A stretch of DNA of 64,000 nucleotides from Paragyromitra xinjiangensis (taxonomy: Eukaryota; Ascomycota; Pezizomycetes; Pezizales; Discinaceae): positions 3,286,001 to 3,350,000 of the forward strand of contig JBCAMK010000001.1 of assembly GCA_038503065.1 (NCBI GenBank), given 5' to 3'. Shown here piece by piece: positions 1-64,000 of the stretch (positions are counted from its first letter, which is position 1; each line of letters begins with the position of its first letter). The position numbers and the translations under genes were made by a program. Below the pieces are notes generated by a model, which was given only the letters and a program-made list of their open reading frames with translations, did no database searches and was not told the origin of the DNA.

Positions 1-663
1 CTTGGACTGTCGATAAAAGCTGTGCTGCTGCCTAGTAAGTGTCCAACTATTTTTGCTCATTTATAATGAAGCATTCTGGCTGACTTTAAGGCCTTTAGCA
101 TCGCCGGTATGTTGTGATCTTAAAGTTTTGGAGGAGATTGTCCATTTTAGAATGAATGCTTATGTGTCTAGAGTCCTGTATTTCGACTGTCAGCCCCCAA
201 ATCGACGCTTGCGGTGGTAACGACTGGGAATGTCTCTGCACTCACTACCAAACCTTGTTGGGCTCATGCTATGCCAACTGCCCTAACGATCCCAGTGAGT
301 TTCTTTTGTTATATCCTGAATAGTTTGGTTTATGTCAGCATCATACTAATAGACCTTCAAAAAGGTATTTCTTCTGTTAAAACCACCATTCTCCAGTACT
401 GCTCAGCATATTCCGCTACTCTTTCCACAAGCAGTACTGCGGCTCCTAGTGGTACCTCTACTGGGTCTGCCTCATCTGCCAGTTCGACTTCGGCCTCTTC
501 GTCTACCTCAACTGTTAACGGGGAGTCTTCGTCATCTTCATCCACCTCGTCCTCCCCTAGTGGTACCTCTACTGCAGCGGCTGGTGCAGGATTTGCTGTC
601 TCTCCGGCTCACAGCTATGGTGCTTTGGCTGGTCTCTTGGCTGTTGTTGGTGCATTCTTGTAG
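1..663 (+). CDS. GPI-anchored Cys/Ser-rich cell wall protein (3' part)
   Basis: The C-terminal part of a secreted wall protein whose start lies left of the window. Three exons fit: 1..34, 194..294 and 353..663, stop TAG at 661. The joined reading begins W-T-V-D-K-S-C and continues through a cysteine-rich block (DACGGNDWECLC, LLGSCYANCPNDP) of the kind found in small fungal GPI-anchored serine/threonine-rich proteins. A Ser/Thr/Ala-rich stalk of about 70 residues follows, then a hydrophobic tail (YGALAGLLAVVGAFL) suited to GPI attachment. Inferred role: a wall- or membrane-anchored surface protein of unknown biochemical function. The cysteine spacing recalls CFEM-like proteins, but the window does not hold enough of the domain to call CFEM. 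The first donor (GTAAGT) and second donor (GTGAGT) are canonical. Confidence 0.7.
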
Positions 664-1566
664 GTAATGATTGTGGCTGATACTGGTGTGTTTTTGTTTT
701 CTCTGGCGAGTCGAATGAATGGTTTTATGGTGTATGGTAGTACTTTAATAGCAGCGTCAATGACATTCCGAGAAGATTAAGGTGGCTTTATATTAGTGAT
801 CCATGTTGGTTCTTGTGATTGGCTGGTGTTTTTCCCCCTAAATCTTTAGTTTCGTGGACGCAGGGGTTTGGTTGAATGATGTTGGAAGCTGAACCAGCAT
901 TCGTCATGGTGCATCGTTGTGGCATAGGCCGAATAAACGAGCGTCAAGTGTACCCTTAGCAATTGGCCAAGGAGCCATTTGCCCTTAAGGTGCAGCTGCA
1001 CCATGCCCTCGGCCTGTAAGTGAGTGAATTAATCCGAGTGCAAAAAACTTGGATTTCCTATAGTGTAGGAGGTTGCTCAAATACTCAATTCGTCGTATGG
1101 GGACATATGAATGTGCATTAGGGAAGAGAAGGTGAACTGCATGCAAGGTTCACTATCCTGCGATGCATCGCTTTCCCCAGCTTTCTTATCGCTTTGTCCT
1201 CCACACCTCAACCCCGCGACAACAGCCCCACCATTGATCACCAGCTTCCGTAGGATTCATCTTCGAAACGCAACGTACATAGGAGCGGCCTGGACCTGTG
1301 GAAAAGTAAGGCAGTGGAGCAGTAAAAACAGCAACATCAGAAATCCTAATGGATGATCTCTCCAGAGGTTTCCCGCCACTTCTTAAAGATACAATAAGAC
1401 TAATCTGAAGAGCCTGTCTTTGGTTCTCCCTATATATTCTGTCTCTTTTATTACTTTTGTTTTTATTTTTTGTTTTGGCTTGGTTGTGATTCTTAGTTTC
1501 GTCCCGAGGCGAAAGTTTGAGGAAACTTAGGCGTATTTGATTCTGCTACGAACACACAAACGCAAT
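664..1566. other. intergenic, promoter of the carrier gene
   Basis: No supported gene. Reading frames here are short and lack homology that I can recognise. The stretch 1430-1500 is T-rich (TTTTATTACTTTTGTTTTT) and lies just upstream of the carrier start, as is common for fungal core promoters. Confidence 0.5.
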
Positions 1567-3252
1567 ATGCCAGACTCCCAGGAACCAGTTATCACGCCCC
1601 ACAGGGGGGCATTAAAACCTGAAGGAACGATTAAAGGGCGTCAGGAACGACTACTAACAGCTGGTGAGGTCTTTCTGAAGAAGTATCGGACGGAGATCGC
1701 GGCGAGCGCCAGCAGTTGCGTTTCAACTTTTGTTGCCGTGAGTGGAATTGCTTTCGTTCTCAATCCATTAAGCTCTTAGATGCGAATGCAAGGCGGGGAG
1801 AGGCAATACGAGACTAAAATTCCTGACAGTTTCCCCTCGACTCTGTGAAAACGCGGATGCAAGCGTGAGTTTTCTCCATCATTTTGTTAGGTTTCCCTAG
1901 CTCTGCCCTGCTTTCAATTTCTCCCTGATTCTTCACTTCTCTTTGTTAGAAATTGAGGAGCTATTCTATTGGCATTTATCCAATTGGGACACTTCAGGTA
2001 CAAATTTCGGAGCTTCTGGGACTGCGTAACCCAAACCCATAGAACAGAAGGCACCAGAGGGTTTTGGCGTGGTATGGTCATCAGCCCTTGTGAGTATTTA
2101 ACAGAGTTAAACTGATGGCATCTTGGTTTTGAACATTCAGGGAGCCTCGCACCTCTTGCCTCGGTAACCCTTGTACGGACGGTGTCCTTTTCAATATACT
2201 CAAAATCGAAGAATACCTACTCGTCGTTTTTACAATCGATGCTGGGTCCGAGAGCAGTATCACCACCAAACGACGTGTTTAGACCGTTTAATCCGTTATA
2301 TTGGTTTCTAGGAGGTGCTACGGCTGGTGGGGCTATTACAGTAATTGCGTGTTAGTGGGGCGCCTCTTCCCCTCCGAAGGCCGTGGTTTTTAGTATGAAG
2401 AGACAGTGCTAGCAGCTGATATTTGGCTTCGCTCAGGCCCATTCGAGTTTACAAAATTGTCGTCACAAATTGAACTCTTGATGGCCCGATCACGGATGGC
2501 GAGTGTAGACGACCCAAGCCATATAAGAAAATATCAACCGGGAGGGACATTTCAGAGTGCCAGCAGAATTGTAAAAGCACGGGGATTCGCAGGGTTGTAT
2601 TCTGGATTTCACCTCCATTTTAGTAGGTTCCCACCAATTTGGCGAATTTCTCTGGCACCTACACAGAATGATTGAAGCTAACGCTTAAGGGTACTAGTTC
2701 GCGATACACTGGGGACAGCGATGTATTTTACGGTATATAGTTATCTTCCTCTCCTTCTTTAATAGCAAGAGAACTAATTCACACATATTGATTACTGGTT
2801 GCGAGAGATATGTAGTTCTATGAAAGTGGAAAACATTTATTTGCCTCCTCTGATGGTGCTGGGCCGCTGGCAATCGCTGCTTCTGGTGGGTTGTGTGGTT
2901 TGCTCAGTTGGGTATTGGTAATGATCGCCTCTGCTTCATATATCCCAACTCAGTTAGTCCCCAAGTCCTAACCCATTAAAGATTTATCCAATCGACTCAG
3001 CAAAAGCGATATACCAGAGAGATGTCCTCACACATCGACCCGGCGAACCACTCCCGAAGAGGCCGTTTCGCTTTTTCAATCGAAGAATGTAGTGACTCCC
3101 CTCCTCTCTCCCAAGTGTGAGCATATCCTGACTTTATATGGCAACCCAGGTACCGCGGGCTAGGGGTATCGATGACTCGATCGTGCATTCTTAATTCAGT
3201 ATTTTTCAGTAGTTATGAGTACATAAAAAGACGCGTTGACTCAATTTCGTAG
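1567..3252 (+). CDS. mitochondrial carrier family (SLC25) protein, nine exons
   Basis: An inner-membrane solute carrier of 346 residues, assembled from exons 1567..1737, 1830..1864, 1998..2089, 2141..2350, 2437..2622, 2698..2732, 2816..2917, 2982..3088 and 3150..3252. Their lengths sum to 1041 bases and every junction keeps frame. The carrier signatures are visible: PxD-type motif FPLDSVKTRMQA in the first repeat, then RGFWRGM; VTLVRTVSFSIY and ACPFEFTKLSSQI in the second; and YPIDSAKAIYQRDV in the third. Length fits the family (about 300-350). The substrate cannot be told from the sequence. Exons 2 and 6 are only 35 bases each, so a single-frame scan misses the gene. ATG 1567 was chosen because it is the only in-frame ATG ahead of the first repeat. 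Confidence 0.85.
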
Positions 3253-5728
3253 GGTAAGTATTGGAGAGATGGGAAATCCTTACTCGTTGTATCTGGTAAT
3301 CTCATGTTATCTGTATTTTCGGTATTTTTCATCCTTTCCCGTCTCTTTACGACCCTAACTTAGTTCGTTTCTGAGTGCACGTGGGTCAAAGCAAATGAAT
3401 AAGAAGATTGACATCTGCTTTCTTATTCTTATGTATCTTTGTTTGAGGGTAGTGCTACCCTTATTTTTACGTAGGCACCTACAACTGTTTTATTAGGTAT
3501 CTCTTCATATTTATTTCCGCCCGATCTTCTGTGATGCTAGCCGCTGTAATTTTACCCCTCTTCCCGCATGGTACATACATGATCACACGTGGGGAATTTG
3601 TGTATGTTGTAGGCATAGTATCCACTAGGATTTGATTTATGGGGGTTTCCCTGTAGATATTGGTGGAATGTGATATTATAATCACCTTGGAGAAGATGTC
3701 ACGGAACCTATCCCAAGGTTGCTTACGTCTCAGCTTCGCTCATTATCTCACGGTCTGTAAGAAATTTGGGACGTTACCAATTTTACCCCAATTTCGACTA
3801 CAGCTCAATCGCCCTATAAGGGTTCGCCTTATAAGGGTAATCGCTCTATAAGGGTATGATTGGCGGCCCTGGTATCTATTTACGGGTATCATACAGCTGG
3901 TTGTAAGGGTATCTGTTCTATAAGGGTATAAATTTTGGCCCGGAGCGAACCCTTATAGGGAGATTGAACTGTACTTTTTACTGAATAAAAACCTAACAAC
4001 CAAATAAAAACTGAAGAGACTTTAATAGGAAAGAATTGAGGTTATTATTATTTTGTGGAACTGAGACTCCTGTAATGATTGAAATTCCCAATGCGCAGTA
4101 TCAATAACCGATTTTCCGATCTCTAAATTCCCTGAAGCACATTGCAGAGTAGTCAATCATTTTTAATACATGCATATCTGATGGTATATTTATTATTGGT
4201 ATTCTGACTAGTTGTAACAGTTGTAGATTCTTTGGAATATGATTATAGTATTAGATCAGAAGGCTTTACTGTAAGTGCATGTTGATTTGCATGATTTTCG
4301 ATCTCTGGCGTTACGATCCCCACCAAAACCTGGCCCAAAATCATCATTGATCGCATTTTTACCCTTTTAGCAGCGCCTCTAGAAAATTATAGGGTAAGCT
4401 GAAAATACTACAGTGCCAAAAAGGGGGATGCGATTGGTACAGCATTTCTACAGTATTCTAAAAATGCTGGATTAATTCCGCAGTGCTACGGGATTTATCA
4501 GCAAATGCAGCAATGCTCCAGAACAGCATTTTCTAGTAGATCCACCCTATTTTTTGGTACTGTATCTTTATTGATGTAGAAGCACACCATTAGAAGCATC
4601 AAGCTATCTTACTAGTTAATTCTACTAATAGTTGTAGGATGTACGGTGTTGGGAAATATGTGGCATGTGCTTGGCAGCACTGCAAGCGACAACAAGCCTA
4701 CAAATGTATAAGTTATTAAAATTTGATATGGGCCATGTAAAGGGGGGGTCAAGGCTGTTGGTTGTTGAGCTAGGGTAAATCAAAACTTGTGGTCAAAATT
4801 TAGGCCGGTAACGTCCCCAATTCACGCAGTTATAAGCTATAGGATAAACCAGCTAAAGCCGCCAGCAGCCAGCAGTTATACCCGGGTGTGTCTTGCTAAA
4901 AGTTTGACTTATTCAATGAATCTGCTGCATTAAAAACCTTGGCTAGTAGAATTTGATTTTCAGTCAATCGAGTGACAGCGTACACCAAATCTAGTGCTGT
5001 CCAGCAATAAAGTATGCGATTGGATTGTTAAGTACATTACCAAGTTACAATATTGATCACTCAAAGCCATACACCTACAAGAGAAGTTCTTCAGTAGTTG
5101 TATCAAAGCTAGTAGCAAAACATCTTGAAGTTGTGGGTAGGCCCCTATCTTGTCCTAGGTGAAACATAAAGCAAGACGATTGAAGACAGGAGTGGCTGTA
5201 GCATGATCTCGCTATAGCTGGAGATGGTGATCTCCTATAGCAGCACCATAATCCGGCAAACATGATTCAGAGGTGCGTTTCAATCCTCCCAAAGCCAAAC
5301 CACCAAAAACCATAGCTAACTTCGAAAATACTAATAAGGCATTTGGTGGTACTTCCGTACGGAGAATAAGGATCTAATGGGGAAGAAAGTCGCGAAGGAG
5401 GGCCGGACGCAGAGCCCTCTACATACAGCCCAATAGTTATGTCAATAATTTCGGGGACGCACTAGGAATATCCCTCGTCAAGTCATTTGCGAAGATCACA
5501 CCAATTTTTTCTACGAGTAAGGTTTCATAGTGTGCAAACATGATCGAGATTCGAACGAGGTTTTCGGTACCCTGTTCGGGTGTTGCAAAGGCAGCTACCA
5601 TGTAGTTATTTCAAAAAAAAAGCTAGAACTATAGACTTATTTCTTTCACAAAAAATCACTCGTCTAAAAGAAGCCTCTTATACTGATGCTCTCCCCGTTC
5701 CATTTTATTCTCCGTCTTCTGCTTTCCT
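3253..5728. other. gene-free stretch with MITE
   Basis: About 2.5 kb without a supportable gene; the frames are short and AT-rich. It contains the MITE at 3801-3971 and a stretch at 4378-4550 with several ACAGCATT/ACAGTATT-type motifs that looks like old transposon debris. No tRNA or rRNA signature was seen. Confidence 0.45.
3801..3971. mobile_element. MITE with CAGT termini, TA target duplication
   Basis: A 171-base non-coding element. The left end reads CAGCTCAATCGCCCTATAAG and the right end, reverse-complemented, reads CAGTTCAATCTCCCTATAAG; the match continues through GGTTCG. Both ends are flanked by TA (3799-3800 and 3972-3973). TA duplication plus CAG(T) termini is typical of pogo/Fot1 (Tc1-mariner) transposons. 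The interior carries further copies of TATAAGGGT. Confidence 0.75.
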
Positions 5729-7584
5729 TTATGGCCTCAGCCTAATGGGGTCTCTAGGGAACGCACTCGCTCTTCTGATATTCTGTAGCCCAAGCCACAA
5801 GAACACGACTCGCTCAAGCCCGATTCCACCCCCGGCGTGCGGCGGAGCGCCCCAACGGAATGCATTGACGTAATCCTCCAATCCAGGAGAACTTGGATCA
5901 ATTTCCATGGATTTCAGGCGTTGTGCGAGAAATTCGGAGTTGTGCACACGCTGCGCACCAGAGAGAATTTCCTCACCACGCATGAAGAAGTCTGCACATG
6001 ATTTTTTAGTGTAGTCTTGTAAGAATAAGGAGGGGGTGGGGCGTACCATAGGAGTTAGAATAATTTGGGTCCACCGGGTCGGGCATGGTGTAGAACGGTC
6101 TCACCGCCAATGGGAACTTATCCATGACGTAAAAGTCTGTGTTGTATTTCTCCGATACAAGCCTTCCAAGGTTCCTTTCCATCTCTGTGCTGAGATCTTC
6201 GAGGTCTGGCCACTCATATCCAGCTTCCCTGAGCGTTGCAATACCCTCCTTGAATGTGATGCGAAGCACCTTGCCGTCCTTCGGGATCTTGAATTCTTCA
6301 ACAGGATACTGCTCTCTGACGACAGCTATCTCCTTGGCAAACCGTTCGCGAAGGCCGTTGAAGATGAAAACGAAAAGAGACTCTAGGACCTCGATGACTT
6401 CATGGTAGTGCTCTTCAAATGCCATTTCAAGGTCAAGACCAATGAACTATATATCCATTTATCAGAACCAATTGTCAGGTTTTATAAGAATATTAGACGA
6501 ACCTCGGTCATATGTCTGTGTGTTTGGGAATTCTCGGCCCTGAAAACTGGAGCGATCTCGAAAACACGCTCGAAGTCACCAGCGATGAGCATTTGTTTAT
6601 GCAGCTGCGGGCTCTGTGCAAGATAAGCATCACCCTTGAAATATGTGACTTTGAACACGTTTGCACCACCCTCGGAGGCGGAAGCCATCAATTTCGGTGT
6701 GTGGACCTCAACAAAATTTCTTTGGAGTAAGAACTCTTTGAATAGCGTGCAGACACCGGAAGATATACGGAAGATAGCCTGGTTTGAGAGGGTCCTGAGA
6801 TCAATGACACGATTGTCGAGTCTGGTGACGAGGGAGACAGTTGGGTACTTCCCTTCACCATCTTCGACCTCCTTTGCGGACCTATTGGCGTCGTCGAACT
6901 GGATTGGCAGCACCGGTTCTGACTCTGCAATCACAAACAATTTAGTGACGTGTACTTCAACGTCAGCTAAACTGGCTCCGGTGACTGGCTCCGGTGTCTT
7001 CTTGACGGTACCGTGGACGAGTACGATGCTTTCAAGGTTGATTCCTGAAGCCCACTTGACCATCTGTTTCGAAACGCTCCCGTCGGGATTGACAGTCATA
7101 ACAGCCTGAATACTATCACTCTGCTGCCGCAAAACGAGAAAACACATCTTTGCTCCCTGTGCTCTAGAGGTCTGCAGTCTCGCACGGAAAACAATTTCGC
7201 GGCTGTCATCGGTGGCTGTGAGAGTCGAAAGTTGGATGCGTTTGATATTAGAACGCTCAGTCGACTGAATCATGGGTTTCACTCCATAGTTTTCCGTCGC
7301 ATTGTCGACATTAGCAGCTTCGCGGGCAGCCTTTTGCTCCGCCTCGAGGGCGGCACGCTTTGCTGCCTTTTCCGCCTTTTCCTTTTCTTTCTGGAGCTTC
7401 TTCAGAGCCGATTTAGTCAGAGGTTTACCGTCAGGTCTATTTTGTGTATGTGTTAGTCACAGCCGAGACATTGAGGTATTGTGAGGGAGGGAAGGGGGGT
7501 TTCGACATACCCGAGAAGAACTTCCTCCTCTTCGTTGATGGAGAGAGTAGCAGCCTGCTCAGTTGGGGGCTCGGAAGACGACAT
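5729..7584 (-). CDS. DPS1: cytosolic aspartyl-tRNA synthetase
   Basis: Charges tRNA-Asp with aspartate in the cytosol. Exons on the minus strand: 7511..7584, 6503..7436, 6047..6446 and 5729..5991, giving 556 residues, the usual fungal length. The N-terminus has a Lys/Ala-rich helix ([20 protein letters not shown]) typical of eukaryotic AspRS extensions. An OB-fold anticodon-binding domain follows. The class II catalytic core shows motif 2 ([15 protein letters not shown]), the AspRS signature [17 protein letters not shown] and motif 3 ([10 protein letters not shown]). The start ATG at 7584 begins [15 protein letters not shown]. The gene lies tail to tail with the carrier gene across a long spacer and appears intact. 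Confidence 0.95.
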
Positions 7585-8073
7585 GTGGGGGTTTTGGCAG
7601 ATATTTGATGATTTAGAAGGAAGTCAGAAGTGTTTATCCACAGAGAGTTTAGAGGTCTGATGTTTTAGTGGGGTGACTATCTCAGAGGGCGTTATCTGTC
7701 TTGGCGCAAGGCATAAAAAATCCCCCAATCACAATAATCAGAGCGCTGCAACAGGGGTAATGATCACACGCATTTAATCTACCAAAATACCACTATTGGA
7801 AGAACACACAATCAACAAGGTCCTCAAAGATTGCTAAACAAAAAAATGATGGAGAAGGGGATATATAAAATGGTTGTTGCGAGCCAACACAAAACATAAA
7901 AGAGATTGAGATCAAAGTTCAACTTTACACATGACAACGGCCCCACACTTACCGGGGGTGTGAAAGATAAACACACACTAGCTTCGTCATACACATTATA
8001 AAAAGTACACGTTTAAAACCATAAATCCACCTCAGCTAGAATTTAAGCCCAACTCCTGTTCTTCGCCCTTTGT

Positions 8074-9714
8074 TCATTTTGTCTTCTTCAATTCCGTGCC
8101 ATCTATCTCCTGCGTCCCGGAGAGGGGAACTAGTTTGGCCGGCTCTAGTTCCTTCGTCGGAGCCTCGCGCTCGTCATCACTGTCGCCAAGCGAAAAAGGG
8201 TCCCTATCCATAGGTGCCGGTTCTACGCTCTTCAACGGTTCCCACTTACTGGCTGTGGCTGGCGATGGCTGTCTAGCAGGCGGCACGGCAGCCACAGAGC
8301 GGGCATTTGGAGCTGGGCGATACAGATCTTCGTCAGAGATATTTGTGGGGCGGTCTTCAAACGAAACTTTTCGGCCTATCTTATTGACAGGAGATGGCTG
8401 GAAAAGGCCAGGATTTGCTTTAGGGCGTCGGGGTTGAGGCACTATGAGTTGTTAGCCAGGATTCTTCGATAACCACTTTCCCGGAGCCAATTGCAGTACC
8501 ATCAGTTGTATTATCCCTCAAGTGTAAATGAGTAAAGTCGTCACTGAGAACCCGAGGGTCGGCATCATATCCCCCATCTCTGGAGCTCCGTGCGCCAGCT
8601 TCGTTTACAGGCCTATTCGCGGGTCGTGAGTACTGGCCGCTGTTGCGCGCAGAGCTTGGAGGAGAATTTTCAGGAGAATCGCCATCTAGTCTCTTCTTGA
8701 AATCGGTGATCCACGAATTGAACTTGTTTTGGGTTTCAACGAATCCTTTGCGGATATTCTCTTTTATCACCGGGAGATCGTCTGGGCCCGTTAGCTGCCT
8801 GGGTATGGTTCCACAAGTTGGTAAAGGCTTGAATCACACACCATCAAGAAATGAACGTTCTTTTTCCGAGTCGTAATCTTCATCTCGTGGCGGGAGCCGT
8901 GGCGGCTGCTGCCTTCTTCTAGCTTCCGCATCCCTTGCATTAAAATTTGCGCTACCCCCCCCTCCTCCCCCGCTTCTCGCAGGCCTCGCATTATTATTTG
9001 CTCCAAAATGCTCGGCCAACTGTCTAGCGTAGATTTCATCCGCCTCGAGTTGGCCTTGAGGAGTCGAAGTCATGTAAGAACCTAGAGCTGAGCCAGCGGG
9101 AGCTTGATAACGTTGTGGGCGTTCAGTGTGTGTTTGAATTGGGTCGTAATCTAAGTCTCTCTACGAAGGTTTAGCTTGATCTCGCGGAAGGATAGCAGAT
9201 AGCAGCGCTAACCTGGGGTGACTGAACACCGGGGCGAGGGCGGGGAGGTTGGGGAGGAGGCATTTCTTCGTCGGCAATAGAAGGGTCGCTCATGCCTACA
9301 TAATAAAATAGTCAGCGAGCCTTTCCATTCAGTTACAAAAAGGACTTCAAAATCCCACTCAACAATGCAGTGAATGCTGGTTCGATTTGTCCACCAGAGG
9401 CAACCAACACAGCACGCACAACAGTGATATCGATAGACGGAAATGCCTCTTGTAAAGTAGCTTGAGCTTGTTGTTGAGGTGACATGGGACGAGGTAGTTT
9501 CGGTGGAGGATTTCCGATGTTCAGGAGAACGCTTGGAGAGGTCGATCTGGGAGCTTGGTTTGAGGTTCCAATAGAGGTAGCAGAGTTGTTTGCTATATCG
9601 ATGGGAGTCTCAACCTGATTAGGGTTAGTAAACGTTTTATGTGATGCTTCAGAGGAACAGAAATCCCACCTGAGGTTCTTCCGTCGGGAGCCTCGTAGGC
9701 TCTTCAGAGGCCAT
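8074..9714 (-). CDS. CUE5: CUE-domain ubiquitin-binding protein (CUE5-like)
   Basis: Six exons (9670..9714, 9359..9614, 9213..9295, 8842..9160, 8500..8781, 8074..8441) give 450 residues. Near residues 50-95 is a CUE domain: PMSPQQQAQATLQEAFPSID, then VRAVLVASGGQIEPAFTALLS, with the family's FP and LL motifs. CUE domains bind mono-ubiquitin; yeast Cue5 is an autophagy adaptor for ubiquitinated aggregates, and the overall plan (N-terminal CUE, long disordered Pro-rich middle, conserved stretch NIRKGFVETQNKFNSWITDF) fits that group. The rest is low-complexity and Ser/Pro/Arg-rich. The ortholog name is an inference from architecture; the CUE domain itself is clear. It shares a 480-base divergent promoter with the uL3m gene. 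Confidence 0.8.
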
Positions 9715-10196
9715 GACCACTGAGGTTCGATTTCAGGTGGGGATCCTAAAAGGAAATAAAGTGATGATGAGGAGGAAGGTTGGCCAGATAGAGAGGGCTG
9801 TAAGATGGAGAGGAGATGAGAGGAGATGAGATGAGATGGAGGATTTAAGTACAGTATTTTCTTTGCCGAACTGCTGCCACGTGATTATGTTTGATATTCC
9901 AGATTTATTCGCGGTGGGCAAGTGCTGGTCGTAATGCTGTTTCTTTCTTTCTTTCTCTCTCTCGTCGTGGATAACCGATTGCGTACCAGCATTACGTTGC
10001 CCCGCCAACTTCCCCACCAGCGCCAAGTCCGTTACTGCCAAGTCCGTTACTGTGCCACACTGACTAAATCTTAGCCACAACCTATGTATCCTGCCTGCAT
10101 CTTGGAATTCAACCACAGCGACAACGGCAAACGACAGCCCCCCCCCCCCCAAACAAAAAAATATTCAAACCTCTCCGTCGTTCTCGATACGCAATC
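9715..10196. promoter_or_regulatory. divergent promoter between CUE5-like and uL3m genes
   Basis: The two starts are about 480 bases apart and point away from each other. The stretch holds a CCACGTGAT box near 9879, TTTCTTTCTTTCTCTCTCTC near 9942 and a run of ten or more C near 10139, close to the uL3m start. These are compositional observations; no specific factor is assigned. Confidence 0.5.
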
Positions 10197-11208
10197 ATGC
10201 CGCCTAGGATACCACACTCTGAAATACTGCGGTCTCTAAGAGCTGGCCTATTTCTTCAACCTCCTCCTCCTCCCAAGGTCAGCAGCGCACCCCGATTTTC
10301 CACCTCTACACCGGATTCCTTCGGCGGCGTAAAAATGAAGAGGGTTTCCTCTTCCACTTCACCCACACTTCTCGCTGCTTCTAAAGCCGCTGCTCTCCAA
10401 CGTCGCAGAGTTCCCCAACGCGTTGGTGCCCTCGCTATCAAAAAGGGAATGACGGCCATTTACCTCCCCAACGGCCAACGAGTTCCTGTTACTGTCCTCC
10501 AACTCGACAGGGTTCAAGTTATGGCGAAAAAAACCCCCCAGAAACATGGCTATTGGAGCTTGCAGGTCGGCTTAGGTTGGAGAAACCCAAAAAACATCAC
10601 AAAGCCAATGCTAGGACACTTCGAGGCTTGCGGTGTGGCACCAAAGAAGGCCATGAAAGAGTTTAGAGTGAAAGACGAAACTGGTCTTCTGAACCCTGCA
10701 ACTGTCATTGGCGCCGATCACTTTGTCGAGGGACAATATGTAGACGTTCAAGCTAATTGCAAGGGAAAAGGTTTCGCGGGGGTGCGTCTCTCAGGCTTCA
10801 AACTCCATTGTTCCAAGGGCTGATGTGGCTATCTCATAGGGAATGAAACGTCATGGTTGGAGCGGCCAACCTGCTTCTCACGGTAATTCCTTGACCCATC
10901 GAGCGATGGGCTCTGCTGGCCAATCTCAAGGCGGCGGCTCTCGTGTCTATCCCGGAAAACGCATGGCCGGGAGGATGGGTGGTCACTCGGTCACCAAGCA
11001 GTGCAGACAAGTGCTTAAGGTTGACAAGGAGTTGGGTGTAGTCTTAGTTCACGGTAAGGACGCAATCTCGGTTTAACTAAAGGTATACCTACTTATCATA
11101 AGAATTATTCCCTTAGGACCCGTGCCTGGGCCGAAGAACTGCATCGTGGCTATTCAGGATACCATCCACAAGCCTTGCCCGGTGACACCAGAAATGACTG
11201 CCTCATAA
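10197..11208 (+). CDS. MRPL9: mitochondrial large-subunit ribosomal protein uL3m
   Basis: A structural protein of the mitochondrial 54S ribosomal subunit, homologous to bacterial L3. Exons 10197..10781, 10840..11053 and 11117..11208 give 296 residues. L3 hallmarks: GALAIKKGMTAIYLPNGQRV near the start of the mature domain, GKGFAGGMKRHGWSGQPASH spanning the first junction, HRAMGSAGQSQ, VYPGKRMAGRMGG and the end motif HGPVPGPKNC. The N-terminal 60 residues are basic and Ser/Pro-rich, as expected for a mitochondrial targeting sequence. Both introns are short (58 and 63 bases). MRPL9 is the yeast name for this family. Confidence 0.93.
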
Positions 11209-11739
11209 GATACCGATGTTGATATGCTCCAAAATTTTATGTAATATATCTTTGAAAGTACGACATTTATTGAAAATTCACTTAGGGGCGGGCTGCTTAT
11301 CGGATCCGAAGACATTAACCAGACAGACCAATCATTGGCACTCTTGCAGCATCATCCTGCCAGATCCCATCCATAACATATCTTTATTGAGCGAGGAATG
11401 CTGATGGCAGCAATATTACAGAATCTGGAAGCAAGTTGTTGACTTTGATCACGACATACTTTACTTCAGCTAGTTTTGAGGAAATTATCCCTTACGTTTT
11501 CCGTGGTTTAAGATATAAAAATGGACAAATGAACAAATGAAAGATAAAACAGAACATTTGGGTTTCGGCATTAGTTGAACAAGTAAGCAACGGGACCATT
11601 TATAAGTACTTCGTTGTCAATCCCACCACCATCCCTCAGCCCAGTGATTAGCACCACCTTCTGGATCTACCCTTATCCGATGAGGCCCAGACTGCAAAGA
11701 TTCCTGACCCCTCCCGCCCCCTGTATCATACCCACTAAG
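11209..11739. other. convergent 3' intergenic region
   Basis: About 530 bases between the stops of the uL3m and CRM1 genes, which face each other. It presumably holds both 3' untranslated regions. No gene or repeat was seen. Confidence 0.5.
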
Positions 11740-14700
11740 TCACAGTTCAACGTCGTCCATCTCACTGGGCTTCATCAAACCGCCAACCTTCATGGCCTTC
11801 TCCCTTTCCGCTCGCCTTGCCTCCTCAGCTGCGATTTCTCGGTCTTCGGCAAATAATTCAGTATTATCACCCGCAGAAAACTCTTTCAGCTGGATCAAGA
11901 AATCTCGGAGATTGAGCTTGAACTTCGGAAGGTCGTTATTCAAGGTGAAAAGGCCATCCACAAAGATCTTGACTTGGGTCCTACACGAAAAAGGTTTCAT
12001 TTGTTACAGAAACGATACCGAGAATGGGTCTTCAAAAGGAACTTACGGTTGAAGATGAGGGAATGCGTTACGGAGAAGTCCCGCTACATATTCCCGCAAA
12101 AATTGCGAATTTGAGGTACCGGCTGGTGCTTGATCAGGGGAGTATAGCGGTGTTTGAACCTTTCCAGAATCAACGAAGTAAAACATTCTAGACAAAAGTA
12201 GGGCTTGTAGTTTAAACCCTGCAACCCCATTAGAGCCGGCCCACAACGTATGAAGGATTCAAAACTTACCTGCTTTATGGTCTGCATCTGTAAGAACGAA
12301 GAAAATATCCTGCAATATGGGAATAAAAAACTGCTGGAAAAACGCGCTCGCAGTTTGAGGATCCGTCTCGGCAATATTATTGATGAGTTCGATACACATG
12401 TTCAAACCAGCCGCTTCAACTTCTCGGTTGTCATGCTTGCTGGCCCACAAGCAGGCGTCTATAACGAACTTAAATTGCCGATTGTCAAGTTTGAGTAATG
12501 CTGTAGTCTTTATCAGCAAACCAAATCCTTCATTAAAGTTTACCGAGACTAACCAGGGAAGCAATTCAGATTGATAGCTCTCAGAAGCTTGAAAAACTCC
12601 ACTCGGTGCTCAGGGTATTCTGAAAAGTCTTTGTTAATCATCTCAAGTGTGCACTCAAAAACGTTCTCCATGATGATCGGGATCTTGTCTTCCATCAGCC
12701 CATGTAGCTTGCTGATGATAGTAGACATAACATTCAAAACCTCCGCGTCCCGAGCATCTGCCACATTACGGTTATAATCCACCAGAATAGCATCCAGAAG
12801 AGGTGGGACAATATTGTTATTGACCATTTCCAAGTCGTCGGCCTTCTGCACATAAGTCTCGATCAATTTCAAGATCTCCTTTTTAACTGTGCGAAGGCCA
12901 CGGATACGAGGCATTTTTGGCGCAATGGGACCTGATACCTAAAGTCAGCAAGATTAAAAATAAAAAATAAGATGCGGCTTTTCCGCTCACCGTCTCTGGC
13001 AACCCCTTCGGAAACCATCTGACTGACGGCACGATACATTGATAACATATCCATGTAGATGCGACCGATCTGCGGGTAGAAATAGCTCCCGATTGAAGTA
13101 CAAGCCGCGACATTTGTCTTCATGATGTTGCCGATTACTTTGACAGTCTCTGTATTATCAAGGATAGTAGGATCTTGTGTCGCCTGTTGGATTATAGCAT
13201 CCCACTAAAAAAAACTGTCAGACCTTCAACGTTTTTACAAGGGTCAAGGGAATTTCATACAGCTGCGTTCGGAAGACCCATCAATTCTTGAATCAAACGC
13301 TCTTGGATACCTGATTGGCCTTGTGCACTGATCATATAACCACATGCCTCATAGAATGTGTGGACTTGTTGAGGTGACAAATCTCGCGTTATTGTCTGCA
13401 TTGTTCGCACAATTTCATCAATGAAAGGCTCGGTCTCTCCAGGTTGTAAGGCCACAAAGTGACGCCTGCACTTCTGGGCGATCTTAATAAAGGTATCACA
13501 GGCCATATCCTGAACACCTTCAATAGAGTCAGTAAATCAGGCCTACACACGCTAAAAGTGAAAGAACCCACCTTCATGTGTCTCGTGCATGAACTCGAAA
13601 AGCTTATTCACCACTGTCTTCAGGAATTTCCAGTGAGCCTTCAGAAACCGGGGGTATTGCCCCACAATATACATGATGTTAGACGCCACAACAGCTTTAT
13701 TATCTTTTCCACGCTTCATTTCTGTGAGCCCAAGGAGGTCCTTAATGACCGTAACCAAGAATCGCTTTTCAGTCTCTTCATTCATGGCCCCCGAGATAGA
13801 TCCGATGGCCCAACAGAGAGTGTTGCAATTGGCCCAGGACCATTCTGATCCGTCAACTTGCTTAGCCAGCTTTTCAGACATGATGTTCTCTGTATCCACG
13901 ACATCCAAATGTGTGAGGTAAACAAGACATTCTCGAGTTGCCTTGTACAACTGGATAGTATCGCTTTCTTTGACAAATTCACGAACAATTTCTCCTTCAT
14001 CGTTTTCTACAATCAGAACCTTTACGAAGTTAATATATCGATCGAAACCCACAACAGAAAGCAGGAACTCCAACTAACCTCCTCTGGCCTAACCATTCGC
14101 TCAATCATCACTTGCCTCAAATTTGACAGAACATCAGTGTACATGTGCTTTCTTAATGGAAAATTTGCATGTAAATTGGGATGAAGCGCGCCTCCTCCAC
14201 TAGCAAGACCAGCGGCACCAATTTGGCCCATACTAAGGAGAGGATTGATGTCCGTGATTGGGAGCGATTGCATCTCTTCATAAAGCTCCTGGACAAGCTT
14301 GTTCCAGTATTCAAGGCAGATTTTGAATATTTCGCGATCTTCAATTTGCGAAATACGGATGAGGTAGAAATGTGAGTGGGTGAGGTAATCTTTGTTTGGG
14401 AGATTCTCGATAAGCTAGAATTATACGAGTCAGTATAACTAATAGCCCTGAATAAGGCATAAATAAGATTTGTACCTTAAGGTGAGGGGTAAAAAAATTG
14501 CAGATAAACAGGGCCAGATTTTGGATGAATTCTTGGTCTCTATTGTTGCTTGATGGATAGACATAACGGAGATCGGTTGATAAAGGCACAATTTTTGAAA
14601 CTGTAGTCATGACGCTTGTAAACATCTCGACCAATTTCTCGTCATACTGGTACTGATTGACCTGGAGACCTCCAATTTCCGTCAAACACTTCATGGTAAC

Positions 14701-15675
14701 ATTCCGAAACTCGGGCTGCTCCAAGAACCGCGTACGTAGGGTTTCTATGATTGGTGTCTCAAAAATATAGCCTAAGGGGATCCAGTTAAGAAAACGTAGT
14801 AGCGTCTCCAGTGTCGCTTTGATAAGACTCGGTTGTTCGGCCATCTGTAGGACTTCAGAGCAGAGCTGAAAAATAGAAGAAAATTCCTGGCACATGGTCG
14901 TCTTCAGGTTCTTAGTCTTTGATTGTGTCATCTGCTCTGCCGAGAAATCAAACACTTCCTCTGAAAGTAATCGAAGGATAGCCATGTTGTTTTCGCAGAT
15001 GGAGAGATTACTACGACACGAGCTGATAATTTCGTTGATGAAATCTGGCCAGTCGTGGGGCCAGTCCTGTTTCAGTATCGATACGAGAACAAGATTTAGC
15101 TTATTGATCAGAATTCTCTGCTGATGCAAACTCTCTGGTGATGATGAGGCTTGGATAATAAATCCAACAACGAAATTCCGTATCCCTATGGTAATTACCT
15201 TTAGTTCCTAAAGCCATCACATAAAGCCTCTTTGCTTTAGTTTATGCTTACCTTGCCTTTGTTCTTTAGGTAAAATCTTCCATCGTGTCTGAATAACATT
15301 ATCGAGGACCTGCAGCCCGAGAACTGGATAAATCAGCAACACGAACAGGGTTATACACAAGAAATACCTACATTTCGTTTGCGGATAATTTGCAGACTCC
15401 AGCAACTTATCGACCAAGATCCAAGAGTCCGGATTCTCACGAAACTACGGGTAAAGTTAACACCAGATAAGGGCCAAAATATGGGAACATCTGAATATAT
15501 GAGAACACATACCTGATTCAAAACCAGCTGCGCGTTTTTTTGCTACGACAGGAGTCAGAACGCGTGCCATGGAAATCAAGAGCCGCAACAAAAAGCGTGA
15601 GCTTACCTCAGGACCTCTTCCTTCATAGAATGTACGAACGTGTTTGTCCAACTCATCGATAGAGATAGCAGCCAT
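11740..15675 (-). CDS. CRM1: exportin-1 / CRM1 nuclear export receptor, 13 exons
   Basis: A karyopherin that carries leucine-rich NES cargo out of the nucleus with Ran-GTP. Minus-strand exons: 15607..15675, 15513..15542, 15372..15444, 15252..15323, 14476..15185, 14079..14414, 13572..14019, 13261..13517, 12991..13204, 12554..12931, 12270..12500, 12047..12218 and 11740..11980. They total 1076 residues, the normal size. Diagnostic stretches: [15 protein letters not shown] (importin-beta N-terminal region), [81 protein letters not shown] and the acidic tail SEMDDVEL. The second exon is only 30 bases. The residue aligned with human Cys528, the leptomycin B target, is Thr ([10 protein letters not shown], about residue 529). 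Confidence 0.95.
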
Positions 15676-18600
15676 TCTTGCGTTTATGCTCGTGCTCTGG
15701 ATTCAGGTGAAGATGTCTGTACCAGAGCCTGCGAGGAGGGATTGACAACCTATCAATAACGAATGCCTATATTTCGAAGTGATTCGGACCGCTAAGTAGT
15801 TGGTGATTGGGAGGATATTTGCTCGATAGGGATGGCGGGGTAAGAAGAGGATCTGAGACTGCACTGGCTTTAGCAAAAGTAGCAATAAACCTTCAGTTAT
15901 TTCTGGACATTCATACACTGGGAAGTTTCCTGCAACGCAGACACACGCGAATAAAATGAAATCCGCCCGGAGAATTGCGTGGAGCAGTCAAAGGTAAAGA
16001 GAAGCAGAGGACCAGGGCTGCAGGAAGACAAGCGAAGGCGGGGCGGCTGGCTTGTATCCGTCATGGGCTTAGTCAGCCTCCACACCCAACGCATCTCAAG
16101 AGCCGCAACGGTTTCTCCATCAAAGGGGACAATTCACAGATTGAAAGCGACCCCTGAGGATTAACATGCTAGTTTTAGGCTGTAGCTTGCTCACAGGTAA
16201 GTGTAATTTGCATTTTTTATTATGATTCATTCATTTGTTAGGTTCAAAATCAGAAGGCAGTGGGCCGAGTGATAACACATGAAGAGCTCCACTACCCGTG
16301 TGAACCATCTAGCTCCCAGGATCGCACAACATCCTCTAGCGCATAATATCACTCGCAAAAACCACCAAGAATTTAGTTTCTTGTACGAAATGAAAGGCCG
16401 TGGAAGGAACCGGCCTTGATTCTAACCGTCACCCAGGTCTGACCAATTAACTACATGTACTTTACAGCTGTTCTAGCAGGTATGTGAAATTTAGTGTGTG
16501 CTCTTTTTTTTAGAATTGTAGAGATTAACCACAAAAGTCCCTTGTTGCGCAGAGCGCATGCTCTGGGGAAGATGTATGTCTACACATGGTCTAGCTACTA
16601 CATGTAGTACATATGCCTGAGTAAAACGTTTGAATAATTCTGAACAGGTGGCACTGAGAGAAAACAAATATTAATTCATGAATCTTGGCCTGAAGTCTTT
16701 CAAATAACACTTCCTTACATTAAATAATCCCCTCCCTACTGCTCGTGAATATGGTAGTGCGCGCTGGGGTATCTGGAAGGAACAATTGTTGGTTTGGATG
16801 GGCGATATAGTTCTATTGGTAACATATAATTATAAGGCTGTCTTCTATGTATTGAGGGTGAATCAGTAGGGGTAACTATATGTAGCGTCTTGTAGTAAGA
16901 GGATGTTAGATCAAGTGATGGTTGATAGTTCCGATAATCAGTTCTATTAATTCAATTAGAATTTGTGTACTATTTCTAACTCAGTTCAACCAATCTATCA
17001 TTGGTTAGGTAGCATAACCTTCCTTTACCCAAGAGTGAGACATGTGCATGGGAGACGCATGGAGAAAGCCAAGCTGCACAATTTATCGTGGGGGTATTTG
17101 GCTGCCTCTGAATGTGGAGACTCGAGAGTAGTATTTATCAATCGCATACGTTTGTATGAGATACAGAAACAGTAGGTAGTATAGTCTTGCCTGAGTCGCA
17201 GATGTTTGTGACTACGAGTCTATTGGGCTGCTGGTACAGATGAACTTTTACGGGCTTTGTGGTCATAGATAGGCAGTAAAAATGCCTGGGATTACGATGA
17301 GTTATGGCCTTGATGCCTTTACACCCCCGCAGCGGAAGCTTGGAATTATGATGTGTACTGGTATTGTGGTTGTTGCCTGAAGATAAAGTCTGAATGGTGC
17401 GTTGGGTTCGAGTAAGTTCCTTGGGATTTTTCAAGGAGATGTTGGCTTTTGTTTGTGTACTTGCTGTGTGTTGAGTGAATGGTCTAGAGGATAACCCGAA
17501 TTTGTTTATTCAATAGCCTGTGCCAAAAAAAGGGACTGATTGCTGGGTCGTCTGCATAAGCCATGAGATGCAGTCTTTATGGAGGCATTCTACCCGAAGG
17601 GTATATCACTGCTTTCAGCCGCATACCGCTGGCGAGCTGCGAGGAGGACGGTGAATAAACAATACTCCACGCGTTCAAGCCACCTCGGTCTCTGTGCCGG
17701 CAATGATATTGCCGAGGGGTCTAAGGAACCACAAGTCGTAACGAGACCTTAGAGTTACATGTATTAGCTGAATGCTAATGCCGACAGCTACTGCCCGATG
17801 AGCTGGTTTTTTTGCATCGGATTAAAGAAGAATTTGGTGTAGATAACGTCTGAACCTACGGATCCTCAAAGGTGTAATAGGACAGAGAGGGGGAAAATAT
17901 TTGTTAATGTAACGTACGGGAGTAATTGTCCGCAGGAGAGTTAATTGCAGTAATTTCCCAATTTCCATGGGCAACTGAGGCTTGTGCTGAAGGATTGTTG
18001 TAGCAGATGAGCTGTTGAGTGGGTAAGGTGTGCCTGGGCAAATTGCCAAGCGTCGTAATTTCCGCAGGAAGGGAACCTTGACCAGGTTGGTGCGGTGCCT
18101 TTTCTAATCCTGGTTGGTGTGACCCCCTTTCACATTCCCGGCCTCATATCGACGGCTCGCATGGGCTTTAATTGGCCTCCTGTGCAGTGGACAGGGTTTT
18201 TTCGTGTACCTGCTGCCTGTTCCTGTCTCAAGCGATGCCGATGCAGGATGCAGCGACGTGCATGGGAGCGTTTGACCACCGATTTCGTGCTGGGAAGGCC
18301 AGAAAAGGCAGAAAGGGATGTTTCCAGTTCCTGGGAGCTTGGCGAGAAGCAATTGACCAATCTCTCCACAGCCGCCCGCTCGCGGGCTGTCTCGTCTTCA
18401 GGCCCAGACAGCAGCCAGTCCTTAACCCTCATCTAGCTAATCCTTTCCTTCTCAACCTTCGTCTTCCGTTCACTGTGCCTCTCCTTTCCTTCCTCGCTTT
18501 CACTATTTTCCACCCTCCTCCTTTCTTTCTCCCCCCCCACCCTTCTTCTACCTCCACCACATCGTCGGGTTCACCAGACAGAGGCTCTCCAGTCAGAAAG

Positions 18601-18960
18601 TCTACGCTGCTATTCGGTCAGCAAGCCTCTATCAGTCACTCTTTTGACCCACGCACGCTTTTCCACAAAATCGATCTAACCCTTAGTCTTTCCTTAATTT
18701 TTTCTCGTGAAACTCCGCCGTTACATGACTCTTTCGCTCTTTGTTACTACCTTACATTTAACACATTGCTTCACTTAATTGGTAAATATTTCTTTGGTTG
18801 ACGTGGAGCGGAGATCGTTGTTCTTGTAGCCAAGCAACTACCATTTTTCACTGCTGCTGCAACTCTCTATCAAGGTCAATTTCACCGATATTTTATATAA
18901 ACATTTCAATCTGGCCTCATCAATTATTCAAGATCTTCTGGATACCAGGTGATATTCAAG
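15676..18960. other. long gene-free region upstream of the SKG6-like gene
   Basis: About 3.3 kb without a supported coding gene. The left part must hold the CRM1 promoter. From 18420 to 18750 it is strongly CT-rich (TTTCCTTCCTCGCTTTC and similar), a common fungal promoter feature, leading into the 5' untranslated region of the next gene. A short CCGGCAATGATATTGCCG palindrome lies near 17698. I found no tRNA A/B-box pair. Confidence 0.45.
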
Positions 18961-21144
18961 GTTAGTATTTGCAATACAATATTGATGCATCTCGTTAGAT
19001 TTCCGTCTAACATACAAATCTGACTTTTAGCTTAATACACATGCATACTCACGGACACCATCGCTGGCATGAACTTGTGCGTCGAAAAGCTACAGCTGCG
19101 CCAGCAGCAATACCTTTCGAAGATGCACCTACCATAAGCCTTGAGAAACGTCAAGCTACAACTACTTCAACCACCCCTTCATCGACTTGTACACAAGGTG
19201 ATACTTCGTCCAGATGCGAACTGCCTGCAGGTGCTTCCAATTCCACACTGCCAATTTTACTTGGTGCACTGTGAGTCTTATACTCCCGATCCTTGGGAGC
19301 ACAATTGTGTTTCTGACTTGTTTAGTGTTCCGATTTTTATTGCAGTCATTGTTTTGATCTATCTTCACCGACGACACACCCAAAAGCTGGCAAAGGAAGA
19401 TGCGATGGACAAAACAAAAAGCATGGATTTTGGCATGGAGTTTGGGGATAGTACTCGCTCGAAAATTCCAAAGGCTCACCTTGCCGATGGGGAGAAACCG
19501 GATAGCCGTAGTCACCGCCAAGTTTCGCTGGATTTAGATGTGGCTTCACCCTACCTGCTCCCCGCAGTTTTGCATAACTCACGGGACACTTTGCACAGTC
19601 TGGCTGCCAGCGGGGATGATCGGTATGGTCGCCCGATGACGGCTAACTCTAGCCACCACGGAGGATCACCATTTCCAGGAAGTACCTCTCAATACACCAA
19701 CCGCGACAGGGATTCGTCAATCTATGCGCATTCACTGAGACACGATGATAGTCCTGATGGTTCACAGATGAGCATGAATGGAGGGCTACTCAATGGGGCT
19801 TCACCTATGCCAATGTCCACACCTCCTCCCCCACGAAAGGCATCTTTACCAACCGTCTCTTCCCCACGCAGCATTGTTCCTCAAATCAACGTTCCGTCGC
19901 CATCCACTAAGTCACCTCACTCTGGCTTGCCTTCTAACCCTCGCGTCGGACTTCCTGGGCGTCAAGTTGATGGAGATATTAAGCAAACTGTGATTGAGCA
20001 GCCTAATCCTCAGAACTCTGCTAAAGGCCTTCCTTCCGCACTTCAAATTGGTCAGCCATCGCCCAAGATCGACATCCAATTTAACTTGGAGGAGTCATCA
20101 AGACCACTTTCCAATGATCAAAGTGAATATGGCGAAGGGCCTCATTTTCGTCTGTCAGTGGCATCCGAACAAAGTGAAGTGGAAGATTCTGCCCAATCCC
20201 AAGCAGCTGGCCGTAAGAGCTTGGCTCCTGGATCCTTTGAAGACCGCAGGCTTTCTGTGGGCTTCCGCCCTCTTCCACCAGAAGGAACTGCAGATGAGAA
20301 TGCAGAGGAACGCGCCATGCGAATCAGGTCTTTCTACAAGGAATACTTTGAGGATACCTCTCCTGCACCTCCCCTTCCAACCCAAACCAGAGGCCTTAAC
20401 CGGCAAGAAGACCACCATGGAGAGTACCACGATGATAGCGTTGCTGTTTACGATCAAGAAACTGGGCGATTTGTTATTCCTGGAGCGAAGCCCTTTGCGG
20501 AGCCTCCTACTAGACGTGCGATGACTCCTCCGCCTAGAATGCCTCCTCGATTCGGTGGACCTCCGCCAAGAGGTGGATCCTCATCTAGTGGGCGCTTTAT
20601 GCCCCCAGGCCCTAGGTCCTTCTCATCTGCTAGTGGGCGGATGGGCCCCGGAGCGCCCCCTCAGCGAAAACCATTGGCCCCTCCGGCACCACTTCATCTT
20701 CTACCCACACCTTCTATGCTAAAAGAAGATGCGTTCGCTTCGCCTATTATGTTTGCTCCACCCTCCAGAATTCCCGGTGAAGGTTCAGAGTCGCCTAGCC
20801 TTCGCGGAGGAGTTCGTCCCTACTCGCCTAGCGTATCTCCACACGTACCACTCGCATCTGCCTTCGACGAACTCTCTGTCCTCCCTAATCCCCATAATTT
20901 AAGGAATTCCTCGACCTTCACCGGGCTTGATTTTGCTCCCCCACGGAAGTTCAAGAACGACGATGTAGTCAGTGACGCCGGTAGTATCAGAAGCAACAAA
21001 AGTGGAGTGTCGGCAATGCAAATTCAAAATATCAGGAACGGGGCATATCGTGTATCACGTATCCCCCAGGATGTTGTGCCCGCTAAGGATGCAATAGCTT
21101 CAAACCTTAAGCCTACTTGGAACATGCGACCCCATGCAGGTTGA
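18961..21144 (+). CDS. single-pass membrane protein, STP-rich, SKG6/TOS2-like layout
   Basis: Coding exons 19041..19270 and 19326..21144 give 683 residues. A likely 5'-UTR intron runs 18961..19030 (GTTAGT...TTTTAG), just before the ATG. Residues 1-75 are His/Thr/Ser-rich with a dibasic EKRQ site and two cysteines (CTQGDTSSRC), followed by one membrane segment (LPILLGALVPIFIAVIVLIY) and a basic flank (LHRRHTQK). The long cytoplasmic tail begins KEDAMDKTKSMDFGM and is Pro/Ser-rich and disordered, with PPPRMPP-type stretches. No cleavable signal peptide is visible, so the protein is probably inserted by its internal segment. This layout matches fungal polarity or wall-associated membrane proteins of the SKG6 type; the function is not established. 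Confidence 0.75.
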
Positions 21145-22557
21145 GCAACTTATTTGAGTGCAGTATAGATTTCTTTCTTTTGGGTGTATGGGGTTCTCTT
21201 TGGGCAGCGTTTTCGGCAATGATGATTTCCAAACCGAAGGAACGCGGGCGACCGGCGGCTGTATTTCTTTGATTTCCTATCTTTTCTTATAATGATCTTC
21301 GGTGGTTCTGGCGATATTAAGCACAAAGTCGATCCAAGCGCAAGTATAAATCAGCAAATAGCGACGCAAGTCATGAGAGCGAAGGTGAACGCAGTTCCTT
21401 TAGAATTGAAGGTTTTGTGGTAAATACATGTAATTGCGTGCTGGGCGTGCTCAGTTCTTTGGTTAGATGAGGGAGGTAAAATATTTGAGTTGAGCGAAAG
21501 AAGTGTTCCTGTTGTACCCTCTATTTTTTCCACAAGAGGATCTCCTCCATTTTTTCCTTATTTGTTCCGAGTTCTCGACTATAATCTTATCGCGAGTGTA
21601 TGAGTAAACCCGATAGCGGTCTAGCAGATGCGGAAGTACGTTGTGTGGTAAGTATTACGGCGTGGTTTTTTTTACTATTGTCTATCTAGCGGAGGGTTTT
21701 CAGTTTTACTTTTCCTTATTGGTTGTTTTTTTTTGTTTTTTCTTGATATTTCTCACTTCCCTTCTCAACTGGAAACGGCTCACGATCGCGAGTTGTTTCC
21801 AGAGAAGTTTGTGAATGTAAGTATAGTAAAGGTTGTAGTATTAGCGGAATTTCACTTAAGTTGGCACAGCTCGTTAATACCGCAAGTGGGCAAGCGAAGT
21901 TGGGTACAACCCCTGCCTAGTTGAGCGATAGTTTTGGCATCGTAAGTAGCTCCATAGGCACTGCATAAAAGAAGTACTAAGAACAAAATGAACGATACCA
22001 ATAGTCATGAGCAACGGATACGAGGTACCCAGTATAGGTAAGTTTCTGGAAGTGTCTTCCTGCGACATCACACGTACTGCAGGCGTATACGCATTAACAG
22101 GGTAGCAGGTAGAAAGCCAGGCGTGCGAAAGCCGTTTCTAGAAGCCTTTCTCCCGCTTAATTCCAGACTACATAGGGGGTTTCCTTCTTTCCCTGCGAGA
22201 GAGAACAAACTTTTCCCGCAGATTTTCTCCCTTATACCCATACCCTTAAAAACCATTATAATTTTTAGCTACGAGCCCGCACCCATAGATCTCTACAAGG
22301 TGTGGGAATGCATTAGTAAATGTATCAATAAATATACCACTCGTTTCGTACGTGGGGAAAATTGTAAAAGAGCTAATATTTTACTACTAGGAATGGTGAT
22401 GATAATGCATCGATTTTGTTGTTTGGTTCGGGCATTTATCGACGCATACTTGTAGGAATTGCTTAAATCGTCTCACTACATAGGTCACAATAGTCTTTTC
22501 TGTACCCGTCAGTTCCGCATCCCTAAGTTCTACCCGCACCCACAATCCTCAATAATC
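21145..22557. other. intergenic
   Basis: About 1.4 kb with no supportable gene. It begins with the T-rich 3' region of the preceding gene and has long T runs near 21666 and 21725. The frames are short and unlike any family I know. Confidence 0.45.
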
Positions 22558-23698
22558 ATGGCGCATCCCAACAGCAAAAAAACCCCTGGGTCAAGTTGGC
22601 TTCAGCAGCACCAGGTGTAGAGTCGAATTGCCAAACCTTCAACGCAATATCCACCTCGGCACGGTAAAGTAGGCCCACGCGAAATGTGGCCCTTGAACTA
22701 GAAATGCTCCTCCACTCAAGCGATTAAGCAATTACTGACGCCTTCGCTCCATTTACCTTTTTTTTCCCCCAGTGACAGCGGCTCCATGGTTATTGTCTAG
22801 TTTAAGAGAGCCACCACCTTCCCCATCCAAGGTAGTGCAAATCTGCTGCCTGACATTCCTTTTGATCGCTTCCTTGAGCACCACCATCGCATCTGCCTGC
22901 ATATCCCGGTCATATTATCAATGCAGTACTTTAAAAAGGAACTATAGGTACACCAGCACCAGCGGTAAGGAATGAGATGAACCGACTCTCAGAAATATAC
23001 CCATCCCATGATAACGTCAACTACAGTAAAATCACCCTATAAGAACTCGGGTTATAAGAACATGTGGGCTGGGCTGGGCTGGGGTTATTTTGTGTACATC
23101 AGTACTTGCTTATAAGAATATATTCTTATAGGGTGATTGTGCTGTATCCATCGTACCCAACAGCCCGCCTCCTTTCGTATCTCATTCAATTATTGTTTTA
23201 GTTTCGTCTTAGTTACCCTCACCTCCTGACGGAGTCCCTCAATGGACCCTTGATGCGAGTAAACTTTTTCTACTGGTTTAGTGGTTGGTTAAACTTCCCT
23301 AGAACATACTGGGACCTGCCTGAAGAGCCCAACTTCAAGAATGCTAGTACTTTCTTGCTTATTGTTAATTCTGCTGCACTCATCGTCATCCTCTCTACAC
23401 TGACCAGGATTAATATTTTTTTCATCATCGGGAGATGGGAGTTAGCCGCATTCGAGATTCTTAGGGGGGGGCTTCATATTCGGCGATGGGTTACAGCTTT
23501 AATAAAGCGAATCATTTTACAGCGAGATGTTCCTATAGTGATTTTCTTGGTGGGTATTGTGAAGGTGAAGGTAATGGGGATAATGGAATGCCCTCCACCT
23601 ATGGATATTTTGCGGCTCAAGTTGAGGCAGCCCTTAGGGAGCCGCTGCTCCCAAACAGAGCAAGCTCGGATGAAACGCAGCAAACAGCAGACTATTAA
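22558..23698 (+). CDS. unrecognised multi-span membrane protein (tentative model)
   Basis: Not recognised. Two internal exons are well supported by frame and splice sites: 22773..22947 (after a strong polypyrimidine-CAG) with a membrane segment VVQICCLTFLLIASLSTTIA, and one starting at 23213 in matching phase, reading SYPHLLTESLNGPLMRVNFF, then the segments FLLIVNSAALIVIL and INIFFIIGRWELAAFEIL. The probable last stretch ends at 23698 and carries a LREPLLPNRASS tail with a dileucine-like signal. The start is uncertain: ATG 22558 (MAHPNSKKTPGS) fits only with a poor donor. The join to the last exon is also uncertain (donors GTGGGT or GTAATG near 23550). The 265-base intron 22948..23212 contains the second MITE. 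Confidence 0.45.
23024..23144. mobile_element. MITE inside an intron, CAGT termini, TA duplication
   Basis: A 121-base element. The left end is CAGTAAAATCACCCTATAAG and the right end, reverse-complemented, is CAGCACAATCACCCTATAAG. It is flanked by TA at 23022-23023 and 23145-23146. The termini share the core AATCNCCCTATAAG with the MITE at 3801-3971, so the two are related. The interior differs and contains GGGCTGGGCTGGGCTGGGG. Confidence 0.75.
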
Positions 23699-24739
23699 AG
23701 TTAGTGGCAGATGTACTCCACCTACCTACTCCATGTACCCTGCATCCCTGGGGGACCCAATTTGAGCCCAGGACCGGGAGTGCATACCGCTTGCCGCTGG
23801 AGAGAGGTGGAGGGAGGGGACTTCAGCCGGAAACCCGGGAGTGGCCATAAACGGTCTCTGTCCCACGATTCTGGTGCTGACCGTCTCGTAATTGCCCGTT
23901 TATTTTGTGTATTAATAGTCTGGGCCGGAACGACATGCTGTCTCGTGATGAAAACAAAAATAAAAAACGAAAAGGGTTTCTTTACGAGTCTGTACGCAGC
24001 TACAAGGGACATAATATATGAAAGCGGATTGGCATCAGAACATAAGCATACGAACATCAACACTTCCATATTACGATGAAGTCCGCAGTTGAGGACTGTC
24101 TCCATACTGCTCGTGTTCATGTTCGCTCTTCCGCCAAGGTGCAACTTTCCCCGCCGTGCAAACAGTGAGCGAGGCGATCCCCAGAAGAAGAAAATTTCCC
24201 TGACTACCCCTTGCGCCTACCTCCTCTACAGACACCATACAAGCCCACGCGATCTCCCTTCTCCGCTCTTGTCCAGGCTGCATATCTACCAAGTTGGATA
24301 CTTTAGATACACACACAACATCCCCCTTCCTGTTCCCTCTCTGCCCCTTCCTCCCCCTTCCTCCCCTTCTCCCCCTCTCCCCCTCCCCCCCCCCGCTCTT
24401 TCTTCCGCTGGCTTGACTACCGCTGGCAGCTTCCTTGCTAGATCTTTGCTGTCTTCGTCTGATTGCTGTTTGGGTTAACTTTCTGCCCTATCCACTCCTT
24501 TGGTCTTTAGACGCATTCGCTTGCTGTCATTGTCGCTTTTCTTCCTGTCTAGTCATCATAATCTTGATCTGTTTCTTTATTTCGTTCTCTCCCTAGCATT
24601 TTTTAACCTTTTTTCTTTCCCTGCACGCTGTATCGTTTTCGGCCACTATTTACTCGGTCTTACAATCTAAGCCCTCCCTTTTCCATTATTTATCACTCCG
24701 CACAGCGCGCGCGCGTTGTGAAAAATTGCTGCATAAACA
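23699..24739. other. intergenic, pyrimidine-rich promoter
   Basis: No supportable gene. From 24320 to 24400 it is almost pure C/T (CCTTCCTCCCCTTCTCCCC), with more pyrimidine tracts up to 24650, and it sits directly upstream of the next start. This resembles the CT-rich region ahead of the gene at 19041. Confidence 0.5.
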
Positions 24740-26096
24740 ATGTCTGCTAGTAATTCCACATGTGCGTTGTCGCCTCTTTCCCCCGCCACCTGCTTTCTGG
24801 ATCTCCCTGTGTCCGTGAGGTTCTCCGCTGACTTTTGTAGCCACCGCGATACCCCCCCCTCCGCCTCTGACCTCGTCTTCTTCCTCGCGTGGTCTTACCA
24901 CCCTGCCAACCACCTCACCACCACCTCCTACATCTCAAACGACCCCACCTCCTGCTGTATCTTCTACTCCCACGCCGACGACGCCAAATGTCCCCGAGAC
25001 CGTTACCGAGACCATCTCGCCAAGTAGCGGTAATTCTGTTGTAGTGATTATCAAAACTTCAACTAAAACTACCGCCGCTACCGTCCCCGGCCAAGCCACC
25101 TCACCGACTTCAATTTCTGTTTCTACCACTGATCCATCAGCAACCGACGGTTTGGCCACGCAGCAGCCCGTAAATACCTCAGTAGCTGGTGGCAGTAATG
25201 GAGGATTGAATGGGACTACGAAGGTCGTCGTAGCTGTTGTTGTTCCCATCATCGGTGTTGCTTTAATCGCAATTGCTCTTCTGTTTTTGTGGAAAAGGCG
25301 GCAACAAACCAAAGCCGATGCGGAGGCTAGGAGAAAGGAAGTTGAGGAGTACGGATATAATCCCAACAATGACCCTCATGGTGGTGTAGCCGCAGCAGCT
25401 GGTGTTGGGGTGGCACGCAGCAATAGCAACGAGGAGACCTTGTACGAAATGACAGAAAGCGATGCGGCTGGCTATAGAGGATGGGGCTCGACTAATGGCG
25501 GAAGAAAGGCATCAAACATGGGTTCAAGTGTAGGGACTACTGGACCGCTGTCGCCGGTTGGAATGGCATTCTCTGATGGTGGCTTTCCTCAGCAACAGGG
25601 AAATGCAATCGGTTCTGGACCGGATGGATATACTGGTATTGCGACTTCTCCAAGTGCATCTACTTTTCCCACAGGCAATTCACCTTCCGTTGATGGTAAC
25701 TCGAATGCTCCTCTGATCCATGGCAACCGGCCAACTACTGCAGACTCAAGTGTCATAGGCGCTATGAACGGCCCCGTCACCGCCGACAATTCTGGAGGGA
25801 TACATAGAGGTATCTCGAATGCATCATCCAACTATTCCGCAATGACACAATCGGACCAGTCAGATCTCGGCCAGCCTTTGTCCCACCACGACGCTCAATA
25901 CTATGGTGTGGATGATGGTTACGAAGATGCTTATTATTCTTCTAGAAATCCCGCTCACCCATATTCGGGAGATAATGGGTATGGCCCAGCACCTGTAATC
26001 AGAGATGTCTCAGCAAGACGAAACACCCGTATAGAGACACCAACAAACACACACTTCCCCCAACAAGGGAACAGTGGTATTGCACAAAACTTCTAA
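24740..26096 (+). CDS. STP-rich single-pass membrane protein (Mid2/WSC-like layout)
   Basis: A surface protein with a Ser/Thr/Pro-rich N-terminal half, one membrane segment (KVVVAVVVPIIGVALIAIAL followed by LFLWKRRQQ) and a cytoplasmic tail containing EETLYEMTESDAAGYRGW and Gly/Ser-rich low complexity; the end is at 26096. The long reading frame is open from before 24843. The only start I can join in frame is ATG 24740 with a tiny first exon (24740..24761, donor GTGCGT) spliced to 24841, giving 425 residues. That junction is inferred. No classical signal peptide is seen. Fungal proteins of this layout often act as wall stress sensors, but no cysteine-rich sensor domain is present, so the function is open. 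Confidence 0.6.
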
Positions 26097-27809
26097 CATC
26101 CTATTTTATATAAGGTCAACACCATGCAGGAAAATTATTTGGATTTAAGAGTTTTCGTTGGGGGACTAAAGTGGGTTTATAATTGTTTTTTTTCCTCCTC
26201 TTTTCCTGGGAAATTCGGTGTTTTCGAGTAGGAAGGCAGCATGATTTTTTTTGCATCTTGGAAAGTTTTATACTGCAAATCCCTTTTGTGTCGCTGTTTT
26301 CTACCATTATCTTTGCAACCCTTTTTTTCTTGCTTTCTTTTCCGTTTCCCTTTCTCGCATCCGTACTGCTCAAGAGCATGTCCAATGAATTTGCGATCTA
26401 TCTATCTCTCTATAAAATTATTCTTATTTTATGTTCCCATTATCCTTCCCTGTGTTATCTTACATTTTTCTCCCTCGTATTTCTGAGGGAGAAGAAACAA
26501 AATATCAAATTTCTCTAATGTTGGAGTCCGCTCGCTGCTTGAGGAATATTTAGGTTGGTGTGGGAACGGCAATTTCGAACTTATGTTTCTTTCTGCATGA
26601 CTTTTTTTGTGTACGAATTGGAAAGTTTGGGATGATGCTGGGTTCGCTGGTTCTGGGAGTTTTTGGGGGTTGGGAGAGGGTAGCTTGGTGAAGGCTGGGT
26701 ATACGGTTGTTTTAAGTTACTCTGGTTACTTTCATTTCAGCACCCTCAGTCACTTGTTCTCTTTCCAGAATTTTTGTCTTTTTCGTGTAAAATTTCTTCT
26801 GCAATCGAGGATTTGGTTTTTGCTTGTTGGTTAAAGGTCTTGACCCGGGGTGGTGTAAACGTGATTCTTGAGCTGAGATGGTGTGAGGAGTTTTGGATCA
26901 CAGCCTGGGAACTTTCTGCTGGTAGCCAATGGTTTGATCGGGTGGAAGCTGTAGTTGGCGGGACCAATGATATCTGGTGTTACACAAAATTCAGCCACGT
27001 TGGCATCGCTTCTATCCAAAGGTGAGGAAGATGGTGATGGTGGATCTGAGACCTTTGGGCTAAATATAATATCTGGCCAAGGCTCGCTTAAGATTCTGTT
27101 TGGAGCACAATTGGACTCTGCATTAGAACAGGTCCACACTAAAATAATAATAATAATATATTCTAGATCGAATTGGTTTGCGGTGAAACCTAAGCAATAA
27201 AGTGTGTACAGAAAAAGCGATAAAGAAATAGCCATGGGAACCCGACTGGTTAGCATGCATAATTTTATTCCTTTTCTCTGGTCGAGGAGAAGACCCAATA
27301 TTGGCAACCATGTGGATGGATCGGGTGTCGGAATTTCTTTCTTCCTCGTAGGCGTTGTAGTGGGTTAGACCGGTATAGGGGTCGTGCTGTGATGATGGCG
27401 GCCCTACGGATCGAGCGCGATTCCCGGAGACTGGTCGTGCTGGGCCCTTGCCAACTTTCCATCAAGAAAGCAGCAACCGCAGTAGGGCCCACGTTTGCCT
27501 TTACAGATCGCTCATTGGCTCTCGGTCAAATCTCACTTCACGATAGTTGGAACCTCCGGTTGATTGCCCCGCGCTCGCTGACCGCAAACTCATTCTTGAG
27601 AGGGGCAAAGGGAAGATAGAGAGAAAGAGGAGGGTAGGTTGTGTTCCGATATGGATGCCAGCAACGTCCGCCAGGGTGACTGACAGCTACGGTTAATGAA
27701 GCTCGGCCTTCGGTTTGGACACTCCCCTCCTCTTCTGTTCCGCATCATCAACTTTCAAACACTCGATCCTTTGTCTCCGGGTATCGATTGTAAGCTGTGA
27801 TAATCCTTT
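26097..27809. other. intergenic between membrane protein and PHO81
   Basis: About 1.7 kb without a supported gene. The first 450 bases are T-rich and probably 3' untranslated region; the rest has only short frames. A small AAT repeat (AATAATAATAATA) lies near 27142. Confidence 0.45.
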
Positions 27810-27810
27810 A

Positions 27811-27816
27811 CACGTG
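27811..27816. promoter_or_regulatory. CACGTG box upstream of PHO81
   Basis: A CACGTG palindrome (context TACACGTGACAG) about 95 bases before the first coding bases. CACGTG is the core site of the bHLH phosphate regulators Pho4 and NUC-1, which makes feedback control of PHO81 plausible. CACGTG also binds other bHLH factors, so this is only suggestive. Confidence 0.4.
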
Positions 27817-27909
27817 ACAGTAGAAAGCGGGCATCCCGGATAGTTGCCCCGCCATCTCTAGAGCCTCATCATAAGTTGGTGGCAGCAACACCACAGCAGC
27901 AACAGCAGC

Positions 27910-30900
27910 ATGTAAGAAAGCCCAGTTTTGCAACATTCAAATCGCTACCTCACGCCCAGAGAGTACCCTTGAAGCCCACTGACTTTTTGGGGGCGCGCAG
28001 GAAGTTCGGAAAAACCTTAGCAAAGCGGCAATTGGATATCCCCGAATATGCGGCCAGCTTCGTGAACTACAAAGCTTTAAAGAAGGTATACAGGCCCCCC
28101 CTTTTCCTCAAGTTCGCTGGATACTGCCTTTAACTTGGATCTGATGGTATTTTGCCGGTAGCTCATCAAGTCCTTGGGTGTTGGGATCAAAGTATCCGCT
28201 CCTCAGGTACCTTTCCAAAGTTTAGGAGGAAGAACCAACAACGGCCCACAGGCGACACTTCAGGCAAACAAAGCGACTTTCTTTTTCAGACTGGTTCGTT
28301 ATCCTTGAAGCTATTGACATGACAACCAACTGAGACAATCATTGTGGGGTATAGGAAAGAGAGTTGGAGAAGGTGAACACGTTTTATCTACAAAAAGAAG
28401 CTGAAGTAGGGGCATGAAACCGATACACATTGTGCGGCCACTGACGGTGTCAATAGTTAAAGTTGCGGTTGAAGACGTTGATAGATAAGAAGAAGCTTAT
28501 ACAATCCAGAAGCGAGACTACCTCCAAAATTTCCGCGACATATATCACCCTTCAAGAAGGGTTTAGGCAATTTCAACATGATCTAAGCAAATTGCAGCAG
28601 TTTGTCGAGGTGAATGCTACTGGGTTCTCAAAGATATTGAAAAAGGTGATCTAATACCGGGTCCTAAATAAATTCATTTCTGTGTGCTGTGTCGCTAATG
28701 GGAGCATCACAGTGGGATAAATCATCGAAGGTACTTTGGTGTTACAAAATGTGTTTTTTTTTGAAAGTCCTCTGCTTATATGGCTGCATAGTCTCGAACA
28801 AAAGAACTTTATCTTTCAAGGGCTGTGGAAGTTCAACCTTGCTTTAACAGAGACGTTATCGCCGAACTCTCAGATCAAGCGACAACTAGCTTATTGGAAC
28901 TTGAAGCTTGGGCAGAAGGAGAAAACATTTCTTTTGATGGAAAAGGGGGAGAGCATATTGTTAGCGGGCGGATTCTCGGTACAGATGAGAGTGATGCAGA
29001 CGCAGAGTTTCTCAGAGCAGTTTTTTCTGAAAACACCACCGTCTTGAAGGAATGGATTGATCGATTGGAAGGGTCGAAGAACGCACAAGGGAGGGTAACT
29101 AGGGCATTTTTGGCCGCCATTCCAGAAGGATCAGAGGACTCACTCGAGGTTCTTATGAAGACGAGCCTGATTGATTTCCATTCAGAGGATGAGATCAATG
29201 AGAGGAACTGCCTACATGAAGCTGCGAACGCTGGCAGAATGTCGATTCTGAGAGTTGGATTACGGCAGGGGGTAGATGTTAGCCGAGTGGATGTTTACGG
29301 TCGAATACCGCTCCACTATGCATGTATGCATGGTCATGTCGAGATGGTACAGATATTAGTCGATGTTAACCCAACGACGATCGATGCAATGGACCACGAC
29401 AACTTCACTCCGCTCATACATGCCATAACACAGAACCAACAGCAATGCGTATCTCAATTGATTTCTTGCAAGGCGCGGATAGACCCCAGACACGAGCAAG
29501 ACTATATTCCATTGAACCTTGCCTGCCAGCATGGTCTTTGTGAGATCTCAGAAATTCTTCTTAAGCACAACGCTCGTATTCTTCCGGATGCGGAGGGCCT
29601 TTATCCTCAACATCTTGTCGCGCGGTCCGGTGAATCCGTCAAACTTCTAATGCTGCTAAAGGAGTATGGGGCGAATTTAAACGAGGTGGACAAGTTGTTT
29701 CAGTGGACGGCGGTTTTTCATGCTGCAAGTGAGGGTCATGTTGAATGCCTGAAGGCTCTCCTCGAAAGTGGTGCTCGGAGTGATATCTTGGACGAGAAAG
29801 AACTATCTGCGATGTACTACGCGGCCTGGGAAGGCCACCTTGAGTGCATGCAGCTCCTCTCAGCGGCTGGCGGGGGGCTTGGGATCGCTGGTACATTTCC
29901 CCACAAACCCTCGCCTGCATCAATAGCTTCAACCCAATCTGGAACTCATATGACTATCGACTCCGACGGCATACCTGACTTATCTCTTCCTCCTCCTATC
30001 CTTCCGCTACGGAGATATGGGCACAATTTTCTGGAGAATAAAACCTTTGTTCAGCTTACCTTCGAGGAAACTGGTGCTGAATCGATTCTCTTCTATCAAG
30101 ATGACAAGTACCCCGCAGCAAGGCTCACAATATCATCAAAATCATCTGACCTTATTCCCCGAAATTTTCTCCTTCCTCTTAACGAAGATGTGAAAACGAT
30201 ATCTTTCCAGATTGATACGCTAGACCAATTTACCATCGATTTTGATATATACCCGACTTTCGGTTCTAAGGTTATCTCGAGGACAATTGCACTTCCGAAC
30301 ACTTTCAGTTCAAGCAGTTCTGGTCATTGTATTCTACCACTGTTCGATCCTCGCCTTCGAGCTATGGGGAGAATATCGTTTGATTTTCAAATAATCAAGC
30401 CTTTCCAAGGAGTTCCACTGGAAATTACCCACTTTGCTACTTATTGGAAGGCCACAAGTCAATTCGAATCTCACCCAAATGCACTTATCACGGGGTCATC
30501 TTTGTCTGGGGAGTACGTCCGTCTTTACATTCAGCTAACTAGAGATTGCGTTCCTGTATTGTATCCAAGATGGACGATTCCGTTCAGTGGGCTGGAAGTA
30601 CCTGTTTGTCAGGTTACGTTTGCTCAATTTCAAAAACTAGGTTTGCAATCTGGGGCGGCGGATATTCAGCAAAAGTTACTGGCCGCAAATAGCCTTGCCG
30701 AGGTTTACCTTATATTGGCATATTCGTTTATGAACCTTAACGAGGTTCTCTCAATTCTACCTAGTGGCATTCATCTTGATCTTAACATCATCTACCCGAC
30801 ATTTGCCGAAGAGAAAGAGTATGGATTGGCAGCGACACCAAATGTAAATACTTGCGTCGATGCGATCCTAAACACGGTATTCGATCATGCCAGAACATTG

Positions 30901-31430
30901 AAGCAAGCGTCACATGATTTGACGAGATCGATTGTCTTTTCTTCGTTCAATTCGAATGTTTGCACTGCTCTTAACTGGAAACAACCGAATTGTAAGAATC
31001 TGGCTTTAATCAATAGTTTTCCGCGATGAATGTTTTGAGTACGTTGGCTGATCTTCATATAGATCCAGTGTTCTACTGCAATGACCTCGGAAAGGAGCCA
31101 GGGGATGACTTGAATGAGGTGGCCTCTAGTGCGAGAAGCTGTACATCTATTAAGGAAGCTGTAAGATTCGCATCAAATAATAACTTGATGGGGCTTATAT
31201 GTTCATCAAGGTTGCTGGTATGTATATCTAAATCACTGGTTTGTACAGGTTACTCTAATGCCTTTTTTTAATAGGATATCGTACCAGCTCTTGCGCAGAG
31301 CGTGAAGGTGGCAGGCCTGGTGTTGGTTGCCCACACTGCTAATGATCCCTCACCTGCTGTTATTGCCTCAGTTGATGGTGTTCTGAGAAAGGAAGGCGTT
31401 CTTAAATTCGAGGAAACAATTGATATGTAA
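27910..31430 (+). CDS. PHO81: SPX-ankyrin-GDPD-like phosphate sensor, PHO81/NUC-2
   Basis: A CDK-inhibitor-type regulator of phosphate starvation signalling. Exons 27910..27911, 28001..28085, 28162..28293, 28355..28405, 28457..28645, 28713..28730, 28792..30991, 31063..31217 and 31275..31430 sum to 995 residues. The N-terminal SPX domain begins MKFGKTLAKRQLDIPEYAAS and includes ANKATFFFRLERELEKVN. Ankyrin repeats run about 290-520 (GRIPLHYACMHGHVEMVQIL and others). The end is a GDPD-like region (LTRDCVPVLYP, ALNWKQPNYPVFYCNDLG) lacking the HRG catalytic start of true phosphodiesterases. That degeneracy and the stretch SLPPPILPLRRYGHNF favour PHO81/NUC-2 over GDE1. The initiator ATG is split by the first intron (AT|G; donor GTAAGA, acceptor GCGCAG). 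Exon 6 has 18 bases (WDKSSK). Confidence 0.88.
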
Positions 31431-31618
31431 GTTGTAAGGAATGTATGTATTACTATAAGCGCTTCCTATTTTGAGATTTCCACGTAGAAGACAGATTTTA
31501 TGCTGGACGGCTGTGATGTTCCAGTTGGTTATATATTCACCTTGGTGAAAGTGTAGTCTTGTGCCTATGTACATATTTTTTGCTTATCGTGATCAGGTTA
31601 TGTTATGAGGTACTAAAC

Positions 31619-32315
31619 TCAAGAGGATGCTGGTTGAGGAAAAGGATCAGCTGTAGTGTTCCCGAGAAGAACAAGTCTGCGCCCATCGTCCATGATCAAG
31701 TCCCACCTTAGGGTCTCAAACTGCAATAAAGGCCTCACGCGTAAGTAAATGCAGTACCAATAGTATAAGCTCGGAAAGTGAAACGCATACTAAACCCATT
31801 CTCGACCTTCTAATGCTCTTAAAGCGCATGAGGCCTTCGCCCTTAGTTCCCTTGACACGGTAAGAAATGTCAATGTCACCGTGAAGTTGACTTAATTTTC
31901 CACTGATCCAAGGCATCTTATTCTTGAATGTGATTTCGTCGCCCAAGAGTTCTCGAGCTTGTGGGTGTACACGGAGCGCATAAAGAGTTGATGCTACGAC
32001 CGAAGAAGAAGATTTCTGGTAGTTGAAGAGCGCGGCGGTGCTTACACCTAAGATGATAAGGAAGATGGGCAGAGAGATTATTGTCGAACGACGGGGACCG
32101 ACAGCTGATCGATTTTCTACGGTCAATTCACAGGTAATGGGAACTGGGATTTGGGTCGAACCTGGAAGTGGACGGTTACTCCTTCTCTCCAACAACAAAT
32201 TACTGCCGTTCGGAGCAACGGTGGTGATGTTTCGTGGAAGAACTGGGCGGATACTGTGGGAAAAAGATAACCTTGAATGTTTAAAGATGCGGGGAGCCCA
32301 TACCCTAATGACCAT
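31619..32315 (-). CDS. COA1: cytochrome c oxidase assembly factor COA1
   Basis: An inner-membrane factor for early Cox1 maturation. Two exons, 31791..32315 and 31619..31720, give 208 residues. After a basic, Arg/Ser-rich presequence comes a single membrane segment (IISLPIFLIILGVSTAALFN), then the conserved YQKSSSSVVASTLYALRV, PWISGKLSQLHGDIDISY, VKGTKGEGLMRFKSIRR and FETLRWDLIMDDGRR. This order matches fungal Coa1. The donor GTATGC was picked because it is the only one keeping GL|FETLRW in frame. The gene converges on PHO81, with only 188 bases between the two stops. Confidence 0.85.
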
Positions 32316-33661
32316 GTTTGCTGTGGTGGTGGTGGTAGTGGTTGATGTCGGTCATTAGATGTCGGGTGCTGTCAATGTTTCTTAAGCTGTGGTATGAGGA
32401 TGCCAAGACCAATACAATGCTTGTGATACATCCTAACGTCATCTTGTTCTCGCAGACCCAGCAAGGAGGTGGGTGTAACAGGCAGAAGTAGCATGTGAAC
32501 CTTAAAACAAAGGAACCCCCCGCGAATCTCTTACGTATTGGTCGAAAAATCAAGCGGATAAGTGTGAGGTGTGCTAGCAGTACATCAAGACGTGGATCCG
32601 AGACATACCTGGTGAGAAAAATACCTATTAGGCAAAAACTAGCATAAGGATGGCGACTCTCGACTAATAAGTAGTATTTTCATAGATGGTGGTAGAGCTT
32701 ATTCAATTTTTCTGGCAGTCTAATCAGCCTTGTCAATATTTGTCACATCAATCAGCTATGGGATTTTTGGGAACGGGGCACTCGTTTGAAGCGCGCGGCA
32801 CTTTCCTGCAACCTTTGATACATCTACAGGAAAGCATGTTCCTAGAAGGGAAGAAAAAACAGGTTGTATTCGTTCCTATGTTAGTACTTGTTGACTACAA
32901 GAGGAAGATGAACAAAATGCTGCAGATCTTGTTTTAATTGGGGTGAGCCTACAGTTGTTCCTATTAGCACTGAATGATGTTTGGCTCCTCTTGAATAGGA
33001 CTTTAAGGTAGACGCTTCAAAAATTGTCAACTGTGCTCCAACAATAGGGCAATGATGAATATAAGCTGATGGATGTTGCTCTGGGATCATAAGGGGAGCT
33101 CCAGCCAAAAACTTTTCACTTACGTATCTAATGGGAGTAACCAGATATGTTAATTTCAAGCCCTCGGTGGTAACGGCGAAGCTACATATATGGACAACGA
33201 TCTAAATCGACACTTTGGGATGAAAAATGGAACTCTGAGCTTTTGGTTACACCACGATTAGTTATGTGTATTATATACCCGTGACCGTATCCCCAGTATT
33301 CAATGAATGGCTGTGAGAATGCCGTCATCGTAGATGTGTGCGAGAGATAGCGCGAGAGGTAAGAGATTGATATGGATGGGAGGGGGAGGGGCTGAGGGTT
33401 TGGTGCGTGACGACTCCGAAATATAGGTGTGATGCCGAAGGTACAAGCCCATCAACATCAGTTTGAAGGGATTGGGGCCATATGGGGGGTCAGCTGTTAA
33501 ACTCGTCACCGACCTCAAGCCGCGTACGATCAATGAACCTGCTCCCTAAAATAAAGAAAAAAATAGGGCTGTGCAGGTCATAAATAATCACTCGACATAT
33601 TCATATGAGGTTGATGTCGGATATCATTAAATACAGGTGAAACCCCCAACTGCACGACTGT
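32316..33661. other. intergenic upstream of COA1
   Basis: About 1.3 kb with no supportable gene. A GTGGTGGTGGTAGTGG run lies near 32322, close to the COA1 start. An open frame at 32686..32937 (+) has no recognisable similarity and no splice partners I could support. Confidence 0.4.
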
Positions 33662-34745
33662 TTATGGATCCACACATGCCGCTTGATTTTTGAACAGTTG
33701 TCGCATCTCCTTTAAGAACAGCGGCAAGTCTCGGGTCTGATTCAACTTATCGGTAACCACTTCAACTTTCGCTGTATCCAGTTTTGGCCGGCACTGTATT
33801 ACTGTACAGGCTGTGCGATTAGCTCATTATGCTCCATGAGTCGATTCAGTCCCCGCGTGTGTTATTAACAGAAAAGAATGTACCTTCATAGTCCCTAGTC
33901 ACCATGTTGATAATAAAGTAGAACTCTTTTGTCCAATCTGAGTCAACGATATGGGTGTAAAGAATTTTGAGATGATCAGGGACACCGGCGCCTTCGATAC
34001 GCATCCCCAAATAGTCTTCCCAGAAAAGAAGCTCTGGGGCATTGCGTGAAGTTTGCGAAGACAACGCTTTGCGCTCGGCAGCCCGAACTTAAATTTGATG
34101 TTAGCCGGGGCTCCAAAGGCCGAGTTAAAGCTCAAATAATGAGTAGGGAAATCTGTGGACCTGTTACTTTCTCGTTTTTTCTGGATGGCTTCCTTAATCT
34201 CCTCAATCTGAGACAGAAGGTGAGTTCGTTGTTCCTGTTTGGAGTGTTTTTTGCAGGCCATATCGGCAATGGCTTGTTCTGCTTCGGCGGCTTCTTGCTC
34301 TTCCTTCGCAACAGCTTGAGAGAAAAAAACAGGTTCAGTGACAAAACCAAAACCTTAGCGGAAACGTGCAAACACACCCTCTGCAACATCTTTCTCCTTT
34401 TGTTTGTAAAGATCGATTTCTTTTTTTAGCATCCGCTGCGTATCTGGGGTATCATAAGCACATCAGCTTATAATCTCCTGGGGATTTTGATATCTGATGG
34501 TAATGGGAAGCACCTTTGTCCTCCACGACATTTTTCGCGAACTCATTTCTTTCTTCTAGAATACGCTTTCGGCCTTTCTCTATAAACTCATCAAAATTGA
34601 TAGTAAAGCGTGCCATGCGGTCCTTCAGCTCATCAAAACCAAAATTAATTTGGGGAAGGGCAGGAGCCATAGTTGAACTGGAGTGCAAAGTTGTATGTGA
34701 ACCTGGGGTAGCTGGGGGAGCTGAGGGAGGGGGTTCAAAGGACAT
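33662..34745 (-). CDS. SPC25: kinetochore protein SPC25 (NDC80 complex)
   Basis: A subunit of the Ndc80 complex, which links microtubules to centromeres; it pairs with Spc24. Five exons (34514..34745, 34378..34443, 34168..34314, 33884..34087, 33662..33801) give 262 residues. Features: NFGFDELKDRMARFT and EFIEKGRKRILEERNEF near the start, a central coiled coil (KKEIDLYKQKEKDVAE, SQIEEIKEAIQKKRE), then the conserved globular head with NAPELLFWEDYLGMRIEG and TKEFYFIINMVTRDYE, ending in a helix (KLNQTRDLPLFLKEMRQLF). All junctions keep frame. The order and length are those of fungal Spc25. Confidence 0.9.
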
Positions 34746-35025
34746 AGTGAAGGGTTGGGAGAGTGTTGTCTATCACGATCTAGCCTGCGGCGGTTTGGGG
34801 GGTTCAAGCAAATAACTCTTTGGAGATATGCGGTGGCTATGTTAAACCAAAAGTTGTGTTTGGCATTGGCGAGAGCAGCGTTGCCTTGGCAACGAATTTT
34901 CGTCTGGTCATCGTTGGCAACTGCATATGTAGCCTAGCACCCCACACCCCAGGAAAGCTTGACATCTTGCTAACATCACCTCTATCACCAGCAACAACAA
35001 GGAAGTAGTCTAATCGACCAAAAAG

Positions 35026-36500
35026 ATGAGTGGATTTCAAGACGTGCGTGATGTTATGGATATCTCTGGCCCCGCTGAGAACACTCCCCGAGTTCCACCA
35101 TCAAAGAAGCAAAAGACTGTGGAAAAGCGTCCAGGTTAGTTTTACCTCACGCATCTATTTCACACATCACATGTCAGTATTCCCCAGGCTTACTCAATAA
35201 TCGACAGACGGAATCACCCGTGAGCTTTTCGCATTGCTTGGGGAGAACCCCCCCCCCGTAGCTATCGTCGAAAATAAGTTCAAGGAGAAACCACGATGGA
35301 TGGGCAAGGCAAATCCTTGGTATGTTAAGAATGCGTAGTTCAGGGTAGCTCAACAATTGGCTAATTTAAATGTGTATAACTATATATATATTCAGGGTAT
35401 GGAAGGAATTCACAAATCCAGCACGGAACGACGATCTCGTCTTACGGCACTGGGAACGCAAAAGCGAGGAATCCCAAGATCTCGACTACCGTTTCTCCAA
35501 ATTTAATGTCAAAGCCGATATACCATTATATTCGGATGGTGAATACGAAGTCCTAAAAGACCCCGATTGGTCCCGAGAAGAAACCGATTTCTTATTTGAT
35601 CTGTGTCGCGAATACGATCTACGGTTCATCATTATCTGGGATCGTTATGAATTCCCGGGAGGTAAAAAAAGAAGCGTTGAGGATTTGAAAGCGCGGTACT
35701 ACTCTGTTTGCCGCAGCTTGATGGAACTGAGAACCCCACTCAATCAGATGTCTCCTGAGGAGACACAAATGTTTAGCATGCTGGATTTTGATAAGGAGCG
35801 GGAAAGTGCGAGAAAGAAGATGGCTGCTGTGCTGTTTGCAAGGACACCTGCGGAGGTTAATGAGGAGGAGATGTTGCTAGCCGAGCTTAAGCGTATCGTC
35901 ATGAGCCAACAACGCACGTTAGAGGAACGGAAAGATCTTTTCAACCGTCTCGAAATGCCAAACTCTACAGGTTCCATCGCGCCGTACATCGGCAGCCAGG
36001 GCCTGGCCCATCTGAGAGAAATGATGGTCTCCAGCTCAGATAAAAACAAAAAGCGAAAATCAAACGCTATGGGGGCTAATGGTGCAGATGGTGCTCAGCA
36101 AAGTCCTGCTATTGCTTCCATAGATAGGTTGGGTGCTGCGGCTGCATCGTCGCAAAAAGAGACGCCACAGCAGAAAAAACAGGTTCGAAAACTTACGGAT
36201 GACGAGGAAAAGGAGTACGGTGTCATGTACCATGACAAACTTTCGCAGGGCGTCAAGTTTCGCTCAACGATGGTTGCAACGAATGTTAAGGGAGGCACAG
36301 CACAAAAAGTTCAACAGGCGTTGGCACAACTAGAAATTGCACAAAAGTTGACAATGCCCACGGCGAAGACGATCAAAAAATATGAGCAGTTGCAGAGTGC
36401 CGTGGGAATGCTATTGGATACAAGGAAGTTACTCGAGAAAGTAGAACAGGAACTCAGGGTCCTGAAGGCTCAGCAGGACACGGCTAAAGAGGAGACATGA
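35026..36500 (+). CDS. SWC4: SWR1/NuA4 complex subunit SWC4 (DMAP1 family)
   Basis: A chromatin protein shared by the SWR1 remodeller (H2A.Z deposition) and the NuA4 acetyltransferase. Exons 35026..35134, 35208..35319 and 35396..36500 give 441 residues. The start reads MSGFQDVRDVMDISGP. DMAP1-family landmarks follow: DGITRELFALLGENPPP, PWVWKEFTNPAR and the SANT-like segment WSREETDFLFDLCREYDLRF with RYEFPGGKKRSVEDLKARYY. The C-terminal half is coiled-coil and ends in KVEQELRVLKAQQ. It is transcribed away from SPC25 over a 280-base spacer. Intron 2 ends in a TATATATATATTCAG tract. Confidence 0.92.
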
Positions 36501-36991
36501 GAACCATTGGTACCTGAACTATAAGAGATGTACGATAAATGAGTTTGCGAGATGGGAGGGAAAAATCAAATGGTGATTCCTGGGCAGGTTTTGGGCGTGA
36601 ATTTTTGTTCGAATCTCATTTTAACCATATGAGGCATATTTAATATTGATACACAAAGAAAGCCGTCTCGATAACAAAGTTTTCCTGCGAAAAAGACAGG
36701 GTAACAGGGCTAGATAATAAAAACAAGATTAAGAAAAATACAGGAAGTCAAAGGGGCGCCGGGGTAACATGATATCCGATGACTCAATACTGGCTGCAAG
36801 CACATCTCCTCAGTGCCTTGTGTCCTTTCATCCAGCACATTGCACAAGTACGTCCGGGAGAAAGGGAGGGGATGTATTTTGAAATTGTGACCAAATATCT
36901 AATCACAGTAATGTACTCTCCCAAGACATACATGCCTTACTCATAATGATTTCTCACTTGCTTCGTTCAGGAGCAAACCAAATTATCAAAA
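36501..36991. other. convergent 3' intergenic region
   Basis: About 490 bases between the stops of the SWC4 and DOT5-like genes. AT-rich; no gene or repeat recognised. Confidence 0.5.
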
Positions 36992-38056
36992 TCAAGCAGT
37001 GGTATCGACAGCGGCGATTGCGACAGGTAAAGTAGTCTCTTTGCTGGCTGATTTTTTCGCTGCCTCTTTAGCTTCTGCAGCAGCAGCAATATTGGAGGCA
37101 TCATCGATTCCTACGGCCTCCTTCGCAATCATAAGGCTGATTTGAGGAGAAGCAGGGGAGCTGCGGAGTATCTTTCCAGCATGACCTTCGTCTGCCGTTT
37201 TTTCGATGATTATGACACTTCGAATTGTGCCCTTAGGCTTCTTCTTGATGGCAAACTTCTCGTGAAGCTCGTAGGTTGGATCACAGAGGAGGGTGTAGGT
37301 GAGATTGTGCTTGGTTTTGAATTTCTCGTTTGAAGTTGGAGCATCACCGGATAGACCATAAACGGTGTAACCAGCTTCAGAGAAAGCGCTGAAGTTGTCT
37401 CTAAAGAGGCATGCTTGGGTGATACAACCTGGCGTCGAGGCTTTAAAAACAAAAAGAAGAAAAGGTCAATATATGGGCGAGTTATAGCGCTTCTGACAGA
37501 TGACAGTAGGAAACTGATACGAGTAGAATGTGTCAAATGAGAAAACGGTGCGTAAATAAGTACCTTTTGGGTATGCAAAAATGACAATCCCCTTCTGGGT
37601 AGTCTCGAGCAGATCGTTGATTGTGGTCTTACTGCCATCCTGAGTCTGGACCGCGGGAAGATCCTTGGGCAAGAAATCACCATCTTTGAGGCCTTCGCTG
37701 GCTTCATCGGCTTTTTTTGTCTTAGCGGTTTTTGGGGACGGTTTTGCGACAGGTTTTGCAGTAGTAGGTTTAGCAACAGGTTTGGCAGCAAGTTTTGTGG
37801 AGGTCTTTGTAGGCTTTTCAATCTTCTCAGCCTTCTCAGGGGCTGCAGCGGTTTTTGAGGATGAAGCAGCTTCCGCAGTACTAGCGACAACGGCTTTCAC
37901 AGCAGCCGCAGCCTTATCGACTGTCGTCTTAACCTTTTTGGCCACAGGTTTCTTTGGTTCAACTGAAGCGCGTTTCTTGGTGACTTGGGCTGGAGGCGCG
38001 GGTACATCCTTTTTCGCAGCGTTACGACTGCTCCTGCGGAGAATGGGCTCTGACAT
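36992..38056 (-). CDS. DOT5: nuclear-type peroxiredoxin, DOT5/Prx Q family
   Basis: A thiol peroxidase reducing hydroperoxides. Exons 37564..38056 and 36992..37440 give 313 residues. The catalytic domain starts near residue 130 (LPKDLPAVQTQDG) and contains the peroxidatic site STPGCITQAC, with Cys170 and the resolving Cys175 at the C-x4-C spacing of Prx Q/BCP, then FRDNFSAFSEAGYTVYGLSG. The first 125 residues form a Lys/Ala/Pro-rich basic tail (KKVKTTVDKAAAAVKAVV, AKPVAKPTTAKPVAKPSPK). This is longer than in yeast Dot5 and suits nuclear or chromatin targeting. The C-terminus also extends about 30 residues, Ala/Lys-rich. Confidence 0.88.
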
Positions 38057-39463
38057 GGCGACCGCGCGATTCAACGGAATAGAAGGGAGGGATAAGTGTG
38101 ATTAAAGCGGAGTGGGGATGCTAGGGTTGATGAACGGGGTGCGCAAGTGGAGAAAAATATTCTGGATATGAGGCAAGGAAAACACTACGATTCTTTGTTG
38201 TAGACTCGCAGATAGAAGGAATAGAAAGATGGGGAAAGGATGGTGGGGAGGATGAGGGAAAGCGGTATTTATATTGGAGCTGGGGAGGGGGGGGTGGTAG
38301 TGGACGAAGCAATAGCTGTCGGTATGTTATGTAGGTACCTAAATGAAGTGAGGTTGGGTTGTTGGGTCAGATAAATAGAGTAAATGAGTATCAAGCAGCT
38401 TTAGGAGGGGCTAAAAGAAGTGAGAAAAAGAGCGAGAATAAAAATAGTGGGAATCGTAAAATAATGAATCGATTAATATTTGATGGACTGCTTGGTAGAA
38501 AAAGCAAAAGCGAAAGCAGGCGTTACTGCTGAAAAGTCGGCAATTGTGGGAATAAGTGGGCAAACGAGTGACTGAGGAAGTGAGGTCAACAGTCACTCGT
38601 CAGCGTCCAGCAGCCGCGCCTGATGGAAGTGAGCGAGCAATTGAAGGAGCCAGCCCACTGTGTTCCCGCATGCTTCATTGTGCTTCATGTCCATATCTCG
38701 TTCATAGCGTGTGGACGCCTTGGTCGTTGGAATTGCACTGGCTGAAGGTATCAACTTGCTGTTGGAGCGAAAGATACATGTATAGATCGTACTGTATGTA
38801 ATAAATACATGCATTGCTTGTGCATAAAGCGGTGTATACCATAAAATAATGCCAGCTTGTGTTGAGAGTGTCTTGCGGTGTGCATACTCTGTGTGGAATC
38901 GAAGCATGAAACAGTGAATGGCATTACCTTCCCACTGGTGCGGGTATGAACCACAAGTAAAGTACATGTAAACATACCCACATGTATGTAGCCGAGCAGC
39001 GGATTCCCGTGCTAGGCAGTATGCTGTCGGCGTAGGGAACAGACCAGGGCCCAGGTGAGTCTCGTCGTTGAAGCTGGCCGAGCCACACCAACAGGGCGAT
39101 ATCGCTTGGCGGACCCTTCTTCACAAGCGTTTTGGTCCCGCCCTGTTTTTCGTTGGGCCCCGTTATTTTTCGCCACATTTTTTTCCCTTCGGACCCTCTG
39201 GTCGGAATTTCTTTTGCCGATCCCTCCTCCATGATCGATGGAATAGATTCGTTCCGCTCACACGACTGCCACTTCACCTCATCCTCCATCTATCTCCAAA
39301 CCCCGCAATCCAACCAGATTTATCCCGCATTTCCATCAACAGAGAAAGAGAGAGAGAGAGAACTCCTCTGTACTGATAAAACAGTTATAAAAGGGCAGTT
39401 TGATTCACTATCATCCGAAGAAGAAGAACATCGAGTCTCATCAGTTCCCTCATCCTCCCCACA
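38057..39463. other. intergenic between divergent DOT5 and UPS2 genes
   Basis: About 1.4 kb. No supported gene. It ends with a GA microsatellite (GAGAGAGAGAGAG, about 39344-39361) in the presumed 5' untranslated region of the UPS2-like gene. Confidence 0.45.
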
Positions 39464-40107
39464 ATGAAGGTTTTCGAGTCTTCTTGTACATTTGACTACC
39501 CGTGGGCAAACGTCTCTGTAGCCAACTGGAGGAAATATTGCGCATGGAATACCCAGAGTACCCATGTCGTCGCCGTAGACACTCTATCTAGGAGTGTGGA
39601 TCCTTCAACTGGTGTTGTCAGTTTTTCCCTCTGCAATCTCAGTGTTCGTGTGGATTCATTTGGCTGACTGGGGTGTCAATGTAGCTTCGAACTGAACGCC
39701 TCATCACATGCAAGCAGAGCGCCCCACGTTGGCTCATGAAATTCGTAGGCGGAACCGAGGAGTCCTTCGTCCGTGAAATATCGGAGGTTGACCCATCCAG
39801 ACGGACCGTCACTCTCCGCTCTACCAACTTGACAGGCTCAAACTTTGTCTCCGTCCAAGAAACAGTCATCTACTCCCCCGATCCAATCGCTCCCGAATCA
39901 CGAACTCTATTTAAACAAGATGCCCAGATAACAGCTTATGGTGCCTTTTCAAGATTGTGCGGCGCTATTGAGGACTGGTCTGTGGAACGCTTTGGACAGA
40001 ATGCAATGAAGGGACGATTGGGGTTTGAGGCGGTTCTCGAGATGTCTGCAAAAGCTTTCAGGGAGATGAAGGAGGGCGCAGGGATATCCGAAGAGGCCAA
40101 GATGTAG
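39464..40107 (+). CDS. UPS2: PRELI-domain lipid transfer protein, UPS2-like
   Basis: A mitochondrial intermembrane-space protein that, with Mdm35, moves phospholipid between membranes (yeast Ups2: phosphatidylserine). Exons 39464..39616 and 39685..40107 give 191 residues. The whole protein is one PRELI/MSF1 domain: MKVFESSCTFDYPWANV, STHVVAVDTLSRSVDPSTG, TERLITCKQSAPRWL, FVREISEVDP, QDAQITAYGAF and EDWSVERFGQNAMKGRLGFE. The Y-P-W and TERLIT stretches and the ITAYG motif fit Ups2 better than Ups1. The first intron uses donor GTCAGT, chosen because it joins V|LRTERLIT in frame. Confidence 0.88.
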
Positions 40108-40793
40108 ATTTGGAGAGGCTAATATTGGACGGGATGAACACCATTTATTTCCACCGCCGGTTTCTACAAAATCTCCCAGCTTGCTCCAATATGTCAACTC
40201 TACTCTCTTGGGATCGCTTGGTATTCATCTATGATTTTTTTATTTTTTATTTTTTACGGGGGATGAGCAACGACACCCACTTGCGAACATCAAGCCATCC
40301 GGGCCACCCTTTCCCTTTCTTGCGCTCTCTTTTACTCGTTTTGCTTTCGGAGTTTGGACAAAAGTTTTCTGGGGGCGGGTTTCGACTATCGATTATTATA
40401 GGAGTTTTGCTGCAGTGTTTTTGTCTATAAAAACGTGCGGAACTGGTTTTTATCATCCAGATACAGCGTACGATATCTTTCTTGATTTTCTTCTATTATT
40501 TCCTTTTCGATTTTCCGTTCCTAGATTTTCTACAAAATGGTCACGAGCGTGGGAGCTCTGGTCTTGTATTTACCCATAGGGTGTTGGTGGAATGTGATGA
40601 GTACAGTTTTGCGAAATTTAGAGATGAGATAGAAATTAAGGAGTGCAAAAAATAATGAAAAAGATGACCACAACGCACGCCCTCTGAAATGAATACTATG
40701 TGCAGGTCTCTAACGAAAGATTTACCTTTAGTTCTTTCTGTGCAGCTTATCACAAGTTCTAGCAACAGGAAGTAATGCAAGGGGACAGGTCAT
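40108..40793. other. convergent 3' intergenic region
   Basis: About 690 bases between the stops of the UPS2-like and SUR7-like genes; AT-rich, with TTTTTTTATTTTTTATTTTTT near 40236. No gene seen. Confidence 0.5.
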
Positions 40794-41816
40794 CTAGTTG
40801 TCTTTTCTCCGGGCTCGACTTCCTAGGTCTGATTGATCCTCAGCTCTCTCATCCGTGGCAATAGCATGCTCCTCAGCACCCTTTGCGATTAACTTTTTCG
40901 CCCTCCTCCGAGACATAGTACAGCAGCACATGGCTGCGTGCAATATGAAGGAAAGCAGGGAGAATCCGGACGCCATCCACATGAACACAAACATCCGTGT
41001 CCCGATAGTCCCTTGAATATTGAAATCCGGCTGATCCTCGAATACTTTTTGGAAGATGATGAAGAGTGCCGTCGAAATTGCAGCAGCAACAGTTGTGAAA
41101 AGGGCTGTGACGAAGGAGATAAGACCAGTTGCAAGCGAGTTCCACCGCGTATAAATATCAATCCAGCCTGACAATTAGGCACCATATGTTAGTACTTTCG
41201 AGGCTGTACCCAAGTGAAATGGTAATTTGCGGTGTAAATTTACCAATTGTTAGAGCCACAAAGGCAAAGCCGATGCCTATAAAATAGCTTGTGAACATCC
41301 AATGACTGGCCATTTTTGCAATGTCAAGCGCATTGCTTATGGTGGCTGGGATTGCAACTATACATGTATTCATTTGTCAGAGTGAATTGTTTCTGAAAAT
41401 GGGCGTGAAAGCTTACTTGTAGCACCATCAAGGAGCTGGGAAAGGAGAATTTCGACGGGATCGAAAGAATAAAGGGCCTTAGGCGGTGAACAGTAGGTAA
41501 CGCCTCGTCCTTTGTACCCCTCGCAATAGTTCCATAATCCGACTTGATAGAAATCCCTCAAGCCTAGAGTCTGTGCAATTGAATTGACAAGCACATAATT
41601 TGGAAATGATCGTGGGATGATATTAGAGACATCGATACGGAGGAAGTATATGTTATCAAGTATTCTAACACCGCGAGTGTTACCCACCAGGACCAAGATA
41701 GAGAATACAGCTGAGGTGAGGGTAAATGATTCGGCCAACAAGGTGATATGTTTTCGTCGTGAGGTAGCTACTTTTAGCGGCAACCGAGGTCCGTTTGGTG
41801 CTTCGAGGCCGAACAT
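40794..41816 (-). CDS. SUR7/PalI (claudin-like) plasma membrane protein
   Basis: A four-span membrane protein of 295 residues. Exons 41417..41816, 41244..41357 and 40794..41167. Membrane segments: ESFTLTSAVFSILVLVG, then after the large extracellular loop HWMFTSYFIGIGFAFVALTI, ATGLISFVTALFTTVAAAIS and FVFMWMASGFSLLSFILHAA. The first loop has LWNYCEG (Trp95, Cys98) and a second Cys (VTYCSPP), the pattern of the SUR7/claudin superfamily in fungi, whose members mark eisosomes or act in wall and pH signalling. The tail is short and charged (CTMSRRRAKKL and RRKDN). Which SUR7 subfamily it belongs to cannot be decided here. Confidence 0.78.
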
Positions 41817-42534
41817 TCTCGCTAATGTTAGGATGGTTGAAGGTTGAAGAAGAAGAAGAAGAAATAATATGGAAGTTTCAAGGTTTGTGTGAACAAATAT
41901 ATTTGTGCACACAGGGCCAATACACCAGGAAATAAATATAGAGCACAAGCTATTGTAAGTTGGGATGCTACAAGAATTCTTCAAGGATATTTTGTGGGTT
42001 GGCTGCGCCCTAGCAGGAAATGGCCCTGTCTAGCTTCAAGTTATTAACCGTATAAGCAGGGCGATGCTAGGATCTTATGATGTTGTCAAAACCCACACGG
42101 AGCCCGGAAGATATTTAGGATTCGTAATTAATCAGTGTGATTGTCGGCTTTAGGCCACAATAGGTTAAGGAAAACCATTGGATTGGGTAGATCGACCATG
42201 CAGGGATGTTTTGCTGTAAGCTCTAAAGCCCTTCGGGGGTTTGGCTTTTGGGCTCATAGATCCACGTTTCATGGCTCAAGTGTGAGGGCGGTGAGGGCTC
42301 CGTTACTGGGAAACGGCTAGGGCGGAGCAGATGTCTTTGTCATGCTAGGAGTATGAAATGATACGTGATTAATTATTCCTGTCTAGGATTGAACGGCACG
42401 TTGGGAACGCTTACTACATGAAAACTGGAGAACTATTCCCTTCCTACCCGCTCTGATAAGCAAGCAACTTCTCTCTCAAAAGTGACGTGGATCCTGAGTA
42501 TACTTCTCCAAAAATCACGACCCCTTCGGCCCGA
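41817..42534. promoter_or_regulatory. divergent promoter region, SUR7-like / PLC-like genes
   Basis: About 720 bases between two divergent starts of membrane or surface proteins. An AAGAAGAAGAAGAAG run near 41850 lies just upstream of the SUR7-like start. No other motif stands out. Confidence 0.4.
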
Positions 42535-44106
42535 ATGTTGGAAAACTGGATACAATATTTGCTCATTAGCTGTTGTTGTATGGGGGCATTTGCTCAAGAT
42601 AGTTTCGAGGGGTCCATTACAGTTGGGTCAGCAACTTCCTCGAGCTCATCATCAACAACGATAACAAAGCACACAACCACAACAAAGGAAACCAGTACCT
42701 CGGAGTCAGAAACATTATTACATGGAACACGCAATGGAGATTATACTACTTCTACTTCTCGACTAAATCGAACTTCAACGTTGACATTGACGCCGGCTTC
42801 AACTGTGATCGTGGAAACATTGACAACTACACTTCTCCCCACAAACACACAGCCCTGCAACTTATATGTAGAGTTTTGTACCCGGCCCTACAGCAACATC
42901 ACCAATGTGGGGACTCACAACTCACCATTTGTCCGTAGAAGTAATGCAGCAGCCAACCAAGATCTGGATGTGAAGAACCAACTGAACGATGGTATTCGTA
43001 TGCGTAAGTTTCCCCAGAATAAGATCTACGCATAGTGGGTTGTGTGTTCCAACTGGGGTTATTTGCAAGTCGGGTGCTTACCTCGGAGGAAAATTTAGTC
43101 CAGGGGCAGACTCATATGGTCAACGGGACATTGTATTATTGTCATACTAGGTAAGAAATCAACTACAGATAAGATTGTTTAAGGGAAGTGATATGCTGAC
43201 TTATAGTATAAAGTTGCGACATTCTTAACGCCGGGACGGTGGAAGACTATCTTACTACTGTTGTGGGCTGGATTAAGAATAATCCATTCGAGATCGTAAC
43301 TATCCTTATTGGGAATGGTGATTTCGTTGATATCGGAAACTATACACTTCCATTGGAAAATTCAGGACTGTCTGAAATTGCGTATGTTCCACCGAAACGA
43401 AATATTAAAATAAATCAATGGCCTACATTGTCCGAACTTATTTTGACTGGTATGTTGGTATTGTCATAATAATTTCTTTTGAGCAACAAGATGAGTCAAA
43501 TAAATTGTTGACCATGTTTACTTTGGCGCTTCATAGGCAAGCGTGCAGTGGTATTTATGGATTATAAGGCCGATGAAGGCATTGTTCCATATATTCTGGA
43601 TGAATTCAGTTATATGTGGGAGACTCCGTTCTCGCAAACCGACGCTGCTTTCCCTTGTACGATCGAAAGGCCTCCGGACCAACCTAAAAATGATACAGAA
43701 GGGAAGCTGTATATGGCTAATCACAATCTCAACGTTGAATTTTCTTTCGCTGGTCAGTCGATATTAGTTCCTAATACAGTGGATATCAATCAAACAAACG
43801 CGATTTCTGGCTACGGATCTTTAGGATTACAGGCAAATAGTTGTAGAGGTTTGTGGAGCTGTATTCATTGTTCTCAGATGTTAGCTAACATGTGCAACAG
43901 ATATATGGGAACGCTATCCTAATTTTTTATTAGTAGACTTCTATGACGCAGGGAATGGCTCAGTTTTTGAGGTTGCAGCAAGAGCGAACAATGTAAGTTA
44001 TGTGAATACTTGCTGTGGAAAGAGGGCTTCGTCTGCGCCTTACGTTGGGGTAAACGGTGGGATCATGTTGGTGATGATCGTGGTGGTTTCGTTAGTGTTA
44101 TCCTAG
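42535..44106 (+). CDS. GPI-type secreted PLC-like phosphodiesterase
   Basis: Exons 42535..43003, 43099..43150, 43214..43449, 43537..43848 and 43901..44106 give 424 residues. ATG 42535 starts a signal peptide (MLENWIQYLLISCCCMGAFA); the frame stays open a little upstream but has no ATG there. A Ser/Thr-rich stretch follows, then a PLC-like X-type domain: NVGTHNSPF (the position of the first catalytic His), MLQGQTHMVNGTLYYCHTSC, VEDYLTTVVGWIKNNPFEIV and KRAVVFMDY. The last segment (GVNGGIMLVMIVVVSLVLS) is a GPI-attachment-type tail. Predicted: an extracellular phosphodiesterase-fold protein of the fungal surface; whether it still cleaves phosphoinositides is unknown. Confidence 0.82.
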
Positions 44107-44384
44107 AAGGGATATATGCTAAACGCGAATGGCTTTGTTTTTTTTCCTTCTTCCTCATATACATGGATGACTTTGAATAGATATTTAAGAAATAATTTTG
44201 TCTTTTTTTTGCGATGTTGGGGTTATATATTTGCGTGATCGTGGAAGCGATGGGGTTAGGTTTTGTTGACACTGTTACTAGATAGATAGATAAATCATAC
44301 ACGCACGACACTGTTACTACTATAGTAGTAGTAGTAATTCATTTACGTATCCAACTCCTAGGGTTATGACGACTGTTACTACTA

Positions 44385-44663
44385 CAGTTCCGTCCAACAA
44401 GTTCTTGCGGTTTTTGAGGTATCATGACACAACAAGGCACTGCAAGCCCCATAGCGCAACACCCCCAGATCCACCATGCCTCCCACAACTGAATCTTGAT
44501 CATGCCAGTACAATAAAGGACATACTGTAAATCCTTTAAGTAATAATGGCGAAACATGATTCTTTCTTTTTTGTTGAATAGTAAATATTTTCATTGAGTG
44601 GTTCATGGCATCTTGTTGCATCGTGGTACTTCAGAAACCGCAAGAACTTGTTGGACGCAACTG
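44385..44663. mobile_element. MITE with about 50-base terminal inverted repeats
   Basis: A 279-base element. The left end starts CAGTTCCGTCCAACAAGTTC and the right end, reverse-complemented, starts CAGTTGCGTCCAACAAGTTC; similarity continues through TTGCGGTTTYTGARGTA and on to CAACAAG, about 50 bases. TA flanks both ends (44383-44384, 44664-44665). Its sequence is unrelated to the two CCCTATAAG MITEs, but the CAGT start and TA duplication point to the same superfamily. Confidence 0.8.
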
Positions 44664-45046
44664 TACATGTAGGTAGTATTACTTTGTTTTCTGCGATATT
44701 CTGGCACTTAATACCTGTGATTATAGGTTTTCAAGAATAATATCGCATCCAGAACATATATTGTGTGTAGCGCAAACCCTCCGAAGCCCTCATGGACATA
44801 AAAAGAGGTCATAGATTTAAGCTACTACCTAACAAAGAAATTTTCATATTGGTACGGTGAACTCGTCACTATATGCGTGTTGTGTAGTATCACATTTTGC
44901 TGCCTCACGACATGTATTCACCAGGTCCCAACCTTGTTGGGTAGATTTGGTGACTAGCTAAAGCTTGGTCGAAAAAGTATCATTCCGGGTTGTGTTCCAC
45001 ACTTCCTGGGCTGGGACTGGGAAAAATATTAAATAAATCAGAACCT

Positions 45047-45156
45047 GAATTGACCACCAGTGGTGAATCCAGGTATTAATATATGCTGAATCCCAGTGCC
45101 AATTCACAGCACTTATTACCCAAATAGTAAATTAGTTTACCACCGGTGGTCAAATT
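45047..45156. repeat. short inverted-repeat (foldback) element
   Basis: The ends AATTGACCACCAGTGGT and, in inverted orientation, AATTTGACCACCGGTGGT bracket about 75 bases. The internal ACCACCRGTGGT is itself palindromic. A third partial copy (CACCGGTGGT) lies at 45311. Probably a tiny non-autonomous element. Confidence 0.5.
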
Positions 45157-45160
45157 AAGG

Positions 45161-45200
45161 AACATATATACTACTAGTGATTAATACTAGTATATATGTT
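45161..45200. repeat. AT-rich palindrome
   Basis: A 40-base hairpin with arms AACATATATACT and AGTATATATGTT, directly next to the foldback element at 45047-45156. It may be a cruciform-forming end or part of a larger element. Confidence 0.5.
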
Positions 45201-45580
45201 GAGTTTAAGCGCGATTTCTCGATTTCACTTGTTGATTTTTGGTGGAGCTAGTAATTCAAAAGGTAGATTTGTGTAAATTGAACTTAGATACAGCACATAC
45301 TAAGATCTAGCACCGGTGGTATGATCTATTTACTCTTCCATAGGATGTAGAAACTCCAATAAATATACGGGAAGGTGGCACTAATAGTCGGCTTTAAGGG
45401 TTTAGTGCTGAGAGGTGCGTGAAGAAGCCCATGAAGCTGGGTGTTGCTGGGTTGGGGGAAAGTGACCTGTGGTATGCAAGAGCAGGGGCAAGAGGTTGTA
45501 CAATATTTCAATTTTGTGCTAGGGGCATTCGAGGAGGCTCATGAAGTCGTTTCTTGAGAATATAATCTTGAAGTGCGTGT

Positions 45581-46630
45581 TTAATCATTCGCAGTTTCAC
45601 TAAACCCATTCTTAAATCCATAAAGTGTAGCCAATTCATTGAGCTTGCTGTTTAGTCGCTCAATTTCCCTGTCTTTTTCCCTTTGTATATCCGATTGCTC
45701 AGCCAGTTGCGTCAGAGTCAGTTGTATTTCCCTCCGAGCTGTTTCCGTTGGGGTTTGCGGCGAAGAGTTTTCTTCTGGTGATGACTTTTGGGGTTGAATC
45801 CTCCCTCCACTTCTTTGCAAAAGGGTTCGTTTTACAGCAGTCAATTCTACCACTTCTTTTTGCCACTCCTTTTCCTTCACTTCATGGTCGGATACTAGAG
45901 CCTGTGTCACCACATAACCCGCTTTGTAGGCTTTAGCTTCCTCGTTGATGTTGGCAAGACTTGCTTCAGCCACAGTACGGGCAGTCCGTTCCTTTTGGTA
46001 GTCCAGCTTGAGTTGGGCAATTTGGAACTGGAGCTTTGGAAAGTCTTCGCTGGCCTGGTCTTGTTGTTCTCTAATACTTTCTAAGGTTTCTTGAGTCTCG
46101 GCTCGGAGCACTGTCTCTTTCTGAAATTCCGTGGCCAAAGACTGATGAGCATCACGAAGATTGAGGTAATGTAGGAGAAGCTGATGGACGTCGGTGATCC
46201 GGCTTTTCATCCAGGAAATATTCCCTGTAACCAACTGGTCGGAACTACTACTGGTAGCAGACGCAATACTTGGAACGGGCTCAGGGTCCGAGGGCGCATG
46301 ATTCAGTGGCCCTCCTGCTCTATGCTGGTGGTTCTCACTTGAGGGCTGGGGCGTCGTAGGGAGTGATGCTGGTGGGGTATAACGGCTAGACCGGGATGTA
46401 GCCTTTACTTGAGGAACAATTTGATAGGAGGTTTTGGGGCTACCTGCCGTGCCGGCATCGTGATGAAAGTTTAGCGAATAAGTGATGTTTGTCGTATTTG
46501 TTTCAAGGGAGCGGAGCGTTTGCTCATTGTCGTATTCATCGTCTGGCGTGTCTCCAAATAACTCTTCGTCCAAAGCCGAAAAATCCACTACTCCATTGGC
46601 TTCTACATCTCTGGTAATCATCGCAGACAT
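45581..46630 (-). CDS. orphan coiled-coil protein
   Basis: One open exon of 349 residues, starting MSAMITRDVEANGVV with an acidic Asp/Glu patch (DEELFGDTPDDEYDNEQ). Residues 60-120 are Ser/Thr/Pro-rich and disordered. From about 130 to the end it is helical and coiled-coil-forming (RAETQETLESIREQQDQASE, TELTQLAEQ-like heptads, and a final zipper EIERLNSKLNELATLYGF). I do not recognise the family. No membrane segment or enzyme motif is present. The coding look (clean long frame, biased composition, ATG start) supports a real gene, and its location between conserved genes suggests a host gene. It could be a lineage-specific scaffold or cytoskeletal adaptor. Confidence 0.6.
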   Translation of the reverse strand: MSAMITRDVEANGVVDFSALDEELFGDTPDDEYDNEQTLRSLETNTTNITYSLNFHHDAGTAGSPKTSYQIVPQVKATSRSSRYTPPASLPTTPQPSSENHQHRAGGPLNHAPSDPEPVPSIASATSSSSDQLVTGNISWMKSRITDVHQLLLHYLNLRDAHQSLATEFQKETVLRAETQETLESIREQQDQASEDFPKLQFQIAQLKLDYQKERTARTVAEASLANINEEAKAYKAGYVVTQALVSDHEVKEKEWQKEVVELTAVKRTLLQRSGGRIQPQKSSPEENSSPQTPTETARREIQLTLTQLAEQSDIQREKDREIERLNSKLNELATLYGFKNGFSETAND

Positions 46631-47388
46631 CAGTTGCTGTGAAGCTGGTGTGGAGACACCTGTATGTGATCGTCCTAGGATGCTTCGACTCTACAAGTCT
46701 GAGGTATGCCCAACGTGCCGGTAGAGTAAATTCGCCACAAATCAATATAAACTGGAATGCAAAAGGGTTTCAAGTAGGAGTAGATTTGTCTAAGCAGCGC
46801 ACCAAAGATGTGGTTCGATGAGGAGATTGGATGGTGGTTCTTTCCAGTTTGTTTGAGAAATGAGGTGCGTTTTTCCTGCATGCCCAAAGGCCTTGTCTTG
46901 TGATAGCTGGCTTACCTAAAACGGCAAGGAGACAGACCTCGCCAAACACAATCATAAGCTACCTACTTGTTGTTTCACCCACCAAAGCGCAGTAATAAGA
47001 GGAGGGGGAGGCTTCACGGAAATATTGATGCGCATGCTGTACACTCTGCATAGTTGCATAGATACATACCGGTATTCGATTCGGTGCTTAAACTTCGGTT
47101 CCAACGTCTTTTCTACGCCTACTATCGGCATTTTCTTTAATCCCGAGCGCCTGTTGCTCTGGCCTGATCCGTTCAGCCTACCTGATACAGGATCGAAGGG
47201 GGACGGAGGCAGAAGTAGTGAGAGGGGTCACAGTTCGGAGGGTCAAAGAAGAGTCGTAGAGGGGGACAGATAAGCATACGCGTTACTTAATAGGTAGGGA
47301 GACAGGCCAAGAGGCCTTGACGCCACGGGGGTGGTTTAACGGAACAGTTGCTTCTGGATTTTGATCATATGGCCCCGTCAACATCACG
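46631..47388. promoter_or_regulatory. divergent promoter, coiled-coil gene / NEM1
   Basis: About 760 bases between divergent starts. Short frames only; no repeat or motif that I can name. Confidence 0.4.
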
Positions 47389-48964
47389 ATGAATTCTCTC
47401 AGCTTACTATCGTCTCGGGTCGAAAAAGTTATCGGCGTAACTCCTCCGCCAACCCCACGAACTGGGTCGTTCAAAGGTCTACGGCGTGAGAACCAATCGA
47501 GTCGTTTGGTTTCTTCTAGTGAAAGGTCTTATTTGTTTGCACAGAGTGCCGACGAGGCTGTTTTCACTGAAAACGAAGACGAAGAGGATGAAGGGGATGA
47601 GATTGAGGAAGAAGGAGAAGAAGAAGAAGAAGAAGAAGAAGAAGAGGAGGAGGAGGAAATCACTGAGCATGCGGTATTGATTTACAGCAAGCGACGACAG
47701 TCGCTGGGGGAGAGGATATACATAGCCTTGCTTAGTCCGTGGCTTGGAGCATTTAGATGGATTATTTCCACACTTGCTACCTCGGTCGACTGGTTCATAT
47801 CCTGCATTTACGATGAGCAGGGTATTTTCTCGCCTCTAATGCTCGCTCGGCGGGCGACGGCGCTAGTTTTGAGGCCTTTTTCCAGAGCTCAAGATTCGGC
47901 CTCGAACTTTCCACCCCCTATGAAACCTCATCACTGGGGACCTACGTCAATAACCCCCTCTTTTAGCGATGAAAAGAGGATACAGCATCATCATAATGAT
48001 CCAGGTGCTGTATTGGTTTCACTGGTTCATCACTCTCGATCCAAATCTTTTAGCCATGATCCCAACGCTCTTCTCATGGAAGAGATAGTACCGCAAAGAT
48101 CGATTCGTATCAGGCTCTATAACGAAGATTCAGTTGCTAAGTCGAGACCCTCGTCTGTAAAATCGCCAACCTCTCCGTCATCAAGCTTACGACTCACAAA
48201 ATACCCTCGCAATTCTGGGCCCCCTAAACCACTTCTACCTAGCCACCCCTCACCAAAAACATTAATATTGGATCTCGATGAGACCTTAATTCACTCTCTG
48301 GCAAAAGGGGGGAGAATGACATCCGGCCATATGGTTGAAGTCAAACTCGACAAGCAACACGCAATTTTGTACTATGTTCATAAGCGGCCACATTGTGACG
48401 ATTTTCTTCGAAAGGTACTCTCCACCACAAACAGATTTCAAACGTTCAGCTCTAACGCAATTTTGCTTTATTTTTCTGTTGTTTGAAAAGGTTTGCAAAT
48501 GGTACAATCTGGTAGTTTTCACCGCTTCGGTACAGGAGTATGCCGACCCAGTAATAGATTGGCTAGAACAAGATAGAAAGTATTTCAAGGGCCGATATTA
48601 TCGTCAACATTGCACCCAACGCAATGGTGCCTATATCAAAGATCTAAGTGCCGTTGAGCCCGATCTTTCAAAAGTAATGATTATCGATAATTCACCAACA
48701 AGTTACATATTTCATGGAGGTACGTTATAGCCTTTGTCGGCTGGCAAGTGCAAAGCACTTGGAATCTTTAAAAATTGAAGACTCCAAGAAAATCTGACTA
48801 TATGTTGTACGTTGACAACAGATAATGCAATACCTATCGAGGGTTGGATTAATGATCCAACCGATATCGATCTTTTACATCTTATACCACTTCTGGAGGC
48901 ACTTCAGTATGCTACTGATGTGAGAGCACTCCTTGCACTACGTATGGGCGAGATACTACCTTAG
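47389..48964 (+). CDS. NEM1: NEM1, catalytic subunit of the lipin (Pah1) phosphatase
   Basis: A HAD-type protein phosphatase of the nuclear/ER membrane that, with Spo7, activates the phosphatidate phosphatase Pah1. Exons 47389..48414, 48491..48719 and 48822..48964 give 465 residues. The catalytic DxDxT motif is LILDLDETLIHSLAKGG, Asp295 and Asp297. Downstream are VVFTASVQEYADPVIDWLE, CTQRNGAYIKDLSAVEPDLS, VMIIDNSPTSY and the NAIPIEGWINDPTDIDLLHL end typical of the family. Membrane-associated helices are suggested at LLSPWLGAFRWIISTLATSV. Residues 60-95 are a long Glu run encoded by GAA/GAG repeats (47590-47660). Confidence 0.92.
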
Positions 48965-49549
48965 TATGCGCAATAATAATTGAGGCGCGGATCACGGTTC
49001 TTTCTAAAATTCTCCAGGATATAGACGGCTTTTATTTTGGGGGAAGGTTTTTTTCTTTCTATATTCTTTTGGAGTAAAGGAGCATATCGGACAATTGTTA
49101 ATTTCCAGCTTTCTATCCTTTTTTTTTATTGAATATTTTAATCTACAATCAGAGCTTGCCAGGACTGCAGACAGAGTATATCCCTTTAAGTCGACCCGAT
49201 CTCTTCACTTGTATCCGGTTGGTCATTAGCGGTGTGCTGGGGCTAAGATAAAGTTGCGAGAAGAGGAGTGATTATTGATTATTGATGTATTGTTGGACAG
49301 TGATATTAAGTTTTGGCAATGGGCGGGGATCGTGGATTGTGAAAGGCTAAATCAACTTTGGGATGAAATGATGATTGAGAAAACAACTTGGAACAGCAAA
49401 GCAACATAAATCGAAGTTGAATAGTGGGTAGAGGTTTTCAAGTCTCCACCGAGTCTGCAATGAAAGTCAATGATCCGGAAAACTTGAGTCAGCCTAAGAC
49501 CGGTTGCAGCAAACAAATGAGCCTTCTCGGCACGTCAAAAAAAAAGGGT
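48965..49549. other. intergenic, boundary of the transposon-rich region
   Basis: 3' region of NEM1 followed by about 400 bases of unassigned sequence. From here rightward, most sequence is mobile-element derived. Confidence 0.4.
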
Positions 49550-50104
49550 TTAGGAAGTTGCAGGGCCTTGTTTGCCGGTTATGGCATACCATTGCGTATG
49601 AAGCTGTTGTTTGGGTAGCAGTGCGAGGTAGTTCAGTGGTAGGCGTGCCCATTGGCGTAGGGGTTTGCTATGTGCATCGTTTGCAGGTCTATCTGCCGTT
49701 TCGTTGCCAGGTATTTTGCAGTGTGAGGGGGTCCAGGTCGCTTTTATCTGGCATCCAAATTGTGTGAGGGCATGACATGCGCTGCGAATGTGCCACATGT
49801 ATTCTCTGTTCAATGTTGGTCCTCCTGTTAGGGCTCGCAGTGCATTTTGATTATCTACGAATATGTATATTGGTGTGGGGTATATTACATATCTTGATTG
49901 GCTCGAGTCCCTGTATAATTGAATACCCGATTGCATTACGAGTATTGCAAGGATTTCAGCATCTACATTCTCTGCCTGGTTACCAAGCGCGCAAGAGTGC
50001 GTGAGGTATTGGGTTGGTATTCCGTATCGGATTTGTATGAGTTGGGAGTAGTCTCGTGCCCAGCCCCATGCACGCAGCTTGCTGCGTACCGTAGGAGCAG
50101 CCAT
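49550..50104 (-). pseudogene. LINE-type RNase H domain fragment
   Basis: A 184-residue open frame matching the RNase H part of a non-LTR retrotransposon polyprotein. It shows NVDAEILAILVMQSGIQLY (the acidic helix), PIYIFVDNQNALRAL (with a catalytic-type Asp) and WTPSHCKIPGNETADRPAND (the WxPxHxxxxGNExAD signature). No reverse transcriptase lies upstream in any frame and no zinc-knuckle end follows, so this is a truncated copy. An overlapping frame (50181..49963) looks like the N-terminal half of the same domain, displaced by a frameshift. Confidence 0.6.
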
Positions 50105-50577
50105 AGGCAGTAGGGGATGGGAACGAGCCTAAGTTGGGAGGCACTTGAGGTATGGTGGCGGAATCGATAAACATGTACCATATTTTTGATCGCCTATTAC
50201 AACTTATAAAAAATAAGACACAAACAAAAGCGTTCTATGGAATTAATAAATAGCTGGTAAATATTACCTGTATAGAAGGCTTTATTGAATAAAAGGTGTA
50301 TTTGAATTTAACGATTATAGAAATTAAGTGGGTGTGCCACTCCATACTGTGCAACTAACACTTTAACCGATCTGGGAGAAATATCCTAATCTGGCTGCGC
50401 ACCAATTTTGATCTAATACTATACATATTATTTAAAGAAATCACATATCATCTAATAAGTATAAGATGATAAAATCATTGGTGAGGTCCCAGAATAACAC
50501 CCCACCAAAATCACCTTAAAAAGTTTCTATTATTTGTAGTGATGTCATTATGACAAATTGGCTGTATATTTTGATAC

Positions 50578-50578
50578 A

Positions 50579-50617
<39 letters not shown>

Positions 50618-50670
50618 GTGATGACGATGATGACAATGGTGATGATGGTGATGATGACGATGACGATACA
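50578..50670. repeat. (GAT)n microsatellite
   Basis: About thirty GAT units, with interruptions by GGT and GAC toward the right. Confidence 0.9.
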
Positions 50671-50828
50671 GATTCAAAAACTTGGAATCTCACATTATTA
50701 TGACATCATAAATATATGAGTGTTTAAACTTATATAACAGGCCAATTCCAAAAACTTGAGAGTATTTTTCACTGGCAGCCACAAAAAACTTTTTTTTAAA
50801 TCTTTAATACATTTCCATATTCAACACG

Positions 50829-51395
50829 ATGCCTCAAACTTTTAACGAGAATCCTATCACTGAAATCTCATGTATAACGATGTTTTCGGGAAGAACAGAC
50901 AAATCAGGGTGGCTAAAACATTACAGCACCTTTATTTATTGCTTTTTGGAAGGACTTTCACATTCCATTATCAACAATAGCAATCTACCATGCAAAATTA
51001 TTTGCTTTGTCGGCGATTCATTAACTGAACCAACTGAAGAGGCTGTGGCTGTATGCTCAGGCAGTATTGGTTATTTTGGACCTCAAAAAGGTCTTCAACT
51101 TACCCTCTAAGATAAAATAGAGCAAGTAAAAAATACAATAAATATCAAGTCATGTAGCTTGAAATATGAAAATATTAACTTAATGCAAACAGATTCCAAG
51201 GCGATCCTACCCAAGAAGGATTTGATGATATCGCTCCTCCTCAGTCCTGTGCTACGATCTACTCAGTTGGAAAAGTCATTTCACAACAAAAAGGAACTAT
51301 CGCTGAACTTCCTCAAAGATGGCAATCATTCGACATAAGAACATCATATTTGGATATAGAAGCAACTCCAGGTGTTCGGAAGTTTTATGTTATTT
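50829..51395 (+). pseudogene. unrecognised gene fragment, probably cut by a retroelement
   Basis: The frame 50829..51110 reads MPQTFNENPITEISCITMFS and continues KIICFVGDSLTEPTEEAVAV. After an intron-like stretch ending TTAATGCAAACAG (51190), another coding-looking frame continues (FQGDPTQEGFDDIAPPQSCA, LPQRWQSFDIRTSYLDIE) up to about 51390. There it loses sense exactly where the LTR-like TGTAACGG begins (51415). The two pieces cannot be joined in a single phase with the donors I see, so either a frameshift or a missed exon is present. I do not recognise the family. Confidence 0.35.
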
Positions 51396-51414
51396 GATGG
51401 TATTTACCTCCTAT

Positions 51415-53471
51415 TGTAACGGACCCACAAGGCTGTTACATGCGAAAGGTAGAATAGACCCAGGCAGACGGAGAGGTACAAGGACCAGCATGAGTGGAGT
51501 AGCTACCACATGCTAGGGAACACCAGTACCCTGCTGACTTGGTGGTTAGGAACATCCGGAGGTGCTAAGGCTGACGGGCTTGTAGCAGATCTCCGATGAC
51601 ATCAAACACTCAGAGATGTGGTTGAGTTCCTAATCCACTTATGCATGCCCCACCAGCTATGGCTGATAGGCGGCGCAACTGGGAGAACTATTCTAGTGGA
51701 CACCTGACGCAACTATAGACTGATCAGCGCCATGCAAGTAGTCCTGTAGGACTAAGCTGGCGGATCATAGAGTCCTGACTGGTAGAGTAGTGCATGAGGA
51801 GCGGTTGCACATGAGGTGCAGAACCCCAGCGGAATGTGAGAGAACACTTTCGAAGAGACCCGCCCATGATCACTGACAGGATTCAGGGTTAACCGGATCC
51901 CCCAGCTGAGTAGAACTGAGTAGAGGCGGCGAGCATGCAGTACTACAAGTACTGGCGAGCCCCACCACCAGTTGCTCTTCTCCATCTTCAACCAGAGACC
52001 TAGTGACGAGAATTACCGAGTTCCGCCCTTAAGATTATTGAGTATACTGCACGAAAATACTTTAAGATCTCAGCCTGACTTTAGTATAAGCAATGGCCGT
52101 CTTTTCTAGCTTAGCGGTATATGTCTCAAGTCCTTAGCTTCTTCAGTTTCTTCTGCTGCTGGAAGAGGACGAGTTCGTTTCCCGACCGTGATAGTTTTCA
52201 GAGTCTTCACGAGTTTACCCCTGAGTGGTTAGACACGCACTACCTGCAACACAACTGCTCCAGTGCGAGTACCATTCAGATACCGAAGCCAGTACTGCTT
52301 AAGAGACTAGGTGAGGCCCCCGTTACAGTATAATCTTAAGGACTCAGTCACCTTGAGATCACCCATCATGAGATCCTCCCGCAGATCCGAAACCCCGGCG
52401 ATCAATGCCCCGGTGCTTCCCCTCCAGATTACTTGGGAGAAGAAGGAACTAGCAGTAGGAGAGACAGACATGACTCAACTAGTCCACCGTCCGAAATCCA
52501 CTATCCAAAGACATATCCCAGGCATCTCCACTCCATGGACAGACACATCAAAAGTCACCATAGCCGATTTCTTCGACGCATTTCAAGACCATCTCATGTC
52601 CCAGATCAACCTATCGGTTGGGGATACCACACAGACCATGAGAATGCTACAGGAACGACAAGAAGTGGAGAATACCTTGCTCAGGGAGGCTGCTGAGTAT
52701 TTGGACCGGAAAGTCCTCAACCTCCAGCAGCATCTACAACAGTTGCTGACGGACAAAGAGGACCTCGCAACTGATCCCATGGATATAGACCCCCCCGAAG
52801 CAGTTGGAATCCCTGACTACATCGGAGCACTACAGCAGGCCATTACAGAAGGCCGCCTACACATCACCGCACCCCCAAAACCAGTGGCAGGAAGAGAAAG
52901 ATCCAGTAGTGTCTTTCTCTCAGATACCTTCCCAATCACCCTACCTACCACACCTACCAATAAAGCAGACCCCCCATCATTACCCCCCGCAGTTCAAAAA
53001 CCAGCAGTTAGTTTTGCGCCCTCAGGCTCATCCTCTACTCCAATACCTCCACAGACACCTAGAGGTCCCTTTTCTTATGGACCTTGGTCCCTTGCAGGCG
53101 GCAGTGGTTATACACCACCACCCCTCGATAGTGGTAGCTCATGGCTACCAAGAGGAACATACCCAAGGCCCTCTGTAACGGGGGTGGTCCTCTAGACAAC
53201 TGTTAAGGCTAGGTAGGAAAACGGCCGTTGCTTATACTAAAGTCAGGCTGAGATCTTAAAGTATTTTTGTGCAGTATACTCAATAATCTTAAGGGCGGAA
53301 CTCGGTAATTCTCGTCACTAGGTCTCTGATCGAAGATGGAGAAGAGCAACTGGTGGCGGGGCTCGCCAGTACTTGTAGTACTGCATGCTCGCCGCCTCTA
53401 CTCAGTTCTACTCAGCTGGGGGATCCGGTTAACCCTGAATCCTGTCAGTGATCATGGGCGGGTCTCTTTGG
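51415..53471. mobile_element. gag-only retroelement with LTR-like arms in inverted orientation
   Basis: The left arm runs from TGTAACGG (51415) to CCGTTACA (52327), 913 bases with TG...CA ends and an 8-base terminal inverted repeat, as in an LTR. The right arm starts TGTAACGGGGG at 53174 and, to about 53471, is the reverse complement of left-arm positions about 51853-52115 plus the arm end; the match covers roughly 260 bases at high identity, for example GATCATGGGCGGGTCTCTTT against its complement. The right arm is truncated. Between them lies one gag-like frame. Direct LTRs would be expected, so inversion, two nested insertions or a foldback origin must explain this layout. Confidence 0.6.
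52368..53195 (+). CDS. gag-like protein of the inverted-arm element
   Basis: An open frame of 275 residues from ATG 52368 (MRSSRRSETPAINAPVLPLQ). The middle is a coiled coil (TMRMLQERQEVENTLLREAA, VLNLQQHLQQLLTDKEDL). The C-terminal third is Pro/Ser-rich (SSTPIPPQTPRGPFSYGPW). There is no CCHC knuckle, protease or reverse transcriptase. Position inside LTR-like arms and composition suggest a non-autonomous gag (TR-GAG type). The frame extends left to 52311 without an ATG and runs into the left arm, so the first residues are uncertain. It ends inside the right arm start. Confidence 0.5.
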   Translation: MRSSRRSETPAINAPVLPLQITWEKKELAVGETDMTQLVHRPKSTIQRHIPGISTPWTDTSKVTIADFFDAFQDHLMSQINLSVGDTTQTMRMLQERQEVENTLLREAAEYLDRKVLNLQQHLQQLLTDKEDLATDPMDIDPPEAVGIPDYIGALQQAITEGRLHITAPPKPVAGRERSSSVFLSDTFPITLPTTPTNKADPPSLPPAVQKPAVSFAPSGSSSTPIPPQTPRGPFSYGPWSLAGGSGYTPPPLDSGSSWLPRGTYPRPSVTGVVL

Positions 53472-53896
53472 AAGTTTATTTATTTATTGCTCATATTGCA
53501 TAAATCCGTAACGGATATGGCATACAGTGAAAGGAAACCCCATGACCGCACAATAACTAACAAAGGAAAATCCTCCGCGAACATGAACCAACTAATTAGT
53601 AGATATCCACATCAGATATCCCTTTGCGAAAAACAGAAGAAACATAATTCAAAACAAAATAACAAAAGGAAAATAGCAAAAGAGGAAATAACAATTTTTA
53701 TCTCAAAGTTCTACCGAACAGTAGAAACGAACGGAATATCAATCGACAGGGTAAAATCATAGGAAAATACTCGAACAGTTTTTATAATCAGAAATCCTCC
53801 ACACGGTCATGTTCCATCTCACCCCACTTTCAGGGTATTCTTCAGTTTTCTATCGTCCTTCACCATCACATGCTTTGGGCCTATAGCCCGTTCTTA
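53472..53896. other. AT-rich spacer between retroelements
   Basis: No supportable gene; Lys/Asn-coding low-complexity frames only. Confidence 0.4.
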
Positions 53897-54661
53897 CTAG
53901 CCGTTCTCTCTTTCTCCTTCGCTCTCTTCCTCTTCATCGTTGTAGAGGTATATTCCTTGGTGGGAGTACCTGTTGTCTTCTTGTCGTTCCAGGGTCCAAT
54001 TTCTGGTAGCGATTTGGGTTGGTGTGAGGAATGTTTCAATGGTGGCAGCCAGGCCAGCATTGGTATGCATCGCAGTTCTCCATGTGAGTGGCATTGGTTT
54101 AAGGGCTGCTTTGAGTGCTTTGCGATGGGTAGGAAGTGGTTCCTGGCCACACTCTAGCAGTAGGTGTTGTGGTGTTTGGTTATCGAAGCCACATTTGCAT
54201 TTGGTGTCTTCAATGTTGTTGGTAGGGATTCTGGCGAGGTACGATTTGGTGTATCCATGTCCGGTTCTCATTTGAGTGATGGTGGAGGCTGTTCTTCTGG
54301 GGATGTTTCCCCTCAGCGGGGCACTTGGTTTCAGTGCTGGTTGTCCGTAGTAGCTGCGGCCTTTCTTTGCCTGCTTCCATTTGGCTTTCCATGTCGTCAG
54401 GGAGTGTTCCTTGATGTTTCTCTTGAGGTATGTGATGGAGGTGAGGACATCTGATTCTATCCTGGTTCCTTGGGCTCCTATCTTGGCGAGCTTATCAGCT
54501 AGCTTGTTGCCGGCAACGTTGACATGTCCTGGTACCCAGTAAACATGGGTTTTGATGCCACTGTCTTCGAGTTGAAGCAAGTTGTTGCGGGCTTCAATGA
54601 CCAGGTGTTGCATCAGCAAAAAAAAAAAGGCGCCCAGAAGGGTAACATTGCATAATGGCAT
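53897..54661 (-). pseudogene. 3' end of a LINE polyprotein: RNase H plus zinc-knuckle
   Basis: A 254-residue frame with the end of an RNase H domain (YWVPGHVNVAGNKLADKLAK) and the C-terminal zinc-binding element CKCGFDNQTPQHLLLECG, typical of Tad1/CgT1-like non-LTR retrotransposons. Everything 5' of the RNase H (endonuclease, reverse transcriptase) is missing, consistent with 5' truncation. The break lies at a run of A (54619-54628 on the plus strand), so the first residues (MPLCNVTLLGAFFF) are not part of the domain. Its sequence differs from the RNase H fragment at 49550, so two different LINE families are represented. Confidence 0.65.
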
Positions 54662-55078
54662 CCGGACCGTCCAGAGGACATTCTTGCGTCCTCAACACTT
54701 CCAGACGACCTTACAGCGTCCGGCAACCGCCTGGATGAGCTTCTCACACCGGCCCGTCTTCCAGACGATCTGGCTGTGTTTTGTGCTGTTGCTAAGTATT
54801 AGACCCCCTTCCAGAAGTTCTCTCCGCCCCTAGCGCTATTCCTGACGACCTCTCTGCATCCGGCACCCCCCTCCAGGCTTCCATCTTACTGTATCATCTA
54901 GGACTCTTTTTGTTCAGCTCGCCTTGGATCAAAGTGTCACTGGCGCCTCTTTACTATATGGTATTGCACTACTGCTGGAAGGGGTTTTGCTTCGCCTGAA
55001 GAATATTATGAATTTAGATCCTGATACAGCAACGACCTCTAGCAGGTCGGCAACTAGCTACATACACACATAGCTCGC
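54662..55078. other. subterminal region left of the Plavaka transposase
   Basis: Contains repeated CTTCCAGACGAYCTK- and GCATCCGGC-like short motifs (54700-54880) and a hairpin at 55033-55050 (CGACCTCTAGCAGGTCGG). In reverse complement this resembles the hairpins of the array right of the accessory gene. Probably the left end region of the transposon; exact ends were not identified. Confidence 0.45.
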
Positions 55079-55222
55079 CTAATAGATGTCGTTGAAAGTT
55101 TCTAAATCTATTCTACTATTTACAAGCCATTGATCTCCTTCGCCCTCTTGAATGAGGTGGGCCATGCCTGTAATTGAAGCCACGCTGATAACCCATTCGT
55201 CACTGCCAGGTGTGCTGATCTT

Positions 55223-58090
55223 TCATGCAGTAACCCTTACTAGGCTGCTGTCGGCCTCTAGGCGTCCGGCACCGTCCACTCGAAGCATTCTTACTAAAGC
55301 TAATCGATGACTATATCCTGTCGTAGGATCCCGCAGTTTGAATATACATCTCAATTGGCCTGGCAACCTCCCACGCAAGGCACCAAACTGGCTGTCATCA
55401 CCCACGGCCACCCACACCCAATCATTTCTTGGCTCGGCACCTCGAAATCGCCCGCCAATTGTACAGCGAAGACGATGAATAGTGTATAAATCAGTCTCCT
55501 GGAATTTTAGTACTGGGAGTTGGAGTTGTGTGAATCGCTTGATTGGGTACTGTAGCAATCTCTGTTCATTCGTTGACAGCTTCTGAGGGTCTGGCAGGCC
55601 TTTGTTGCTGTAGTCCACAATCTTCTGCACAATTTGATTCTCTCGATCGCCAAGCTCCTCCGCCAGATCCTTCAATGACCTCATCGTTTTGGGGTTGACA
55701 AGACCACGTAGCACTCGAGGTGGTCGAGATTCCGATTGGATACTGCAGTCAGAGAGGATAGGCGTCTTTTCTTTCCTCAGCAGGTCCATTACCTCCTCTC
55801 CAAGATCCTCTGCTGACTTCCCACGAGCTGCCTCCCGAATCCCAATTACATGCATTGCCATTGTGTGGCGGCGAGAGTAGTGTTCGAGTATCTGCTTAGT
55901 GGCATTATTCTTATTTGACGCACGATATCCAACCTTGATTTGCTGCTGATGGGAGACTTCGCCGACTTCTGTGGAGTAGCTGGGTATATTGCCAAACCGC
56001 CTGACATGGGTGGTAAAATGGGTCAAAAGGTGCATCTTGATGAAGTTGAAATGGGATTCTTGGCGATAGATATCCTGTAGCTGCTCTGATCTCTCGAGTC
56101 GATCCTGTGTATTCGCTTTACGCTTCTTTGCCGTACTCTGAGCAGTCGGCACCAACCTTTCTTGTGCTAGTCGGAGGGTGGTATCTGCTTGTTTCGCTTT
56201 AGCAGTTGCCTTCTTTGACTTTCGAAACTCAAGGAAGACATCCTTATGATCATGAAACCTCTTCAAATAGCCCTCCATATATCCAAGAGTTTGTTCCGTA
56301 TGACTACGGTACTGCGCCATTAGGTGGAAGTCTAGAAGGGCCTGGGTACAGTGGAGCGCTTCTTTGAATGCCGGCCTCTCAGAAGCCGTCGGTTTCCTCA
56401 GAGCGACAGTCAATGCTGCTAGTAGAAACCGCCCCAGATTCCTCATCTCTTTTCCTTGCCATTGGCTAACTTCTCGATAGGCTCTTCTAGGGATAGTAAT
56501 ACCAGTATATGGGGGAATGGATTTCCATACTTTATCGAATTGGTCGAGGCGATTGTGCTTGGTGAGGAAGCCTTGCACCCACTCCATCAAATGCTTCAAT
56601 AATCCGAGGTAGATGTTGTGGAGAAGGTCTGGCTTCCAGAGCTCTTCTGGCCGGACCCTGGGAAGCCGCCAAAAGCTGTTCATTGCTGCTTTCAGGCCTC
56701 GCTCCTGCAGCCAATCTAGATTCTCAATGTCGCCGGTATCTTCAAATTGCTGCGCCTTGGCCTTATACTCTTCGTGGCTGCGGGTTTTAAAGACGGAGAG
56801 AGATAAGTGACCTAGATTCTCGTGATCAATCTCACACACAGGGCATGAGTTATTCTTCATGTGCTGTAGAGTGACGTGCTCAAGGTGGTCAGCGATCCAG
56901 CCACCAACCACTGGAAAGCAGAGTCGCAATTGACCATCAGAGCACGCCAGCTCAATGCCATTCGTTGCCGGCTCATAGAGAGCCGACAATACCTTATCCA
57001 TGACCAAGTCAAGGATTACTCGATTCCTCGCTCTTTGGGCTTCAGCTTCTTTCGCCTTCAGCTTGCCGAACTTAGGGGGGATAGGCAGAAGCGCTAGAAG
57101 AACCATGGCCATTGCTGAAGGTTTGTTTCGGACTGTGGATTTGATATTACCTATTGTCACGTAGATTGGCCAAGCCTTTTTGTCTCCAGAGAAGTTGGTG
57201 AGATGTGTTTGGTCTGATGCGCAAAGGACTGGAACTACCGTGGCGCCAGTCGGAAGAGTCTCCTATGGCCAGTTAGCAAATAGTGCCGGCTTCTAGGGAG
57301 TCGCAGGCGGCACCTGTAAATCCCACCACCAATCAGCTGTGTGGAGCTCTGAATACATGCGTTCACCAGCAGAGTTGAGCTCTCGCACAGGGGCATAAAC
57401 CATGTCTTTCGAATAGGCTGCTTGACCAAGCAAATATCGAATACAGACCATTGGATCGCGGTGTGCCAACACGAAAGATTCCCCATCTACCTCCTCCTCG
57501 ACAAACTCCCAGCTTGGTGCTCCAAAGGTTGTGGGCAGGTCTTCGAGGACCTTGTAAAGGGTGTAGGCGGACCGATAGGAGCCGGCACCTTGATATAAAC
57601 CTTTCTTGAAATAGTCTTCAATGCCAGCCTTCGTTGTTTTGGTGTCAATAAACCATTTTGCTAAGTGGAAGTCATAGGAGGTGTGGAATGGAAATATAGG
57701 ATCCTCGAGCAGTCTCTCCTGAGCGTCTTCAAAGTCAGCTACTTTGCCTGCCGACCTTCCAGCGTCCGGAAAGAAGGTATTGCTGGTCGCTGGAGCATGT
57801 GGTGAGGTGTAAGCCTCGTTCTCCTCATCAGATTCTCCTGCTAGCTCTTCGTTTGAGTCGTACTCCAGCGGGATATCCAGAGCGCCTTCGACACCCCAAT
57901 CCTTGCCCTCTGAGTCTTCGTTAGATTCCCACTTATGAAAGGTAGGCTCCGGCCGCCTAGAGGTCGGTATACTGCTAAATAAACTTGGGAAACACTGTCT
58001 ACCTAGTTGCTCGTGTCTACTTCTAATATGGCTCTCCCAAGCAGTACCATAGAAGTAAGTATTTCGACAGAAAGGGCAAGTTTGAGGCAT
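55223..58090 (-). CDS. Plavaka-type (KDZ-like) DNA transposase
   Basis: Exons 57314..58090 and 55223..57262, joined over a 51-base intron (GTGCCG...CCATAG), give 938 residues. The N-terminus is a C2H2 finger (CPFCRNTYFYGTAWESHIRS, completed by RH), followed by an acidic linker. The junction restores LPTGATVVPVLCASDQTHLT and then KAWPIYVTIGNI, the arrangement seen in Plavaka-family transposases. Later are a Cys pair (NNSCPVCEIDHENLGHLSLS), the conserved WKPDLLHNIYLGLLKHLMEW and NFIKMHLLTHF. The frame ends at TGA 55223-55225, but the same frame continues to 55079 with sequence matching the other copy's end (GMAHLIQEGEGDQWLVN), so this TGA looks premature, removing about 48 residues. Family assignment rests on remembered features, not a search. 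Confidence 0.78.
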
Positions 58091-58663
58091 AATTGATTGT
58101 TTGATACTGTGACGACTTCGTAGAGGTTGGAGGATTTGTGATTAGGGGTTGAAGGTGATTATTAGTAGGTGTTGTAGGTAGATAGCTGTGATATCGATTG
58201 GGAGCTGTGAGGATCGTGAGAATCAGGGGTTGACGTTGAGAAGAATGACTCAGCGACCACAGAGCCGCACAACACCTCTCCGTGAGGATCCTGCCACTCT
58301 GCCAGCGCTTTGAAATGTAAGATAATATCTCTTCAGCAGTTGACTAGTAATAAAACTCTTTACCGACCTACTAGAAGTCAGTGAATACATTTGCTGCGCT
58401 CGTAGGCTTCTCCGCGGAATGATGTCATTGCTGGTAAACCTAACCCTGGGCACTTGGTAAACACCAAACCTCCACCTCCTCTTTCAACTTGACCTCGCTC
58501 GTCTCAACCCCTCCTCCACTACCCCCCTCTACTGCCCCCCTCCACCAACCCTCCGCCAGCCTTTCAGCGACTGTTTGAGCTTTCAAGATAGTACCCCCTT
58601 CTCCCTCTGCTTTGAGCTCTTCGTTTCATGAAATTTGAGGTAGTAATATATAAGTCCCGCGCC
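58091..58663. promoter_or_regulatory. divergent promoter of the two transposon genes
   Basis: The 570 bases between the transposase start and the accessory gene start, which point away from each other. CT-rich near the accessory start (58480-58560). Presumably drives both genes of the element. Confidence 0.5.
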
Positions 58664-60478
58664 ATGGCGACTCCCAAGAAAACAGCAGAATCGAGCAAAG
58701 CAAACACTTCGTGGAAAGCAGTCAATAAGCCAAACACCAAGCTTAGGGTTCCTAATACTCCACCACGAACTTCACCACCCCCCAACGAGTCGCAGGCGAC
58801 TCCCAATATTTCGAATAATCCATACAGCCTTACCCCCTCCTCCACCCAGGGCCGCTCACCGGGACTACCCCGCAAAAGCCACTCTATCCCACCATCAGAC
58901 TCTTCGCCAGTATCTTCACGGGGCTCTTCGCCACAACTTCCTTCAACAGCCTCTACTCCTAAGTCGCCGACCTCCAGCAAGCCGACAGAAGCCCGCAAAC
59001 ACATGGCTCCGCGTGCTAAGGCTGGCGCAGCAGCTCCAGCTGCCCATGCTAGAGCTACTGAAATGACAGCTACCGAGTTCAAAGCGGTTTTAGGCTTTGA
59101 TGCAAGCAACAATCAAGCTTATATGATCGTTCGGGACGATATCAACGCTTTTTGCCTTCAGAACGGTATTACTGGCGTTGATACCCCCGGTAGAGAAGCT
59201 TGGGCGACCTGTGGGGGGCGGGCAATAAACCACAAGTACCTCTCTCGCTTCCGTCAGGCCTGGAACGGTGTTGGGCCTGCGGAAAATACTGCCATTGTGC
59301 AGAAAGCCGTCAAAAATCTTTGCATCGACTCCATCAAGAAGAAGAATGCTGCTAGAGCACTAGCAGATCGGCAAATGGCAGACAATGGCGACAACGATGG
59401 AGTTGCCGCCGGCCCCGCTGCAGTCGGCGCTGCTCCTGCCCCCCAGACGGTATCTATTGTTGTTCGTATCGTTGACCCTGATGACATTGGCGGCCATAGA
59501 AACAATCGGGATATCCCCCGTGATGGATCGGGATATGCTTGGACCAATGGAACGTATTGCTACCGTAAGTTGACGACCTTCACGCGGCTGGTGCACCTTC
59601 ACGATATCCTCGCATACGGCATGAAGCATGCGCCTGATCGCCATCCCCGCTCAGTATGGGGTGCCCTTGTTCCAATCCCTCCGGATGGGGAATTGGCACC
59701 TGAGCAGGAGTCTCTTCTGACAGAAGATAATGAGGTGATGGCCTGGCTGGAGGCGTCGACTGATGCTCGCCCAGTGTGCACTATAGTCCTCCATCGTCGA
59801 GCGACTGATGGTGCGGCAACCCCTCCCCAGACTCCGCCGCCCCCAGGCGAGCCGACACATCTTAGCAAGCGTTACTTTGCTGCTTTGGAGGAAGATTACC
59901 CCGAGGAGTCGTCGGATGATGAGCGTCCATTGAGGAAGAAGTTCAAGCCTCTTCCCCGGACAGATAAGGGCTTTCAGACGCGTGAGAGAAAGATACGGCA
60001 CCGAATTAGCCGTCAGCAGGCCATGCTAGCAGCGGTGAAAGTTAGGCACCAAGGGATCACTCCTGATGCTATGTTTTCGGACGAAGAAGGTTTTGTTGAG
60101 GAGTACATGTCGGCCTCTGGTAGGGCAGCAGCCAGAGCACAGGCAGCGGATCCTAAACCTACCAAAGCTGTCAAAGTCGTCAAAGCCGTGAAAGCCGTGA
60201 AAGCCAAAGCCGCCAAAGTCGCCAAAGTCACCAAAGTCGCCAAAGCCACCAAAGCTAAAGCTACAAAAGCTGCTCCGAAGAAGGTCGCAGTGGACGTTGA
60301 AGAGGCCGGAAATGACGACTACGAGGATGACGGCGGCGGCAACAACCTTGAAGACGATGCCGAAGGCGATGGCTACGACGACACTATTATAGTCATTCCT
60401 CCGGAGATTCTTGAAGGGGTGCAGTTGGATGAGGATTCGGAGGATTTGGATGCAGTGGAGGTGGTGGTGGCCCAGTAA
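58664..60478 (+). CDS. transposon accessory nuclear-type protein, unknown family
   Basis: A single-exon gene of 604 residues from ATG 58664, whose context GCGCCATGGCG is much better than that of the in-frame ATG 12 codons upstream. I do not recognise the family. Residues 1-125 are Ser/Pro-rich and disordered. About 135-230 is a compact, probably helical domain (TEFKAVLGFDASNNQAYMIV, GRAINHKYLSRFRQAWNGVG). About 270-400 is a second folded region (VSIVVRIVDPDDIGGHRNN, LVHLHDILAYGMKH, VCTIVLHRR). Then come a basic helix (TRERKIRHRISRQQAMLA), a histone-H1-like KAVKAKAAKVAKVTKV tail (about 498-541) and an acidic end. It is divergent from the transposase and enclosed by the same hairpin repeats, so it is probably carried by the element, perhaps as a DNA-binding helper. 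Confidence 0.65.
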   Translation: MATPKKTAESSKANTSWKAVNKPNTKLRVPNTPPRTSPPPNESQATPNISNNPYSLTPSSTQGRSPGLPRKSHSIPPSDSSPVSSRGSSPQLPSTASTPKSPTSSKPTEARKHMAPRAKAGAAAPAAHARATEMTATEFKAVLGFDASNNQAYMIVRDDINAFCLQNGITGVDTPGREAWATCGGRAINHKYLSRFRQAWNGVGPAENTAIVQKAVKNLCIDSIKKKNAARALADRQMADNGDNDGVAAGPAAVGAAPAPQTVSIVVRIVDPDDIGGHRNNRDIPRDGSGYAWTNGTYCYRKLTTFTRLVHLHDILAYGMKHAPDRHPRSVWGALVPIPPDGELAPEQESLLTEDNEVMAWLEASTDARPVCTIVLHRRATDGAATPPQTPPPPGEPTHLSKRYFAALEEDYPEESSDDERPLRKKFKPLPRTDKGFQTRERKIRHRISRQQAMLAAVKVRHQGITPDAMFSDEEGFVEEYMSASGRAAARAQAADPKPTKAVKVVKAVKAVKAKAAKVAKVTKVAKATKAKATKAAPKKVAVDVEEAGNDDYEDDGGGNNLEDDAEGDGYDDTIIVIPPEILEGVQLDEDSEDLDAVEVVVAQ

Positions 60479-60559
60479 GTATCGCTGCCGGCTCCACTGA
60501 GGTCGCCAACCGTACGATAGAGTTTTTTTTTTTTTTATTCTAGATAGGGGTATGGTATT

Positions 60560-61032
60560 GTATTTTTTAGAGGATAGGTGTCGGCTTGCTGGAAGCTGGC
60601 GGGGTTTTCTTTATTTTTTCTTTTTTGGGCTTTCTTATGTGACTTGGGTTTGGGTATATCGGTGGATGCAGGATTTCTATTACTCGTCGGTAAGCTATCC
60701 CCTCCTCTGCTGACGAAGCCAGTGATTAATTACTATTCGGGGTGGGATCAGGCAAAGCGTTTACCGGCCTCTGGAAGGCCGGATTGTACTCCTTACTATT
60801 TTGCTCATTATTAGCGTTATTACTACTACTACTACACTACTACTATTATTTTTCGACTTTGGGCTTGGGTATATCGGTGGATGCAGGATTTCTATTACTC
60901 GTCGGTAAGCTATTCCCTCCTCTGCTGACGAAGCCAGTGATTAATTACTATTCGGGGTGGGATCAGGCAAAGCGTTTACCGGCCTCTGGAAGGCCGGATT
61001 GTACTCTTTACTATTCTCCTTATTATTAGCGT

Positions 61033-61079
<47 letters not shown>

Positions 61080-61830
61080 TTATTTGACTTTGGGCTGGGG
61101 TATATCGGTGGATGCAGGATTTCTATTACTCGTCGGTAAGCTATCACCTCCTTTGCTGACGAAGCCAGTGATTAATTGCTATTCGAGGTGGGATCAAGCA
61201 AGGCGTTTACCAGCCTCTGGGAGGCCGGATTGTACCTATTCCTATCCTCTTTATTATTATTATCACTGCGGTTATCATTATTCTCCTTTGGTTGGGCTGT
61301 ATGCCAAATATCTATTACTTACCAGTAAGCCACTATTCCCTCCACTATTCCCTCCTCTTGACGTACGCGTAGCGATTAGTAGCTGAATATGGGTTGAGAA
61401 TAGCGTATGCCGGCCTATGAGAGGTCGGCTTGTATCATTATACTTATTCTCGTCCATATGGGGTGTTTTCTGCTTTCCTATCCTTTATCATCAATAATTG
61501 ACTCTAGTCGCGTATCAAGTATGGTGTACGCCGACCCCATAGAAGTCGGCATGTATTATTATTATTATTAATATTATTATTAATATTATTATGACCCTGA
61601 TTTTGTATCTCTATTTGCTGGGCGCAGGATATCTATTATTCGCTGGTAAGCCATTCTCTTTGGTTCCTGAATTTGTTGAGATTGATAGCTGACTTCGGTG
61701 TGGATCAAGAGTTCTGCGCGCCGGCCTCCTAGAGGCTGGCACAGACCTACTCTCGTCCAATTCCGGAGATTCGCCGCTACGGAAGCTATCAATCGTGTAT
61801 ATCATCCAAGCGTTCCGGCAGTCAAAGCGC
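60560..61830. repeat. degenerate tandem array of about 200-base units with hairpins
   Basis: Units start near 60641, 60855 and 61085 (consensus GGTATATCGGTGGATGCAGG, then CGTCGGTAAGCTAT and GACGAAGCCAGTGATTAATT), with more diverged units after 61290 and at 61593. Each holds a hairpin: 60764-60782 and 60979-60997 (CCGGCCTCTGGAAGGCCGG), 61210-61228, 61409-61429, 61530-61550 and 61720-61740. Each is followed by a TTATTACTACTAC-type microsatellite of variable length. An older piece (GGCTTGCTGGAAGCTGGC) lies near 60583. Confidence 0.85.
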
Positions 61831-61982
61831 GCTTGTAGCCCTTTAGGTTAACCGTGCCGTGTTAACACACTTGTTTACTTAGCTCTTCCAGCAGCTCCAG
61901 CTCCCAGCAGCTCCTCTCCGGCCTCCCACAGTCCGGCCCTCTTCACTCGTAAATCCTCCTTTCCCCATCACATCCAACAAAA

Positions 61983-62501
61983 ATGGCAAGAAATAATAGT
62001 ATCAACAGCCGAAGCAATGTTTCTAAAACTAAGCAAACTACAGGAATCATCCGTCCTCCGCCTCAACGCCGAGCCACTCTCCGGCAAACATATGCCACAG
62101 AGGTAGAGAATCACGTAGAAGTGGAGCAAGAGCAGGGGCAGGAGGAGGAGTATGAGGACGAGGACGAGGGGGAGGAGCATGAGGAGGACGAAGAGGACGA
62201 GGACCGGTGCGATTCCGGGGCTGACGAGGAATTGCCGGACCATCCAGGGTCGGCAGCCTCCTCTCAGAAGCTGCAGCATCAAAAAGTAACTGCAAAACAC
62301 AGAGAAATGCATCAGCAAGACCGAAATTTCGCCCTGATACTTCGCTGCTGCGTCAGGACACACTATTTTCGTCATGTGAATCTGGAGCGTCCTGAGTGCC
62401 TGCAGCGTTCTGACGGATGCTCTGGGAGCCAGCTGCGCCCTGTTTATCAGAGGCTTATTTGCTTGCGTCAGGTTCTCCATATGCTGCAACGCAGGCTCTG
62501 A
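61983..62501 (+). CDS. hypothetical acidic protein or fragment
   Basis: A frame of 172 residues, start MARNNSINSRSNVSKTKQTT. The first 45 residues are basic and polar; then a long Glu/Asp run (EQGQEEEYEDEDEGEEHEED) occurs; the last 70 residues look non-coding. The start has a CT-rich upstream region similar to that of the accessory gene at 58664. It may be the 5' end of another element gene interrupted by the second transposon copy. No family recognised. Confidence 0.3.
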   Translation: MARNNSINSRSNVSKTKQTTGIIRPPPQRRATLRQTYATEVENHVEVEQEQGQEEEYEDEDEGEEHEEDEEDEDRCDSGADEELPDHPGSAASSQKLQHQKVTAKHREMHQQDRNFALILRCCVRTHYFRHVNLERPECLQRSDGCSGSQLRPVYQRLICLRQVLHMLQRRL

Positions 62502-62677
62502 AGTCACTGAGATTGACGCGGGTAATCATGGTATATCGGAGACTTGATGGCTATTGGATCATTCTTTCTTGCTCTGGAGATCATCGCGAAGGCTTCTGAC
62601 GCTTTCTATCAAACATGCTTTATTAATCAAGCTAGCTCTTACTCCTAGTATAGCTCGTTCCATGTTCTAAGATCTAT

Positions 62678-64000
62678 TCATGTATTTACAAGCCAATCAT
62701 TTTGCCCTAGCGGCATCAAATGTGCCATTCCTAATACACTCCTGATATCCACCACCCACAGCTTCCTTGGAGAGCGCTTAGAGGCTTTGAGAAGGCCATG
62801 GGAGCTATCTACTGATCCCCTATTGGCTGCCTCTAAAACCTCCACTAGGCACAACCTGTGCCAATGGCTGCTTATGGGATTGCGAAGCTTAAATAATGCC
62901 TGAAGTCTAGCTGGCAGGCGCCCCCGGAATGCCCCCCAATTCTCCTCCGACCCTGCTTGTATCCAGACCCAGTCATTTCGTGGCGCTCTATTCCTAAACT
63001 TCCTCCGCCCTGTGCAGCGAAGGTTATGGACCTCGTATAGATCAGTTTCTTGAAAAGTCGGGATGGGAACTTGCAAACATTCAAATCGTTCTGCCGGATA
63101 GTGGAGAAGGTTTTGTGGGTCTTCGCCAAAGCCCTCAGAGCCTTCTACATCCTTTGCCCACTCCAGGATACTTTTTCCAAGGTTGTATCGGTCCAGTTCG
63201 AGTGCCTCAGCGACATCTGCGTGGAAGCAACAGTCGTGATCCTGGTTTTTAAGGTTGCGCCGCGGCAGGCTTTCCGGATGTAATGCCTTGATATTCGGTG
63301 CCCGTTCTTTGCCTATACCAAACAACTGTTGCAAAGTCTTTGCAGAGCCAAGAGAGCTCTCGGCATAACTCTCAGAGCTTTCTACAATTGCTTTCAGGTT
63401 TAGCAATCGCATCTCGAAGGCTTGACGACGGGCATATATATCGAGGATCTGGAGCGTGGCATCAACTTTGTTGGATGCCTTATAGCTATCTTTGATTTGC
63501 TCTTTGTGTGCAAGCTCGCTAATATCAGTAGAGAACATGGGTATGTTACCAAATCATTCCACATGCTGGCAGAAGTGCGTGAGGAGTTGCATCTTGATAA
63601 AGTTGAAATGAGAGGCTTGACGGATTTCCTGAAGCTCCTCAAGGCTGCGGTCAAGGCTCCCTGAGCCATCCTGGGTCTTCCTCCGCTTGTTGCCTTGGGC
63701 TGTGTTGGTTGCAGCCGACGCGGAGGTGGAAGGAGCCTGCAGAGCATCCATTAGTGCCTTTGTTCGTTCCTTTGCTGCTTTCTTCGTCTTCTTTTATGCT
63801 CGGAATTCCAGAAACACATCTTTATGCTCGTGGAAATCCTCCAAATACCCCTTCATATATCCCAACGTTTCCGAGGTGTGGGTGTTGTATTGCGCCATAA
63901 GGTGAAAGTCCACAAATGAGCGAACACATATCAGCGCCTTCTTGAAGATATCTTTGTACTTTTTCAGGGGATCCCTGAGAGCTATGGCGAAGGCTCCCAG
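62678..64000 (-). pseudogene. second Plavaka-type transposase copy, decayed, runs off the right edge
   Basis: A paralog of the transposase at 55223-58090, in the same orientation. The frame reads LMAQYNTHTSETLGYMKGYL..., then TAA at 63794-63796, KKTKKAAKERTKALMDAL, then TGA at 63554-63556 (where the first copy has Arg, in HVRRFGNIP versus HVE*FGNIP), and onward MFSTDISELAHKEQIKDSYK to the true end GMAHLMPLGQNDWLVNT at 62678. Both stops are in the one continuous frame, with no frameshift between them. The N-terminal half lies outside the window. Divergence from the first copy is large, so this is a different subfamily, not a recent duplicate. Confidence 0.75.

Follow-up and report, generated by a model that had tools for sequence, protein, structure and literature searches.

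The window, by which we mean the whole 64,000-nucleotide stretch of Paragyromitra xinjiangensis DNA (contig JBCAMK010000001.1, positions 3,286,001 to 3,350,000), contains the left end of element 1, a Plavaka DNA transposon, at position 54611; its right end lies beyond the window at contig position 3370698. Element 1 comprises a transposase gene, a divergent accessory gene and a third gene, and is split at 62310 by element 2, a second Plavaka, after which it resumes at C1:3368675. In window coordinates, the features are as follows.

54611..54635, plus strand: left terminus of element 1, CATCAGC AAAAAAAAAA..., with the target duplication TG directly outside
55223..57262, minus strand: transposase exon 2 (PF18759, E 1.3e-39); from 57160 downwards, an open ORF beginning with GTG
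57263..57313, minus strand: inferred transposase intron of 51 bases, GT...AG, from the reading frames around 57100-57330
57314..58090, minus strand: transposase exon 1 (PF18759, E 2.6e-16), with an N-terminal C2H2-like finger
58091..58627: region between the divergent genes, presumed to hold their promoters, from ORF positions
58628..60478, plus strand: accessory gene, 616 aa; low-complexity N-terminus, two domains, conserved block, Lys/Ala and acidic tail
60644..61281: 192-base repeat, three times, with start-to-start distances of 215 and 231 bases and one palindrome each (60763, 60978, 61209)
61409..61429: 21-bp palindrome without mismatch, GCCGRCYTNNNNNAGRYCGGC, among the 23 fixed-gap sites
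61983..62309, plus strand: first exon of the third gene, similar in DNA to complete copies as far as 62308 and interrupted by element 2
62310..64000: element 2, inside element 1; left end CATCAGC at 62310, extending to C1:3368672

Six further copies in the same genome can be aligned from base 54611 on, and their flanking DNA is unrelated. When element 1 is excised in silico, the joined left and right flanks form an uninterrupted RNase H-type reading frame, that is, an empty site, and because this frame is restored we consider the boundaries firm. Copy alignment and empty site thus replace the ends at 54900 and 61830 given in the earlier note, which had also described a two-gene element and overlooked the gene from 61983 onwards. 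An element boundary between 58090 and 58664 was looked for and none was found, as three complete copies run across this interval. These copies measure 8982, 8978 and 9076 bp, all three have CATCAG...CTGATG ends, and their target duplications are TG, TA and GA. The termini of element 1 read CATCAGC...GCTGATG with the 2-bp duplication TG; element 2, whose transposase lies on the minus strand (62678-63538 and onward), has ends CATCAGC...GCTGATG and likewise the 2-bp duplication TG. By itself, the end motif GCTGATG is uninformative within the window (13 matches vs 8.6 expected).

The transposase had been recognized correctly as a minus-strand Plavaka enzyme; it is read as two exons, 55223-57262 and 57314-58090. 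The ORFs at 55223-57160 and 57293-58090 score 136.8 and 60.2 bits for PF18759 (cut-off 26.3), and the zf-C2H2_4 match at the N-terminus is weak (E 0.17). Across 12 aligned sequences, D91, C106, C109, H377, H381 and E401 (numbering of the 57160 ORF) are invariant, and we infer that the catalytic acidic residues are to be found among these positions. Many PF18759 matches in the genome share an in-frame TAG within the domain. A protein-database search with the transposase gave 183 matches, and the best 120 of these included fungal Plavaka transposases. Profile search returned no KDZ family for the transposase ORFs at E 1 or better, and the grouping "KDZ/Plavaka" used before needs correction: according to excerpts of Kojima 2025 (PMC12730594), Plavaka belongs to the CACTA/EnSpm-Transib group and not to KDZ. 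PlavakaB, as described in the same excerpts, has in common with element 1 the PF18759 domain, CATCA...TGATG termini, 2-bp target duplications, and C(2)C and H(3-4)H residues. Taken individually, both ORFs lie above the PF18759 cut-off; CATCA...TGATG termini occur in all three complete copies, at both ends of element 1 and in element 2; target duplications, for which 2 or 3 bp are expected, are TG, TA and GA in the copies and TG in elements 1 and 2; and C106, C109, H377 and H381 provide the C(2)C and H(3-4)H residues before the last E, E401. Element 1 is best explained as a three-gene, PlavakaB-type cut-and-paste transposon of ~9.7 kb.

The plus-strand ORF diverging from the transposase is present as proposed. 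Its length of 604 residues is right when counted from the ATG at 58664, yet translation from an in-frame ATG further upstream, at 58628, yields 616 aa, and the four closest relatives conserve the peptide encoded between both ATGs. Depending on the start codon, the gap between the genes, previously put at 570 bases, is 537 or 573 bases. The protein consists of a putative tri-helical domain (residues 145-245), a second domain (275-396) and a conserved block (411-496; all approximate), followed by the Lys/Ala tail and acidic end that had been reported. Among nine accessory proteins compared, the long Lys/Ala run is unique to the window copy; in the four closest relatives the run is shorter and rich in Ala/Arg/Lys, and four members of a second subfamily have mainly acidic tails. 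The core is under purifying selection, with dN/dS of 0.155-0.235 between the window copy and six relatives.

The statement that the accessory protein resembles no known family holds for the second domain, for which we found no convincing match, but not for the first, which matches Tri-helical (PF24465) weakly, at 19.7 bits for the window protein and 23.6 for the domain alone (curated cut-off 27). All five members of accessory alignment A3 match PF24465 at E <=10 (best 5.4e-6), and the genome contains 11 matches, of which the six above cut-off all lie outside the window clade; a whole-length scan of L007, from the second subfamily, found no PF24465 match at E 1. Neither the accessory protein alone nor the nine-copy alignment found anything at E 0.001 among 7996 candidates of the protein database. 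Fungi are represented there, since the transposase query matched, and the negative result may reflect either low-complexity words swamping the word filter or a lack of relatives. An IMG/VR scan returned no relative, and a PDB sequence search with the whole alignment returned none at E 1. PDB matches to single domains were weak and were judged to be chance, the best being an MHC class I chain (E 0.0084, second domain). A single-sequence AlphaFold model of residues 140-420 was unusable (mean pLDDT 38.1).

The third gene, of which the window contains only the first exon, was assigned from a complete relative, the C17 copy, whose downstream exon matches DUF6532 (PF20149) at 39.6 bits (E 6.7e-10; cut-off 24); in the same copy an earlier exon reaches 17.4 bits, below cut-off, and the middle piece has no match. 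Judged from such complete relatives, the third gene of element 1 is probably of DUF6532 type.

Gene order across the genome ties these genes together. At 56 of the 59 accessory loci detected, the nearest transposase is divergent, upstream and within 8 kb, and no other transposase-accessory arrangement occurs within 8 kb at any of the 59; DUF6532 follows at 42, <=8 kb downstream and in the same orientation. Seen from the transposase, 57 of 100 loci have a detected accessory gene and 43 do not, 58 have DUF6532 in divergent position, 41 show the full order of transposase, tri-helical gene and DUF6532 in this one genome, and at 26 neither partner was detected with the thresholds used. These counts took 99 of 125 PF18759 rows, the 26 omitted being pieces <=823 bases from an entered same-strand row. 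DUF6532 (88 rows) and the accessory gene (60 rows) were counted in full; of the 11 Tri-helical rows 8 were used, the remaining three being accessory loci counted already. About 3.8% of the genome lies <=10 kb from a counted transposase match, a figure that took in one further PF18759 row of the 26 omitted pieces. Order and orientation are conserved between families whose accessory proteins are only about 25-30% identical. The earlier expectation that the accessory gene travels with the transposase is thus borne out within this genome: homologs were the opposite of mostly away from transposases, and complete copies with target duplications contain both genes. Within this genome, the accessory gene is shown to belong to the element itself: selection maintains it, and it is passed on together with the transposase.

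What had been described as hairpins enclosing the unit proved to be a rigid 21-bp palindrome with a fixed 5-base gap, scattered throughout element 1. There are 20-23 matches per element, and in a scan of gaps from 0 to 20 any gap other than 5 yields 0-5. With fixed gap and <=3 mismatches, 23 palindromes fall in window 54611-62309; a looser variable-gap scan finds 26 in the element part of the window vs 5 in the 54.6 kb to its left. A degenerate palindrome at 57285, detected by the variable-gap scan only, overlaps the inferred transposase intron. As 10 of the 23 fixed-gap sites lie in coding sequence, the noncoding excess is modest (p 0.03). Genome-wide, <=1 mismatch gave 81 rows in forward and 78 in reverse direction, compared with 3 and 4 from the reversed control, and 53 of the 59 distinct places listed lie <=6 kb from an accessory gene of the window clade, to which the palindrome is almost confined among these places. 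Five loci of more distant Plavaka families with accessory relatives had no palindrome site in about 16.8 kb; de novo palindrome counts in partial loci L027, L028, L030 and L067, the start of element 2 and a control stretch gave no convincing motif; and a variant pattern had no matches genome-wide. The element encodes three candidate palindrome readers, namely the accessory protein, the transposase with its own zinc-finger-like N-terminus, and the DUF6532 protein, and the data favour none of them.

Overall, we best explain the locus as a three-gene Plavaka whose accessory protein is a putative palindrome-binding helper, to which we give a probability of about 0.5. The DDE transposase would cut and join the CATCA...TGATG ends, leaving 2-bp target duplications; ends and duplications are seen in the sequence, and the chemistry is taken from the family. 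The accessory protein most likely recognizes the 21-bp palindromes along the element in a sequence-specific manner, probably as a dimer with one subunit on each half-site. Once bound, it would mark the element's own DNA and help the transposase to bring the ends together; it would also control the divergent promoter region and perhaps counter silencing. The DUF6532 protein would be a further component of the element. That the accessory protein may bind DNA or target chromatin, as suggested before, is plausible, and the palindromes lend this indirect support. A bolder version, which we put forward tentatively, is that the Plavaka elements of this fungus encode their own marking system, in which the tri-helical protein, bound to a clade-specific palindrome array over the element's full length, might keep the element accessible for transcription and transposition and each clade would have a co-evolved protein-site pair, in parallel to plant VANC.

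It is possible, if doubtful, that the palindromes are read by the zinc finger at the N-terminus of the transposase, which would leave the accessory protein with another job, such as chromatin contact or nuclear targeting. The C2H2-like finger, with its weak match, would fit this role, and the transposase varies between families as the accessory protein does; the palindromes, however, are spread over the entire element, with some in presumed introns and internal untranslated regions, and are not limited to the vicinity of the ends, the expected place of action of a transposase. We consider it unlikely that the accessory and DUF6532 genes are captured host genes carried as passengers without a role in transposition: their detection at just 57 and 58 (divergent position) of 100 transposase loci would agree with this, but order and orientation persist across families at low accessory identity and the accessory core is under purifying selection. 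Still less probable is a role of the palindromes at the RNA level, as hairpins that would serve splicing or the formation of transcript ends, for instance. Several sites do lie in presumed introns of gene 3 (C17 copy) or directly after the accessory stop codon, yet others fall within coding sequence or close to the ends of the element. Moreover, in a set of 85 distinct sites with up to 2 mismatches, neither degenerate pair of positions covaries (Fisher p = 1 each); at pair 5-17, the mismatched combination A-C occurs 23 times and A-T 31 times. Such independent variation is more in keeping with DNA bound by a protein than with an RNA hairpin, and the latter was set aside. That the accessory gene is a host gene next to the transposase by chance is contradicted by its place inside complete copies with target duplications, the single arrangement at 56 of 59 loci and the empty site, and nothing was found in its favour.

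VANDAL elements are a different type of transposon from Plavaka. Excerpts of PMC5735166 describe the VANC proteins of Arabidopsis VANDAL elements as anti-silencing proteins; the likeness to element 1 lies in a further element gene and in short noncoding motifs, some of them in introns, that are specific to the element and multiplied by tandem repeats, whereas the VANC21 motif has nine bases and that of element 1 is a 21-bp palindrome. CACTA/Spm, which Kojima places in one broad transposase group with Plavaka (PMC12730594, excerpts), encodes TnpA beside TnpD and likewise has a second protein of its own besides a transposase, together with a short motif in many copies (PMC2613891, excerpts). According to the latter, TnpA arises from alternatively spliced exons and its motifs are subterminal, whereas the accessory protein has a divergent gene and the palindromes run through the whole element. 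Harbinger/Nuwa likewise combines a transposase with a separate DNA-binding protein, of Myb/SANT type (PMC12730594, excerpts), whereas the putative binder here matched no Myb/SANT family at E 1 or better in the profile search. By analogy with TnpA of Spm or VANC of VANDAL, the accessory protein is best read as a putative DNA-binding helper that the element itself encodes.

In the open-licence literature searched, we found no description of the transposase, accessory and DUF6532 architecture. Excerpts of PMC12730594 characterize Plavaka elements by the transposase and, in some fungi, a TET/JBP gene; these elements, with or without that gene, appear there with no mention of a tri-helical gene, a DUF6532 gene or a palindrome array, and for ascomycetes the elements named as TET carriers are Helitron and IS3EU. 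The Marasmius paper (PMC9674265) names, in its excerpts, a Plavaka family without detail on its genes. The repeated order of transposase, tri-helical gene and DUF6532 supplies context to two protein families of unknown function, and therefore a testable role, with the 21-bp palindromes as a concrete candidate ligand. Binding by the accessory protein would make it the fungal equivalent of TnpA or VANC.

Comparison of genomic copies establishes element 1, which starts at 54611, as a Plavaka transposon with defined ends and three genes that are linked and under selection. This element type has already been described (excerpts of PMC12730594). At its left end (CATCAG[C/T]AAAA...), six other copies in the 48.2-Mb genome holding the window, which spans C1:3286001-3350000, align from 54611, with unrelated upstream flanks. 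Three copies are complete, with lengths of 8982, 8978 and 9076 bp; all terminate in CTGATG, with 2-bp duplications of TG, TA and GA. The window matches these copies up to 62308; a new CATCAGC terminus starts at 62310, and the sequence from there onward is a second Plavaka element. This element 2 (62310-64000, and on to C1:3368672 on the contig of the window) is interrupted by other repeats, has TG duplications and ends in GCTGATG then TG, after which element 1 continues to its own right end at C1:3370698, again with GCTGATG and TG. From the end coordinates, element 1 is about 7699 + 2024 = 9.7 kb long; ~20.4 kb separates its two parts, with further inserted repeats in the small part of that stretch that was read. 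When the outer flanks of element 1 are joined with one TG, they form an unbroken RNase H-type reading frame, and we therefore conclude that element 1 entered a retrotransposon as one unit. The left flank part alone matches RNase_H with E 0.00087, under that family's cut-off, and the remainder of the assignment was made by eye. The host site, 53897-54607 on the minus strand, is the RNase H part of the retrotransposon. Among the repeats interrupting element 2, positions 313-1348 of L062 match (98.7%) the sequence adjoining the transposase of L047, a further Plavaka copy.

The transposase is encoded on the minus strand by two ORFs (55223-57160 and 57293-58090), both matching Plavaka (PF18759), which, judging from the reading frames, probably form one gene with a 51-base intron. 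Its nearest named relative among the matches listed is from Maublancomyces gigas (64% identity, 67% of the query covered), and the protein database search also returned Morchella and Kalaharituber proteins, pointing to a Pezizomycetes fungus as the source. In the part compared with the C11 copy (289 codons), dN is 0.06 and dS 0.73. The divergent accessory gene, the plus-strand ORF 58628-60478, has a conserved core common to nine aligned copies, with a dN/dS of 0.155-0.235 between the window copy and six relatives and of 0.16-0.26 in most pairs among the relatives; the sole second-subfamily pair gives 0.38, and near-identical pairs give uninformative values (0.90 or undefined). The first accessory domain matches Tri-helical (PF24465) under the cut-off, and the second (about 275-396) gave no significant match in the Pfam search and weak sequence matches only in the PDB. 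Among accessory relatives of other Plavaka families, at 25-29% identity, the second domain is recognisable at loci L030 and L067 and similarity to the tri-helical domain at L067. The long Lys/Ala run belongs to the window copy alone among the nine, and its four closest relatives carry a shorter Ala/Arg/Lys-rich run. Downstream lies gene 3, which in complete relatives is of the DUF6532 type (PF20149); its first exon starts at 61983 and is truncated at 62309. Gene 3 of the C17 copy has a downstream exon matching DUF6532 with E 6.7e-10 and an earlier one with E 0.0043, under the cut-off; its middle piece yielded no DUF6532 match. Between the C17 and C1:1660k copies, gene 3 has a dN of ~0.10 and a dS of ~0.33 in one stretch and 0.23 and 0.76 in another, these stretches running from stop to stop and containing some non-exon sequence.

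Linkage was assessed on merged matches: 60 accessory, 11 Tri-helical (8 being new loci), 88 DUF6532 and, for Plavaka, 99 of 125 matches plus three DNA matches, the 26 left out each lying at most 823 bases from an entered one. Merging gave 59 loci for the accessory gene, 100 for the transposase and 80 for DUF6532, counts for large families being lower bounds. At 56 of the 59 accessory loci the nearest transposase is no more than 8 kb away, upstream and on the opposite strand; at none does it lie within that distance in another arrangement. By comparison, regions up to 5 kb from an entered transposase match make up 2.2% of the genome, and those up to 10 kb away 3.8%. Three accessory loci have no transposase within 8 kb:

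C1:3486138, a DUF6532 match 2 kb off
C5:353220, a transposase ~10 kb off
C19:141575, the right half of a copy broken by insertion

The linkage of DUF6532 is looser. Its nearest match downstream of accessory loci is on the same strand at 42/59, on the opposite strand at 2/59 and absent within 8 kb at 15/59, and 51 of the 80 DUF6532 loci have a divergent transposase upstream at a distance of up to 12 kb (other arrangements, 10; none, 19). Both partners occur at 41 of the 100 transposase loci, the accessory gene alone at 16, DUF6532 alone at 17 and neither at 26. The one paper returned for DUF6532 in the literature searched (PMC8955403, in excerpt) places it next to Plavaka in a domain list; no report of this three-gene order together with a palindrome array came up there. 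Open frames of 221-242 aa are present at the four best DUF6532 matches, and the nearest entered transposase is ~8 kb from C17:909083 and 15-27 kb from C13:881244, C11:1436876 and C1:2002679; these may be long or split elements, or independent genes.

The palindrome consists of GCCGRCYT, five bases and AGRYCGGC. Allowing a variable gap and up to three mismatches, the window part and the three complete copies hold 24-27 sites; their shuffled versions (20 shuffles each) average 1.8 to 2.65, with a maximum of 7. With the gap fixed at 5, each element gives 20-23 raw matches (21-23 without overlaps), and the remaining gap lengths between 0 and 20 give 0-5 each. Noncoding sequence makes up 35% of the window part of element 1 and holds 13/23 of its palindromes (one-sided p 0.03). 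Eleven second-subfamily loci contain 11-17 palindromes in ~5 kb each, and five loci of more distant families contain none in ~16.8 kb. Genome-wide, searching with at most one mismatch yields 81 forward and 78 reverse matches; the reversed control gives 3 and 4. Among the matches listed (59 distinct places), 53 have an accessory gene of this clade no more than 6 kb away, and 5 lie within ~1.4 kb of DUF6532 matches, which we take for remnants. At the level of sequence, the palindrome is rigid and, among these places, nearly confined to this clade. The one unexplained place, C10:531069, has no Plavaka or DUF6532 match recorded nearby. The degenerate positions vary independently (85 distinct sites; Fisher p = 1 for both pairs), which is evidence against RNA pairing and argues for independent half-sites on DNA.

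An element-encoded protein may bind these palindromes. The accessory protein would be the candidate, and binding could serve end pairing, promoter control or anti-silencing. TnpA of Spm (PMC2613891, in excerpt) is a precedent for an element protein that binds element motifs, and VANC of VANDAL elements (PMC5735166, in excerpt) is a second. VANC motifs are described there as lying in noncoding regions and multiplied through tandem repeats, and the triplicated repeat here (60644-61281) holds one palindrome in each unit.

Palindromes in the noncoding part 3' of the window accessory gene are ~90-230 bases apart. Across the window clade (60479-61982 and matching stretches of complete copies), gaps are often 165-230 bases, with others from ~90 to 300, and any connection with nucleosome spacing is speculative. 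Near the starts of loci L040 and L045, gaps measure 131-148 bases and 151, 269 and 150 bases, respectively.
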